Shown here piece by piece: positions 1 through 64,000 of a DNA stretch of 64,000 bases. The position numbers were made by a program, and so were the translations under genes. The notes below the pieces were generated by a model. It saw only the letters and a list, made by a program, of their open reading frames with translations. It was not told the origin of the DNA and did no database searches. The first letter of the stretch is position 1. Every line of letters starts with the position of its first letter. This DNA comes from Ryuthela nishihirai (taxonomy: Eukaryota > Arthropoda > Arachnida > Araneae > Heptathelidae), in the NCBI GenBank assembly GCA_038380435.1, contig JAWZYU010000131.1, forward strand, positions 496,001 to 560,000, read 5' to 3'.

Positions 1-12
1 GAATGGTGTGAT

Positions 13-492
13 TTAGAGTGGGAACACCTCTTTCTCATATCCAAAAACATTGACAGAAATGTTGTTCATTTTTTCGAATTTAGATATTTGATTTATTGTA
101 ACAGGGAAAATTAAGCCAGATGTGTTTAATTTTTCTTCTAAATGTATATAGTTGTTAAAGCGCTGCAGATGATCTGTGGCAGGATACAAAGAGGCTAAAA
201 CAGACCAGACAAAACATTTTTGGTCAGAATTACATACATTGACAATAGCGTGTTTTAACAGTAATTCTCTTGGAGTAGGGATATAACTAGATCCTGAAAG
301 AGGGATATATTTTCCAACGTTCATTTCAGCGTGGAGTACAGTATCCAGTGTCCATCCACTATGTGCTCCTTCAAATTCTTCAAATGAGGCTTTAATCTTC
401 TTATACGCTGAATCTAGTTCTCTGTTCAGGGATGATGTAGGATGACTTGTGACACAGTTACTTCGGAGTACAGTACCATTTAATGCTACCAT
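13..492 (-). pseudogene. Polinton/adintovirus-type DNA polymerase gene, N-terminal domain fragment
   Basis: A 159-residue reading frame carries a domain I recognise from the N-terminal extension of Maverick/Polinton (adintovirus-like) protein-primed type B DNA polymerases in arthropod genomes. Seen: a WTLDTVLHAEMNV block, GSSYIPTP, a CFVWSVLASLYPA block, and FPVTINQISKFEKMNNISVN near the C-terminus. In the family the text continues after FPL; here a TAA follows at 13-15 and the frame runs on toward the window edge, so this looks like a nonsense mutation. A second in-frame stop lies just upstream of the ATG at 492. The zinc-finger frame at 613-948 is on the same strand and would precede this domain in an intact gene, so this is a broken endogenous copy. 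The polymerase core, if present, lies left of the window. Family assignment is from memory of the motifs and was not searched. Confidence 0.5.
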
Positions 493-612
493 TCGAGGTC
501 AATTCTTCTTCCAGATGAGTTAGGGGTTACTCCCGCGAGGATTCGAGGAAAAAGGTGAGGTCAACAGATGTTTCATCCGTTGCCATCAGCTTATGTGTTG
601 ACAGGGTACTTT

Positions 613-948
613 TCATTTCTTCTGTAAACTGACAGGGGTCTTCAGGGTCTGGTTTTTGTTTCTTTTGGGGAATCCTTTCATCCTCAGACTTTTTCGTTTA
701 TTATTGTGTGGCTTTCTTTGATGGCGCAAAAGACTGTCTTTTCTCCCAAACTCCATGGCACATTCTTCACATTTGTAGGTTTTCCTGGAGGTGTGGGTTA
801 ACTCATGACGTCGGACGTCATCTCTCCTTGAGAATGTCGATTCGCATTGAGAGCACTTAAAGAGGTTATTTCCATCATGATTTCTCTTATGACGAATGAG
901 ATGGGTCTGATGAATGAAAACCTTCTCACATTTATCGCATGGATACAT
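613..948 (-). pseudogene. C2H2 zinc-finger N-terminus of the same Polinton-like gene
   Basis: A 111-residue frame with three C2H2 fingers: CDKCEKVF...HLIRHKRNH (residues about 4-24), CSQCESTF...RRHELTH (about 32-52) and CEECAMEFGRK...LLRHQRKPH (about 60-81), then a basic tail rich in K and R. All zinc-ligand positions are present, so the fingers could fold and bind nucleic acid. Polinton polymerase-type proteins in arthropods often begin with such fingers. This frame lies directly upstream of, and on the same strand as, the polymerase-type domain at 13-492, separated by a stop (TGA at 613-615) and a frame change. A host zinc-finger exon is the alternative. Confidence 0.5.
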
Positions 949-1100
949 TATGGAACAGTGAGTTGTAAAATAGCTGATAATACACGAGGGCGTGGAGAAC
1001 TATCACTATTGCCGTTGAAAAAATCACGGAGAAGCAGCAGCAGAGAACTGTCACTGTCAACGTCTGACAACAGAATGAGGGTTCTGACTGGTGGATGTCG

Positions 1101-1108
1101 TATTTATA
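1101..1108 (-). promoter_or_regulatory. Candidate TATA box for the leftward zinc-finger/polymerase gene
   Basis: On the minus strand these eight bases read TATAAATA, about 150 bp upstream of the ATG at 948. Position and orientation fit an RNA polymerase II core promoter for the leftward gene fragment. Nothing else supports it, and chance occurrence in AT-rich DNA is possible. Confidence 0.3.
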
Positions 1109-1219
1109 CTAGAAGGAGGACTATCCCTCATAAAGTAAAATGTCCCGCAGAAAATGTAAAGCAAAAAAAATGCCATTGGGTAAAAATATTTTAAAAGGTA
1201 GAACTTCTAATAGGTGTCG

Positions 1220-1400
1220 TCAGGAACCAAGATGGTGGAGTCTGGACTTGGAAATTTCGGATGAGGGTAGAAACCAAGATGGTGGACGACCGGCAAAATC
1301 ACGGGAGTTTGTGGTGACGTCATATTTCTAAATGGTGGACTCAAAAAAATTTCGGGGCTTTGTGGAAACCACGATGGGCGTTGGTGGAAATTACGAGTGG
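1220..1400 (+). repeat. Degenerate short repeats around CCAAGATGGTGGA
   Basis: CCAAGATGGTGGA occurs near 1226 and 1273. Related forms follow near 1330 (AAATGGTGGA) and 1366 (CCACGATGGGCGTTGGTGGA). The spacing is about 35-50 bp. The core resembles the AAGATGG part of YY1/Pho sites, but a decayed tandem repeat is equally likely. Confidence 0.35.
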
Positions 1401-2319
1401 GTTGTTATCCAGTACCCTCTATTATATATCAATTATTATCTTCAATTTAAATGAATAATTTCAGATTATTACATTACTAGAGGGAGGTATTTTATTCACC
1501 ATTGTCCGACTTCAGTCTTAAAAAATAACAGTGAGTATTCTGAGCGTTGTGATTGATAATGACCCGCCGCCAGCTTGAAACACATGGGTGGCGGGTCCCA
1601 TAGGATTAACATTGACCCGCCACTTGCCCAGAACCCCCACTTTCCCCCTACTAGCGCTCTGCTTTTAGAATCATGTAAATAGCACATTTCAGTGCCTAAC
1701 CGATATACATGAGTGAATATATCTAATCTGCAAAGATTCGTCATTCTTTCTTATAAGTTCTAAAAACAAGTTAACTTTGCTTCGACACTGTAATCAGCTG
1801 TCAGCATTTGGAACAGTCAGTAACACAGCTGAGTTAGAAACCCCTAAGATTAAGTTAGTGCGTAAAAATATTCAAAATCAATCTTATTGTAGTGAGGAAT
1901 GTAAATGCATACTACTTGGAAAGGCTTTGTTGGATCATCTGTGAAAAAAAAGACTGTATTTATTTGCGAACTGTATTTATTTGCCGTGTGAGATGAGAGA
2001 ACCATCTAAAGTGGGAATAGAAAGCTACAGTTGACCCAAGGAATAGGTGAGTTCAATGTGAAGTTACTAAATGGTCGACGGGAATCCTTTTATTTTAGCT
2101 GATTTGTGTATTTATGCAAGCTGTATTTATGTGTACAACTTGTCTGAACATTTGGAGGTATAATTAAAAGACATACACAAACCAAACCTATAGCATAGGA
2201 GATTGGTGGGTCAAAATATGGAAATAAACAAAGGATTTAGATACCCCCACCTGGGAACCGAACCTACTGGGAACCTGTAATAGCGAGTTTTGTAAACTTC
2301 GTGAACCTAGAGAAGACGT
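1401..2319. other. Gene-free AT-rich stretch
   Basis: No coding region is recognised. The only structure seen is a set of short inverted copies of GACCCGCC / GGCGGGTC between about 1560 and 1625, including the 10-bp pair GTGGCGGGTC and GACCCGCCAC, which could form a small hairpin. Confidence 0.5.
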
Positions 2320-3475
2320 CAATGGATGCCGAGGTAAAGGCAACGGCTGCTACCACCACCTTTTTCGAACAGTTAGAGAGCATCACCTGTCAAAATGGCA
2401 AACGAGTGAGTTGGCGATCATCGCCTGTTTGAAGCTCAGAGGTGTGGCAACTGAATTTGTAAAAGCCTGACAGGAACTAAGCGCGGAGTTAGGCTAGGAC
2501 ATATTTAAGAGGTCAGTCATTGATAGGTTCGATCAGAGAAGCTTCAACTCACTCCGCGTGTCTGAACACGAAAATGACGATCACTCAGTTAGAAACTTGG
2601 ACATTGATCAGATGCCAACTCCATGCAAAAAGCTTAAGAAGACATCACATCCACTTTCTTTAGTTGATTTTCAGCTTTACCATCTTTAGCCAGGAAAGAG
2701 GACTACTAGGGAAGTTATTGATATGAAATAAATATGACTTTGCTAGAGAGCTGAGCGAGTTAACACGAACGGCGGCAATATACCATGATATACACCTTAC
2801 AGATAGGAAACCAGTGACAGAGGTGCCTTTCGCATTTCAGGGAAAATTAGATTGACAGATAGATGAGTTACTCGATAATGGTATCATAAAGGAGAGTATT
2901 TCTCCCTTTGTTTCACACATTGTCTTAGTGAAGAAGGAGGATTCCAAATAACGGTTTTGCGTCGATTACAGGGCATATAATGCAAAAACAATTCATGATT
3001 CGTACCCTCTAATAAATAAAATTATCGAGCAAATCGCGCATGCCATGTTCTTTAGTTCCGCAGAGCAGGTGTCAGGATATTGGCAAGTCCCTGTGCACCA
3101 TCACAACCTCGAGATGACTACATCCATCAGTAGAAAGGGGCTATTTGAATTTAAATTCTTGCCATTTGGATCACGTAATAGTCTCACCACATTTCAGCAT
3201 TTCTTAGATAATGTACTCATTGGCATGCGTCAGGAGCAAGTGCTGGTGTATTTGGACGACATTACGGTCGCCTCCCAGACATTCGACCAATGTGAATAAA
3301 CACAGTGAGGTTGCAAAATGTTTTTGACTGTCTGCGATCTTTCAAACTTAAGTTGAAGCTATCAAAATGTTGTTTCTTAAACAATCACTGACCTATCTGG
3401 GACCCCTGATTACTGCAGGCAGACTGAAATACGACCCACGGAACATCGAGATCATCGATTACATTTTTTCAGCCT
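2320..3475 (+). pseudogene. Degenerate Ty3/Gypsy retrotransposon (gag and reverse transcriptase)
   Basis: Translating across frames and stops shows Gypsy-type text in the right order. A Gag-like start (about 2323-2640) is followed by reverse transcriptase from about 2750. RT marks are PFAFQGKLD, DNGIIKESISPFVSHIVLVKKED, the RFCVDYR block, and, in the longest open piece (3045-3299), GYWQVPVH, FEFKFLPFG and the catalytic YLDD box (VYLDDITVASQTF). Several in-frame stops (for example near 2855, 2950 and 3297) and frame changes show it is dead. Protease was not identified; RNase H and integrase are absent to the right. No LTR pair was found, so this is a fragment. In life it would have reverse-transcribed the element RNA. 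Confidence 0.85.
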
Positions 3476-4332
3476 TTCTTCTATTACGAAGTATGTTTAT
3501 AAATAAATCTAAATACGTTTCATTGCAAATTAAATAATTCTTTACGTTACGGCAAAACGATGTTGATATCGATTTCCTTGTTAACTTTGGTCGTACCGTT
3601 TGAAGATAATTATTCACAAATTATATATAAGAGGAGAGTATTGAGAACTTTAAGGGTAGAGAGGTCCACTGAGTTATACTTCAGTGGTGTTAACTACACT
3701 ACGAATGCAAATAGTGTACAATAAAGGAGTATCAACTAAACACATGTAGTATAGTTAAAAAGGTAGGTGCAAAAAAGTAGGTTAAAAAGCTAGGTTGGAA
3801 AATATGAATTTAATTTTTTTCAGTGCATTAAAAGACCTAATTTCTTTTACCATGAACAGTGTTACATTTAAAGAGAAGTGTAACCAGCAATTTGAAACAA
3901 GAGAGGTTCTCTTGTACGAGGCGACGATTAGTTGCAGAAAAGTGAGCTAGGCAGTTGAAAATTCCGCATGCTGAAAAAAGAAAATGAAGTTTTTTTTACA
4001 AGCATATTTGTAAATTTCTGACAGAGGAGCTTTGAACTCCCAAAACTGCCCCCGCACATACTCTCAGGCCAATGAGTAATTATATATTTTGCTCTTATAC
4101 AATTGTTTTCGAGCTTCATATATAAATTTCACTTTTGTTGATTGATTGCCCTGGTGTGCTTGCTACCCAATCTTGTCTAATTTTAAACTAAATGGTTCTT
4201 AGGAATGGCGATGTCTAGAAATCCATAGTGTTTAATATAGGTTAAAATCTACTAGGAAATTACTGTCTGGTATAGTGATAGCCCTATCTAGTGAAGTCGA
4301 TATTGTACGTAATTTCAAAGCCAAATGAAATA
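3476..4332. other. Gene-free stretch
   Basis: AT-rich DNA with no recognisable coding sequence, RNA gene or repeat boundary. Short open frames here show no family motif. Confidence 0.5.
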
Positions 4333-4340
4333 ACCTAGTG

Positions 4341-4916
4341 CAATGGTTCCCATTTGATGATTCGCGACCGTGGTTCAAGGGGTTCACGACAAAAAATGTG
4401 TAATGGCACCTTAAGCAGTAAAAAATTGTCCAATTATCTTTCAAGTATATTTTTCTCTATGACAACTACCATGTACATTTTTGAAGCATTGTAAGTTTGT
4501 TTCTGCAGCGATTCAAAACCATCACAGACTATCACAAGTTTCCGCACTACAAACCTTTGTTCAAATAAAAAAAGTATAACATCGAAATTAAGTTTATATA
4601 TGAGTATTATATTATTTTAACATCTTCCAAGTTGTAACTTATTTGATTAGAAATGTTATTGATATTGAATATAATATGTTCAACAATATTTGGGCAATAA
4701 AGAAATTTAATATGAAATGTTGCAAATAAATTGTTTTAGAAAGAGAATTTTTATATTTAGATTCGAAATTTTAGAGGTTTTCTAATTATAGGTAGTAAAA
4801 TGTTATAATGCAAATTTTAGTTTGAAGTTTTTCTTAGTCATTGTTACCCTGGGGGATAGTAACTTTTTTTTTTGGTTGAAAGGGGTAAACTGAACAAAAT
4901 GCGTTGGGATCCATTG
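4341..4916. mobile_element. hAT-like non-autonomous element (MITE), 576 bp
   Basis: The left end reads CAATGGTTCCCAT and the right end, read inward on the other strand, CAATGGATCCCAA. That is 11 of 13 positions, a terminal inverted repeat of hAT type. The eight bases outside each end are ACCTAGTG (4333-4340) and CTCTAGTG (4917-4924), identical at six of eight positions, as expected for an ageing 8-bp hAT target-site duplication. The interior is AT-rich and has no transposase, so mobility would depend on an enzyme supplied elsewhere. Confidence 0.6.
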
Positions 4917-4924
4917 CTCTAGTG

Positions 4925-6050
4925 TAAGCTTTTCTATATTGTATGAGACACCACCATAACTCTCATAGAACATCTAGGCAAGGGACGTAGGTACTGCAGC
5001 AGAAAATGAGAAGTAAATAATTTTAAATGTTTGTAAACTGTATTCAATTTAGAATATTTTATGTTTGTTCTTGCAGAGAAACTCTAGTAAAGTTTCTGAA
5101 TTCAACCAGCATATTGTAGTTATACCTATGTATAATATATAAGGTCGTAACACAGAAACTTTGTCACTGAAAATCTCAGTATTGGAAGGTCAGAAAGAAG
5201 TAAACTTGCACAGAATATTTACCACAGATATATATAAGGATTGGAAAATCCTAACAGTGAACCCTAGGGATGTAAGAACATCTGTTTTACGTATCTATGT
5301 GGCAAGAGAAGTAAGGAAAAAAAGTGTAATCCTGTTCCTCATACTTGACAATCAAGTAGATAATTGCATTAATGAAGCTGTACTGTACCCACTGCAGCAA
5401 TGCTTAGTCTGCCTTGAAAATGATTTGTCATCTGTACGTGGTTCGTCGTGAACCATGCACACGTCAAGATTTGGTTTACGAATGAGGCTGTACCTGTGAC
5501 AGACCACGGACTGGCAGACCATTAGTTCAATCTCTAGTATAACAGAAATTCACCAGGCTATAACGAGAAGTCTCAAGGAAATGAAAGAGGAGTCTAAAGT
5601 GTTCAATATGTCAGTCGTCACCTTAACCTAAAGGTGTCCGGAACCCCTTTCGAATGTTCCAGCACAGATTTCAGCAAGCACACTCTATTCAGAGAGGGAG
5701 AAACGTGTTCCCTTGGAGCCACAGTTCTTAGCGCAATGCTATGGCCTGATGGCATTCTTTGGAAGAGATGAGGTCCACTTCACTCTCAGTTTAATACAAG
5801 CAATTTTGTGTTTCAAATGGAGACAAATCCACATGCAATTGTCCCCACATCGCTACATGAAGCTAAGAAGTGAATGCAATACTGAGTTTGAAATTGGGAT
5901 ATTTTTCTTTGTGATCACGAGGTTGGAAAAACAAAATAATAGCCGTCGTTGTGTCTACGCTCAGAGGAACCCAATCACTGCAGAAATAAAAGAAATGGTG
6001 TCTGTGTGGCAGAATATGGCTTTCCATTCTCATAATGGAGTGTGACGCAT
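4925..6050. other. Unrecognised stretch with two short open frames
   Basis: Two open frames on the plus strand (5161-5451, 96 residues; 5713-6045, 110 residues) are in AT-moderate DNA. Neither shows a motif I recognise. The stretch between them (5452-5712) has stops in all frames but reads in places like decayed coding sequence, so an old transposable-element gene is possible. No function is assigned. Confidence 0.3.
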
Positions 6051-8774
6051 TTTTCTAATGTGTAAAAGAGCTCTGATTTCAACCCCCTGTAATCTAATAA
6101 CTAATATCCTACTATATGGTTCCAAATAACTTCAGCTTCAACTACTCCTTCACAATTTTATAGAAACTCTCCGATAAATCATAATATCCGTTTCCTTCCT
6201 AGACTTCATAAAGGATCATTTGAGGAAGTACCATGCTATTGCCGTGTACACCCCATAGGTTAGGATACTGATGTTCAGTTGGCCGGAATGCGATTGACGA
6301 TGGTTTTGCGTTGTGTTTATCATGTATGGTGTGACAAGAATCTGTGGTTACCATATAGGACCTGCCTGAAAATAGGTAACTGTGGTGACTGTGACTGAAG
6401 TTCCTCCCTTCCCGCCCACAATTATATCCCACAAGTCAACCTGGGCACCAAAGATAAAATAAAATCATTCAATGAAGGGTGGTACTAAGGCTATGTACTA
6501 AATCTGATGTGATTGAAATACTAATTTCTAAATGAAGGACAGTGAGTTAGCCACGAGCATACCAGCTAACTGGTGAGAGTAGCAGAAACGGACTATTTGA
6601 CTGTCTCTCAGAAACGATAGAGACATCTGCCTAACCCTTCTTTTCCCTCAAGGCTCTCCTCCTCTCCAAGACATTAGACCTTCTAAAGCTCACAGTGCTA
6701 AGTGGCAATGCAGTGCTAAACTAATGGCCTCTCCAACCCTACTTTTAGATAGCAGCCACTTAGCTCTGCAAACACTTCTTTCACTGGGTATGAAAATATA
6801 ATATGCTTTAGAATTATTAAGCAAGTTTAGCAATGGGTTAAACATAATACAAATGAATTTATTAACCATTCAAAACAAAGGGGTTAAACCCCTGAATACA
6901 GGTATTAATTGTAGTTTGTGATTGGTTATATGTTACAGACGAAGAGAAAACATAAAAATACGCTCCTACTAATAACTCGCATTGCTAATAGAAAACACTA
7001 AAATAAATGCAGGTAAAGCAACTACTGACTAAGCTGAAAATATCTCTAGCTGATTTGTAAACTATCTTCTCTTAATCCTAACTGTTAACCAAACTGTTAT
7101 TTTTACAATATTGCATTAATTCTCCATTTAAAGTTGGCGAGCAAGATAAGGGAGATTTCAAAATGGTCTCTCAAAGACTATATAAATCTCGGCAGAGTTG
7201 ATCACTGAACACTAACGTGCACTTCGAAACACTGTCCAGTTGCAGCTGAGGGGTGAAAATGCTGAATAGTTCTTGGGGTTGTTCACTACAAGAGTGGATA
7301 GTTCACTGGACTCTCTGGCTAACAGGTCCTTCTGGGGGTTTAACTTAGGCACTAAATTATCGAGCTGCAAACTGCTTCAATTTTAAGAAACATCAAAATA
7401 CGTATTATGCTTTTATCGTTTTATAAATTTAGCATACCCAATAAAAGAAGTTGGACTTTATCCACTTCGACAGATAGAGCTTCCGAGTCCTAGAAGCTAT
7501 CCCACTTCCTTCATCGGCTATGCTATTAGGTTGTCGAAGCTCATACATACAAAAAAAAGATTGGAAGAGGGGAATTCTGAGGTAGCGAAGTGTAAGAGAG
7601 GATGGCTATCTAGCGGCGGCCCCAATAATGACGGCGATTCTGGACAGCCCTCTCACAAGCTTGGCTGACTTGGAAGTTGCATTGGGGTGAGAGTTTCTAT
7701 CATCCCAACAGGATGAAGGTCTGCAGTATTGTCTGCTGAGGGAAGTTGTCGGTTCTTAAAGTTGAAAGGGCTTGATCTAGATCTCCTGAAAAATGTTCTA
7801 TATGTCGATGCTCTCACTTGGGAAGCTCCCTGCACTTCCCTCTACCCCATTCCCTATTCAGGGATCGAATTCGGCCCATCAGAACAGCCTTTCACAAACG
7901 CTAGGAAATTCGAAAAGGAAGAATAAACCGCTGTTTTACAAAGGGAACTTAAAATTGTAAATCTGATTAATAACGCAATGTACTTGCAGTTAATTTGTCT
8001 GAATATCTGAGAGAGAGTTTGTCTGTTTGACATCTGCTCGTAGACGATGAGAGTTAGGAGCACCGAACTTCGTGTACAGATTCATATCAACGTTAACAGG
8101 TGCAAGGAAAGGATTTCCACCCCAGATAATTAGGTCCACCCGAAAAGTTGCCGCGAAATATCTCTCCATTGATAACTTTGTCAATCGTTAAAAATGAGAC
8201 TATTCATAATTTTGAATTCTCCACTAATAAGTGGACGACGGCAGCGCCCCCAGCAACTTCTGAAGCTCGCAGGGATTTAATCCCGACCCACCATAGCTAG
8301 GAATTCGATCTCTTAACCTTAGGGGGTCAGAACTAAGTGACATCACCACACGACATTTGGGAGGGATCGGTCCAGTAGGTGCCGAATTACGGGAAACTGA
8401 AAACTTCCGCCACCGGTGACGTCATTCCGGACGTGAACAGCTGTCTGCGAATCCGTTACGAGTAGCTTGCCACTATGTCAGTCATTACAGCGAGGCCCGA
8501 GGGACGCCGGGAAATTCCGTGTGGCATTCTTCTAATGAGTTCATGGATTTGCGTGTCCCTTTGCAACGGCTGAAGAGAGTCAAAGGCTCCGACCTTTGAT
8601 CGACAGGTTGCGGCGCATCAATTGACGACATCAAAGAGACCGTCAGTGCGCTCAGAGGAAACGAAAGCAATGCGCAACAGGGACTCTTTGATGAACCGCT
8701 TTGGGCAAACGTCTCTTCTGACGAAATGGGCGGAAGAAATTCGTTAGCATATCTAGCGCCAAAATATAGCTGTG
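6051..8774. other. Gene-free stretch
   Basis: No recognisable gene, RNA or mobile element. Composition becomes less AT-rich from about 7560 to 8720. That part also contains the sequence into which the LINE at 8789 later inserted. Short open frames at 7653-8184 and 8485-8817 overlap on both strands and have no family signal. Confidence 0.45.
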
Positions 8775-8788
8775 TCACGTTGTTGGAA
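8775..8788. repeat. Left target-site duplication of the LINE (14 bp)
   Basis: TCACGTTGTTGGAA here is repeated exactly at 9780-9793, on the other side of the LINE fragment. Confidence 0.75.
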
Positions 8789-9232
8789 GCAGAACTATCA
8801 GCTATAATTTTGGCCATTAACTGGGACCTAAAATTTGAGAAAAAAATAATAGCTATTTTTACTGCCAGTAAAGCATCAATAGAAGCTCTATATAACTATC
8901 CTCTTAAAAGCAATTTTAAAATTTTTATTAGTGACATTTTAATATTAATAAAACAACACATTACACAACATAATATTATACATATACAATGGTTACCATC
9001 ACACTCTGGAATTAAACACAATGAAATTGTAGATAAATCAGCCAAAAAAACTAACAATATTAATCCAAACTTAGAAACCCCCTTCCTCATATACATTCAC
9101 AAAAAGCAATGCAAAAAACAGTTAATTGATATTCAAAATTGGTATGATTCCAATGCATCCAATACACACAGATACAAAATATCTAATAAATTTAATAAAT
9201 TTAATGAACATGGCTTAAAAAAAAATAAATAA
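8789..9232 (+). pseudogene. LINE RNase H domain fragment
   Basis: The frame shows the retroelement RNase H pattern: E in AELSAI (the second catalytic acid region), FTASKASIEAL, where the usual Asp of the T-D-S box is Ala, and IQWLPSHSGIKHNEIVDKSAK, with the conserved His and final Asp. The Asp-to-Ala change predicts loss of nuclease activity, in keeping with a dead 5'-truncated copy. The open frame extends left to 8726 only because the target DNA happens to be open. The first RNase H strand and all of the RT are absent. Confidence 0.7.
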
Positions 9233-9779
9233 ACTTAATTCTAAAAATAAAAACCAACTCTGCTCTAACTAAATCATTGCTTTATAGGATGAAAAAATCT
9301 GATATATCCTGTTTGCTATAGATGCTCAATATATGAAAATTTAGATCACGTCTTATTTCATTGTAAAAATATACACATTAGAAAGGAATATATACTTTAC
9401 CAAATTAAATCAATTAAATATTAAATCTTTTGACTTTAAAAACATTCTGGAACCAGTCAAAAATGCAGACAAAATTATTGTTACAATTATTTGTTGGCTT
9501 TTTTAAAATCTGTTGGTCTGTTTGGTTCATTATAAAAAAAACCTATAAGAAAAATATAAATATATAAATATAAAAATGAACCAAAAAAATGGAAAAATAT
9601 ATTTAAAAAAATGAATGAAAGAAAATGAAGAAAGAAAAAAAATATAAAATAAAATAAACAAATAAATTATAAAGAAATAATTAATTATGGTATCCGAAAG
9701 TTTCACTGAATGAGTTTGTGTTCGGGAGTTCTCCAGAGCACAAGAATTTTCAATTTGGAGATTTGAATCATCATCATCA
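8789..9779 (+). mobile_element. 5'-truncated non-LTR retrotransposon (LINE), RNase H to 3' end
   Basis: A 991-bp insertion flanked by perfect 14-bp direct repeats. It begins inside the RNase H domain (AELSAIILAI), continues with the 3' cysteine/histidine-type region near 9300-9400 (CSIYENLDHVLFHC), an A-rich 3' region (about 9530-9670), and ends in a short ATC/TCA run (about 9766-9780). Truncation at the 5' end, a long target duplication and a simple-sequence tail are the expected products of target-primed reverse transcription. RNase H places it among Jockey/I/R1/LOA-type clades. The exact clade cannot be read from this fragment. Confidence 0.75.
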
Positions 9780-9793
9780 TCACGTTGTTGGAA
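9780..9793. repeat. Right target-site duplication of the LINE (14 bp)
   Basis: Exact second copy of TCACGTTGTTGGAA, immediately after the ATC/TCA tail of the LINE. Confidence 0.75.
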
Positions 9794-10935
9794 ACTGGAA
9801 GGAATTCCCCTCGGCGAAGAAAAAGTGCAAAAAGAATTTAGGGGAAAGGGGAAATTTGTTTCGAATTTGTAAAAAAATATGATTTCTTAAAAAGATTATA
9901 AAGACGCCTTAAATATATTCGAATTATCGAAATTAGGCGTCATGTTTCCTATATTACTTTCTCTTAATATTTTCCAAATATTCGCCCTAATTATTTACAG
10001 CGCCACCTATGGCACAAACGTCGAGATTATGTGCGATAACATTATGAATTTTGTCTCTTTTTTTCAGATGAAAATAGAAAGTTTCCTAAAACATTGCAGC
10101 AATGAAAGCAAAAACATAACTACTTCAATTATTTATTTCATTATATCAATGCTAGACACCTTTTTACTCTTCGTCGGTTGCTTTCTGTTTCCTAACACCG
10201 ATGGTCCCATCCAGGTCTGGAAAAGGTTGAACCCCCTTCCCCATGGTCAGAGGTTTTTTCCCGTATAATAAACGATAAAAAAATTATGCGCGGTATGTAT
10301 GTTCACTCCTTTTTAACATTTTTAGTCAACTGATTCTGAATCGTTCCCTAGTTCTGAAAACCCATTTTTCACCCCTGGTCGCACCCGGATGTTACAGACC
10401 CATGACAAGTTTCTCTAAGCACCGGCATGTCGATTGTTTTTCATAAAACATTTTTCTCCACTAAAAACATATCCTTACCATTGATGTACATATTAAAAAA
10501 TTCTATGTTATAAAATACATATTCTTAATCTTTTTTTAAATATCCCGTAGTTCACCCTTTTATACTTGAGAATGTCATCAAAGGCTATGGAAAGGTTTCA
10601 ATTGGGCAGTGTTGTGCAGAACACAGAGCCTGCAAGTGCAAAGCAGGGAAAGCAATCCACTCCCTGTGTGAGAGGGTCTGCTTTCTGTTCCTCGGATTTT
10701 GTCTAGGTTTAAAAAAAAGATATCTGGCTATTCTTTTCAGAATGGCATATTTTAAAACATGGGTCAGCTTTATGTCATGTAACCTTCACATTCGTGGGAT
10801 TTTCTGTCCTAGTTATATATATGGAGGAAAACTTTCTTGGCTTCTTTTTTCACTAAGCATTACGCATTGCTACGTTTGATGTTGAACTTTCCGTCTGTAC
10901 ATATCAAACTGTGATGGTCAAACGCTTCCGACGCT
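9794..10935. other. Gene-free stretch with one hydrophobic open frame
   Basis: A 108-residue plus-strand frame (9942-10268) contains two hydrophobic runs (near residues 1-25 and 60-80) but no family motif. I do not call it a gene. The rest is AT-rich and featureless. Confidence 0.4.
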
Positions 10936-10947
10936 CCCCCCCCCCCC
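10936..10947. repeat. Poly-C tract (12 bp)
   Basis: Twelve consecutive C on the plus strand, one of several G/C homopolymers in this AT-rich window. Confidence 0.9.
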
Positions 10948-11010
10948 ATCTTCTCTCGATGGACCACAGAGTCGTGAAGAGGGTGTGAGGTCTTCGGGTT
11001 CCTTTCGCAC

Positions 11011-11107
11011 CTGCAAAACATGCACGTGCAGCTCCGTTTGGAAGTTAGGGAGCAGCGCGTTCATGAAGGGCGTGAGTGTCTGCAGGAGCTGGTCGTTGCG
11101 ACGGGGG
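11011..11107 (-). CDS. Candidate internal coding exon, unknown gene
   Basis: On the minus strand a 97-bp GC-rich segment is preceded by TTCATCCCACAG, which ends in a 3' splice-site AG, and followed by TTTGCAG/GTGCGAAAG, an acceptable 5' splice site. The enclosed frame is open and reads like a folded protein (NDQLLQTLTPFMNALLPNFQ, then a TELHVHVLQ strand), with one leftover base before the first full codon and phase 0 at the donor. GC content and codon use differ from the surrounding AT-rich DNA. The protein family is not recognised. The weak polypyrimidine tract and absence of neighbouring exons keep confidence low. Confidence 0.3.
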
Positions 11108-11320
11108 CTGTGGGATGAACCCTTTCTGTGCTCTTTGGCCCCAAAGGATAAAAAGAACGAAAGAAACAAGGAATCGTGCCTCGAACGTCATGAGGAAGAA
11201 GCGGGAATGTGTGTGACTCAAGGAAGAGCCGGTTGATTACAGTGGGGTGTGGCCGCTCTATGGTGACCCCGAGAGTGCAAGCATGTATTGTATAACTAAG
11301 ATATATGTTCATAGATATAT

Positions 11321-11324
11321 ATAT
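11321..11324. repeat. Target-site duplication (ATAT), left
   Basis: ATAT directly precedes the 5' LTR and recurs at 15258-15261 directly after the 3' LTR, the 4-bp duplication usual for Ty3/Gypsy integration. The low complexity of the sequence lowers its weight. Confidence 0.65.
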
Positions 11325-11960
11325 TGTTACGACAGAAGAATCTGGCAACCGAAAGCAAAGTTTCAGCCAACGAATAAGAACGTTGGGAGAATTTGGAGAA
11401 GAAGAGTGGAGCGTTAACGGTCGTTGTGTTGTAACGGTCGTTGTATTGTAACGGTCGGTGAGTTCGAAAATGGACGGTGAGCTGTTCTGAGACAGTGCGC
11501 GTAAGTATCAAGAAGTAACTTGATGTGTTGTGTATACACGGAAGGATAAAAGTGGGATCTTTTATCGTTAAGTATCAAGAAGTAACTTGATGTGTTGTGT
11601 ATACGCGGAAGTATAAAAGTGGGAACTTTTATGGCTAACTTCGAATGTCTACACGGACTGTCTTTTTGTTCGGCTAGTGTGTGAAAAGTTATTAGCACAG
11701 GACGAGAATTGGTTTACGAGTGAAGATCTTCGGGTGACCTGGTAAATCAAGTAAAAGGTAGTATTTAGTAAAATACACAGAGCTGATGTAGTGTGCTCAC
11801 GCAGGAAGATTGATGACTTGTGCATGTTAATAGTTGATTTGTTAATAAGATACTTCATCCATATTTCCTTTGTAACAATTTACCTTGTATTGAATTTGGT
11901 TTTGAAATATAGCTTTTAATACTCACGTTCAGTGGCTATCCATTTTTGTGATCCGCAACA
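11325..11960 (+). repeat. 5' LTR (636 bp)
   Basis: Begins TGTTACGAC and ends CCGCAACA (TG...CA termini). It matches 14624-15257 except for a small change near 11372 (AATAAGAAC against AATTGAAC), one A lost in a GAAG run near 11580, and one T/A change near 11665. Inside are three copies of a GTAACGGTCG motif (11415-11460) and a 67-bp tandem duplication carrying the promoter. Confidence 0.93.
11502..11635 (+). promoter_or_regulatory. Tandemly duplicated 67-bp LTR promoter module
   Basis: Copies 11502-11568 and 11569-11635 differ at only a few bases. The second contains a TATA box, TATAAAAG at 11612-11619. The first has the same place mutated to GATAAAAG. The 3' LTR carries the same pair (14800-14866 and from 14867). 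This is probably the U3 core promoter, with transcription starting about 30 bp downstream. Confidence 0.55.
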
Positions 11961-11962
11961 TT

Positions 11963-11980
11963 TGGTGTCAGGAGTGGGAT
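11963..11980 (+). promoter_or_regulatory. Primer-binding site
   Basis: TGGTGTCAGGAGTGGGAT lies two bases after the 5' LTR. It starts with the TGG complementary to a tRNA CCA end. The complement (ATCCCACTCCTGACACCA) has the form of a tRNA 3' end, most like tRNA-Leu. The exact tRNA is inferred. Confidence 0.75.
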
Positions 11981-11990
11981 AATTTATTGA

Positions 11991-14612
11991 ATGCCGTTAA
12001 CTAGAAGTATGGATGAATTGGTAAAGTTGTTGAATGACATTAAAAGTCAAAATAATGATTTGAAAGCCGATATGGCCGCACAATATAATGAGTTGAGAAC
12101 TGAGATAGTTTCTCAAAAAGATGACTTGAAAGCCTATATGGCTACACAGTTCAAGGATTTTAAAACCGAACTCAATAGACAATGCAATAGTTTAAATGTT
12201 GAATTTGTCAGTGAAAAAGATGATCTTGATAGTGTTAAGTTAGATTGTAAACATGGAAAAGAAAAAGAGAAAGGCAACGCATATAAAAATGTGGATCTGC
12301 TACTGAAAATCAAGAATCGTAGAGATAGCGCAGATAATGCCTTTGACCACGCAACTACTGGTGATGCATGGCAGAGTGTCTATGTCGCTGGTGACATGTC
12401 TAGGAACTGTGAAGAACAATCACACAGATCAGAGAGCTGTGAGACTATACAGTACGCTTTGCACTTCAAAATACCTAGGTATACAAGTCTGGCACGATCT
12501 GAAGAGAGATCCACACGAAAGGTATTCTATTCCTCGCCGTCAGCAAAATGTGTCATGGACAATTATCGCAAAGGCAGAGTAACGAGTGGTAATGAGGGGG
12601 AACGAAACAGAGTTTACGTTTCGCAGAGTGGTCCGAGTAAAGAAGAGGTGTCCATTCATCATAGATACAAAGTGCCCTTCGTCGTTACCGGGGAAGTCGG
12701 AGAGATTTTTCCGAAGCATATAGCCACACTTGAATCGTTTATAGAAAGTGGGGATTTAAGAAAGAAGAATTCCGAAGAATGGCTTAGAAGCGTAACAGGT
12801 GATGCTAGTAAAGGAGCTTCAGGCAGAGACAGTACTTCAAAGACTAACTTTCTGGATGAAACTAAGCCTCAGAGTTACGATCAGAGAGAAGTAAAGCCCT
12901 CAGACAATTTCAACGTAGCCACGCTGAATTTCTTTTCTGAACAGTCAATGTGCAGATTTGGACATTATAACCATTTAGATTATAAGGATATAGAAAAGTT
13001 TTATCACGACTACAAGAGCTCTAAAGTGGACAATATCATGTTACAGAACTCGTCGCTGATCTCCAGAATGAACAATTTGGCAATCATGACTGATATTTCC
13101 CTGGCTAATTACAATGAGAGCTCCAAGAAGGTGAATTCGGAAGAAACAGCAACTATGACCTCCTCGGGTCATGTGTTTTGCTGGAGACCTGAGTGGCGCC
13201 ATCGGATGGTGGATAAACACGGTACAGGAGGTGTCGGCGACAAAGTGAGTCTTGTCTTGGCTCCTGCACTTGCTGCTTTAGGTCTCAAGGTCCCTATGAT
13301 CTCCGGTCGTGCTCTCCAATTGACGGGAGATACTCTGTACAAATTGGAATCCATCCCTGGCTTCACAGTCGACTGCACTAAAGATAAAATCGAGCAGATG
13401 ATGGAAGACGTCGGATGCTGCATCGTAGGACAGACAGAGGAGCTGGTGCCAACAGATAAGGAGATTTACCGCTGCAAGGATCTGACGGCTACCGTAGATA
13501 GCGTTCCTCTAATGAGATGCTCAATTGTGTCCAAAAAGCTGGCTGAAGGAGTGTGCGCTTTGGTTTATGATGTTGAATTCGGAAAAGGAGCTATTGATCT
13601 CATCAGTACAGAAGACGCTGTTGATTTAGTTAAGAAAATGGTTGCAGCATCACAAGCTCGTGGAATGAAGAGTTCAGCTGTTATCAGCAACATGGATTCA
13701 CCTCTTGAAAACTCTGTTGACAACTCTCTGGAAGTGATGGAAGCTGTTCAGTGTTTCCTTGGTAACGGATCCTTGGAACTGCAAGAGCTCGTCGAAGAGT
13801 TAGGAGAACTTCTGCGTTTTGTGAACATTGTGGATAATAGGGTAGATGAAGCATCACGTGTCCGTAAGGTTCTGCATAACGGCAATGCTTTGAACAAGTT
13901 TCGTAACATGTTAATAAAACAAGGAGTATCTGAAGATGTTGCAAGCTGGCTATGTGAAGGTAAAACAGAAAAAATATTGCTAGCAGCCCGACACATCACT
14001 GATTTCACTTATACAGGAGAAACAGGTAAGGTTGTCGGATTAGAAGCTGCAGTTCTAGCAAGAGTATGGAAGGAGGAGATGGACCGAAGAGCTAAAAAGA
14101 ATTATGGAGCTGATATTATATTTTTGAAGCACCTTGGGGATCAAATGGAATCAGGTGAAATATGGCTGAAGGTTCATCACGACAGCTCTGAATTAAGTGA
14201 AAGTCAACTGACAAAAGGGTCAGATTGCAGGATGAAAATTCTCCCTAGATTTTATGTCACTAATGACTTTCATTCCTTGTTACTCTTGATAGAAGTAAAA
14301 ATCCAAAGAAGAAAACTTTTTACAGGTTTTGCACGAAAACTCTTAGTCGATTCTTCTCCCTGCAGAGACATAAACGTGTTCACAAGGGCTATAGGCCTTA
14401 CACGTATTATGTTTGTGGACGAGGCTTCAGTCAGAAAAGAAATCTACGTCATAATGAGATTCGCTTTCATTTTGACACAGACGTGGTATATCGCATTCGT
14501 CGACGTCCAGCTACAAAGTGCAAGGTGGTTCACGTGGATCGTTTGGCCCCGTTTCATCGAAGAACTGAAGAAGCTTTGGAATCCAGAATTGTTCGGGACG
14601 AACAAGACCTAG
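11991..14612 (+). CDS. Chimeric 873-aa ORF: Gag-like N-terminus fused to thymidine phosphorylase
   Basis: One uninterrupted ORF starts 30 bp after the LTR and ends 11 bp before the 3' LTR. Residues 1-62 form a charged coiled coil with a 22-residue direct repeat (SQNNDLKADMAAQYNELRT, then SQKDDLKAYMATQFKDFKT), as in Gypsy Gag N-termini. Residues about 63-380 are hydrophilic and not recognised. Residues about 384-743 are thymidine phosphorylase. Residues about 744-873 are an out-of-frame reading of zinc-finger and integrase sequence, so they are probably junk. The first ATG is chosen because it follows the PBS directly. With no stop in 873 codons, either the copy is very young or the ORF is under selection. 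Protein activity is doubtful (see the domain entry). Confidence 0.8.
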   Translation: MPLTRSMDELVKLLNDIKSQNNDLKADMAAQYNELRTEIVSQKDDLKAYMATQFKDFKTELNRQCNSLNVEFVSEKDDLDSVKLDCKHGKEKEKGNAYKNVDLLLKIKNRRDSADNAFDHATTGDAWQSVYVAGDMSRNCEEQSHRSESCETIQYALHFKIPRYTSLARSEERSTRKVFYSSPSAKCVMDNYRKGRVTSGNEGERNRVYVSQSGPSKEEVSIHHRYKVPFVVTGEVGEIFPKHIATLESFIESGDLRKKNSEEWLRSVTGDASKGASGRDSTSKTNFLDETKPQSYDQREVKPSDNFNVATLNFFSEQSMCRFGHYNHLDYKDIEKFYHDYKSSKVDNIMLQNSSLISRMNNLAIMTDISLANYNESSKKVNSEETATMTSSGHVFCWRPEWRHRMVDKHGTGGVGDKVSLVLAPALAALGLKVPMISGRALQLTGDTLYKLESIPGFTVDCTKDKIEQMMEDVGCCIVGQTEELVPTDKEIYRCKDLTATVDSVPLMRCSIVSKKLAEGVCALVYDVEFGKGAIDLISTEDAVDLVKKMVAASQARGMKSSAVISNMDSPLENSVDNSLEVMEAVQCFLGNGSLELQELVEELGELLRFVNIVDNRVDEASRVRKVLHNGNALNKFRNMLIKQGVSEDVASWLCEGKTEKILLAARHITDFTYTGETGKVVGLEAAVLARVWKEEMDRRAKKNYGADIIFLKHLGDQMESGEIWLKVHHDSSELSESQLTKGSDCRMKILPRFYVTNDFHSLLLLIEVKIQRRKLFTGFARKLLVDSSPCRDINVFTRAIGLTRIMFVDEASVRKEIYVIMRFAFILTQTWYIAFVDVQLQSARWFTWIVWPRFIEELKKLWNPELFGTNKT
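13134..14220 (+). other. Captured thymidine phosphorylase domain (partial)
   Basis: This stretch aligns by eye with metazoan/bacterial thymidine phosphorylase (thymidine + phosphate to thymine + deoxyribose-1-phosphate, nucleoside salvage). Landmarks are VDKHGTGGVGDKVSLVLAPA (from residue 407), KVPMISGRALQLTGDTLYKL (430s-440s), CCIVGQTEELVP, DLTATVDSVPLM (497-508), SKKLAEG, and the C-terminal FLKHLGDQMESGEIWLKVHH. About the first 100 residues of a usual enzyme of 440-480 residues are missing. Active-site changes relative to E. coli numbering: Ser86 is Gly411, Arg171 is Lys496, and the HTGG loop reads LTGD. Ser186 (S511), Lys190 (K515) and Lys84 (K409) are kept. No introns interrupt it, which indicates capture from mRNA. 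Activity is unlikely. Confidence 0.88.
14321..14482 (+). pseudogene. Captured C2H2 zinc-finger fragment
   Basis: In the frame two bases after the main ORF frame, this reads as two degenerate C2H2 fingers with the classic linker: FFSLQRHKRVHKGYRPYTYY, then VCGRGFSQKRNLRHNEIRFH. HxxxH spacing of the first finger, the TGEKPY-like linker (KGYRPY) and the FSxxxxL core of the second are visible, while several Cys ligands are lost. It has no stop and runs directly into the integrase tail. It is not part of a normal Gypsy element, so it is a second captured host gene piece, or part of the same capture event. Confidence 0.7.
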
Positions 14613-14677
14613 GAAGGGGGCAGTGTTACGACAGAAGAATCTGGCAACCGAAAGCAAAGTTTCAGCCAACGAATTGA
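14483..14677 (+). pseudogene. Residual C-terminus of Ty3/Gypsy integrase
   Basis: VYRIRRRPATKCKVVHVDRL followed by APFH is the usual end of Ty3/Gypsy Pol, just before the PPT. It is the only pol sequence left. It shares a frame with the zinc-finger fragment and overlaps the end of the 873-codon ORF in another frame. It shows that the parent was an ordinary Gypsy element whose middle was replaced. The frame remains open into the 3' LTR. Confidence 0.85.
14611..14623 (+). promoter_or_regulatory. Polypurine tract
   Basis: AGGAAGGGGGCAG ends exactly at the 3' LTR (TGTTACG at 14624), the expected place for plus-strand DNA priming. Confidence 0.8.
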
Positions 14678-15257
14678 ACGTTGGGAGAATTTGGAGAAGA
14701 AGAGTGGAGCGTTAACGGTCGTTGTGTTGTAACGGTCGTTGTATTGTAACGGTCGGTGAGTTCGAAAATGGACGGTGAGCTGTTCTGAGACAGTGCGCGT
14801 AAGTATCAAGAAGTAACTTGATGTGTTGTGTATACACGGAAGGATAAAAGTGGGATCTTTTATCGTTAAGTATCAAGAGTAACTTGATGTGTTGTGTATA
14901 CGCGGAAGTATAAAAGTGGGAACTTTTATGGCTAACTTCGAATGTCTACACGGACTGTCTTATTGTTCGGCTAGTGTGTGAAAAGTTATTAGCACAGGAC
15001 GAGAATTGGTTTACGAGTGAAGATCTTCGGGTGACCTGGTAAATCAAGTAAAAGGTAGTATTTAGTAAAATACACAGAGCTGATGTAGTGTGCTCACGCA
15101 GGAAGATTGATGACTTGTGCATGTTAATAGTTGATTTGTTAATAAGATACTTCATCCATATTTCCTTTGTAACAATTTACCTTGTATTGAATTTGGTTTT
15201 GAAATATAGCTTTTAATACTCACGTTCAGTGGCTATCCATTTTTGTGATCCGCAACA
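14624..15257 (+). repeat. 3' LTR (634 bp)
   Basis: Near-identical direct copy of 11325-11960, two bases shorter, same termini, followed by the ATAT duplication at 15258-15261. Confidence 0.93.
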
Positions 15258-15261
15258 ATAT

Positions 15262-16200
15262 AATAAAAGTGTAAATAGAGATGCTGCGGACATGAATCCT
15301 TGGGCTTATGCAAATGACCCAACCAACGCAAATGACCACGACGACCACCGAGAGAAACTCCCTGACACATATTTATATTTTGAGAAAAATAAGAAAAAAC
15401 AAACCGCTTTGGATTGGGAATAATTCGCGATATTGGTGGTGGAATGTGAAGATCGGGAGGTTTGCTTTGGCAACAGTGAGGTGGTGGGTAGGAAAATGCA
15501 GCTTCTTCATTTTAAGAAATAAATGTTTGATTTTAGACATAAGTTGAAAATTCTTTTTCTTTTGGAAAATCCTAAAAGGCAGAAGAGAATCCTTCGAAAC
15601 AGCAACAGTTAGAATCACCTAATGAAGTCTAGTGCTTCGTCTCATCATGGCTTTCAGCAAATGCCAAGGTTTCACCAAGAATTTTATTTCCTCCCCCAGA
15701 ATACTTGGGAAGAAATCCTCCCAAACGCTAAAAGCTACGATCACCGAATTCGGCATACAGTTTCCTTTCATCACGGTTTTAAACAATTTTAAGTTTTCAA
15801 TGCAGCCTTTTCCTTACTCTAAAAAAAGCTCCTTCTCACTGAATACTGGGGGAGAATCCTCTTAATCATGGAATTTGGCCTACAGCTTCCTCTCATGGTC
15901 ATTTTAAACAGAACAGGATCTAGGGGGGGGGGGGGAAGAGATCATCCCCCAACGAGCAGTAAGGGAAATGCAGCCAAAAAATTATAAACTTTCTGAATAC
16001 ATTTTCTCGTGAAATCTTTTAGAAACCTCTACAGCAGGAAGGAGGAGATATTCTACTGCAATAGAGAGCGAGGCCTGAAAGTCTGCAGATTTCATGTATT
16101 TTTCATGGCGCCTTTTCCAAATCTCTAAAATGAAAGTGAGTGGGGATAGGGGATAAAGTCTATTTCCCTTTTATGTATTTCCGGTTCGGTTTCGTCGTTT
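15262..16200. other. Gene-free stretch with a poly-G tract and internal diverged repeats
   Basis: No gene recognised. Two diverged copies of a motif (around 15750-15790, with GGCATACAGTTTCCT, and 15873-15908, with GGCCTACAGCTTCCT, each followed by ...TTTTAAACA) indicate an old tandem or dispersed repeat. A run of 13 G lies at 15923-15935. Confidence 0.45.
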
Positions 16201-16413
16201 CCGCCGTCCAATGGCCAAGTGATTAGAGTGCTCGGCTACTGATCTAAGGGACCTGGGTTCGAGCCCCGGGTAAGGCATGGCTGTTTGTGTCGTTTTTCTG
16301 CTGAGATCCTGCCATCCTCTTAGACCTTCTACTCTGGCATATAAACTGACAGGCTCCTGTCAGACCTCTGTGGCAAGCAGCTGCTTGAGGGGGAATTTAT
16401 TTTTTTCGTCGCT
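16201..16413 (+). mobile_element. tRNA-derived SINE, family A (copy with tRNA head)
   Basis: The head carries a Pol III A box (TGGCCAAGTGATTAGAGTGC, from 16212) and B box (GGTTCGAGCCCC, about 16256-16267) at tRNA spacing. A non-tRNA body follows (about 16280-16400), ending in a T-rich tail. The body recurs at 31320-31440 with about 85-90% identity by eye, so this is a dispersed SINE and not a tRNA gene. The acceptor stem pairs poorly. Confidence 0.75.
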
Positions 16414-16832
16414 TCCACCTTCCAACACACACACACACTTTATTTCTTTCATAGCTCCGGGCCTGCTGTCAGGTAAGGGACAGGAGGATCTAACCGGAAA
16501 TGAACCAAGGTGAAGGAGTTGGGTGAAAGGTACTGAGAAGGAATGGGTGCGAGATAAACATTGTTGAGGAAAAAATTCTACTTACAAACTCGTTTGGGTC
16601 TGTGAGACCGATGAAGAGTTAATGGCAAACGACTAACCAAAATTTTCTTTGAAGTGCCTTCATCTTCTTCTGAAGGGGATGATATTCTCTCTTCTCCATC
16701 ATCCCACATCCATTTCATTGCTTTTAATATCAAGGGCAAATCTTAATATTGCTCGAAAATGTCTTTTGGGATCTAAATAGAGCGAAGTTAGGAGTTCCAT
16801 TTCTCTACGATCATTATTAGGGAACGCATTGC
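16414..16832. other. Gene-free stretch
   Basis: Contains a short (AC)n run near 16424. Nothing else is recognised. Confidence 0.45.
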
Positions 16833-16940
16833 TTGTGGACCTCACTGAATGACTCTTTCACCGCTCGCACAGACTCTACTGGAGCCTTGTGGAGCTCACT
16901 GGATGACTCTTTGACCGCTGGCACAGACTCTACTGTAGCC
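16833..16940 (+). repeat. 54-bp tandem duplication
   Basis: Two adjacent copies (16833-16886, 16887-16940) share CACTG(A/G)ATGACTCTTT, CACAGACTCTACTG and flanking bases, with about six differences. Confidence 0.8.
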
Positions 16941-17304
16941 TACGTGTCAATGAAATGTCGTATTTTATTTAGTTGGTTTCTACGCGTTATTTCTTCCCTC
17001 TTATACAACCTATTCCTTGAATGTGCTGCATAAATGTATCTGACCCCTGAAATGATTCCCATTGGCCGCCAGTGCATTTGTAAATAGGAGAAGCGATCGC
17101 TCCCTCAATCAGAGAAATAATGTATTCCAGATGCACAAATGCACAATTCAACAGAATGCTTCAGAAGTGGAGTGAATTCCGCAAATGATTTTAAACAGAA
17201 TCAGTGGATTTGGGTTCTGGATATTAATAAAAATAAAACAGTAAATATAATGATAAGAATATAACGATTAATCATCGTAATCGCAATGTACTACACCCAT
17301 TCCC

Positions 17305-17364
17305 CGATTTGCACGGTAGATACGTTCCTTGTAATCACCGTGTATATCGAAACCGTGCAAATCG
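17305..17364. repeat. Small foldback (13-bp perfect arms)
   Basis: CGATTTGCACGGT (17305-17317) and its exact complement ACCGTGCAAATCG (17352-17364) enclose 34 bp. It resembles the tip of a MITE, but no target duplication was seen. Confidence 0.6.
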
Positions 17365-18822
17365 AAATCAACAAGTTATGATAATAAAGGGAAGAAGTTC
17401 CGAAAAAAATCCTTGCTATGGAAAGAAAAAGTACATTGAAGGCTTGATTTAAAGATATTTATCACCAATTTCCCTTCAGCAGTAATGACTAGAATTAATC
17501 ATTAATATAACATTATTTTATACTTTATTTGCAACATCAGATAATCTTAGATTATATTTTCATACGTTTCATTTTGGTCGCGAAAAATACTCAACATTAA
17601 TGTAAATGTACACTATCAAATTCGAAGATGAAATTTGAAAGAAATATTTATGAATTGAAAATATTATGGTAACATAATATATTCATATTAACACACCCGT
17701 TACGACAAGATATTTTATGAAACAGTGGCTTACGAATCAACTATAATTAGCCTTTATAATTGTCTACAAAGTTAAATTTGTTGCCAAAAATGAGATAAAA
17801 AACAGATTATACTAGTCTGAAAAATTCAGTCTAGAAGAGTCAGATCTAGCTGACGATTCAAATCAGGTTTCATTTCATTAAGATGTCGCGAGATAGACTG
17901 CATTGAAATGACAAGAATATAATTTCAGCGAAAGAATATAAAAAAAAATTGATGCAGACAACGCTAGACTTGGGCCTCATGAGGCCTTAAGCTACAGTAA
18001 GTTTAAGAGGCCCCAAAAATTCCAACGTCGAAATACATGTATCAATCAATAGTAAATACACAGATTACCTGTTGACATAGAATTCAGACTAACAAACAAC
18101 TGGCTAATAACTGGGAGGCATTTGTTCGAATCCCACTCCTCGGTCAAACACAAGTTTGACGAATTGTATTTATTATTCTGACTGAAGGGAACTTTAAAAA
18201 AAATGAGAAATTTGTGTGGTGGAAATATTATATCAGCATTGGTATAAAATAATGACTGTGTAAAGTTGAAATGAACAGTGTTTCCCTAATAGATTAATTT
18301 AAATTGAAAAAATTCCTGATAAAGTAAACGTTAAACTTAATTTTTGAGGCCACTCATAATCGTGAGGTCTTCAGCTGTAGCTTAGTTAGCTTATGCGTAA
18401 GTCATCTCGTGGTTACAGATTATTAAATGTTTTTAAATAATTTCTTCTAAAAAGCACACATTTTTTAATATTTTGCTTCCATTACCCTTAATAGCATTCT
18501 GAAGCAGGGCGGGCGGGGACGGGGGAGGGTAGAGTCCCCCATATGCGGTCCTGCTTGGGAATAACATCAAAGACTTTAAGAGGCTTCATCTGATCTCTAC
18601 TGGTAACGCAAAAAATCTGACCAGGGGTCATCGGGTAGAGGTCATCGAGATCTAATTAAATAGCAAATTTCGTAAAGATCGGTCAGTAGTTTTTTTTTTA
18701 AAAGGCATTCAAAGTTTCCATAGAAATAACATTAAGGAAACCGTCCGAACACTAAGAAAAACCGAGGGAGAACAACCTTTTCAAGGGAAACAGCAACCGT
18801 GTTAACCGATGTTCGCACTTTA
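17365..18822. other. Gene-free AT-rich stretch
   Basis: No gene recognised. Around 18041-18100 the complement shares ACAGGTAATCTGTG with the SINE-like foldback at 23938-24005, so a related repeat tail may be present. A T-arm-like TTGTTCGAATCCCAC lies at about 18124. Confidence 0.4.
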
Positions 18823-18866
18823 CCCACAGTGCATTTCGCAGAGGTTCGAACTTTTCCCACAATGCA
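18823..18866 (+). promoter_or_regulatory. Two tandem CCCACA(A/G)TGCA motifs
   Basis: CCCACAGTGCA (18823-18833) and CCCACAATGCA (18856-18866) lie 33 bp apart within two similar short segments (GTTCG(C/A)ACTTT...). The core matches the Staf/ZNF143 site. Function is unproven, and a decayed tandem repeat is an alternative. Confidence 0.35.
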
Positions 18867-20021
18867 TCAGTTTCTTGCAATGCACCATGGTAGAATCTTG
18901 TGTAGAAGTAGAAGATGTAGTACATGAGTAGGTAGCGGTGACGTCATAAGTTTAAAAATTTGAAACTTCAGACCCATAGCTTCTCCAACAGAAACTAAGA
19001 GCAAAGTAAGGAACAATTAAAAATTTTCCTCCTCCCCTACAATATCTTCCCCCACCCCGTAAAAAAGTGGTACGTAACTGAAGAACCAAATTCAGCATAT
19101 AGTTTCCTCAAACCGCAACTTAAGGTAGCGAAAGAGTTTCGCCCTCAGTATTTCTTTCCCTTCAAAAACGTGTTCTCTTCAAGCACATGAAATATTAAAC
19201 TAAGAGATGTGGAAAGAAATTCGCTGAAAAAATGGTTTCTGGAAGTTTTTGTGAATTTCCTCGTGAAAAATATTGGGTTGAATTTCTCTTAAACAGTAAG
19301 AGTTATGATTACCTTATTTCACATATATAGCTTCCTGATGATTTGACTCCCATTATTACCCTCCTCCCCCCAAATCACCCCTTCGTATTAAAACCTTCTG
19401 TCTCCTAAAATGGTAAGTAATGGCTCAACATAATATCGGAAAAAAATCGATACACGCAAATTATTGCCGCGCCTAACGAGTCATATTCAAATATTTTCAA
19501 CATTATATTCCAATAATTTTTCTCCATGCAAGATAAAAACATTTAATTCATCTCTTGAAAGAAAAGTTTTCATTTCTCTCAACCCTTCCGGTGGAAATCT
19601 TTGCTGCCGATTTAAACCTCTTGATCATTCTAACACCAAAAGATCAGATTTCTAGCGTAAACAGATCGTTTGCAATATTCATTTAAAGTTTTGGCATTTT
19701 CGAACTTTTCCACCGTTAGATGGCATTATTGTGGTTTTTGATTTTCGGCCTTTAGCTTTCTCTAGCACTCAAAATTCGAGCAAAACTTAAATGCAAAAAT
19801 AATATTTTATTAGTGCCTATGTAGATTTGATTGTATTTTAAATTAATATGTAATTAAATTAATTAATTATAATCTGCATTTTACCACCCCCCCACCTGGG
19901 GAAAATGTCAATTTTTTTCCGCAACGTAAACCTCTTAAGAGCCCTCCTCCCCCCTAAAAATACGGTGGTTTTATACGAAATTCAAAGCTTGTCTACCTCC
20001 TAAAACATTATCACAAAATTG
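18867..20021. other. Gene-free stretch
   Basis: Contains loosely similar pyrimidine-rich segments (about 19020-19110, 19310-19400, 19900-19990) that look like decayed members of a dispersed repeat. No gene seen. Confidence 0.4.
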
Positions 20022-20092
20022 GCAGACTTGAAGGGGATTCGAACCCAGGCCTCTTACGCCCTAGACCACCGAGGGGGTGACCTTCTTCTCTT
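20022..20092 (-). mobile_element. tRNA-like SINE head (degenerate)
   Basis: On the minus strand an A-box-like CTCGGTGGTCTAGGGCG is followed at tRNA distance by a B box, GGTTCGAATCCC. The T stem pairs at only three of five positions, so it is not a working tRNA gene. Confidence 0.55.
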
Positions 20093-20106
20093 TAACTAAG
20101 CGCCCT

Positions 20107-20149
20107 ATAAGCTTTCCTGTTTTGATTCCACAGTGGCAGGAAAGCTTAT
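20107..20149. repeat. 13-bp perfect inverted repeat
   Basis: ATAAGCTTTCCTG (20107-20119) and CAGGAAAGCTTAT (20137-20149) with a 17-nt loop. It could form a stable hairpin. It sits just outside the tRNA-like head. Confidence 0.8.
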
Positions 20150-20269
20150 CTGCCACTTAGTTGGACAGCTGTTCGGCTTCTTGTTGTCTAGCGGTTAACT
20201 CTTTTGGGAGACATGCATTCTAATGTCTCCAGTTTTGACACTTCCCAAGTCAAAACAGCAACTTCTTTT

Positions 20270-20580
20270 TTTTCAACTCATTATTTCAAGTTGTCTACCA
20301 GCTTTGAAATCCAAAACATTTGTTTTTGTAAAATTGTATTTAAGCCCCATAGCATATATCAGACACTAAAAATAGATTTAGAAACACTATAAAATATTTA
20401 TTACATACAGAATTTTAACCTTTCGTGTCAGTGGAATATTTCACTAATTAGGAAACCTTACTCAAGTATTATTCTCAGATTATCTTTTCCCCTCTTCCCG
20501 AAACTAAATCTGTCTCCCATCCTTTCTCCTCACCACCACACTCAACCAGATAATCGAAACTTCACACACAAAAAGATCGT
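20270..20580 (+). repeat. Unclassified dispersed repeat, copy 1
   Basis: Aligns by eye, collinearly, with 28350-28660. Shared blocks are GTCTACC.GCTTTGA, AAAATTGTATTTAAGC/ATAATTTTATTTCAGC, CCATAGCATAT, AGAAACACT.TAA, ATTTTAACCT and a C-rich 3' part. No ORF, TIR or tRNA promoter. Confidence 0.6.
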
Positions 20581-21274
20581 TTCAGATATGTTTAAAGTTT
20601 GCCCACTTTTGCTATTGGAAGATTTGGAAAATACGAATCGTAATATTTCATTAAATCCTATTCAGTTCGATAAAGAACACTTTTATCTCTATCTAATAAT
20701 AAAATAGTTGATTCTAAGTGTAGTTTAAATGAGTGTCAAAAAAATTGATTTTATAATGTTATCAATTCCATGTTAGAAACTCTCGGAACTGCAAAGTTAA
20801 TTCACGTGGCTTTTGATTGGCTGCCTAGGGAAATACATTGACCACATCAAACGAGTTCTTTTATTTCAATTGAAATGATCGCTTTTAGAAGCGCTGGTCC
20901 CCTTTTTATTTGCACTGATTTTCATGTCACAGTCTCCTTCTGCTGACGCTCAAGAACGAGATGTCGCCATCATCACGGGCGCAATTCGTAACGCAGGCAT
21001 TTATTCAAGGAACAAAACCTTCGAAGAAGAAACGTTGCTTGAAAAGCCCGCCAAAGGTGGCAATCAAGAGAAGCGGCAAAAAGATAAAAGTAGCTTTGCT
21101 ATCAGAACTGGGTGTCCATTTGATTGGCACATCAAAGAAACCGTCTTCATGTAGCACGTGTTCCTGATACTTTCCTGGAAAATCCTTCATTTTTTAATAC
21201 TGCTTAAGGTGTAGTTTTAAAACTGAAATCATTAAACACGATATTAAATTGTTTAAATTAACGTTTCAAATCTA
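20581..21274. other. Gene-free stretch
   Basis: Short plus-strand frames at 20924-21167 overlap each other and show no family signal. Confidence 0.4.
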
Positions 21275-21410
21275 ATTACGAAGATATCACTCTGAATTTA
21301 ACGTGGATGAATTTTAGAGCAAAAATTGTGTTGAGCCGGATGGGATACGAACCGACGACCTCCTGATAACATGTCAGGTGCTGTGGACCACTGAGCTCCC
21401 GGCCACTGAG
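21275..21410 (-). mobile_element. tRNA-derived SINE, family D, minus copy
   Basis: Minus-strand head with GGGAGCTCAGTGGTCCACAG (A box) and GGTTCGTATCCC (B box), then a short tail ending near GTTAAATTCAGAGTGATAT. The same head and tail occur in the opposite orientation at 21510-21635. Confidence 0.7.
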
Positions 21411-21509
21411 CTCTGTCCTTGTCTCTTGAGGCTGAGAGCACCTGATACAAATGCCTTCCTCAGACACGGAGAATTGGGCACTGCTGGTAGAAAGTTCGTA
21501 GCATCAATT

Positions 21510-21635
21510 AGAGGAGTCCGGAAGCTTAGTGGTCAGAGCACTAAGCTTCCGTCGGTCCGTATCCCCCCCCCCGGCGCAAGGCAAATTCTTCTTTTAAAAC
21601 TGATCGACGTTAGATTCAGAGTGATAGCTTCTTAA
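21510..21635 (+). mobile_element. tRNA-derived SINE, family D, plus copy
   Basis: Head GGAAGCTTAGTGGTCAGAGC, B-box region GGTCCGTATCCC with an expanded C run (nine C), tail GACGTTAGATTCAGAGTGAT. It forms a head-to-head pair with 21275-21410, about 100 bp apart. Confidence 0.65.
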
Positions 21636-21950
21636 TACATGAATAAATACGTCGGAAAAAATCTTTTCAGATCTAAGTTAAAATTTATCTTTATTAAGTT
21701 ATAAGTCAAAGTTATTACATAACGTTGCAGCACGGGAAACTTTAGCATTCTTTTTATTATTGTCAATTTTATTTTTATTGCTGCAAGGAACACATTTCTA
21801 TTACTCGAAATGTTATAAGTATGCGATATAAGTTTATAACCTTGGAAAAATTACGAACTAGTTAAATAACTTTATTACCGCTGTTACTGTGTTGCCTGCA
21901 GCTTATAAGACACAGAAGGATTAAAATTCCAAATGATAGATTAATTTTGA
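21636..21950. other. Gene-free AT-rich stretch
   Basis: Nothing recognised. Confidence 0.45.
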
Positions 21951-22030
21951 CGCTTCCGATGGCCGAATGGTTTGCATGCTGAGTCTATTTGGCAGAGAGG
22001 CACCTGGCGCATATCCCGATACGAAATCAT
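21951..22030 (+). mobile_element. tRNA-like sequence (degenerate SINE head)
   Basis: A-box-like TGGCCGAATGGTTTGCATGC and a weak B box (GGCGCATATCCCG) at tRNA distance. Confidence 0.45.
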
Positions 22031-23156
22031 CGATGTGGTCATGATTAGTATCTTTAGGATGCTTCGGCTCTGTGGTCGTTTGAGAACGGATTTTGAAATA
22101 AATTGCTGCATTTGACTGGATACAAAAACCAGAAAAATAAATTTATGCAACAGGGTGATTTCACATTCGTTCGAACAATTCAACTCTATTATCCCTGTTA
22201 AGGTCTCAGGTGGCTTTCACATATCTAGATAACGTCAACTGCAATAGCAATAGTTAATGTACCTCCAAGAAAAAAATCATTCTTTTGATAAATGTAACGT
22301 TTTGTTTCCTCCGCATTCAGTTCTTAGAATTTTGATAAAATCATGGCCCCAAATTTCTGAAAAAACACGGATTTGTTCCATTAATCTCAGTTATCTTGCT
22401 GACAACACTAAAAGGTCTTAATCCATTTGTATTTCGTTTCTGCTTTTAAAAGATAGCATTAAAAATAATCCTATTTCAAAAAAAAAACTGGCTGCTTCAG
22501 GTAAATAAATATTCTACACCAACGACGTACTAGTAGAAGATGGGGAAGGACCACGGTTTTCAAATCACACGAAATCGGACACGAAATCCCGTCGTCGCTA
22601 TATATCAATCGAGATTTTGATATATTTGATAAAAATCTTTATCTGCTGTCACATTAAAAAAAATTATATAATAAGGAGCTTTTGACTTTTAGCTTTTCAC
22701 TTACATAACATAACTTTGTTCTTTAACTTTTGGTAACCAATGCAGTAGAAGCAGTTAGGCCAGAGAATACTTCGCTCTAATGCTTGCTGCTAGGTTGGCT
22801 GCAAATAGTTAGCCCACAGAATAGACTGTGGTCTAACTATTCGCCCGCAAATGATGACGGACACTTGCCACATTGACCTTCGAGGATGTTTAAAAAATTC
22901 TCCAGTAAACCGAAGTATTGCTCTCGTGCTGCAATTTCTTTCAGGCCACAAATATTTCGCGTGATGAATGCGCGGTTCAGTGAAAACAACTTTCAGTGGC
23001 TTCTTAGCACATCCGCGGTTTAATCCGCTTTCTGCGTTGCGATCAACATTTCTCCAGATATTTTATCCGCTATTCGCGTTGACGTATTTTTTTCTACTAT
23101 CGAATCGCTTTTAAATGCTGATATCCTTACCGTCATGTACCAATATCCACAAACAG
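22031..23156. other. Gene-free stretch
   Basis: No gene seen. Contains the hairpin at 22804-22841. Confidence 0.4.
22804..22841. repeat. 16-bp inverted repeat (15/16) hairpin
   Basis: AATAGTTAGCCCACAG (22804-22819) against CTGTGGTCTAACTATT (22826-22841), with a 6-nt loop. Confidence 0.8.
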
Positions 23157-23496
23157 TGATAGTTCCCAGGTTCGAGTCCCAGCTGGGTCAGCGTTGAGAT
23201 TTATCTCCGCAAAATACCCCGCCCTGTCCACGGTCAGTAGGGGACACCGATGGGCTTGGAAAGGACGCCGTCCGTCGTATGAGAGGTTACGCTGTGGCCT
23301 CGTGTGCGGGAGAGCCATACCCTGTGCACGTTAAAGAACACGCTCGATGGCCTTGACGGGAGGTTACCATCCGTCTTCCAACAGCTATTCCAGTGGGTCC
23401 CCTCCCCTTCTCTGAGACTTCGGGGTCCTTGTGACCTGGCCATTTAGCACATGGTGTGCAAAAAAGTGCCGCTCAGAGGTAAAACAACACTACCCA
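23157..23496 (+). mobile_element. tRNA-derived SINE, family B (A box lost)
   Basis: B box GGTTCGAGTCCC near 23169, then a long body shared with 26104-26465 and, inverted, with 30782-31068. Shared blocks include CGTGTGCGGGAGAGCCATAC, GTGCACGTTAAAGAAC, TCCTTGTGAC and GCTCAGAG(G/A)TAAAAC. Confidence 0.8.
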
Positions 23497-23844
23497 AACA
23501 GTGAGACGATGATCACCTAGGCCTGTGAGAACCATTCCTTACAATATGTATTATCACACACGAGACGAGAAACTAAGGGGGCCAACAGACTGATTTTCCA
23601 CCAGTTTTACAGTCTTGATTTTTTTAATGCGTGATCTATGAATAAGTTTAATAACATTTTGCCTCTCTTTCCTTTGTTAGCATTCTGAAAGGAAATGGTC
23701 CCCCTAAGAACCGGTCCTACTGTTAAGAAACTAATAGTCGATCAAAACGAAATCGAATCAAGGTTCGGTAAAAGAGTGGGCTGAAAGGAAAAAAAAACGA
23801 GCAAAATAATAACAAAGAGTGTGGTCCGTCCATAATATATACAT
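23497..23844. other. Gene-free stretch
   Basis: Nothing recognised. Confidence 0.4.
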
Positions 23845-23999
23845 AGATTACTTGTAGAAATAGACTTCACTAATTATTAGAAACACCTGAAAAAAATTAT
23901 CGCTGCTATCACAGTTGAGGGTTCGATTCCCGTCGTCGCAGCAATAATTTTTTTCAGATGTTTGTAATAATTATTGAAGTCGACTTCTACAGGTAATCT
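23845..23999. repeat. Foldback with 62-bp arms (55/62) around a tRNA T-arm-like core
   Basis: Left arm 23845-23906 is the inverted copy of right arm 23938-23999. The 31-nt spacer plus the start of the right arm holds GAGGGTTCGATTCCCG, a B-box/T-arm sequence. The right arm resembles the tail following the tRNA-like head at 24178, so this is a SINE with an inverted partial copy of itself. Confidence 0.8.
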
Positions 24000-24177
24000 G
24001 TGTGTTTATTATGGAATGATTTCTAATAAGGAACGCTTAATCGTGATTGATCTCCTCATTAACATCTAAATCATTAGCAAAAATTGGAAAAGTTGCTCTC
24101 CTGAAGTGTAGATGGCGCAAGGTCCGCCACATCTCACTGAAAGATTTAGAGGTCTTGTTCTGGGAAGTTTTAACTTC

Positions 24178-24275
24178 TGCCTAGTGGTTTAACGGTAGAC
24201 ATGTAGCGAGAGAGTTGCGGGTTCGATTCCCGCTGCGTCAGCGACAATTCTTTTTCCAGATGTTTATAACAAAGA
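24178..24275 (+). mobile_element. tRNA-derived SINE, family C
   Basis: A box GCCTAGTGGTTTAACGGTAG, B box GGTTCGATTCCC, then tail CTTTTTCCAGATGTTTATAA, which matches the right arm of the foldback at 23938. Confidence 0.6.
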
Positions 24276-26103
24276 GTTCGATGTCCATGTTTACTTCTGA
24301 CACGAGCAGAAGATGGGTGTCCAACCTGCTTTTACAATTTCCAAGACTGCAAAGTCCCTCCTCAGAAAGTGATCAACCACGGATTTAATGGAATTAATTC
24401 CAATGTATTCCGTATTATGCAGTACCGGACAATTCATACCAATGGACTATTCATCCAATACCCATTCTTCTAACGGTACAACACTTATTTTGGTACAATT
24501 CGTCAAACTGGATGATTAATCTGTAACCGATTATAAAACTGATGATAAATAAAATTATTATTAATATTTTTTTATATAAATGAGTGAAAAGAGCGTCGTT
24601 GTAGAAAATTTCAAGATGCAAAATCATCTGTGTGAGAGCCAACGCTATGAACGGAGGATATGATCATCACATTTACGTAGCAAAAATTCTATGATTTTCA
24701 ATATTTTCTCAATTGAATTTCTCTTGTGGCAATTTGTCCACCCTCCCTCACCATTCCCCTCATGTCCTCCTTTTATGGCAAATAATTTATTTATTCAGAC
24801 AATTTCAGATATAAAAAAAAATGAAAAATACAAAAAATAATAAATTTTTAAAAATATACGTAGTAAAATTTGTATCTTCTGGTAATTTATCCACTCGTAT
24901 CCCCCATCTTCCCTTGTCGTTCTTTGAAATCGTTGATGTCAAACGTTTATTTATTAAGCCAATTCCAAAAGGACCCCTTCTGTTGCCAGATGTGCCGCAA
25001 AGCTCTCAGTTGATCTCCATAATTATGACAGAACTGCTCCTGTTAGCATTTCCCCCATCGTCCATTAGCTCGAATTAGAGCTTTTAAGAGATGAAAAAAA
25101 TAATTGCTAAACATAAAACTTCATTCTCTTGGAGAACGAGATTCCCATATGCTCTAGATTTGATATGCAATCTTTTGAATTTCATTGTATGAACTGACTG
25201 CGTGCCTTATTAATGCTGTTTAAAGAGCTCTTACAGCTCAAATGCAATGTGATAAAATAACTGAACCCAAAGCTAGGAGAGTTTCATTTTGTTCAAAGGA
25301 ATATTATTTTTTATATCCTTTCTTATGTATCATCCGATTATAAATCAAATGGAGATGTTTAAGATAATTAATAGTTGAATATTTTTATAATATTTTTTTT
25401 GTTTGCACGTTAAGAGATTGTGAACATTGTTATTAAGGTTAAGCTTTATGCAATTAATGTGACTGCTAGGTCACGTGCTATTTTGAGTGAAAGAGAACAC
25501 ATCATTCCTGAAACTGATTTCACGAACGAAAATCAGTTCACTGAGGCATCGGTGGATCCATATTTCACCTCTCCTCACTCACATTTCTACTAAGGTCAAT
25601 GGACGCAAAAAAAAGTTCAATTTCTGCTGATTTCCCGCCACTTCCCCTGATTCGAAATGCCTCTAATGTTCCATTCCGTTCTGCTGCAATCACCGATTTA
25701 TTATTTTTCAGATCGGAGTCTGCAGAGAGGAGTTAAGACGAGCAAAGCGATTAGAAGTCTTTGCAGAAAATAAAATGGATTTAACTTCAATGATTCTTGC
25801 ACCACCAAGATAATAATATTGGTGTAGATTTCTCCCTGGGTGGGAATGCTTGGTGACCGAGCGTGAATGCGAAATAAATAAGCAAACAGTAAGTGAACTG
25901 ATTTGATAACTAAGGCAATAAAGAATTACATGAATCATAAACAATTTCTTAACTAGTCACAAAACACCGTTATTCTATCCTTCAGCATAAAGTAATCCTA
26001 ATAATCACAATTAACGGAGTATTTTTTAAACCAAGCATATTTTTCCGCGATACGGATGAATTGCTATTTTACTTGCAACCATGACCTTTAGTACCAGTTA
26101 AAT
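24276..26103. other. Gene-free AT-rich stretch
   Basis: No family motif in the short frames at 24451-24642, 24821-25078 or 25708-25944. Confidence 0.4.
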
Positions 26104-26465
26104 AGGAGGTGGCTCATTCGGTAGCACGCCAGGCTCGTAATCTACAGTTCCCAGGTTCGAGTCCCAGCTAGATCAGCGTTGAGATTTATGTCAACAAAAC
26201 TCCTCACTCGGTCAGTAGAAGACACCAATGGGATTGCAGAGACCGTCGGATGGGACGTTGAGCCGTGGCCCCGTGTGCGGGAGAGCCATACTCTGTGCAC
26301 GTTAAAGAACCCGCTTGATGGCCTTAACGGAAGACTACCATCGGTCTCTTAATAGTTGTTACTCTGGGTCCCTCCCCCAACCTTCTCTCAGCCTTGGGGG
26401 TCCTTGTGACATGATTATTTAGCCCATTGTGTGCAAAAAATTGCTGCTCAGAGATAAAACCCTAC
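26104..26465 (+). mobile_element. tRNA-derived SINE, family B (most complete copy, about 360 bp)
   Basis: A box TGGCTCATTCGGTAGCAC (26110-26127) and B box GGTTCGAGTCCC (26154-26165) at tRNA spacing, then the full body and the A-rich GAGATAAAACCC end. This is the reference copy in the window for the family. Confidence 0.85.
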
Positions 26466-27695
26466 TAGTTAAACATCTATAACTTTTCACCGCCCTTATA
26501 TAAGTTACACATGCATAAGTTATTTTCGTGAGCATTACCTTCAAAGCTTTGTTATACATATTTTTATAGTATATAAAAGAAATAAATTATTATTATTATA
26601 ACAAAAATTTCAAATTTTTATCGTAATTGCAAAGGAAAACAGAAAATTTTTTGGTTATAAATTTAATTTTTTAATTGCTTGTTCGTAATAGAAATGAGAT
26701 CCTTCAACATGTTAAAAATTTCTCTGTTTTATTTCTAAATGGCTCTGGTCGCGTATAAAGATGTTGCTTACGATTTCCATTTCTTATGAATTATTTACAG
26801 TATTACGAAATAACATTAAAATTGCAATACGATCTTCAATATATTATTTTAAACTTCACAGCAGAATTATAAACACAGAGTATCAAAAATTGGTTCAGAG
26901 ACATTTTTATTTGTAGATATGTCTTAGGATGTGTAAAAATTATTTTTTTTTTCTTAACTGGGCACAGTAATTATATAAATATTTCTATTATCAAATGATT
27001 GAATAATTTCGATCTTGGCTCGTAACTTTGTGGCCCGATTCATTTCCATCCGGCAAACATCGCAAAAGAGTTACGTCCAGCAACATTTACAATTCTACGT
27101 AACGGTCAAAAATGTTTTCAACGAAAATTCCCAACGCAGCCTAATCAGAAGCTTTTCAGTTGATTGACAGTTTGCGGGAACATCAGAGAGATTATCCAAC
27201 GGACACATGAAACAGTTTCTCCTGATGGCAACTTGCAGACTTTATTTGTAGCGACCAATGACATCGCGCGGTGAAGTGTTTGATGCGCCGCCTTTGCCTC
27301 GTGTGGTTTTCGAAACATACTGGCGGTTATGAATCTGGCTAATAATGTATTCGTTTCGAAGAATATTCGATGGCTTTGAATTACCTGAAGCGAAACGTGA
27401 TCATGTAAAAGTTGATTCCGTTTCATTTGTAAAGAGAGAAATATTATTTAAGTAAAGAAGCGTTGACAATATTTTGCACGTAATTAGACAAAAAAAGATT
27501 TCTGAAACAATTTAATCCAAACCCGTATTTATTTTATGTTAGTTGATGGGTAGAAGTTTTATCTCTTTCATTTATTTTTATTGGCACTGTTCGTTTAGAT
27601 ATTTGGTATTTTAAGTCATACTAAAGGTGGAAAGTATTCTATGTAACTACTTTGCATTGGATCAAGGCCTGTACAAAATATATATATATTGAAAC
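26466..27695. other. Gene-free AT-rich stretch
   Basis: A 93-residue minus-strand frame (27145-27426) lies in slightly less AT-rich DNA and has no motif I recognise. Confidence 0.35.
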
Positions 27696-27821
27696 GGGGG
27701 GGGGGGGGGCAACAGCTGAAAATTTTAAAATGAGTGCGCAACTGTTTAGACCTGAAAAGCTGCGCATTTCAGTTGTAAAAAGATAAAAGCGGGGGGGGGG
27801 GGGGGTAAAAGCGGGGGGGGG
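27696..27821. repeat. Three long poly-G tracts (14, 15 and 9 G)
   Basis: Runs at 27696-27709, 27791-27805 and 27813-27821. The last two are each preceded by TAAAAGC, so the run and its left border were duplicated. They can form G-quadruplexes or triplexes. Confidence 0.9.
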
Positions 27822-28349
27822 AGAGAAGGTACGGATTTTTTCTCTAAATCGAACAAATATTTTTATTCGATTTAGAGATGTTTTAAAAAAATTCCATGAA
27901 TAGCTCGTGAGATATGCTCAGATTTAACCATTTTTTTGCCATTCGTTTTTTCCTTGCTCTCCTTTTCAAAGGGGTTGCCATGTCCCTCCCTAGATAACGC
28001 CCTGCTGCGCATAATGAAAGGGATATACAGTCATTAGAAACTTTCATTTGGTTATACATTTCGCATTCACATTGTTTTATTACAGACAAATGAAATCGAG
28101 TGCATCAGTTTTACAAGAATATTAATGCTTATCATAACCATCAACTGAGCAGTTCATAAATGCTGTTGTGAGATTTTATATTATGTAATAATATATCAAA
28201 TTAATATTTCGGTAAATATGTACCGAGGGAATATTTCCTTCCCCCTGTTAATGCTCGTAACGGGGAATATTTCCTAGAGATTCCATGCGATGCGCGACCA
28301 GGCAGCAGTTAGGGATGTACCCTTGAGACTCCGGGGATCTTAAACGAAA
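27822..28349. other. Gene-free stretch
   Basis: Nothing recognised beyond simple AT-rich sequence. Confidence 0.4.
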
Positions 28350-28660
28350 CATAAAACTTGTCTACCTGCTTTGATATCCAACACAGCTGTCATTGCATAA
28401 TTTTATTTCAGCTCCATAGTATATGTCCGATACCGTAAACAGATATATAAAAACACTGTAATGTTTTATTCCACGTTAAATTTCATTTTAACCTCTCCCG
28501 ACAAGGTTACTTTTTAGTAAATATAAACCCTACTTAAGTCTTATTTTGAGACCCCTCCAATGTCAAAATCTCCAACCCTCGCTGACACTAAATTCTTGTC
28601 CCCCCCCTTTCCCCACCTGCAGCACATACACAAAACCTCCCACATCTAAATCCTGGATCC
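28350..28660 (+). repeat. Unclassified dispersed repeat, copy 2
   Basis: Homologous to 20270-20580 in the same orientation. See that entry for shared blocks. Confidence 0.6.
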
Positions 28661-29914
28661 GTCCCTAGCAGAAGTAATTGCAGTTTTGTACATTTCAAGG
28701 AATCTTTGGATAGGATTTGCATTTGAAAAGGAGAATAGCAGAAATTACGTTGTTAGCTGAATCTAGAATATTTTAAGATTTGGTCATTCAGCCATTAAGA
28801 AAGGAAGCAAATGACAATTAACAATATTGAACGAAATATGTGTAAGGAAATACAAAAGTTTTGGCTGATACTTATTTCACTGATTCTTAAAAAGACGATT
28901 GCCCTGAAGGCATTTCATATGATTGTGTATTAAAACTAACATTAAAAAAATTGCAATTTAAGAGACATGGTCGTTACTAGACTGGAACAGTGGTAATTGA
29001 TATTTAAATCGCGTGGTGTGAATACAAGTGAAGACATCAAAGCTTATTGTAATATGAATCCTTTAAAAAAATAACTCTGAAGAAATTTCAATTATTTAGA
29101 AATTGCAAGTTTATGAAAAGCATCGTAATGTTATCATGTAGTATTATAATAGTGCATTGGATAAGGATCAGTCAGCAATTAACGAAACTCAATAGAACTA
29201 CGCATATTTGGTTAGAAATAATCTTTTGTTTTATATGAAGGTATTTTATCACGAATTTATTCTCTTGTGTCGTAATAAACATTTCATTGATTAATTGTTA
29301 CCTGCGCACTATAGATATACGAAGGATTTTAATCTACAAAACTTAAATTTCTCATAAGTTCAAAATAAAAAATTACATTCCATTTCAACATCCATTCCTT
29401 TCCCATTCCAAAAAAAAAATGTAATCATTTCCTCTATTGTTCCTTTTATATAGAAATGAAAACGAAAGTGAAGGCCAAGGGATGGCTTTTGGAAAGGAGT
29501 AGATTTTCTCAGCTACATCTATAAAGGAAATGAATTTAATTCTTCAAAATTGAAATTATTCATTATATATTACATCTCAAACACCAAACGTAACTTATAA
29601 AATAATGTGGAATTCTTAATTTAAACTAGTGAGAAATGGAAGTTTTATATATTAAGATCAGTCGTCTATTTGTAGTGCTCAGGTCACACTTAATGAAATG
29701 TTTATTACGACAGAAGAGAATAACCTTCACAATAAAGTAGCTTCCTATAAAACTCGCAAATAAGAGAATAATTTCTGATCTTGCACTCTGATCTGAACCT
29801 CCATGACTTCAATATATAACTTTCCTTAATGTTAAGGATGCCAGCCTTTTTATTACCTATCTTCCTGTTGCTTTTGGCTTTCACATTTGTCGGTTTGTGG
29901 ATTTCACAAAATGT
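28661..29914. other. Gene-free AT-rich stretch
   Basis: Nothing recognised. Confidence 0.45.
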
Positions 29915-30196
29915 TATTCCACCATATCTTTCGAATGCGATCGAGCAACTCAATAAATTATGTGTCAAATGAAAGCTTGTGACGCGGGGAGTGTCATAGG
30001 CTATAAAAATTCTCCTCTCCGAGGCTTTCTTCCTCCCTAAAAAGGAGAAATGCGAAAATTATTCATAAGCTATATATATCTCTAGAACGCGAAGGCCGAA
30101 AGTAACAAGCTGTACGTCGAATGAAAACTTCTGACCCGGAAAATGTCTTAGGCTTTGACAAATTCATCCCCATGCATTCTCCCTCCCTAAAAATAG
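29915..30196 (+). repeat. Diverged tandem duplication, period about 145-150 bp
   Basis: 29915-30003 and 30058-30158 share, in order, AT.TCT..GAA(C/T)GCGA, a GTCAAATGAAAGCTT / GTCGAATGAAAACTT block, TG(A)CGCGG/TGACCCGG and TGTC(A/T)TAGGCT. A third partial unit begins near 30215. Confidence 0.6.
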
Positions 30197-30341
30197 AAGA
30201 TTCTATGGACACTCGCGTTCAGGAGATATAGAGGAACCGTCATTTTCATGAAAATTATAGGGAATATTAAAATATAGAGGAACCGTCATTGAAAATGACG
30301 GTTCCTCTATATCTCCTGAACGCGAGTGTCCATAGAATCTT
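30197..30341. repeat. 52-bp perfect inverted repeat with an extra nested copy
   Basis: 30197-30248 is the exact complement of 30290-30341, with 41 bp between. The spacer ends in a direct copy of part of the left arm (ATATAGAGGAACCGTCATT, about 30272-30290), which makes an 18-bp hairpin with a three-nucleotide loop next to it. Confidence 0.92.
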
Positions 30342-30781
30342 GAGTATCGCGAGTGTCCCTTGAATACTAAGAGCAGCGCATGTGTGTTGTCAGCGCTGTC
30401 AAAATGACAGTTTATTTTACAAATTTTTAGGCGATTTCAGTGACCCCACATAACTTCCCAGAAGTTTTGTCATTGGCCCCAAATAATCCGCATGGGGTTC
30501 TTTTGGGAAATACCATACTGCGTTCGAAAATCAAGTCTCGATCTTTCATAGAACCCGAGATCGATATTTGGATGTCATATTTTTGCCTTTCTCCTGTCCA
30601 GCTATAATAGAACCCGAAATGGATTTTAAGACTGCCAAACGAAACGCGCCTTTTCATCTCTCCAAATGATTCCGTGCTAATTGAAGTCGTCGTTTAGAGT
30701 TGAAACTTTTTGAATGAATAAACCACCATAATTTATTATCTTCTGTTTTTACTTCGCTTTAGCTGTCTTGCATGCTACATG
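30342..30781. other. Gene-free stretch
   Basis: A 76-residue minus-strand frame (30427-30657) shows no family motif. Confidence 0.35.
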
Positions 30782-31068
30782 GTTGGGTAGGTTGTTTTAT
30801 CTCTGAGCGACACTTTTTTGCACACCATGGGCTAAATGACCAGGTCCCATGGACCCCGAAAGCTTAGAAAAGGTTGGGGGAGGGGACTCACTGGACAGCT
30901 GTTGGGAGCTCCCGTCAAGGCCATCCCGCGTGTTCTTTAACGTGCACAGGGTATGGTTCTCCCGCACACGGAGCCACGGCTTAACGCCCCTTCCGACGGA
31001 CGGCGGCATTTCCAAGCCCATCGTTTTGCGGAGATAAATCACAATGCTGCCGCTGGGACTCGATACTA
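30782..31068 (-). mobile_element. tRNA-derived SINE, family B, minus copy
   Basis: Complement of the family B body (TTTTATCTCTGAGCG, GTTCTTTAACGTGCAC, CTCCCGCACACGGAGCCACG), ending near a mutated B box (GGGACTCGATACTA). The A box is not recognisable. Confidence 0.8.
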
Positions 31069-31319
31069 CATGGTGATCTCATGGGTAGGGTTACCATAGG
31101 ACAACGTTAAAAAAAGAGGACAAAAGAATTAGAAATGGAGAACATGCTTTCAATTTTTGAAGTAAAATAATTTTTTTCCTACTAAATGTTAAGTACCGAC
31201 TCTAACTGTTGAGTCAAAAAAAGGCATAATACTTATTAAATATACTTCAAAATATATGAAGTGCTGATTCTATTCATACCAGAGTTTATTTTACCTTAAA
31301 GTGAAAAATGGTTAGAATG

Positions 31320-31440
31320 TTCGTGTTGTTTTCTGCTTAGGTCCTGCCATCCTCTCAGATCTTGTACTATGGCATATAAACTAACAGGCTCCTGTCAGAC
31401 CTCTGTGGCAAGCAGCTGCTTGAGGGGGTATTTATTTAAT
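31320..31440 (+). mobile_element. SINE family A body (5' truncated)
   Basis: Matches 16283-16410: TCCTGCCATCCTCT, GGCATATAAACT, CAGGCTCCTGTCAGACCTCT and CAAGCAGCTGCTTGAGGGGG. The tRNA head is missing, as in 5'-truncated retrotransposed copies. Confidence 0.8.
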
Positions 31441-31620
31441 TTTTTAAACTGTGAAGGCGGACGTTCTGTCTATGAACTCTAATTGAGAAAATGGTCAGCA
31501 GTAATTTCTGTCTTGATAGAGAACATTGCTTCTTCTAAGAAGAAGGTCGTACACTCTAAGAGTAGTCATTGTGCAAAAAAAAAAATTTTTCTCAGTTTTC
31601 GTAGTTCCATCTGTCTGTGG

Positions 31621-31837
31621 GTGGAAGTAAAACTTTTTGCAGCTTTCTGAAGTGGAAGTAAAACTTTTTGCAGCTTTCTGAAGTGGAAGTAAAACTTTTT
31701 GCAGCTTTCTGAAGTGGAAGTAAAACTTTTTGCAGCTTTCTGAAGTGGAAGTAAAACTTTTTGCAGCTTTCTGAAGTGGAAGTAAAACTTTTTGCAGCTT
31801 TCTGAAGTGGAAGTAAAACTTTTTGCAGCTTTCTGAA
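31621..31837 (+). repeat. 31-bp minisatellite, 7 perfect copies
   Basis: Seven head-to-tail copies of a unit starting GTGGAAGTAAAACTTTTTGC and ending AGCTTTCTGAA, with no mismatch seen. Overlapping minus-strand frames here come from the repeat and are not genes. Confidence 0.95.
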
Positions 31838-34718
31838 GCGCATTCTTTTTTAATCGGTAATGTAAATTGCACATATTGAGGTTACAGAATATAGTAACTG
31901 TTACAACGTTAACAGAGTTAATTTAGAATTTACGATTTGCATTTACCGTGAATTATTTCTCGGTTAACAGTAAATTATATTGTAATCATGGGTTAAAGAA
32001 ATTAAAAAAAATGTAATAAACAAGAGTGCTTTATTTTTCGTTTTTAAGTATGATATGAGTTTATATAAAAAGGAAATCATTTTAGGTTTATTTTTTCTCT
32101 CGGAATTCTGGGAGGATATGAGGTGAAAAAGGAACACATGTCCTCCTTTTGGAGGACTTATGGTAACCTTACTCATGAAAAAATTCTCGTCAATCAGAAA
32201 TAAAAAGTAATCCTTGTATCATAACGTAATGATGTAGAAGGCGTTTGACTAATGCCAGAGCCCCTAGATTTCATAAATTTTTTCTGCTGTTTCTGAAAAG
32301 AGCAGAATTTTTTTTGGTGAGAGTTCAGAACGATTCACTCCATTTACATTTGCAACCAGCATCGAGTAAGTTTTTCTTAAATTCTGAAATGAAAATATTT
32401 AACGAAGACTCATTCCCACGAAACAGTTTAATAAATTCCATCATGAAATATTTCGCACACTGTATCATATTCACAAAAGCACAGACCAGTGAATGTAGGC
32501 AACAGCACACGAGACAGATGCTGATGTTCGGCGTTGAAAAACGGGCCACAAACGACAGATGTCATTTCAGCTGCTACTCCGAAAGTATCCGAATTTTGGC
32601 CTGGAGAATCCGCCCCGTCTTCTACACAGACACGTACGGAAAAGCGGAACAATTGTCGATTGTTCAGAAAGACCTGAAGGTGAAACTGAACGTGTGTGGG
32701 GGGCTTTTTGAACAGGGCATATCCTTACATCAGAGCCCTGTACAAGGCTCAATGCGAATAGTGATTTTCATCTTCCAGATCTTTTGACAATATTGAAAAG
32801 AAGTATAACTTTTATTTGAACTTTTCATTAAAACAATATTTAGTTGAAAATCGGTCTCCAAATTTTATTAATTTTTTGTAATAAATATTTTTAGACTTCG
32901 TTTCATGATCACTTAATATAAATAGATCATAAGACATAAATTTATGATAAGTACAATATAAAATATGCAGATCAATATAACCATTGAATATTATTGAAAC
33001 CTTTAGGTCCCATATTATTTAGGCCCATGTTTTTTTTTTTGGAACTTCTCTTTGAATAGTTTTATTTTTGCACGTCATTTTATATGAGTGCTAGAAAAGA
33101 CTCAACCACAAGCCCCGATTAAACGGTAAAATTGGAAATGGCGGATTATCATAATGAAAAAAATAATTTGTTGAGGTGAAGGGGCAGCTAGTGTTGCCGT
33201 CTTTATATTAGCTGTTTCTTTTCTTTTCCGTCGAAAATTTTAAGAGAAATTTTGAATCTGAATTAAAAATTGCTTCACCAGTTTTTTTTAAAATTCATAA
33301 TCCCTCCGTTGACCCCCCGCGCATGAAAGTTGGATTAGGACCAGCGACTTTATTAATCGTCGACATTCCCATAACCTCTCTTGAGCACAGTTAATTAATT
33401 AGGAGCTTAAAACACGTTTCAATCTCACTCTCGTGGCCAATAATAACTTCGAGAAAAACGCGCGTCTTTTTTAATTTGTTATTAAATACATTAGCTTTTT
33501 TTTTGTTTTTCGCATCTCACCGTACCAAATCATAATTGGAAGTAGTTTGGTTTTGAGAATAAATGGGATGATATAGGCTACTTATAATTTATTTCGAAAA
33601 ACTATATAGCGTTAGCAATTCTTCTGCAACATGGCTTTGAGCTCTTTGAATTACAAAGGAAATAATATTTTGCTTCTTTTGTTATTATTCTTCAGGCCAG
33701 GTTCTTCATCTGATGATCAGAGGCTGCATCTGCTCTTACGTTGAGAATTTTCACCGCTATCTCTCATTCTGGGTGAGACCAATCTCAGTCAGATGGAACT
33801 TTAAATCTTCGCTAAGCCTCTTGATGTTCAAGATAAAGAAATATGCGTTGGATGGATCTGACGCGAAATCCGCCTCAAAACCTAACGAAGGTAATGAAAA
33901 ATTACGTTTTTACATTTCCATTGCTTTTAAAGGTTGAACTAAAGGGGCATTGACATGTTGCACTTTAGGTTTGAACGGAATAAAAATGAACACATTCAAC
34001 AACAGAAAAGGAATTTCTAGGTATGAAATTTTCCCAGGATAAGCTTTATGGCACCTTTCAAGTCTCGTTGACTTTTAAAACCATGGTAATAAGGCATCTT
34101 TTTGAATTGCGGAAAATATGCCTGGATATTGACTCTGTAATTGGAAAAATATGCATGGGATATTGGTCGTGAAATTCGTAAAACTTTAAAGTTTTGGCTC
34201 TCTCTGCAGAAGTAGCAGTTAATAATGCATTTCCTTTCAGAACGATGATCAGGAAGAGATCAGCTGGTACTGAACGGTGGAGATGAGGTCGAGGGGAGAG
34301 AATCATCGGGGATCATCACTTTTCCAGGTCTGATTTCATCAGCTACGATTTATGATTTGGGTTAATGAGGAGAGCCGCGAAGCGAGGAGCTGAAGTGGAT
34401 TCCAGGAGAAAAGAAGCTCCCGATACCAACAATTGCAGTGCCTGAGGAAGCCAAAACGATCATACTGGGCTGAAAAAAAAAACTTTTTATCCGTATCTTC
34501 CAAAATGTTATCTGTTTTTTTGTTTTCGAGAATGCTGAATCCTAATCTGACAGCCGATTTGTTCTATTACCTACAGTTTTCAAGAGATATAGATTTAATT
34601 TGAAACAAAATTTTACTCAGAAAAGATAAATATATTTTACCAAATTTTTTTATATTATAAAAAGTTAAAGCTGACAACTAACAAATCCTGATACATGTAA
34701 ATATTTACAAAAAAAAAA
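31838..34718. other. Gene-free stretch with one coding-like segment
   Basis: Between about 32430 and 32690 the minus strand is open and less AT-rich (residues include FRFSVRVCVEDGADSPGQNS and MTSVVCGPFFNAEHQHLSRV) and is preceded by a fair 3' splice site (GTTTCACCTTCAG). The opposite strand is open too. The family is not recognised, so I do not call a gene. The rest is AT-rich DNA without features. Confidence 0.3.
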
Positions 34719-34850
34719 TTACATCTTCTGTCGCTTATATTTTATCTCTGGAGTCTCTCGCTGAAGAGCCAACATACTCTCGTCGCTATATCATTTTTCC
34801 ATTTCGGAAATGTCTTCATGGAACCTTTCTCCATGCTCATCCGAGACTAC
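34719..34850 (-). pseudogene. Fragment of an arthropod-wide TE-like protein family (VSDEHGERFH motif)
   Basis: Forty-four minus-strand codons begin VVSDEHGERFHEDISEMEK, then a stop, then YSDESMLALQRETPEIKYKR and a TAA. The SDEHGERFHxDI block and the following SxSML and KYKR blocks belong to a large family of uncharacterised proteins, highly repeated in arthropod genomes, which I know as probable transposon-derived. A stop replaces the usual Arg after EK, and several residues (usually DYCW) are missing after MLA. Only the C-terminus is present. Confidence 0.6.
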
Positions 34851-35685
34851 TGATGCTTAGAGTAATTTGAAAACGAATAAAATCAATATATTCACAAAAA
34901 ACGTTCATTTCTCCAAAAAACGCCTTCCCACGGAAATAGTGCCTGATATAAACCTTTGGATGTCAGTTTCGGATTACGCACCTCAAATCTGTAAAGTGCA
35001 TACTTTTTTTTTTTCGAAGGAGGATATTCGTGCTGAGCAGTGCAATTTATGAAATGAAGAGTAAATAGTATAGTTTAAGCGACAAAGACATCGCGCATTA
35101 TTTTTATTGGTAAGTGATCTCCGCCACGGCAGGGGATATCATTCAGCGGTTTTTGCTTCTCATTCGTTTTCTAATCTATTTTAGATATTTACTTCTTTTT
35201 GTGATGCGTTAATTCTTTCCGTTTGTATGAAAATCGTTTAGCAGAGTTTGTTAAAGTGTTAGATTGCTTATGGAAATAAATCTGTTGGAAATAAATATCT
35301 TGGAGCCATGACGTCGTCTAGAAAAAACAGTCGGCATAGAATGTTTGGGCAATTGAATAGATCGCATTTCCCGAATGAAATATTTCCTCTGTTGTGGTGT
35401 CTATGAAATTTCTTCAAAACATATGCGCTTTCTGAACCTGTTTAATTTATTTATGAATTTATTTTCTTCTTCATTTGCAGTTACTAGCACTAGTAAACTT
35501 AATCTGTTGGAAAAGGGAGGAACCCCCCCCCCCCCTCACCTCCACCAGAACCGGTCTGTTAAGCGACATATCTATTTTTCTTTTGTACATCCTCAACATA
35601 GATACGTTGACTAAGAAACATTTTAAAACGAAAAAGATTAATTTTTAACATACGTGAAAAAAAATATCAAAGGAAATCTTGATAT
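34851..35685. other. Gene-free stretch with a poly-C tract
   Basis: Thirteen C at 35523-35535. No gene recognised. Confidence 0.45.
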
Positions 35686-36192
35686 ATGCGTTTTCGAAAA
35701 AGGCAAGTTTCGGTTAATGAGGTCACAAATATTTGGACATTCCTCTATATGTGCCGCCATGAATTTCGAATAGTACATCCGATTATGAAGCCAAAGTTTT
35801 TTAACATTGCAAAAAGAAAAAAGCATTCCAAAAACTTTTGTGGCTTCGAAAATCGAATGGACGCTGTTATTGAAGCAATGACAGGGCAGTCGTTCGATTC
35901 GCTTTGAAGACGACGCGGGCAATGTCAGAGAATGTCTGGATTCGCATTCGCTGATATGATATGGAACTGGAGCACCAGCTTCGACGAGAAAGAAGAAATT
36001 GCGTCTGAAGGAGAGGGGGCAAAGAAAATTCTGATAAAGGAACTCGAGCAGAAGTTTCGAAATTTCGAAACTGTTAAACAACAAATTATGGATTTAGATC
36101 CGAAAGTGGAAAGGAACATGCTAGCTCGGAAATTGTAGTCAATTGTAGGAAAAGGAAAAACGACGCTTGACAAATATTTTTCTAGAAAGTAG
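35686..36192 (+). pseudogene. Probable Tigger/pogo-like transposase, C-terminal relic
   Basis: A single frame interrupted by TGA (35905-35907) and TAG (36136-36138). The downstream part reads KELEQKFRNFETVKQQIMDL followed by DPKVERN, and the last codons give KGKTTLDKYFSRK. The pattern of an acidic linker, a helix ending in I(L/M)DLDPxxERs and a terminal QTTLDxFF-like tail is what I recall at the C-terminus of Tigger/pogo (CENP-B-type) DDE transposases. The catalytic domain is not visible. Another DDE or unknown repeat protein is possible. Confidence 0.4.
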
Positions 36193-37190
36193 CATATCCA
36201 TTTTTCACTCATTTTGTAGCTCATTTATTTAATAAACGTTATTTTAGCTTACTTGCCTTTCATTATTATTTATGTCTTTCTACGTACGCATTAAAACTCA
36301 TTTTAGAGACCAAAATTGTCTTCTGACAAATGTTTCAAGACATCGTGGGTGAATTGCAATTTTGCCATTGGATTTTGACTTCGACATATGCGGTTGCACT
36401 TATTCATAGCACATATAGAGGTTTACTTGTACTGTAATATTGCAACATATAACTTTAAATTCTCATAATTCTGAAATGCAGAAAGTAATCCGAGGTTAAC
36501 ATTTAAAAATCGTTATTCTTCTATTCGTAGTAACGGAAAACATGTAAAGTGGATTCAAAAGAAGCTGCAGAACAGGAAACCTTTTCATGTGATTTTAATA
36601 ACTGAGATTGATTAAAGATTACGAATTAACAGCGAATCATTACATAATAAGCGAAACGCTTATTGTTCTATGCAGCCTCTTTTTCGTTATAGTCATGATG
36701 AAGATGCTAAATGTTTTTTCCTAATAAACGATATTTAAATTGTATGCAATGGGAATATCCATTTCCCATTACAATTCTTGGTAGCAGGCAGAGCGCATTT
36801 ATTTTCATCTTATAATTTTTATTGTTACCCGAGTAATTTTCCTGGATCAGAGCAATATATAAAATGCAGTATGCATCATTCGGATACCGAGTGTACATTG
36901 GAGGATATTTCTTCGTCTTTGCGTTTCCTAAAGCAACGCATCCACTCAGTTTCAGCGAAGCTGCACTGTTCGGCTAATCAACAGATCTTTGCAACGTCAC
37001 TGTGCAAAAGGTCACGAAAAACAAAACGTTTCACGAACTTGAAATTCTGTGCGCAGTAGACAAGTTGTTTTCACCCTTCAAATCGCTACTTACATTTTAA
37101 AAAAATGTTCGAAACACATCCTGTTTTACTGTAGAATAATCCAAACTGTAGCGACACTTCGACGAGTTGCACGGAAATAAGAGGTGAAAA
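36193..37190. other. Gene-free stretch
   Basis: Short open frames at 36707-37059 on both strands, no family motif. Confidence 0.4.
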
Positions 37191-37200
37191 AAAGAATGTG

Positions 37201-37385
37201 ACTTCCGTATTTCATAAAAGCGCGTTCCATATTTCTTCGCACATTTTGCAATTGTAGATATTACGAAATGCTTCCGGAAGACGGAACCTTTCTCACGAAG
37301 TGCACGAATCGTTAAACTGACAGATCGTATCTTTCATTGGAGCTAAAAATAAAATACTGCCTCGTTTTCGGTCGCGCATGCGCGA
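37201..37385 (+). promoter_or_regulatory. Promoter-like cluster beside the satellite: ETS-type sites and an NRF1-type palindrome
   Basis: ACTTCCGT (37201-37208), the palindrome CTTCCGGAAG (37271-37280) and the 14-bp palindrome TCGCGCATGCGCGA (37372-37385) lie within 190 bp. The last contains a perfect NRF1/Ewg consensus (YGCGCATGCGCR). Such clusters mark TATA-less promoters in animals. The array starts 36 bp further on. No transcript evidence is available. Confidence 0.35.
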
Positions 37386-37420
37386 GTAATTAACTAAGGT
37401 CGGATGTTTTAAATTTACTG

Positions 37421-37560
37421 CACACTCGTGGCCCTAAGAGACTTTCTCCATAGGAGATCAGAGACGGTTGGATTTGAATTCGAATTTCTGCACACGAAAC
37501 TCTCCCAGTGCAGCTTTGTGAAGCAAATCCTGAAGAATGTGTTCCTGTCACGAGTTCCCG
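37421..37560 (+). repeat. Left edge of the array: variant first B unit
   Basis: The array begins inside a B unit, without the usual preceding GTGTTCCCG. This copy has private changes (GAGACTTTCTCC for GAGACATTCTCC, GAATTTCTGC for GAATTCCTGC) and is followed by an 18-bp deletion after GAGTTCCCG. Edge copies that escape homogenisation are expected to be divergent. Confidence 0.85.
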
Positions 37561-37954
37561 GTAGTTTTTTGTGCTCTCGGGCACCTGTCGGGTGTTCCCG
37601 CCTCCTGTCCCGGGGGAGTTTTTTTCTCCTCTGGTCTCGGGCACCTGTCACGAGTTCCCGCCTCGCGACCCGGGGGAGGTAGTTTTTTGTGCTCTCCGGC
37701 ACCTGTCGGGTGTTCCCGCCTCCTGTCCCGGGGGAGTTTTTTTCTCCTCTGGTCTCGGGCACCTGTCACGAGTTCCCGCCTCGCGACCCGGGGGAGGTAG
37801 TTTTTTGTGCTCTCCGGCACCTGTCGGGTGTTCCCGCCTCCTGTCCCGGGGGAGTTTTTTTCTCCTGTGGTCTCGGGCACCTGTCACGAGTTCCCGCCTC
37901 GCGACCCGGGGGAGGTAGTTGTTTGTGCTCTCGGGCAACTGTCGGGTGTTCCCG

Positions 37955-38078
37955 CACACTCGTGGCCCTAAGAGACATTCTCCATAGGAGATCAGAGACG
38001 GTTGGATTTGAATTCGAATTCCTGCACACGAAACTCTCCCAGTGCAGCTTTGTGAAGCAAATCCTGAAGAATGTGTTC
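37955..38078 (+). repeat. B-specific segment (representative copy, about 123 bp)
   Basis: Runs from CACACTCGTGGCCCTAAGAG to GAATGTGTT. It replaces the 43-bp CTCCTGTCCCGGGGGAG... part of an A unit. It is more AT-rich than A and contains the 12-bp palindrome GAATTCGAATTC (two EcoRI sites). It shows no similarity to A and no recognised gene. Confidence 0.85.
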
Positions 38079-38566
38079 CTGTCACGAGTTCCCGCCTCGC
38101 GACCCGGGGGAGGTAGTTTTTTGTGCTCTCCGGCACCTGTCGGGTGTTCCCGCCTCCTGCCCCGGGGGAGTTTTTTTCTCCTCTGGTCTCGGGCACCTGT
38201 CACGAGTTCCCGCCTCGCGACCCGGGGGAGGTAGTTTTTTGTGCTCTCCGGCACCTGTCGGGTGTTCCCGCCTCCTGTCCCGGGGGAGTTTTTTTCTCCT
38301 CTGGTCTCGGGCACCTGTCACGAGTTCCCGCCTCGCGACCCGGGGGAGGTAGTTTTTTGTGCTCTCGGGCAACTGTCGGGTGTTCCCGCACACTCGTGGC
38401 CCTAAGAGACATTCTCCATAGGAGATCAGAGACGGTTGGATTTGAATTCGAATTCCTGCACACGAAACTCTCCCAGTGCAGCTTTGTGAAGCAAATCCTG
38501 AAGAATGTGTTCCTGTCACGAGTTCCCGCCTCGCGACCCGGGGGAGGTAGTTTTTTGTGCTCTCCG

Positions 38567-38684
38567 GCACCTGTCGGGTGTTCCCGCCTCCTGCCCCGGG
38601 GGAGTTTTTTTCTCCTCTGGTCTCGGGCACCTGTCACGAGTTCCCGCCTCGCGACCCGGGGGAGGTAGTTTTTTGTGCTCTCGG
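38567..38684 (+). repeat. A unit (representative copy) made of two half-units, 60 + 58 bp
   Basis: Half 1 (38567-38626) and half 2 (38627-38684) both follow the plan GCACCTGTC..G.GTTCCCGCC, a CCCGGGGGAG core, a T6-7 run and a CTCT end. A is therefore an old dimer of a roughly 59-bp ancestor that later became the unit of amplification. Confidence 0.85.
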
Positions 38685-41600
38685 GCACCTGTCGGGTGTT
38701 CCCGCCTCCTGTCCCGGGGGAGTTTTTTTCTCCTCTGGTCTCGGGCACCTGTCACGAGTTCCCGCCTCGCGACCCGGGGGAGGTAGTTTTTTGTGCTCTC
38801 CGGCACCTGTCGGGTGTTCCCGCCTCCTGTCCCGGGGGAGTTTTTTTCTCCTGTGGTCTCGGGCACCTGTCACGAGTTCCCGCCTCGCGACCCGGGGGAG
38901 GTAGTTGTTTGTGCTCTCGGGCAACTGTCGGGTGTTCCCGCACACTCGTGGCCCTAAGAGACATTCTCCATAGGAGATCAGAGACGGTTGGATTTGAATT
39001 CGAATTCCTGCACACGAAACTCTCCCAGTGCAGCTTTGTGAAGCAAATCCTGAAGAATGTGTTCCTGTCACGAGTTCCCGCCTCGCGACCCGGGGGAGGT
39101 AGTTTTTTGTGCTCTCCGGCACCTGTCGGGTGTTCCCGCCTCCTGTCCAGGGGGAGTTTTTTTCTCCTCTGGTCTCGGGCACCTGTCACGAGTTCCCGCC
39201 TCGCGACCCGGGGGAGGTAGTTTTTTGTGCTCTCCGGCACCTGTCGGGTGTTCCCGCCTCCTGTCCCGGGGGAGTTTTTTTCTCCTCTGGTCTCGGGCAC
39301 CTGTCACGAGTTCCCGCCTCGCGACCCGGGGGAGGTAGTTTTTTGTGCTCTCCGGCACCTGTCGGGTGTTCCCGCCTCCTGTCCCGGGGGAGTTTTTTTC
39401 TCCTCTGGTCTCGGGCACCTGTCACGAGTTCCCGCCTCGCGACCCGGGGGAGGTAGTTTTTTGTGCTCTCGGGCACCTGTCGGGTGTTCCCGCCTCCTGT
39501 CCCGGGGGAGTTTTTTTCTCCTCTGGTCTCGGGCACCTGTCACGAGTTCCCGCCTCGCGACCCGGGGGAGGTAGTTTTTTGTGCTCTCCGGCACCTGTCG
39601 GGTGTTCCCGCCTCCTGCCCCGGGGGAGTTTTTTTCTCCTCTGGTCTCGGGCACCTGTCACGAGTTCCCGCCTCGCGACCCGGGGGAGGTAGTTTTTTGT
39701 GCTCTCCGGCACCTGTCGGGTGTTCCCGCCTCCTGTCCCGGGGGAGTTTTTTTCTCCTCTGGTCTCGGGCACCTGTCACGAGTTCCCGCCTCGCGACCCG
39801 GGGGAGGTAGTTTTTTGTGCTCTCGGGCAACTGTCGGGTGTTCCCGCACACTCGTGGCCCTAAGAGACATTCTCCATAGGAGATCAGAGACGGTTGGATT
39901 TGAATTCGAATTCCTGCACACGAAACTCTCCCAGTGCAGCTTTGTGAAGCAAATCCTGAAGAATGTGTTCCTGTCACGAGTTCCCGCCTCGCGACCCGGG
40001 GGAGGTAGTTTTTTGTGCTCTCCGGCACCTGTCGGGTGTTCCCGCCTCCTGTCCAGGGGGAGTTTTTTCTCCTCTGGTCTCGGGCACCTGTCACGAGTTC
40101 CCGCCTCGCGACCCGGGGGAGGTAGTTTTTTGTGCTCTCCGGCACCTGTCGGGTGTTCCCGCCTCCTGTCCCGGGGGAGTTTTTTTCTCCTCTGGTCTCG
40201 GGCACCTGTCACGAGTTCCCGCCTCGCGACCCGGGGGAGGTAGTTTTTTGTGCTCTCCGGCACCTGTCGGGTGTTCCCGCCTCCTGTCCCGGGGGAGTTT
40301 TTTTCTCCTCTGGTCTCGGGCACCTGTCACGAGTTCCCGCCTCGCGACCCGGGGGAGGTAGTTTTTTGTGCTCTCGGGCACCTGTCGGGTGTTCCCGCCT
40401 CCTGTCCCGGGGGAGTTTTTTTCTCCTCTGGTCTCGGGCACCTGTCACGAGTTCCCGCCTCGCGACCCGGGGGAGGTAGTTTTTTGTGCTCTCGGGCACC
40501 TGTCGGGTGTTCCCGCCTCCTGTCCCGGGGGAGTTTTTTTCTCCTCTGGTCTCGGGCACCTGTCACGAGTTCCCGCCTCGCGACCCGGGGGAGGTAGTTT
40601 TTTGTGCTCTCCGGCACCTGTCGGGTGTTCCCGCCTCCTGCCCCGGGGGAGTTTTTTTCTCCTCTGGTCTCGGGCACCTGTCACGAGTTCCCGCCTCGCG
40701 ACCCGGGGGAGGTAGTTTTTTGTGCTCTCCGGCACCTGTCGGGTGTTCCCGCCTCCTGTCCCGGGGGAGTTTTTTTCTCCTCTGGTCTCGGGCACCTGTC
40801 ACGAGTTCCCGCCTCGCGACCCGGGGGAGGTAGTTTTTTGTGCTCTCGGGCAACTGTCGGGTGTTCCCGCACACTCGTGGCCCTAAGAGACATTCTCCAT
40901 AGGAGATCAGAGACGGTTGGATTTGAATTCGAATTCCTGCACACGAAACTCTCCCAGTGCAGCTTTGTGAAGCAAATCCTGAAGAATGTGTTCCTGTCAC
41001 GAGTTCCCGCCTCGCGACCCGGGGGAGGTAGTTTTTTGTGCTCTCGGGCACCTGTCGGGTGTTCCCGCCTCCTGCCCCGGGGGAGTTTTTTTCTCCTCTG
41101 GTCTCGGGCACCTGTCACGAGTTCCCGCCTCGCGACCCGGGGGAGGTAGTTTTTTGTGCTCTCCGGCACCTGTCGGGTGTTCCCGCCTCCTGTCCCGGGG
41201 GAGTTTTTTTCTCCTCTGGTCTCGGGCACCTGTCACGAGTTCCCGCCTCGCGACCCGGGGGAGGTAGTTTTTTGTGCTCTCCGGCACCTGTCGGGTGTTC
41301 CCGCCTCCTGTCCCGGGGGAGTTTTTTTCTCCTCTGGTCTCGGGCACCTGTCACGAGTTCCCGCCTCGCGACCCGGGGGAGGTAGTTTTTTGTGCTCTCC
41401 GGCACCTGTCGGGTGTTCCCGCCTCCTGTCCCGGGGGAGTTTTTTTCTCCTGTGGTCTCGGGCACCTGTCACGAGTTCCCGCCTCGCGACCCGGGGGAGG
41501 TAGTTGTTTGTGCTCTCGGGCAACTGTCGGGTGTTCCCGCACACTCGTGGCCCTAAGAGACATTCTCCATAGGAGATCAGAGACGGTTGGATTTGAATTC

Positions 41601-44535
41601 GAATTCCTGCACACGAAACTCTCCCAGTGCAGCTTTGTGAAGCAAATCCTGAAGAATGTGTTCCTGTCACGAGTTCCCGCCTCGCGACCCGGGGGAAGTA
41701 GTTTTTTGTGCTCTCCGGCACCTGTCGGGTGTTCCCGCCTCCTGCCCCGGGGGAGTTTTTTTCTCCTCTGGTCTCGGGCACCTGTCACGAGTTCCCGCCT
41801 CGCGACCCGGGGGAGGTAGTTTTTTGTGCTCTCCGGCACCTGTCGGGTGTTCCCGCCTCCTGTCCCGGGGGAGTTTTTTTCTCCTCTGGCCTCGGGCACC
41901 TGTCACGAGTTCCCGCCTCGCGACCCGGGGGAGGTAGTTTTTTGTGCTCTCGGGCAACTGTCGGGTGTTCCCGCACACTCGTGGCCCTAAGAGACATTCT
42001 CCATAGGAGATCAGAGACGGTTGGATTTGAATTCGAATTCCTGCACACGAAACTCTCCCAGTGCAGCTTTGTGAAGCAAATCCTGAAGAATGTGTTCCTG
42101 TCACGAGTTCCCGCCTCGCGACCCGGGGGAGGTAGTTTTTTGTGCTCTCCGGCACCTGTCGGGTGTTCCCGCCTCCTGCCCCGGGGGAGTTTTTTTCTCC
42201 TCTGGTCTCGGGCACCTGTCACGAGTTCCCGCCTCGCGACCCGGGGGAGGTAGTTTTTTGTGCTCTCCGGCACCTGTCGGGTGTTCCCGCCTCCTGTCCC
42301 GGGGGAGTTTTTTTCTCCTCTGGTCTCGGGCACCTGTCACGAGTTCCCGCCTCGCGACCCGGGGGAGGTAGTTTTTTGTGCTCTCGGGCAACTGTCGGGT
42401 GTTCCCGCACACTCGTGGCCCTAAGAGACATTCTCCATAGGAGATCAGAGACGGTTGGATTTGAATTCGAATTCCTGCACACGAAACTCTCCCAGTGCAG
42501 CTTTGTGAAGCAAATCCTGAAGAATGTGTTCCTGTCACGAGTTCCCGCCTCGCGACCCGGGGGAGGTAGTTTTTTGTGCTCTCCGGCACCTGTCGGGTGT
42601 TCCCGCCTCCTGCCCCGGGGGAGTTTTTTTCTCCTCTGGTCTCGGGCACCTGTCACGAGTTCCCGCCTCGCGACCCGGGGGAGGTAGTTTTTTGTGCTCT
42701 CGGGCACCTGTCGGGTGTTCCCGCCTCCTGTCCCGGGGGAGTTTTTTTCTCCTCTGGTCTCGGGCACCTGTCACGAGTTCCCGCCTCGCGACCCGGGGGA
42801 GGTAGTTTTTTGTGCTCTCCGGCACCTGTCGGGTGTTCCCGCCTCCTGTCCCGGGGGAGTTTTTTTCTCCTGTGGTCTCGGGCACCTGTCACGAGTTCCC
42901 GCCTCGCGACCCGGGGGAGGTAGTTGTTTGTGCTCTCGGGCAACTGTCGGGTGTTCCCGCACACTCGTGGCCCTAAGAGACATTCTCCATAGGAGATCAG
43001 AGACGGTTGGATTTGAATTCGAATTCCTGCACACGAAACTCTCCCAGTGCAGCTTTGTGAAGCAAATCCTGAAGAATGTGTTCCTGTCACGAGTTCCCGC
43101 CTCGCGACCCGGGGGAGGTAGTTTTTTGTGCTCTCCGGCACCTGTCGGGTGTTCCCGCCTCCTGTCCAGGGGGAGTTTTTTTCTCCTCTGGTCTCGGGCA
43201 CCTGTCACGAGTTCCCGCCTCGCGACCCGGGGGAGGTAGTTTTTTGTGCTCTCCGGCACCTGTCGGGTGTTCCCGCCTCCTGTCCCGGGGGAGTTTTTTT
43301 CTCCTCTGGTCTCGGGCACCTGTCACGAGTTCCCGCCTCGCGACCCGGGGGAGGTAGTTTTTTGTGCTCTCCGGCACCTGTCGGGTGTTCCCGCCTCCTG
43401 TCCCGGGGGAGTTTTTTTCTCCTCTGGTCTCGGGCACCTGTCACGAGTTCCCGCCTCGCGACCCGGGGGAGGTAGTTTTTTGTGCTCTCGGGCACCTGTC
43501 GGGTGTTCCCGCCTCCTGTCCCGGGGGAGTTTTTTTCTCCTCTGGTCTCGGGCACCTGTCACGAGTTCCCGCCTCGCGACCCGGGGGAGGTAGTTTTTTG
43601 TGCTCTCGGGCACCTGTCGGGTGTTCCCGCCTCCTGTCCCGGGGGAGTTTTTTTCTCCTCTGGTCTCGGGCACCTGTCACGAGTTCCCGCCTCGCGACCC
43701 GGGGGAGGTAGTTTTTTGTGCTCTCCGGCACCTGTCGGGTGTTCCCGCCTCCTGCCCCGGGGGAGTTTTTTTCTCCTCTGGTCTCGGGCACCTGTCACGA
43801 GTTCCCGCCTCGCGACCCGGGGGAGGTAGTTTTTTGTGCTCTCCGGCACCTGTCGGGTGTTCCCGCCTCCTGTCCCGGGGGAGTTTTTTTCTCCTCTGGT
43901 CTCGGGCACCTGTCACGAGTTCCCGCCTCGCGACCCGGGGGAGGTAGTTTTTTGTGCTCTCGGGCAACTGTCGGGTGTTCCCGCACACTCGTGGCCCTAA
44001 GAGACATTCTCCATAGGAGATCAGAGACGGTTGGATTTGAATTCGAATTCCTGCACACGAAACTCTCCCAGTGCAGCTTTGTGAAGCAAATCCTGAAGAA
44101 TGTGTTCCTGTCACGAGTTCCCGCCTCGCGACCCGGGGGAGGTAGTTTTTTGTGCTCTCCGGCACCTGTCGGGTGTTCCCGCCTCCTGCCCCGGGGGAGT
44201 TTTTTTCTCCTCTGGTCTCGGGCACCTGTCACGAGTTCCCGCCTCGCGACCCGGGGGAGGTAGTTTTTTGTGCTCTCGGGCACCTGTCGGGTGTTCCCGC
44301 CTCCTGTCCCGGGGGAGTTTTTTTCTCCTCTGGTCTCGGGCACCTGTCACGAGTTCCCGCCTCGCGACCCGGGGGAGGTAGTTTTTTGTGCTCTCCGGCA
44401 CCTGTCGGGTGTTCCCGCCTCCTGTCCCGGGGGAGTTTTTTTCTCCTGTGGTCTCGGGCACCTGTCACGAGTTCCCGCCTCGCGACCCGGGGGAGGTAGT
44501 TGTTTGTGCTCTCGGGCAACTGTCGGGTGTTCCCG

Positions 44536-45677
44536 CACACTCGTGGCCCTAAGAGACATTCTCCATAGGAGATCAGAGACGGTTGGATTTGAATTCGAAT
44601 TCCTGCACACGAAACTCTCCCAGTGCAGCTTTGTGAAGCAAATCCTGAAGAATGTGTTCCTGTCACGAGTTCCCGCCTCGCGACCCGGGGGAGGTAGTTT
44701 TTTGTGCTCTCCGGCACCTGTCGGGTGTTCCCGCCTCCTGTCCCGGGGGAGTTTTTTTCTCCTCTGGTCTCGGGCACCTGTCACGAGTTCCCGCCTCGCG
44801 ACCCGGGGGAGGTAGTTTTTTGTGCTCTCCGGCACCTGTCGGGTGTTCCCGCCTCCTGTCCCGGGGGAGTTTTTTTCTCCTCTGGTCTCGGGCACCTGTC
44901 ACGAGTTCCCGCCTCGCGACCCGGGGGAGGTAGTTTTTTGTGCTCTCCGGCACCTGTCGGGTGTTCCCGCCTCCTGTCCCGGGGGAGTTTTTTTCTCCTC
45001 TGGTCTCGGGCACCTGTCACGAGTTCCCGCCTCGCGACCCGGGGGAGGTAGTTTTTTGTGCTCTCGGGCACCTGTCGGGTGTTCCCGCCTCCTGTCCCGG
45101 GGGAGTTTTTTTCTCCTCTGGTCTCGGGCACCTGTCACGAGTTCCCGCCTCGCGACCCGGGGGAGGTAGTTTTTTGTGCTCTCGGGCACCTGTCGGGTGT
45201 TCCCGCCTCCTGTCCCGGGGGAGTTTTTTTCTCCTCTGGTCTCGGGCACCTGTCACGAGTTCCCGCCTCGCGACCCGGGGGAGGTAGTTTTTTGTGCTCT
45301 CCGGAACCTGTCGGGTGTTCCCGCCTCCTGTCCCGGGGGAGTTTTTTTCTCCTCTGGTCTCGGGCACCTGTCACGAGTTCCCGCCTCGCGACCCGGGGGA
45401 GGTAGTTTTTTGTGCTCTCCGGAACCTGTCGGGTGTTCCCGCCTCCTGTCCCGGGGGAGTTTTTTTCTCCTCTGGTCTCGGGCACCTGTCACGAGTTCCC
45501 GCCTCGCGACCCGGGGGAGGTAGTTTTTTGTGCTCTCCGGCACCTGTCGGGTGTTCCCGCCTCCTGTCCCGGGGGAGTTTTTTTCTCCTCTGGTCTCGGG
45601 CACCTGTCACGAGTTCCCGCCTCGCGACCCGGGGGAGGTAGTTTTTTGTGCTCTCGGGCAACTGTCGGGTGTTCCCG
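44536..45677 (+). repeat. Interval with eight A units: internal duplication of one monomer
   Basis: The CCGGAACC variant occurs at 45301 and again at 45419, exactly 118 bp apart. The first is at the same offset (765 bp from the B start) as the single copy in the 1,024-bp intervals. One monomer was thus duplicated in place, turning n=7 into n=8. Confidence 0.85.
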
Positions 45678-46229
45678 CACACTCGTGGCCCTAAGAGACA
45701 TTCTCCATAGGAGATCAGAGACGGTTGGATTTGAATTCGAATTCCTGCACACGAAACTCTCCCAGTGCAGCTTTGTGAAGCAAATCCTGAAGAATGTGTT
45801 CCTGTCACGAGTTCCCGCCTCGCGACCCGGGGGAGGTAGTTTTTTGTGCTCTCCGTCACCTGTCGGGTGTTCCCGCCTCCTGCCCCGGGGGAGTTTTTTT
45901 CTCCTCTGGTCTCGGGCACCTGTCACGAGTTCCCGCCTCGCGACCCGGGGGAGGTAGTTTTTTGTGCTCTCGGGCACCTGTCGGGTGTTCCCGCCTCCTG
46001 TCCCGGGGGAGTTTTTTTCTCCTCTGGTCTCGGGCACCTGTCACGAGTTCCCGCCTCGCGACCCGGGGGAGGTAGTTTTTTGTGCTCTCCGGCACCTGTC
46101 GGGTGTTCCCGCCTCCTGTCCCGGGGGAGTTTTTTTCTCCTGTGGTCTCGGGCACCTGTCACGAGTTCCCGCCTCGCGACCCGGGGGAGGTAGTTGTTTG
46201 TGCTCTCGGGCAACTGTCGGGTGTTCCCG

Positions 46230-48909
46230 CACACTCGTGGCCCTAAGAGACATTCTCCATAGGAGATCAGAGACGGTTGGATTTGAATTCGAATTCCTGC
46301 ACACGAAACTCTCCCAGTGCAGCTTTGTGAAGCAAATCCTGAAGAATGTGTTCCTGTCACGAGTTCCCGCCTCGCGACCCGGGGGAGGTAGTTTTTTGTG
46401 CTCTCGGGCACCTGTCGGGTGTTCCCGCCTCCTGTCCCGGGGGAGTTTTTTTCTCCTCTGGTCTCGGGCACCTGTCACGAGTTCCCGCCTCGCGACCCGG
46501 GGGAGGTAGTTTTTTGTGCTCTCCGGCACCTGTCGGGTGTTCCCGCCTCCTGTCCCGGGGGAGTTTTTTTCTCCTCTGGTCTCGGGCACCTGTCACGAGT
46601 TCCCGCCTCGCGACCCGGGGGAGGTAGTTTTTTGTGCTCTCCGGCACCTGTCGGGTGTTCCCGCCTCCTGTCCCGGGGGAGTTTTTTTCTCCTCTGGTCT
46701 CGGGCACCTGTCACGAGTTCCCGCCTCGCGACCCGGGGGAGGTAGTTTTTTGTGCTCTCCGGCACCTGTCGGGTGTTCCCGCCTCCTGTCCCGGGGGAGT
46801 TTTTTTCTCCTGTGGTCTCGGGCACCTGTCACGAGTTCCCGCCTCGCGACCCGGGGGAGGTAGTTGTTTGTGCTCTCGGGCAACTGTCGGGTGTTCCCGC
46901 ACACTCGTGGCCCTAAGAGACATTCTCCATAGGAGATCAGAGACGGTTGGATTTGAATTCGAATTCCTGCACACGAAACTCTCCCAGTGCAGCTTTGTGA
47001 AGCAAATCCTGAAGAATGTGTTCCTGTCACGAGTTCCCGCCTCGCGACCCGGGGGAGGTAGTTTTTTGTGCTCTCCGGCACCTGTCGGGTGTTCCCGCCT
47101 CCTGCCCCGGGGGAGTTTTTTTCTCCTCTGGTCTCGGGCACCTGTCACGAGTTCCCGCCTCGCGACCCGGGGGAGGTAGTTTTTTGTGCTCTCCGGCACC
47201 TGTCGGGTGTTCCCGCCTCCTGTCCCGGGGGAGTTTTTTTCTCCTCTGGTCTCGGGCACCTGTCACGAGTTCCCGCCTCGCGACCCGGGGGAGGTAGTTT
47301 TTTGTGCTCTCGGGCAACTGTCGGGTGTTCCCGCACACTCGTGGCCCTAAGAGACATTCTCCATAGGAGATCAGAGACGGTTGGATTTGAATTCGAATTC
47401 CTGCACACGAAACTCTCCCAGTGCAGCTTTGTGAAGCAAATCCTGAAGAATGTGTTCCTGTCACGAGTTCCCGCCTCGCGACCCGGGGGAGGTAGTTTTT
47501 TGTGCTCTCCGGCACCTGTCGGGTGTTCCCGCCTCCTGCCCCGGGGGAGTTTTTTTCTCCTCTGGTCTCGGGCACCTGTCACGAGTTCCCGCCTCGCGAC
47601 CCGGGGGAGGTAGTTTTTTGTGCTCTCGGGCACCTGTCGGGTGTTCCCGCCTCCTGTCCCGGGGGAGTTTTTTTCTCCTCTGGTCTCGGGCACCTGTCAC
47701 GAGTTCCCGCCTCGCGACCCGGGGGAGGTAGTTTTTTGTGCTCTCCGGCACCTGTCGGGTGTTCCCGCCTCCTGTCCCGGGGGAGTTTTTTTCTCCTGTG
47801 GTCTCGGGCACCTGTCACGAGTTCCCGCCTCGCGACCCGGGGGAGGTAGTTGTTTGTGCTCTCGGGCAACTGTCGGGTGTTCCCGCACACTCGTGGCCCT
47901 AAGAGACATTCTCCATAGGAGATCAGAGACGGTTGGATTTGAATTCGAATTCCTGCACACGAAACTCTCCCAGTGCAGCTTTGTGAAGCAAATCCTGAAG
48001 AATGTGTTCCTGTCACGAGTTCCCGCCTCGCGACCCGGGGGAGGTAGTTTTTTGTGCTCTCGGGCACCTGTCGGGTGTTCCCGCCTCCTGTCCCGGGGGA
48101 GTTTTTTTCTCCTCTGGTCTCGGGCACCTGTCACGAGTTCCCGCCTCGCGACCCGGGGGAGGTAGTTTTTTGTGCTCTCCGGCACCTGTCGGGTGTTCCC
48201 GCCTCCTGTCCCGGGGGAGTTTTTTTCTCCTCTGGTCTCGGGCACCTGTCACGAGTTCCCGCCTCGCGACCCGGGGGAGGTAGTTTTTTGTGCTCTCCGG
48301 CACCTGTCGGGTGTTCCCGCCTCCTGTCCCGGGGGAGTTTTTTTCTCCTCTGGTCTCGGGCACCTGTCACGAGTTCCCGCCTCGCGACCCGGGGGAGGTA
48401 GTTTTTTGTGCTCTCGGGCACCTGTCGGGTGTTCCCGCCTCCTGTCCCGGGGGAGTTTTTTTCTCCTCTGGTCTCGGGCACCTGTCACGAGTTCCCGCCT
48501 CGCGACCCGGGGGAGGTAGTTTTTTGTGCTCTCGGGCACCTGTCGGGTGTTCCCGCCTCCTGTCCCGGGGGAGTTTTTTTCTCCTCTGGTCTCGGGCACC
48601 TGTCACGAGTTCCCGCCTCGCGACCCGGGGGAGGTAGTTTTTTGTGTTCTCCGGCACCTGTCGGGTGTTCCCGCCTCCTGCCCCGGGGGAGTTTTTTTCT
48701 CCTCTGGTCTCGGGCACCTGTCACGAGTTCCCGCCTCGCGACCCGGGGGAGGTAGTTTTTTGTGCTCTCCGGCACCTGTCGGGTGTTCCCGCCTCCTGTC
48801 CCGGGGGAGTTTTTTTCTCCTCTGGTCTCGGGCACCTGTCACGAGTTCCCGCCTCGCGACCCGGGGGAGGTAGTTTTTTGTGCTCTCGGGCAACTGTCGG
48901 GTGTTCCCG
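46230..48909 (+). repeat. Higher-order repeat, 2,680 bp (n = 4-2-3-7), copy 1
   Basis: B-to-B distances 670, 434, 552, 1024. The next copy (48910-51589) has the same four distances, and 51590-54151 has 670, 316, 552, 1024 (one A unit lost). Confidence 0.92.
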
Positions 48910-51589
48910 CACACTCGTGGCCCTAAGAGACATTCTCCATAGGAGATCAGAGACGGTTGGATTTGAATTCGAATTCCTGCACACGAAACTCTCCCAGTGC
49001 AGCTTTGTGAAGCAAATCCTGAAGAATGTGTTCCTGTCACGAGTTCCCGCCTCGCGACCCGGGGGAGGTAGTTTTTTGTGCTCTCGGGCACCTGTCGGGT
49101 GTTCCCGCCTCCTGTCCCGGGGGAGTTTTTTTCTCCTCTGGTCTCGGGCACCTGTCACGAGTTCCCGCCTCGCGACCCGGGGGAGGTAGTTTTTTGTGCT
49201 CTCCGGCACCTGTCGGGTGTTCCCGCCTCCTGTCCCGGGGGAGTTTTTTTCTCCTCTGGTCTCGGGCACCTGTCACGAGTTCCCGCCTCGCGACCCGGGG
49301 GAGGTAGTTTTTTGTGCTCTCCGGCACCTGTCGGGTGTTCCCGCCTCCTGTCCCGGGGGAGTTTTTTTCTCCTCTGGTCTCGGGCACCTGTCACGAGTTC
49401 CCGCCTCGCGACCCGGGGGAGGTAGTTTTTTGTGCTCTCCGGCACCTGTCGGGTGTTCCCGCCTCCTGTCCCGGGGGAGTTTTTTTCTCCTGTGGTCTCG
49501 GGCACCTGTCACGAGTTCCCGCCTCGCGACCCGGGGGAGGTAGTTGTTTGTGCTCTCGGGCAACTGTCGGGTGTTCCCGCACACTCGTGGCCCTAAGAGA
49601 CATTCTCCATAGGAGATCAGAGACGGTTGGATTTGAATTCGAATTCCTGCACACGAAACTCTCCCAGTGCAGCTTTGTGAAGCAAATCCTGAAGAATGTG
49701 TTCCTGTCACGAGTTCCCGCCTCGCGACCCGGGGGAGGTAGTTTTTTGTGCTCTCCGGCACCTGTCGGGTGTTCCCGCCTCCTGCCCCGGGGGAGTTTTT
49801 TTCTCCTCTGGTCTCGGGCACCTGTCACGAGTTCCCGCCTCGCGACCCGGGGGAGGTAGTTTTTTGTGCTCTCCGGCACCTGTCGGGTGTTCCCGCCTCC
49901 TGTCCCGGGGGAGTTTTTTTCTCCTCTGGTCTCGGGCACCTGTCACGAGTTCCCGCCTCGCGACCCGGGGGAGGTAGTTTTTTGTGCTCTCGGGCAACTG
50001 TCGGGTGTTCCCGCACACTCGTGGCCCTAAGAGACATTCTCCATAGGAGATCAGAGACGGTTGGATTTGAATTCGAATTCCTGCACACGAAACTCTCCCA
50101 GTGCAGCTTTGTGAAGCAAATCCTGAAGAATGTGTTCCTGTCACGAGTTCCCGCCTCGCGACCCGGGGGAGGTAGTTTTTTGTGCTCTCCGGCACCTGTC
50201 GGGTGTTCCCGCCTCCTGCCCCGGGGGAGTTTTTTTCTCCTCTGGTCTCGGGCACCTGTCACGAGTTCCCGCCTCGCGACCCGGGGGAGGTAGTTTTTTG
50301 TGCTCTCGGGCACCTGTCGGGTGTTCCCGCCTCCTGTCCCGGGGGAGTTTTTTTCTCCTCTGGTCTCGGGCACCTGTCACGAGTTCCCGCCTCGCGACCC
50401 GGGGGAGGTAGATTTTTGTGCTCTCCGGCACCTGTCGGGTGTTCCCGCCTCCTGTCCCGGGGGAGTTTTTTTCTCCTGTGGTCTCGGGCACCTGTCACGA
50501 GTTCCCGCCTCGCGACCCGGGGGAGGTAGTTGTTTGTGCTCTCGGGCAACTGTCGGGTGTTCCCGCACACTCGTGGCCCTAAGAGACATTCTCCATAGGA
50601 GATCAGAGACGGTTGGATTTGAATTCGAATTCCTGCACACGAAACTCTCCCAGTGCAGCTTTGTGAAGCAAATCCTGAAGAATGTGTTCCTGTCACGAGT
50701 TCCCGCCTCGCGACCCGGGGGAGGTAGTTTTTTGTGCTCTCCGGCACCTGTCGGGTGTTCCCGCCTCCTGTCCAGGGGGAGTTTTTTTCTCCTCTGGTCT
50801 CGGGCACCTGTCACGAGTTCCCGCCTCGCGACCCGGGGGAGGTAGTTTTTTGTGCTCTCCGGCACCTGTCGGGTGTTCCCGCCTCCTGTCCCGGGGGAGT
50901 TTTTTTCTCCTCTGGTCTCGGGCACCTGTCACGAGTTCCCGCCTCGCGACCCGGGGGAGGTAGTTTTTTGTGCTCTCCGGCACCTGTCGGGTGTTCCCGC
51001 CTCCTGTCCCGGGGGAGTTTTTTTCTCCTCTGGTCTCGGGCACCTGTCACGAGTTCCCGCCTCGCGACCCGGGGGAGGTAGTTTTTTGTGCTCTCGGGCA
51101 CCTGTCGGGTGTTCCCGCCTCCTGTCCCGGGGGAGTTTTTTTCTCCTCTCGTCTCGGGCACCTGTCACGAGTTCCCGCCTCGCGACCCGGGGGAGGTAGT
51201 TTTTTGTGCTCTCGGGCACCTGTCGGGTGTTCCCGCCTCCTGTCCCGGGGGAGTTTTTTTCTCCTCTGGTCTCGGGCACCTGTCACGAGTTCCCGCCTCG
51301 CGACCCGGGGGAGGTAGTTTTTTGTGCTCTCCGGCACCTGTCGGGTGTTCCCGCCTCCTGCCCCGGGGGAGTTTTTTTCTCCTCTGGTCTCGGGCACCTG
51401 TCACGAGTTCCCGCCTCGCGACCCGGGGGAGGTAGTTTTTTGTGCTCTCCGGCACCTGTCGGGTGTTCCCGCCTCCTGTCCCGGGGGAGTTTTTTTCTCC
51501 TCTGGTCTCGGGCACCTGTCACGAGTTCCCGCCTCGCGACCCGGGGGAGGTAGTTTTTTGTGCTCTCGGGCAACTGTCGGGTGTTCCCG
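48910..51589 (+). repeat. Higher-order repeat, 2,680 bp, copy 2
   Basis: Same n order 4-2-3-7 as copy 1. Private variants near 48646, 50411 and 51149 distinguish copies. Confidence 0.92.
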
Positions 51590-54151
51590 CACACTCGTGG
51601 CCCTAAGAGACATTCTCCATAGGAGATCAGAGACGGTTGGATTTGAATTCGAATTCCTGCACACGAAACTCTCCCAGTGCAGCTTTGTGAAGCAAATCCT
51701 GAAGAATGTGTTCCTGTCACGAGTTCCCGCCTCGCGACCCGGGGGAGGTAGTTTTTTGTGCTCTCGGGCACCTGTCGGGTGTTCCCGCCTCCTGTCCCGG
51801 GGGAGTTTTTTTCTCCTCTGGTCTCGGGCACCTGTCACGAGTTCCCGCCTCGCGACCCGGGGGAGGTAGTTTTTTGTGCTCTCCGGCACCTGTCGGGTGT
51901 TCCCGCCTCCTGTCCCGGGGGAGTTTTTTTCTCCTCTGGTCTCGGGCACCTGTCACGAGTTCCCGCCTCGCGACCCGGGGGAGGTAGTTTTTTGTGCTCT
52001 CCGGCACCTGTCGGGTGTTCCCGCCTCCTGTCCCGGGGGAGTTTTTTTCTCCTCTGGTCTCGGGCACCTGTCACGAGTTCCCGCCTCGCGACCCGGGGGA
52101 GGTAGTTTTTTGTGCTCTCCGGCACCTGTCGGGTGTTCCCGCCTCCTGTCCCGGGGGAGTTTTTTTCTCCTGTGGTCTCGGGCACCTGTCACGAGTTCCC
52201 GCCTCGCGACCCGGGGGAGGTAGTTGTTTGTGCTCTCGGGCAACTGTCGGGTGTTCCCGCACACTCGTGGCCCTAAGAGACATTCTCCATAGGAGATCAG
52301 AGACGGTTGGATTTGAATTCGAATTCCTGCACACGAAACTCTCCCAGTGCAGCTTTGTGAAGCAAATCCTGAAGAATGTGTTCCTGTCACGAGTTCCCGC
52401 CTCGCGACCCGGGGGAGGTAGTTTTTTGTGCTCTCCGGCACCTGTCGGGTGTTCCCGCCTCCTGCCCCGGGGGAGTTTTTTTCTCCTCTGGTCTCGGGCA
52501 CCTGTCACGAGTTCCCGCCTCGCGACCCGGGGGAGGTAGTTTTTTGTGCTCTCGGGCAACTGTCGGGTGTTCCCGCACACTCGTGGCCCTAAGAGACATT
52601 CTCCATAGGAGATCAGAGACGGTTGGATTTGAATTCGAATTCCTGCACACGAAACTCTCCCAGTGCAGCTTTGTGAAGCAAATCCTGAAGAATGTGTTCC
52701 TGTCACGAGTTCCCGCCTCGCGACCCGGGGGAGGTAGTTTTTTGTGCTCTCCGGCACCTGTCGGGTGTTCCCGCCTCCTGCCCCGGGGGAGTTTTTTTCT
52801 CCTCTGGTCTCGGGCACCTGTCACGAGTTCCCGCCTCGCGACCCGGGGGAGGTAGTTTTTTGTGCTCTCGGGCACCTGTCGGGTGTTCCCGCCTCCTGTC
52901 CCGGGGGAGTTTTTTTCTCCTCTGGTCTCGGGCACCTGTCACGAGTTCCCGCCTCGCGACCCGGGGGAGGTAGTTTTTTGTGCTCTCCGGCACCTGTCGG
53001 GTGTTCCCGCCTCCTGTCCCGGGGGAGTTTTTTTCTCCTGTGGTCTCGGGCACCTGTCACGAGTTATCGCCTCGCGACCCGGGGGAGGTAGTTGTTTGTG
53101 CTCTCGGGCAACTGTCGGGTGTTCCCGCACACTCGTGGCCCTAAGAGACATTCTCCATAGGAGATCAGAGACGGTTGGATTTGAATTCGAATTCCTGCAC
53201 ACGAAACTCTCCCAGTGCAGCTTTGTGAAGCAAATCCTGAAGAATGTGTTCCTGTCACGAGTTCCCGCCTCGCGACCCGGGGGAGGTAGTTTTTTGTGCT
53301 CTCCGGCACCTGTCGGGTGTTCCCGCCTCCTGTCCAGGGGGAGTTTTTTTCTCCTCTGGTCTCGGGCACCTGTCACGAGTTCCCGCCTCGCGACCCGGGG
53401 GAGGTAGTTTTTTGTGCTCTCCGGCACCTGTCGGGTGTTCCCGCCTCCTGTCCCGGGGGAGTTTTTTTCTCCTCTGGTCTCGGGCACCTGTCACGAGTTC
53501 CCGCCTCGCGACCCGGGGGAGGTAGTTTTTTGTGCTCTCCGGCACCTGTCGGGTGTTCCCGCCTCCTGTCCCGGGGGAGTTTTTTTCTCCTCTGGTCTCG
53601 GGCACCTGTCACGAGTTCCCGCCTCGCGACCCGGGGGAGGTAGTTTTTTGTGCTCTCGGGCACCTGTCGGGTGTTCTCGCCTCCTGTCCCGGGGGAGTTT
53701 TTTTCTCCTCTGGTCTCGGGCACCTGTCACGAGTTCCCGCCTCGCGACCCGGGGGAGGTAGTTTTTTGTGCTCTCGGGCACCTGTCGGGTGTTCCCGCCT
53801 CCTGTCCCGGGGGAGTTTTTTTCTCCTCTGGTCTCGGGCACCTGTCACGAGTTCCCGCCTCGCGACCCGGGGGAGGTAGTTTTTTGTGCTCTCCGGCACC
53901 TGTCGGGTGTTCCCGCCTCCTGCCCCGGGGGAGTTTTTTTCTCCTCTGGTCTCGGGCACCTGTCACGAGTTCCCGCCTCGCGACCCGGGGGAGGTAGTTT
54001 TTTGTGCTCTCCGGCACCTGTCGGGTGTTCCCGCCTCCTGTCCCGGGGGAGTTTTTTTCTCCTCTGGTCTCGGGCACCTGTCACGAGTTCCCGCCTCGCG
54101 ACCCGGGGGAGGTAGTTTTTTGTGCTCTCGGGCAACTGTCGGGTGTTCCCG
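51590..54151 (+). repeat. Higher-order repeat, copy 3 (one A unit shorter, 2,562 bp)
   Basis: n order 4-1-3-7. The second interval (52260-52575) has a single A unit. Confidence 0.9.
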
Positions 54152-56279
54152 CACACTCGTGGCCCTAAGAGACATTCTCCATAGGAGATCAGAGACAGTT
54201 GGATTTGAATTCGAATTCCTGCACACGAAACTCTCCCAGTGCAGCTTTGTGAAGCAAATCCTGAAGAATGTGTTCCTGTCACGAGTTCCCGCCTCGCGAC
54301 CCGGGGGAGGTAGTTTTTTGTGCTCTCCGGCACCTGTCGGGTGTTCCCGCCTCCTGCCCCGGGGGAGTTTTTTTCTCCTCTGGTCTCGGGCACCTGTCAC
54401 GAGTTCCCGCCTCGCGACCCGGGGGAGGTAGGTTTTTGTGCTCTCGGGCACCTGTCGGGTGTTCCCGCCTCCTGTCCCGGGGGAGTTTTTTTCTCCTCTG
54501 GTCTCGGGCACCTGTCACGAGTTCCCGCCTCGCGACCCGGGGGAGGTAGTTTTTTGTGCTCTCCGGCACCTGTCGGGTGTTCCCGCCTCCTGTCCCGGGG
54601 GAGTTTTTTTCTCCTGTGGTCTCGGGCACCTGTCACGAGTTCCCGCCTCGCGACCCGGGGGAGGTAGTTGTTTGTGCTCTCGGGCAACTGTCGGGTGTTC
54701 CCGCACACTCGTGGCCCTAAGAGACATTCTCCATAGGAGATCAGAGACGGTTGGATTTGAATTCGAATTCCTGCACACGAAACTCTCCCAGTGCAGCTTT
54801 GTGAAGCAAATCCTGAAGAATGTGTTCCTGTCACGAGTTCCCGCCTCGCGACCCGGGGGAGGTAGTTTTTTGTGCTCTCCGGCACCTGTCGGGTGTTCCC
54901 GCCTCCTGTCCCGGGGGAGTTTTTTTCTCCTCTGGTCTCGGGCACCTGTCACGAGTTCCCGCCTCGCGACCCGGGGGAGGTAGTTTTTTGTGCTCTCCGG
55001 CACCTGTCGGGTGTTCCCGCCTCCTGTCCCGGGGGAGTTTTTTTCTCCTCTGGTCTCGGGCACCTGTCACGAGTTCCCGCCTCGCGACCCGGGGGAGGTA
55101 GTTTTTTGTGCTCTCCGGCACCTGTCGGGTGTTCCCGCCTCCTGTCCCGGGGGAGTTTTTTTCTCCTCTGGTCTCGGGCACCTGTCACGAGTTCCCGCCT
55201 CGCGACCCGGGGGAGGTAGTTTTTTGTGCTCTCGGGCACCTGTCGGGTGTTCCCGCCTCCTGTCCCGGGGGAGTTTTTTTCTCCTCTGGTCTCGGGCACC
55301 TGTCACGAGTTCCCGCCTCGCGACCCGGGGGAGGTAGTTTTTTGTGCTCTCGGGCACCTGTCGGGTGTTCCCGCCTCCTGTCCCGGGGGAGTTTTTTTCT
55401 CCTCTGGTCTCGGGCACCTGTCACGAGTTCCCGCCTCGCGACCCGGGGGAGGTAGTTTTTTGTGCTCTCCGGAACCTGTCGGGTGTTCCCGCCTCCTGTC
55501 CCGGGGGAGTTTTTTTCTCCTCTGGTCTCGGGCACCTGTCACGAGTTCCCGCCTCGCGACCCGGGGGAGGTAGTTTTTTGTGCTCTCCGGCACCTGTCGG
55601 GTGTTCCCGCCTCCTGTCCCGGGGGAGTTTTTTTCTCCTCTGGTCTCGGGCACCTGTCACGAGTTCCCGCCTCGCGACCCGGGGGAGGTAGTTTTTTGTG
55701 CTCTCGGGCAACTGTCGGGTGTTCCCGCACACTCGTGGCCCTAAGAGACATTCTCCATAGGAGATCAGAGACGGTTGGATTTGAATTCGAATTCCTGCAC
55801 ACGAAACTCTCCCAGTGCAGCTTTGTGAAGCAAATCCTGAAGAATGTGTTCCTGTCACGAGTTCCCGCCTCGCGACCCGGGGGAGGTAGTTTTTTGTGCT
55901 CTCCGGCACCTGTCGGGTGTTCCCGCCTCCTGCCCCGGGGGAGTTTTTTTCTCCTCTGGTCTCGGGCACCTGTCACGAGTTCCCGCCTCGCGACCCGGGG
56001 GAGGTAGTTTTTTGTGCTCTCGGGCACCTGTCGGGTGTTCCCGCCTCCTGTCCCGGGGGAGTTTTTTTCTCCTCTGGTCTCGGGCACCTGTCACGAGTTC
56101 CCGCCTCGCGACCCGGGGGAGGTAGTTTTTTGTGCTCTCCGGCACCTGTCGGGTGTTCCCGCCTCCTGTCCCGGGGGAGTTTTTTTCTCCTGTGGTCTCG
56201 GGCACCTGTCACGAGTTCCCGCCTCGCGACCCGGGGGAGGTAGTTGTTTGTGCTCTCGGGCAACTGTCGGGTGTTCCCG
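53128..56279 (+). repeat. Two tandem 1,576-bp sub-repeats (n = 7-3)
   Basis: B starts at 53128, 54152, 54704, 55728 and 56280 give distances 1024, 552, 1024, 552. Confidence 0.9.
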
Positions 56280-59200
56280 CACACTCGTGGCCCTAAGAGA
56301 CATTCTCCATAGGAGATCAGAGACGGTTGGATTTGAATTCGAATTCCTGCACACGAAACTCTCCCAGTGCAGCTTTGTGAAGCAAATCCTGAAGAATGTG
56401 TTCCTGTCACGAGTTCCCGCCTCGCGACCCGGGGGAGGTAGTTTTTTGTGCTCTCCGGCACCTGTCGGGTGTTCCCGCCTCCTGTCCCGGGGGAGTTTTT
56501 TTCTCCTCTGGTCTCGGGCACCTGTCACGAGTTCCCGCCTCGCGACCCGGGGGAGGTAGTTTTTTGTGCTCTCCGGCACCTGTCGGGTGTTCCCGCCTCC
56601 TGTCCCGGGGGAGTTTTTTTCTCCTCTGGTCTCGGGCACCTGTCACGAGTTCCCGCCTCGCGACCCGGGGGAGGTAGTTTTTTGTGCTCTCCGGCACCTG
56701 TCGGGTGTTCCCGCCTCCTGTCCCGGGGGAGTTTTTTTCTCCTCTGGTCTCGGGCACCTGTCACGAGTTCCCGCCTCGCGACCCGGGGGAGGTAGTTTTT
56801 TGTGCTCTCGGGCACCTGTCGGGTGTTCCCGCCTCCTGTCCCGGGGGAGTTTTTTTCTCCTCTGGTCTCGGGCACCTGTCACGAGTTCCCGCCTCGCGAC
56901 CCGGGGGAGGTAGTTTTTTGTGCTCTCGGGCACCTGTCGGGTGTTCCCGCCTCCTGTCCCGGGGGAGTTTTTTTCTCCTCTGGTCTCGGGCACCTGTCAC
57001 GAGTTCCCGCCTCGCGACCCGGGGGAGGTAGTTTTTTGTGCTCTCCGGAACCTGTCGGGTGTTCCCGCCTCCTGTCCCGGGGGAGTTTTTTTCTCCTCTG
57101 GTCTCGGGCACCTGTCACTAGTTCCCGCCTCGCGACCCGGGGGAGGTAGTTTTTTGTGCTCTCCGGCACCTGTCGGGTGTTCCCGCCTCCTGTCCCGGGG
57201 GAGTTTTTTTCTCCTCTGGTCTCGGGCACCTGTCACGAGTTCCCGCCTCGCGACCCGGGGGAGGTAGTTGTTTGTGCTCTCGGGCAACTGTCGGGTGTTC
57301 CCGCACACTCGTGGCCCTAAGAGACATTCTCCATAGGAGATCAGAGACGGTTGGATTTGAATTCGAATTCCTGCACACGAAACTCTCCCAGTGCAGCTTT
57401 GTGAAGCAAATCCTGAAGAATGTGTTCCTGTCACGAGTTCCCGCCTCGCGACCCGGGGGAGGTAGTTTTTTGTGCTCTCCGGCACCTGTCGGGTGTTCCC
57501 GCCTCCTGCCCCGGGGGAGTTTTTTTCTCCTCTGGTCTCGGGCACCTGTCACGAGTTCCCGCCTCGCGACCCGGGGGAGGTAGTTTTTTGTGCTCTCCGG
57601 CACCTGTCGGGTGTTCCCGCCTCCTGTCCCGGGGGAGTTTTTTTCTCCTCTGGTCTCGGGCACCTGTCACGAGTTCCCGCCTCGCGACCCGGGGGAGGTA
57701 GTTTTTTGTGCTCTCCGGCACCTGTCGGGTGTTCCCGCCTCCTGTCCCGGGGGAGTTTTTTTCTCCTCTGGTCTCGGGCACCTGTCACGAGTTCCCGCCT
57801 CGCGACCCGGGGGAGGTAGTTTTTTGTGCTCTCGGGCACCTGTCGGGTGTTCCCGCCTCCTGTCCCGGGGGAGTTTTTTTCTCCTCTGGTCTCGGGCACC
57901 TGTCACGAGTTCCCGCCTCGCGACCCGGGGGAGGTAGTTTTTTGTGCTCTCGGGCACCTGTCGGGTGTTCCCGCCTCCTGTCCCGGGGGAGTTTTTTTCT
58001 CCTCTGGTCTCGGGCACCTGTCACGAGTTCCCGCCTCGCGACCCGGGGGAGGTAGTTTTTTGTGCTCTCCGGAACCTGTCGGGTGTTCCCGCCTCCTGTC
58101 CCGGGGGAGTTTTTTTCTCCTCTGGTCTCGGGCACCTGTCACGAGTTCCCGCCTCGCGACCCGGGGGAGGTAGTTTTTTGTGCTCTCCGGCACCTGTCGG
58201 GTGTTCCCGCCTCCTGTCCCGGGGGAGTTTTTTTCTCCTCTGGTCTCGGGCACCTGTCACGAGTTCCCGCCTCGCGACCCGGGGGAGGTAGTTTTTTGTG
58301 CTCTCGGGCAACTGTCGGGTGTTCCCGCACACTCGTGGCCCTAAGAGACATTCTCCATAGGAGATCAGAGACGGTTGGATTTGAATTCGAATTCCTGCAC
58401 ACGAAACTCTCCCAGTGCAGCTTTGTGAAGCAAATCCTGAAGAATGTGTTCCTGTCACGAGTTCCCGCCTCGCGACCCGGGGGAGGTAGTTTTTTGTGCT
58501 CTCCGGCACCTGTCGGGTGTTCCCGCCTCCTGCCCCGGGGGAGTTTTTTTCTCCTCTGGTCTCGGGCACCTGTCACGAGTTCCCGCCTCGCGACCCGGGG
58601 GAGGTAGTTTTTTGTGCTCTCCGGCACCTGTCGGGTGTTCCCGCCTCCTGTCCCGGGGGAGTTTTTTTCTCCTCTGGTCTCGGGCACCTGTCACGAGTTC
58701 CCGCCTCGCGACCCGGGGGAGGTAGTTTTTTGTGCTCTCCGGCACCTGTCGGGTGTTCCCGCCTCCTGTCCCGGGGGAGTTTTTTTCTCCTCTGGTCTCG
58801 GGCACCTGTCACGAGTTCCCGCCTCGCGACCCGGGGGAGGTAGTTTTTTGTGCTCTCGGGCACCTGTCGGGTGTTCCCGCCTCCTGTCCCGGGGGAGTTT
58901 TTTTCTCCTCTGGTCTCGGGCACCTGTCACGAGTTCCCGCCTCGCGACCCGGGGGAGGTAGTTTTTTGTGCTCTCGGGCACCTGTCGGGTGTTCCCGCCT
59001 CCTGTCCCGGGGGAGTTTTTTTCTCCTCTGGTCTCGGGCACCTGTCACGAGTTCCCGCCTCGCGACCCGGGGGAGGTAGTTTTTTGTGCTCTCCGGAACC
59101 TGTCGGGTGTTCCCGCCTCCTGTCCCGGGGGAGTTTTTTTCTCCTCTGGTCTCGGGCACCTGTCACGAGTTCCCGCCTCGCGACCCGGGGGAGGTAGTTT

Positions 59201-59351
59201 TTTGTGCTCTCCGGCACCTGTCGGGTGTTCCCGCCTCCTGTCCCGGGGGAGTTTTTTTCTCCTCTGGTCTCGGGCACCTGTCACGAGTTCCCGCCTCGCG
59301 ACCCGGGGGAGGTAGTTTTTTGTGCTCTCGGGCAACTGTCGGGTGTTCCCG
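56280..59351 (+). repeat. Three tandem 1,024-bp sub-repeats (n = 7)
   Basis: B starts at 56280, 57304, 58328 and 59352. Each carries the CCGGAACC variant at the same internal offset, so these are recent copies of one another. Confidence 0.92.
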
Positions 59352-62300
59352 CACACTCGTGGCCCTAAGAGACATTCTCCATAGGAGATCAGAGACGGTT
59401 GGATTTGAATTCGAATTCCTGCACACGAAACTCTCCCAGTGCAGCTTTGTGAAGCAAATCCTGAAGAATGTGTTCCTGTCACGAGTTCCCGCCTCGCGAC
59501 CCGGGGGAGGTAGTTTTTTGTGCTCTCCGGCACCTGTCGGGTGTTCCCGCCTCCTGCCCCGGGGGAGTTTTTTTCTCCTCTGGTCTCGGGCACCTGTCAC
59601 GAGTTCCCGCCTCGCGACCCGGGGGAGGTAGTTTTTTGTGCTCTCCGGCACCTGTCGGGTGTTCCCGCCTCCTGTCCCGGGGGAGTTTTTTTCTCCTCTG
59701 GTCTCGGGCACCTGTCACGAGTTCCCGCCTCGCGACCCGGGGGAGGTAGTTTTTTGTGCTCTCCGGCACCTGTCGGGTGTTCCCGCCTCCTGTCCCGGGG
59801 GAGTTTTTTTCTCCTCTGGTCTCGGGCACCTGTCACGAGTTCCCGCCTCGCGACCCGGGGGAGGTAGTTTTTTGTGCTCTCCGGCACCTGTCGGGTGTTC
59901 CCGCCTCCTGTCCCGGGGGAGTTTTTTTCTCCTGTGGTCTCGGGCACCTGTCACGAGTTCCCGCCTCGCGACCCGGGGGAGGTAGTTGTTTGTGCTCTCG
60001 GGCAACTGTCGGGTGTTCCCGCACACTCGTGGCCCTAAGAGACATTCTCCATAGGAGATCAGAGACGGTTGGATTTGAATTCGAATTCCTGCACACGAAA
60101 CTCTCCCAGTGCAGCTTTGTGAAGCAAATCCTGAAGAATGTGTTCCTGTCACGAGTTCCCGCCTCGCGACCCGGGGGAGGTAGTTTTTTGTGCTCTCCGG
60201 CACCTGTCGGGTGTTCCCGCCTCCTGCCCCGGGGGAGTTTTTTTCTCCTCTGGTCTCGGGCACCTGTCACGAGTTCCCGCCTCGCGACACGGGGGAGGTA
60301 GTTTTTTGTGCTCTCCGGCACCTGTCGGGTGTTCCCGCCTCCTGTCCCGGGGGAGTTTTTTTCTCCTCTGGTCTCGGGCACCTGTCACGAGTTCCCGCCT
60401 CGCGACCCGGGGGAGGTAGTTTTTTGTGCTCTCGGGCAACTGTCGGGTGTTCCCGCACACTCGTGGCCCTAAGAGACATTCTCCATAGGAGATCAGAGAC
60501 GGTTGGATTTGAATTCGAATTCCTGCACACGAAACTCTCCCAGTGCAGCTTTGTGAAGCAAATCCTGAAGAATGTGTTCCTGTCACGAGTTCCCGCCTCG
60601 CGACCCGGGGGAGGTAGTTTTTTGTGCTCTCCGGCACCTGTCGGGTGTTCCCGCCTCCTGCCCCGGGGGAGTTTTTTTCTCCTCTGGTCTCGGGCACCTG
60701 TCACGAGTTCCCGCCTCGCGACCCGGGGGAGGTAGTTTTTTGTGCTCTCGGGCACCTGTCGGGTGTTCCCGCCTCCTGTCCCGGGGGAGTTTTTTTCTCC
60801 TCTGGTCTCGGGCACCTGTCACGAGTTCCCGCCTCGCGACCCGGGGGAGGTAGTTTTTTGTGCTCTCCGGCACCTGTCGGGTGTTCCCGCCTCCTGTCCC
60901 GGGGGAGTTTTTTTCTCCTGTGGTCTCGGGCACCTGTCACGAGTTCCCGCCTCGCGACCCGGGGGAGGTAGTTGTTTGTGCTCTCGGGCAACTGTCGGGT
61001 GTTCCCGCACACTCGTGGCCCTAAGAGACATTCTCCATAGGAGATCAGAGACGGTTGGATTTGAATTCGAATTCCTGCACACGAAACTCTCCCAGTGCAG
61101 CTTTGTGAAGCAAATCCTGAAGAATGTGTTCCTGTCACGAGTTCCCGCCTCGCGACCCGGGGGAGGTAGTTTTTTGTGCTCTCGGGCACCTGTCGGGTGT
61201 TCCCGCCTCCTGTCCCGGGGGAGTTTTTTTCTCCTCTGGTCTCGGGCACCTGTCACGAGTTCCCGCCTCGCGACCCGGGGGAGGTAGTTTTTTGTGCTCT
61301 CCGGCACCTGTCGGGTGTTCCCGCCTCCTGTCCCGGGGGAGTTTTTTTCTCCTCTGGTCTCGGGCACCTGTCACGAGTTCCCGCCTCGCGACCCGGGGGA
61401 GGTAGTTTTTTGTGCTCTCCGGCACCTGTCGGGTGTTCCCGCCTCCTGTCCCGGGGGAGTTTTTTTCTCCTCTGGTCTCGGGCACCTGTCACGAGTTCCC
61501 GCCTCGCGACCCGGGGGAGGTAGTTTTTTGTGCTCTCCGGCACCTGTCGGGTGTTCCCGCCTCCTGTCCCGGGGGAGTTTTTTTCTCCTGTGGTCTCGGG
61601 CACCTGTCACGAGTTCCCGCCTCGCGACCCGGGGGAGGTAGTTGTTTGTGCTCTCGGGCAACTGTCGGGTGTTCCCGCACACTCGTGGCCCTAAGAGACA
61701 TTCTCCATAGGAGATCAGAGACGGTTGGATTTGAATTCGAATTCCTGCACACGAAACTCTCCCAGTGCAGCTTTGTGAAGCAAATCCTGAAGAATGTGTT
61801 CCTGTCACGAGTTCCCGCCTCGCGACCCGGGGGAGGTAGTTTTTTGTGCTCTCCGGCACCTGTCGGGTGTTCCCGCCTCCTGCCCCGGGGGAGTTTTTTT
61901 CTCCTCTGGTCTCGGGCACCTGTCACGAGTTCCCGCCTCGCGACCCGGGGGAGGTAGTTTTTTGTGCTCTCGGGCACCTGTCGGGTGTTCCCGCCTCCTG
62001 TCCCGGGGGAGTTTTTTTCTCCTCTGGTCTCGGGCACCTGTCACGAGTTCCCGCCTCGCGACCCGGGGGAGGTAGTTTTTTGTGCTCTCCGGCACCTGTC
62101 GGGTGTTCCCGCCTCCTGTCCCGGGGGAGTTTTTTTCTCCTGTGGTCTCGGGCACCTGTCACGAGTTCCCGCCTCGCGACCCGGGGGAGGTAGTTGTTTG
62201 TGCTCTCGGGCAACTGTCGGGTGTTCCCGCACACTCGTGGCCCTAAGAGACATTCTCCATAGGAGATCAGAGACGGTTGGATTTGAATTCGAATTCCTGC

Positions 62301-64000
62301 ACACGAAACTCTCCCAGTGCAGCTTTGTGAAGCAAATCCTGAAGAATGTGTTCCTGTCACGAGTTCCCGCCTCGCGACCCGGGGGAGGTAGTTTTTTGTG
62401 CTCTCGGGCACCTGTCGGGTGTTCCCGCCTCCTGTTACGGGGGAGTTTTTTTCTCCTCTGGTCTCGGGCACCTGTCACGAGTTCCCGCCTCGCGACCCGG
62501 GGGAGGTAGTTTTTTGTGCTCTCCGGCACCTGTCGGGTGTTCCCGCCTCCTGTCCCGGGGGAGTTTTTTTCTCCTCTGGTCTCGGGCACCTGTCACGAGT
62601 TCCCGCCTCGCGACCCGGGGGAGGTAGTTTTTTGTGCTCTCCGGCACCTGTCGGGTGTTCCCGCCTCCTGTCCCGGGGGAGTTTTTTTCTCCTCTGGTCT
62701 CGGGCACCTGTCACGAGTTCCCGCCTCGCGACCCGGGGGAGGTAGTTTTTTGTGCTCTCCGGCACCTGTCGGGTGTTCCCGCCTCCTGTCCCGGGGGAGT
62801 TTTTTTCTCCTGTGGTCTCGGGCACCTGTCACGAGTTCCCGCCTCGCGACCCGGGGGAGGTAGTTGTTTGTGCTCTCGGGCAACTGTCGGGTGTTCCCGC
62901 ACACTCGTGGCCCTAAGAGACATTCTCCATAGGAGATCAGAGACGGTTGGATTTGAATTCGAATTCCTGCACACGAAACTCTCCCAGTGCAGCTTTGTGA
63001 AGCAAATCCTGAAGAATGTGTTCCTGTCACGAGTTCCCGCCTCGCGACCCGGGGGAGGTAGTTTTTTGTGCTCTCCGGCACCTGTCGGGTGTTCCCGCCT
63101 CCTGCCCCGGGGGAGTTTTTTTCTCCTCTGGTCTCGGGCACCTGTCACGAGTTCCCGCCTCGCGACCCGGGGGAGGTAGTTTTTTGTGCTCTCCGGCACC
63201 TGTCGGGTGTTCCCGCCTCCTGTCCCGGGGGAGTTTTTTTCTCCTCTGGTCTCGGGCACCTGTCACGAGTTCCCGCCTCGCGACCCGGGGGAGGTAGTTT
63301 TTTGTGCTCTCGGGCAACTGTCGGGTGTTCCCGCACACTCGTGGCCCTAAGAGACATTCTCCATAGGAGATCAGAGACGGTTGGATTTGAATTCGAATTC
63401 CTGCACACGAAACTCTCCCAGTGCAGCTTTGTGAAGCAAATCCTGAAGAATGTGTTCCTGTCACGAGTTCCCGCCTCGCGACCCGGGGGAGGTAGTTTTT
63501 TGTGCTCTCCGGCACCTGTCGGGTGTTCCCGCCTCCTGCCCCGGGGGAGTTTTTTTCTCCTCTGGTCTCGGGCACCTGTCACGAGTTCCCGCCTCGCGAC
63601 CCGGGGGAGGTAGTTTTTTGTGCTCTCGGGCACCTGTCGGGTGTTCCCGCCTCCTGTCCCGGGGGAGTTTTTTTCTCCTCTGGTCTCGGGCACCTGTCAC
63701 GAGTTCCCGCCTCGCGACCCGGGGGAGGTAGTTTTTTGTGCTCTCCGGCACCTGTCGGGTGTTCCCGCCTCCTGTCCCGGGGGAGTTTTTTTCTCCTGTG
63801 GTCTCGGGCACCTGTCACGAGTTCCCGCCTCGCGACCCGGGGGAGGTAGTTGTTTGTGCTCTCGGGCAACTGTCGGGTGTTCCCGCACACTCGTGGCCCT
63901 AAGAGACATTCTCCATAGGAGATCAGAGACGGTTGGATTTGAATTCGAATTCCTGCACACGAAACTCTCCCAGTGCAGCTTTGTGAAGCAAATCCTGAAG

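Follow-up and report, generated by a model that had tools for sequence, protein, structure and literature searches.

A truncated thymidine phosphorylase segment in a candidate gene-transducing Ty3/gypsy LTR retrotransposon of a chelicerate

Introduction

Oncogene-transducing retroviruses carry fusions of Gag with a cellular gene and are defective and helper-dependent. LTR-mediated retroposition in metazoans was reportedly described by Tan et al. in 2016. In the model set out in the available part of one review, a packaged cellular mRNA becomes joined to LTR-element RNA when the templates are switched where the two are similar over short lengths; switching is in theory possible several times, the mRNA is often copied only in part, and the joined product acquires LTRs and hence the means to move again (PMC5408686). 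The same excerpt describes such retrocopies in Drosophila, mosquito, zebrafish and chicken, with no chelicerate among the species it names (PMC5408686), and LTR-mediated retrocopies in animals are also reported in the accessible portion of PMC8232201. In maize, the element Bs1 contains sequence from three cellular genes, a full-length ORF being present for none of them, and a chimeric gene that is transcribed and translated arose from it, according to extracts of two sources (PMC13317346, PMC7264820). Bdelloid rotifer LTR retrotransposons possess extra enzymatic ORF3s, the enzyme being a separate ORF beside a retained gag and pol, as portrayed in part of PMC5408684. In view of the animal cases in these excerpts (PMC5408686, PMC5408684), the statement in the original prediction that host genes in LTR elements are rare beyond oncogenic retroviruses and a few plant elements was too strong.

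Here, an LTR element containing a segment of thymidine phosphorylase (TP) is described from a 64-kb window, meaning the whole stretch of DNA that was analysed. Its resemblance to the oncogene-transducing retroviruses lies in a probable fusion of Gag with a cellular gene in a defective element that would need a helper, whereas nothing here points to an envelope or to infectivity, and its cargo probably has no function. Like maize Bs1, it is an LTR element carrying pieces of cellular genes, but, as far as the extracts on Bs1 go, it differs in its animal host, its gypsy integrase tail and its cargo of TP and a zinc finger, and it is represented by one copy, known from sequence. With metazoan LTR-mediated retroposition, as outlined in the excerpts, it would share the joining of host mRNA into an LTR element by template switching, terminal LTRs, often partial mRNA and the lack of introns; unlike those cases, it probably contains two cell-type pieces and has TP in frame with an ORF from the gag side. 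As in the bdelloid elements of the PMC5408684 extract, an enzyme gene has been added to an animal LTR element, but the present element has lost most of gag-pol and its enzyme probably lacks activity.

Neither a captured TP nor a transducing element of a chelicerate was found among the papers listed in the literature searched, as judged by title and start of abstract, a body of text outside which most subscription papers lie. The TP cargo and the chelicerate host appear to be new, the kind of element and the mechanism being already known but seldom described. To the animal examples of LTR-mediated gene transduction the locus would contribute one from a chelicerate whose anatomy can be read, with probably two cell-type fragments in a single gypsy element, one of them in frame with the ORF from the gag side, caught soon after the last jump. 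If further copies exist, it would be a natural instance, from beyond plants and vertebrate retroviruses, of exons shuffled by an LTR element.

Results and discussion

Boundaries and anatomy of the element

Sequence comparison identified window positions 11325-15257 as an LTR element, all features of which, other than the target-site duplications, are read on the plus strand. The LTRs were delimited by comparison with each other: the 5' LTR (11325-11960, 636 bp, TG...CA) contains an internal tandem duplication of 66-67 bp and a TATAAA motif at 11612, and the 3' LTR (14624-15257) is 634 bp long. Both begin with TGTTAC, end with GCAACA and are in direct orientation. They share 99.4% identity (2 substitutions and 2 gap columns in 636), in agreement with the original prediction of two near-identical LTRs (identity above 99%) and a recent move. 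Because the LTRs differ by 2 substitutions over about 634 sites, their sequences mark the last insertion as apparently recent. A PBS-like stretch, TGGTGTCAGGAGTGGGAT (11963-11980), follows the 5' LTR, and its reverse complement resembles the 3' end of a tRNA, including CCA; we take this tRNA to be tRNA-Leu. The polypurine tract-like stretch AGGAAGGGGGCAG (14611-14623) abuts the 3' LTR, and the PBS and PPT of the original prediction are thus both supported by sequence and position. The proposed ATAT duplication is present on both flanks (11321-11324 and 15258-15261), but, given the (AT)n sequence of the left flank, a 4-bp duplication is weak evidence taken alone.

Between the LTRs, little of the coding capacity of an autonomous element could be recognised. 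The end of a Ty3/gypsy integrase (Integrase_p58_C, PF22938) was matched by Pfam at 14480-14551 with E 7.9e-7 and 29.5 bits against a cut-off of 27, in the same frame as the zinc-finger piece described below; the codon periodicity of this stretch is not significant (p 0.14). The tail alone remains of the integrase, before the 3' LTR. Because it scores above the Pfam cut-off, Ty3/gypsy descent of the backbone, as predicted, is supported at the sequence level, and with it the reading of the TP-carrying element as an LTR retrotransposon. Protease, reverse transcriptase, RNase H and integrase core were absent from the Pfam results for the ORF and the integrase-tail frame, the frames beyond these being full of stops, and the predicted non-autonomous state is therefore supported. 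The integrase-tail piece, the gag-like piece and a 21-base LTR pattern had no matches in viral contigs, and the LTR pattern had none in prokaryote genomes, both being collections in which arachnid DNA is not expected.

A blastn search found no second copy of the element elsewhere in the 64-kb window. The reading depends on one copy, as would be the case if two LTRs of the same family flanked a host gene fragment by chance or if the contig were chimeric. Such an accident is extremely unlikely, the PBS-like stretch, gag-like start, integrase tail, PPT and flanking ATAT all being correctly ordered and oriented and the frame continuing from the gag side into TP.

Homology of the captured segment

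The captured TP segment, recognised by homology and by its place in a phylogenetic tree, comprises ORF residues 384-743 (13140-14219). A protein search with these residues, which had been suggested as the check on their identity, returned TP: among the best 120 of 7991 hits, the top protein match was the TP of Limulus (49% identity, E 1.5e-103), and three named spiders (46-49% identity) were within the next five. Human TP in PDB matched with E 2.8e-78. One of the seven TP-type NCBIfam models scored above its cut-off, namely PRK05820 (E 1.5e-84, 284 bits, cut-off 269), with the six other TP/AMP-phosphorylase models at 1.2e-83 to 5.3e-34, all below their own cut-offs. In Pfam, Glycos_transf_3 was matched with E 6.2e-34 and 118 bits (cut-off 27), the C-terminal PYNP_C domain reaching 0.18 only. 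The profile alignment contains no intron-sized insertion over the 360 codons of the TP match, and the absence of introns noted in the original prediction holds over that length.

Roughly the first 60-70 residues of chelicerate TPs are undetectable in the captured segment, and chelicerate TPs run 20-33 residues past its other end, with one row (P0127) running off differently; as judged from these alignments, both ends of the captured TP appear to be missing. Behind the segment there is no stop and no poly(A) tract. These features bear on a two-step origin, in which a processed TP copy made by a LINE was inserted into a gypsy element, after which the whole travelled as one LTR element. Such a history would also yield an intronless TP between LTRs, but a copy that ends short of the chelicerate TP end with no stop or poly(A) behind it, an ORF that enters TP in frame from the gag side, and a zinc-finger piece left unexplained make it very unlikely.

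Phylogenetic placement

A maximum-likelihood tree was constructed from 25 rows, consisting of the query and 24 of 230 homologues hand-picked for spread, and was rooted at the midpoint. The query, Limulus and six spider or spider-like rows were split from the 17 other animals with support of 99/96, the query and the six rows were split from Limulus with support of 88/70, and the six rows without the query had support of 100/99. Three of the six are named spiders, and three are spider-like by their place in the tree. Going by this placement alone, the host would probably be an arachnid outside the spiders. The grouping of the captured TP with chelicerate TPs is supported by these splits, and this part of the predicted capture of a host TP stands; the part that saw one clean gene does not, the segment being truncated, altered at catalytic sites and likely accompanied by a zinc-finger fragment. 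A bacterial source of the TP was considered and is unlikely, the organism-named matches among the best 120 of 7991 hits all being animals; the tree contains animal rows only and does not by itself test such a source. The end branch of the query (1.15) is the longest in the tree. A great age for the capture was not read from this branch alone, as the paths to the six rows from the shared fork are also 0.9 to 1.2, and most of the long branch of the query may reflect evolution in the host.

The TP N terminus

Two scores that would have extended the captured TP towards its N terminus were examined and set aside. A seven-TP profile (four rows from named chelicerates, three spider-like) reached residue 327 and covered model positions 17-424 of 456, as if the TP were near-complete. 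The N-terminal part of this profile, 91 positions long, gave 15.4 bits for residues 327-405, as if the TP were full-length, against 5.4 bits for the best shuffle (143 reported among 200 shuffles). The 15.4 bits were discounted, since they include the block of evident homology that starts at residue 384. Once trimmed of it, the N-terminal profile scored 2.2 bits on residues 300-388, a value equalled or exceeded by 203 of 2000 shuffles, and the seven-TP N-terminal profile trimmed in the same way scored 0.5 bits on residues 1-388 (at least equalled by 291 of 1000 shuffles). A wider N-terminal profile from 14 species gave -0.3 bits (698 of 2000 shuffles at or above) and -0.9 bits (483 of 1000). 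Because the trimmed profile scores no better than chance, a TP N terminus is not claimed; it may be absent, or present but very diverged. When residues 300-760 were modelled with AlphaFold, the model could be superposed on human TP across 450 columns (TMq 0.80), but it does not decide the matter, because its first eight blocks have pLDDT of 35 to 63 and its 30-row input alignment contained TP N termini.

Catalytic residues and conserved positions

In the alignment with human TP, which has no gaps in this part, Lys115, His116, Thr118, Ser126, Ser144, Tyr199, Ser217 and Lys221 are kept in the captured segment, and seven positions are changed (Ser117 to Gly, Gly147 to Ala, His150 to Leu, Gly153 to Asp, Asp156 to Tyr, Arg202 to Lys and Ile214 to Met). 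Five of the eight residues of the human active-site set that was tested (Lys115, His116, Ser117, Tyr199, Arg202, Ile214, Ser217 and Lys221) are thus present. The part of PMC2719695 available here places Ser117, Arg202 and Ile214 in the active site of human TP and a glycine-rich loop at 144-154, leaving open a role of the loop in phosphate binding. In the same extract, human R202S and R202E have no measurable activity and I214A keeps some (PMC2719695); the captured copy has Lys at the first of these positions and Met at the second. The dimer interface of the human enzyme is formed by its N-terminal helices, again according to that extract (PMC2719695).

The alignment of homologues was also examined for near-invariant columns, defined as at least 97% conserved among the 230 homologues. 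The captured TP departs at 12 of these 87 columns, the highest count among the query and the 230 homologues, the next being 7. Pooled over seven TPs (four from named chelicerates, three from spider-like rows), departures number 34 of 612 (one-sided Fisher p 0.007), a comparison to be read with a homologue set rich in vertebrates and isoforms and with columns of one protein that are partly dependent. This excess, 12/87 vs 34/612, is the one feature of the captured TP that points to relaxed evolution. Because the segment appears to lack both ends of TP and departs from 12 of the 87 near-invariant residues, Ser117 and Arg202 among them, TP activity is unlikely on sequence grounds, and the TP part is probably a passenger sequence without enzyme activity.

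The open reading frame and the question of selection

The TP segment is part of a single ORF (P0001, 11991-14612) of 873 codons that runs from a gag-like start through the TP region. Residues 1-103 (11991-12299) are AT-rich, with one long N-terminal helix predicted at residues 3-67. Pfam gave Baculo_PEP_C at 1.5e-5, below its cut-off, together with weaker matches of coiled-coil type, and no gag family match; position and the predicted helix make it likely that these residues are gag. The following 280 codons (residues 104-383, 12300-13139) are coding-like by periodicity and openness: two pieces of the stretch show three-base periodicity at p 0.003 and 0.001 (2000 shuffles each), and none of 5000 mononucleotide shuffles of the stretch was open. 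They matched Pfam families weakly at most (NSUN2 pre-PUA, 0.038, below cut-off). Residues 1-380 had no homologue at E <= 10 among 3728 candidates scored, which are about 209-665 residues long, so that longer relatives would be missed, and for residues 101-340 no credible relative was found in PDB, the six matches (best E 0.34) being to unrelated molecules. A single-sequence fold of residues 1-383 has a mean pLDDT of 37.5. The stretch at 12300-13139 may be the remainder of gag, a further captured sequence or gene, both, or, at its end, a diverged TP N terminus. Beyond the TP match, a further 130 codons (14220-14609) are open in the ORF frame, as long an opening as was seen in 3 of 5000 shuffles; this stretch partly overlaps the zinc-finger frame, and periodicity is absent at 14220-14297 (p 0.94).

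An unbroken run of 873 codons could mean upkeep by selection, and was counted against reading the TP as a passenger. The ORF might belong to a long-lived element family whose Gag-TP protein is selected and working, as an accessory fused to Gag or through an activity on the nucleotide pool like that of retroelement dUTPases. The continuity of the frame from the gag-like start through TP, the coding-like middle stretch and the young LTRs would all suit such a family, and rotifer LTR elements bear dUTPase domains and enzymatic ORF3s in the extract of PMC5408684. Against it are the altered Ser117 and Arg202 of the active site, the altered positions of the glycine-rich loop and the undetectable N-terminal region, which in human TP supplies the dimer-interface helices. 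The open frame itself would also be unremarkable without selection. By a hand estimate, the surplus of changes at near-invariant positions (about 8 percentage points) corresponds, if neutral, to some 25-30 amino-acid changes over the 360 codons; at roughly one stop for every twenty changes, this would bring one or two stops, and none is seen. Since this amounts to modest relaxed evolution with few stops expected, selection is not needed to account for the open frame, and a working Gag-TP is unlikely. Similarly low credence is given to a family in which a catalytically altered Gag-TP fusion is kept as a structural or nucleotide-binding part of the particle; if true, a host metabolic enzyme would have become a retrotransposon protein in an arachnid.

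The zinc-finger fragment

Two bases on from the TP frame, a second frame is open at 14270-14626 and contains two degenerate C2H2 fingers followed by the integrase tail. The zinc-finger piece (14291-14455) was matched by PF13465 at 1.2e-5 and, in two stretches, by PF00096 at 6.2e-4, both below the Pfam cut-offs. Zinc-finger matches in PDB reached 7.9e-22 for whole multi-finger sequences and about 0.001 at best for single stretches. To our knowledge, pol does not normally include a zinc finger at that place, and for this reason the piece is likely a second transduced fragment derived from the cell, a weaker reading than the capture of TP. The original prediction mentioned neither this piece and the integrase tail nor the altered active-site residues.

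Origin of the element

The account that we consider quite probable is that of a non-autonomous Ty3/gypsy LTR retrotransposon of a chelicerate carrying cellular sequence transduced by template switching. Gypsy genomic RNA would have been packaged together with spliced host mRNAs, that of TP and probably that of a zinc-finger gene. Reverse transcriptase would then have switched templates between the gypsy RNA and the mRNAs, with most of gag-pol replaced, and the chimeric cDNA, retaining PBS, PPT and LTRs, could have relied on proteins from an autonomous relative for its copying and integration. Translation of the ORF may yield a fusion of Gag and TP. The sense orientation of the pieces, their lack of introns, their truncation, their differing frames and the intact ends of the element would fit this template-switch model, and two cell-type fragments in different frames are probably as repeated switching would give. 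The excess of changes at near-invariant positions suggests that the capture predates the last insertion, a pattern that a donor already degenerate at the time of capture would also produce.

Other features of the window

The right part of the window is filled by a satellite array of about 26 kb (37560-63886) with a 118-bp unit and higher-order periods of 434 bp. Shorter repeats comprise a 31-bp unit present as seven perfect tandem copies (31621-31838) and a 52-bp perfect inverted repeat with 41 nt between its arms (30197-30341). Dispersed repeats were observed among 21332-21405, 23161-23488, 26146-26378 and 30791-31023, two copies of which (23161 and 26146) contain GGTTCGAGTCCCAGCT; in this group a minus-strand tRNA match was obtained with RF00005 (30 bits vs a cut-off of 29) and none with ARAGORN, and the repeats are possibly tRNA-derived SINEs. 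Fragments of other retroelements are found at 2952-3296 and 8600-9229, with matches to reverse transcriptase (PF00078, 1.5e-12) and RNase H (PF00075, 2e-9). At the left end of the window (16-999) there are two minus-strand ORFs, one without a Pfam match and the other with three C2H2 fingers.
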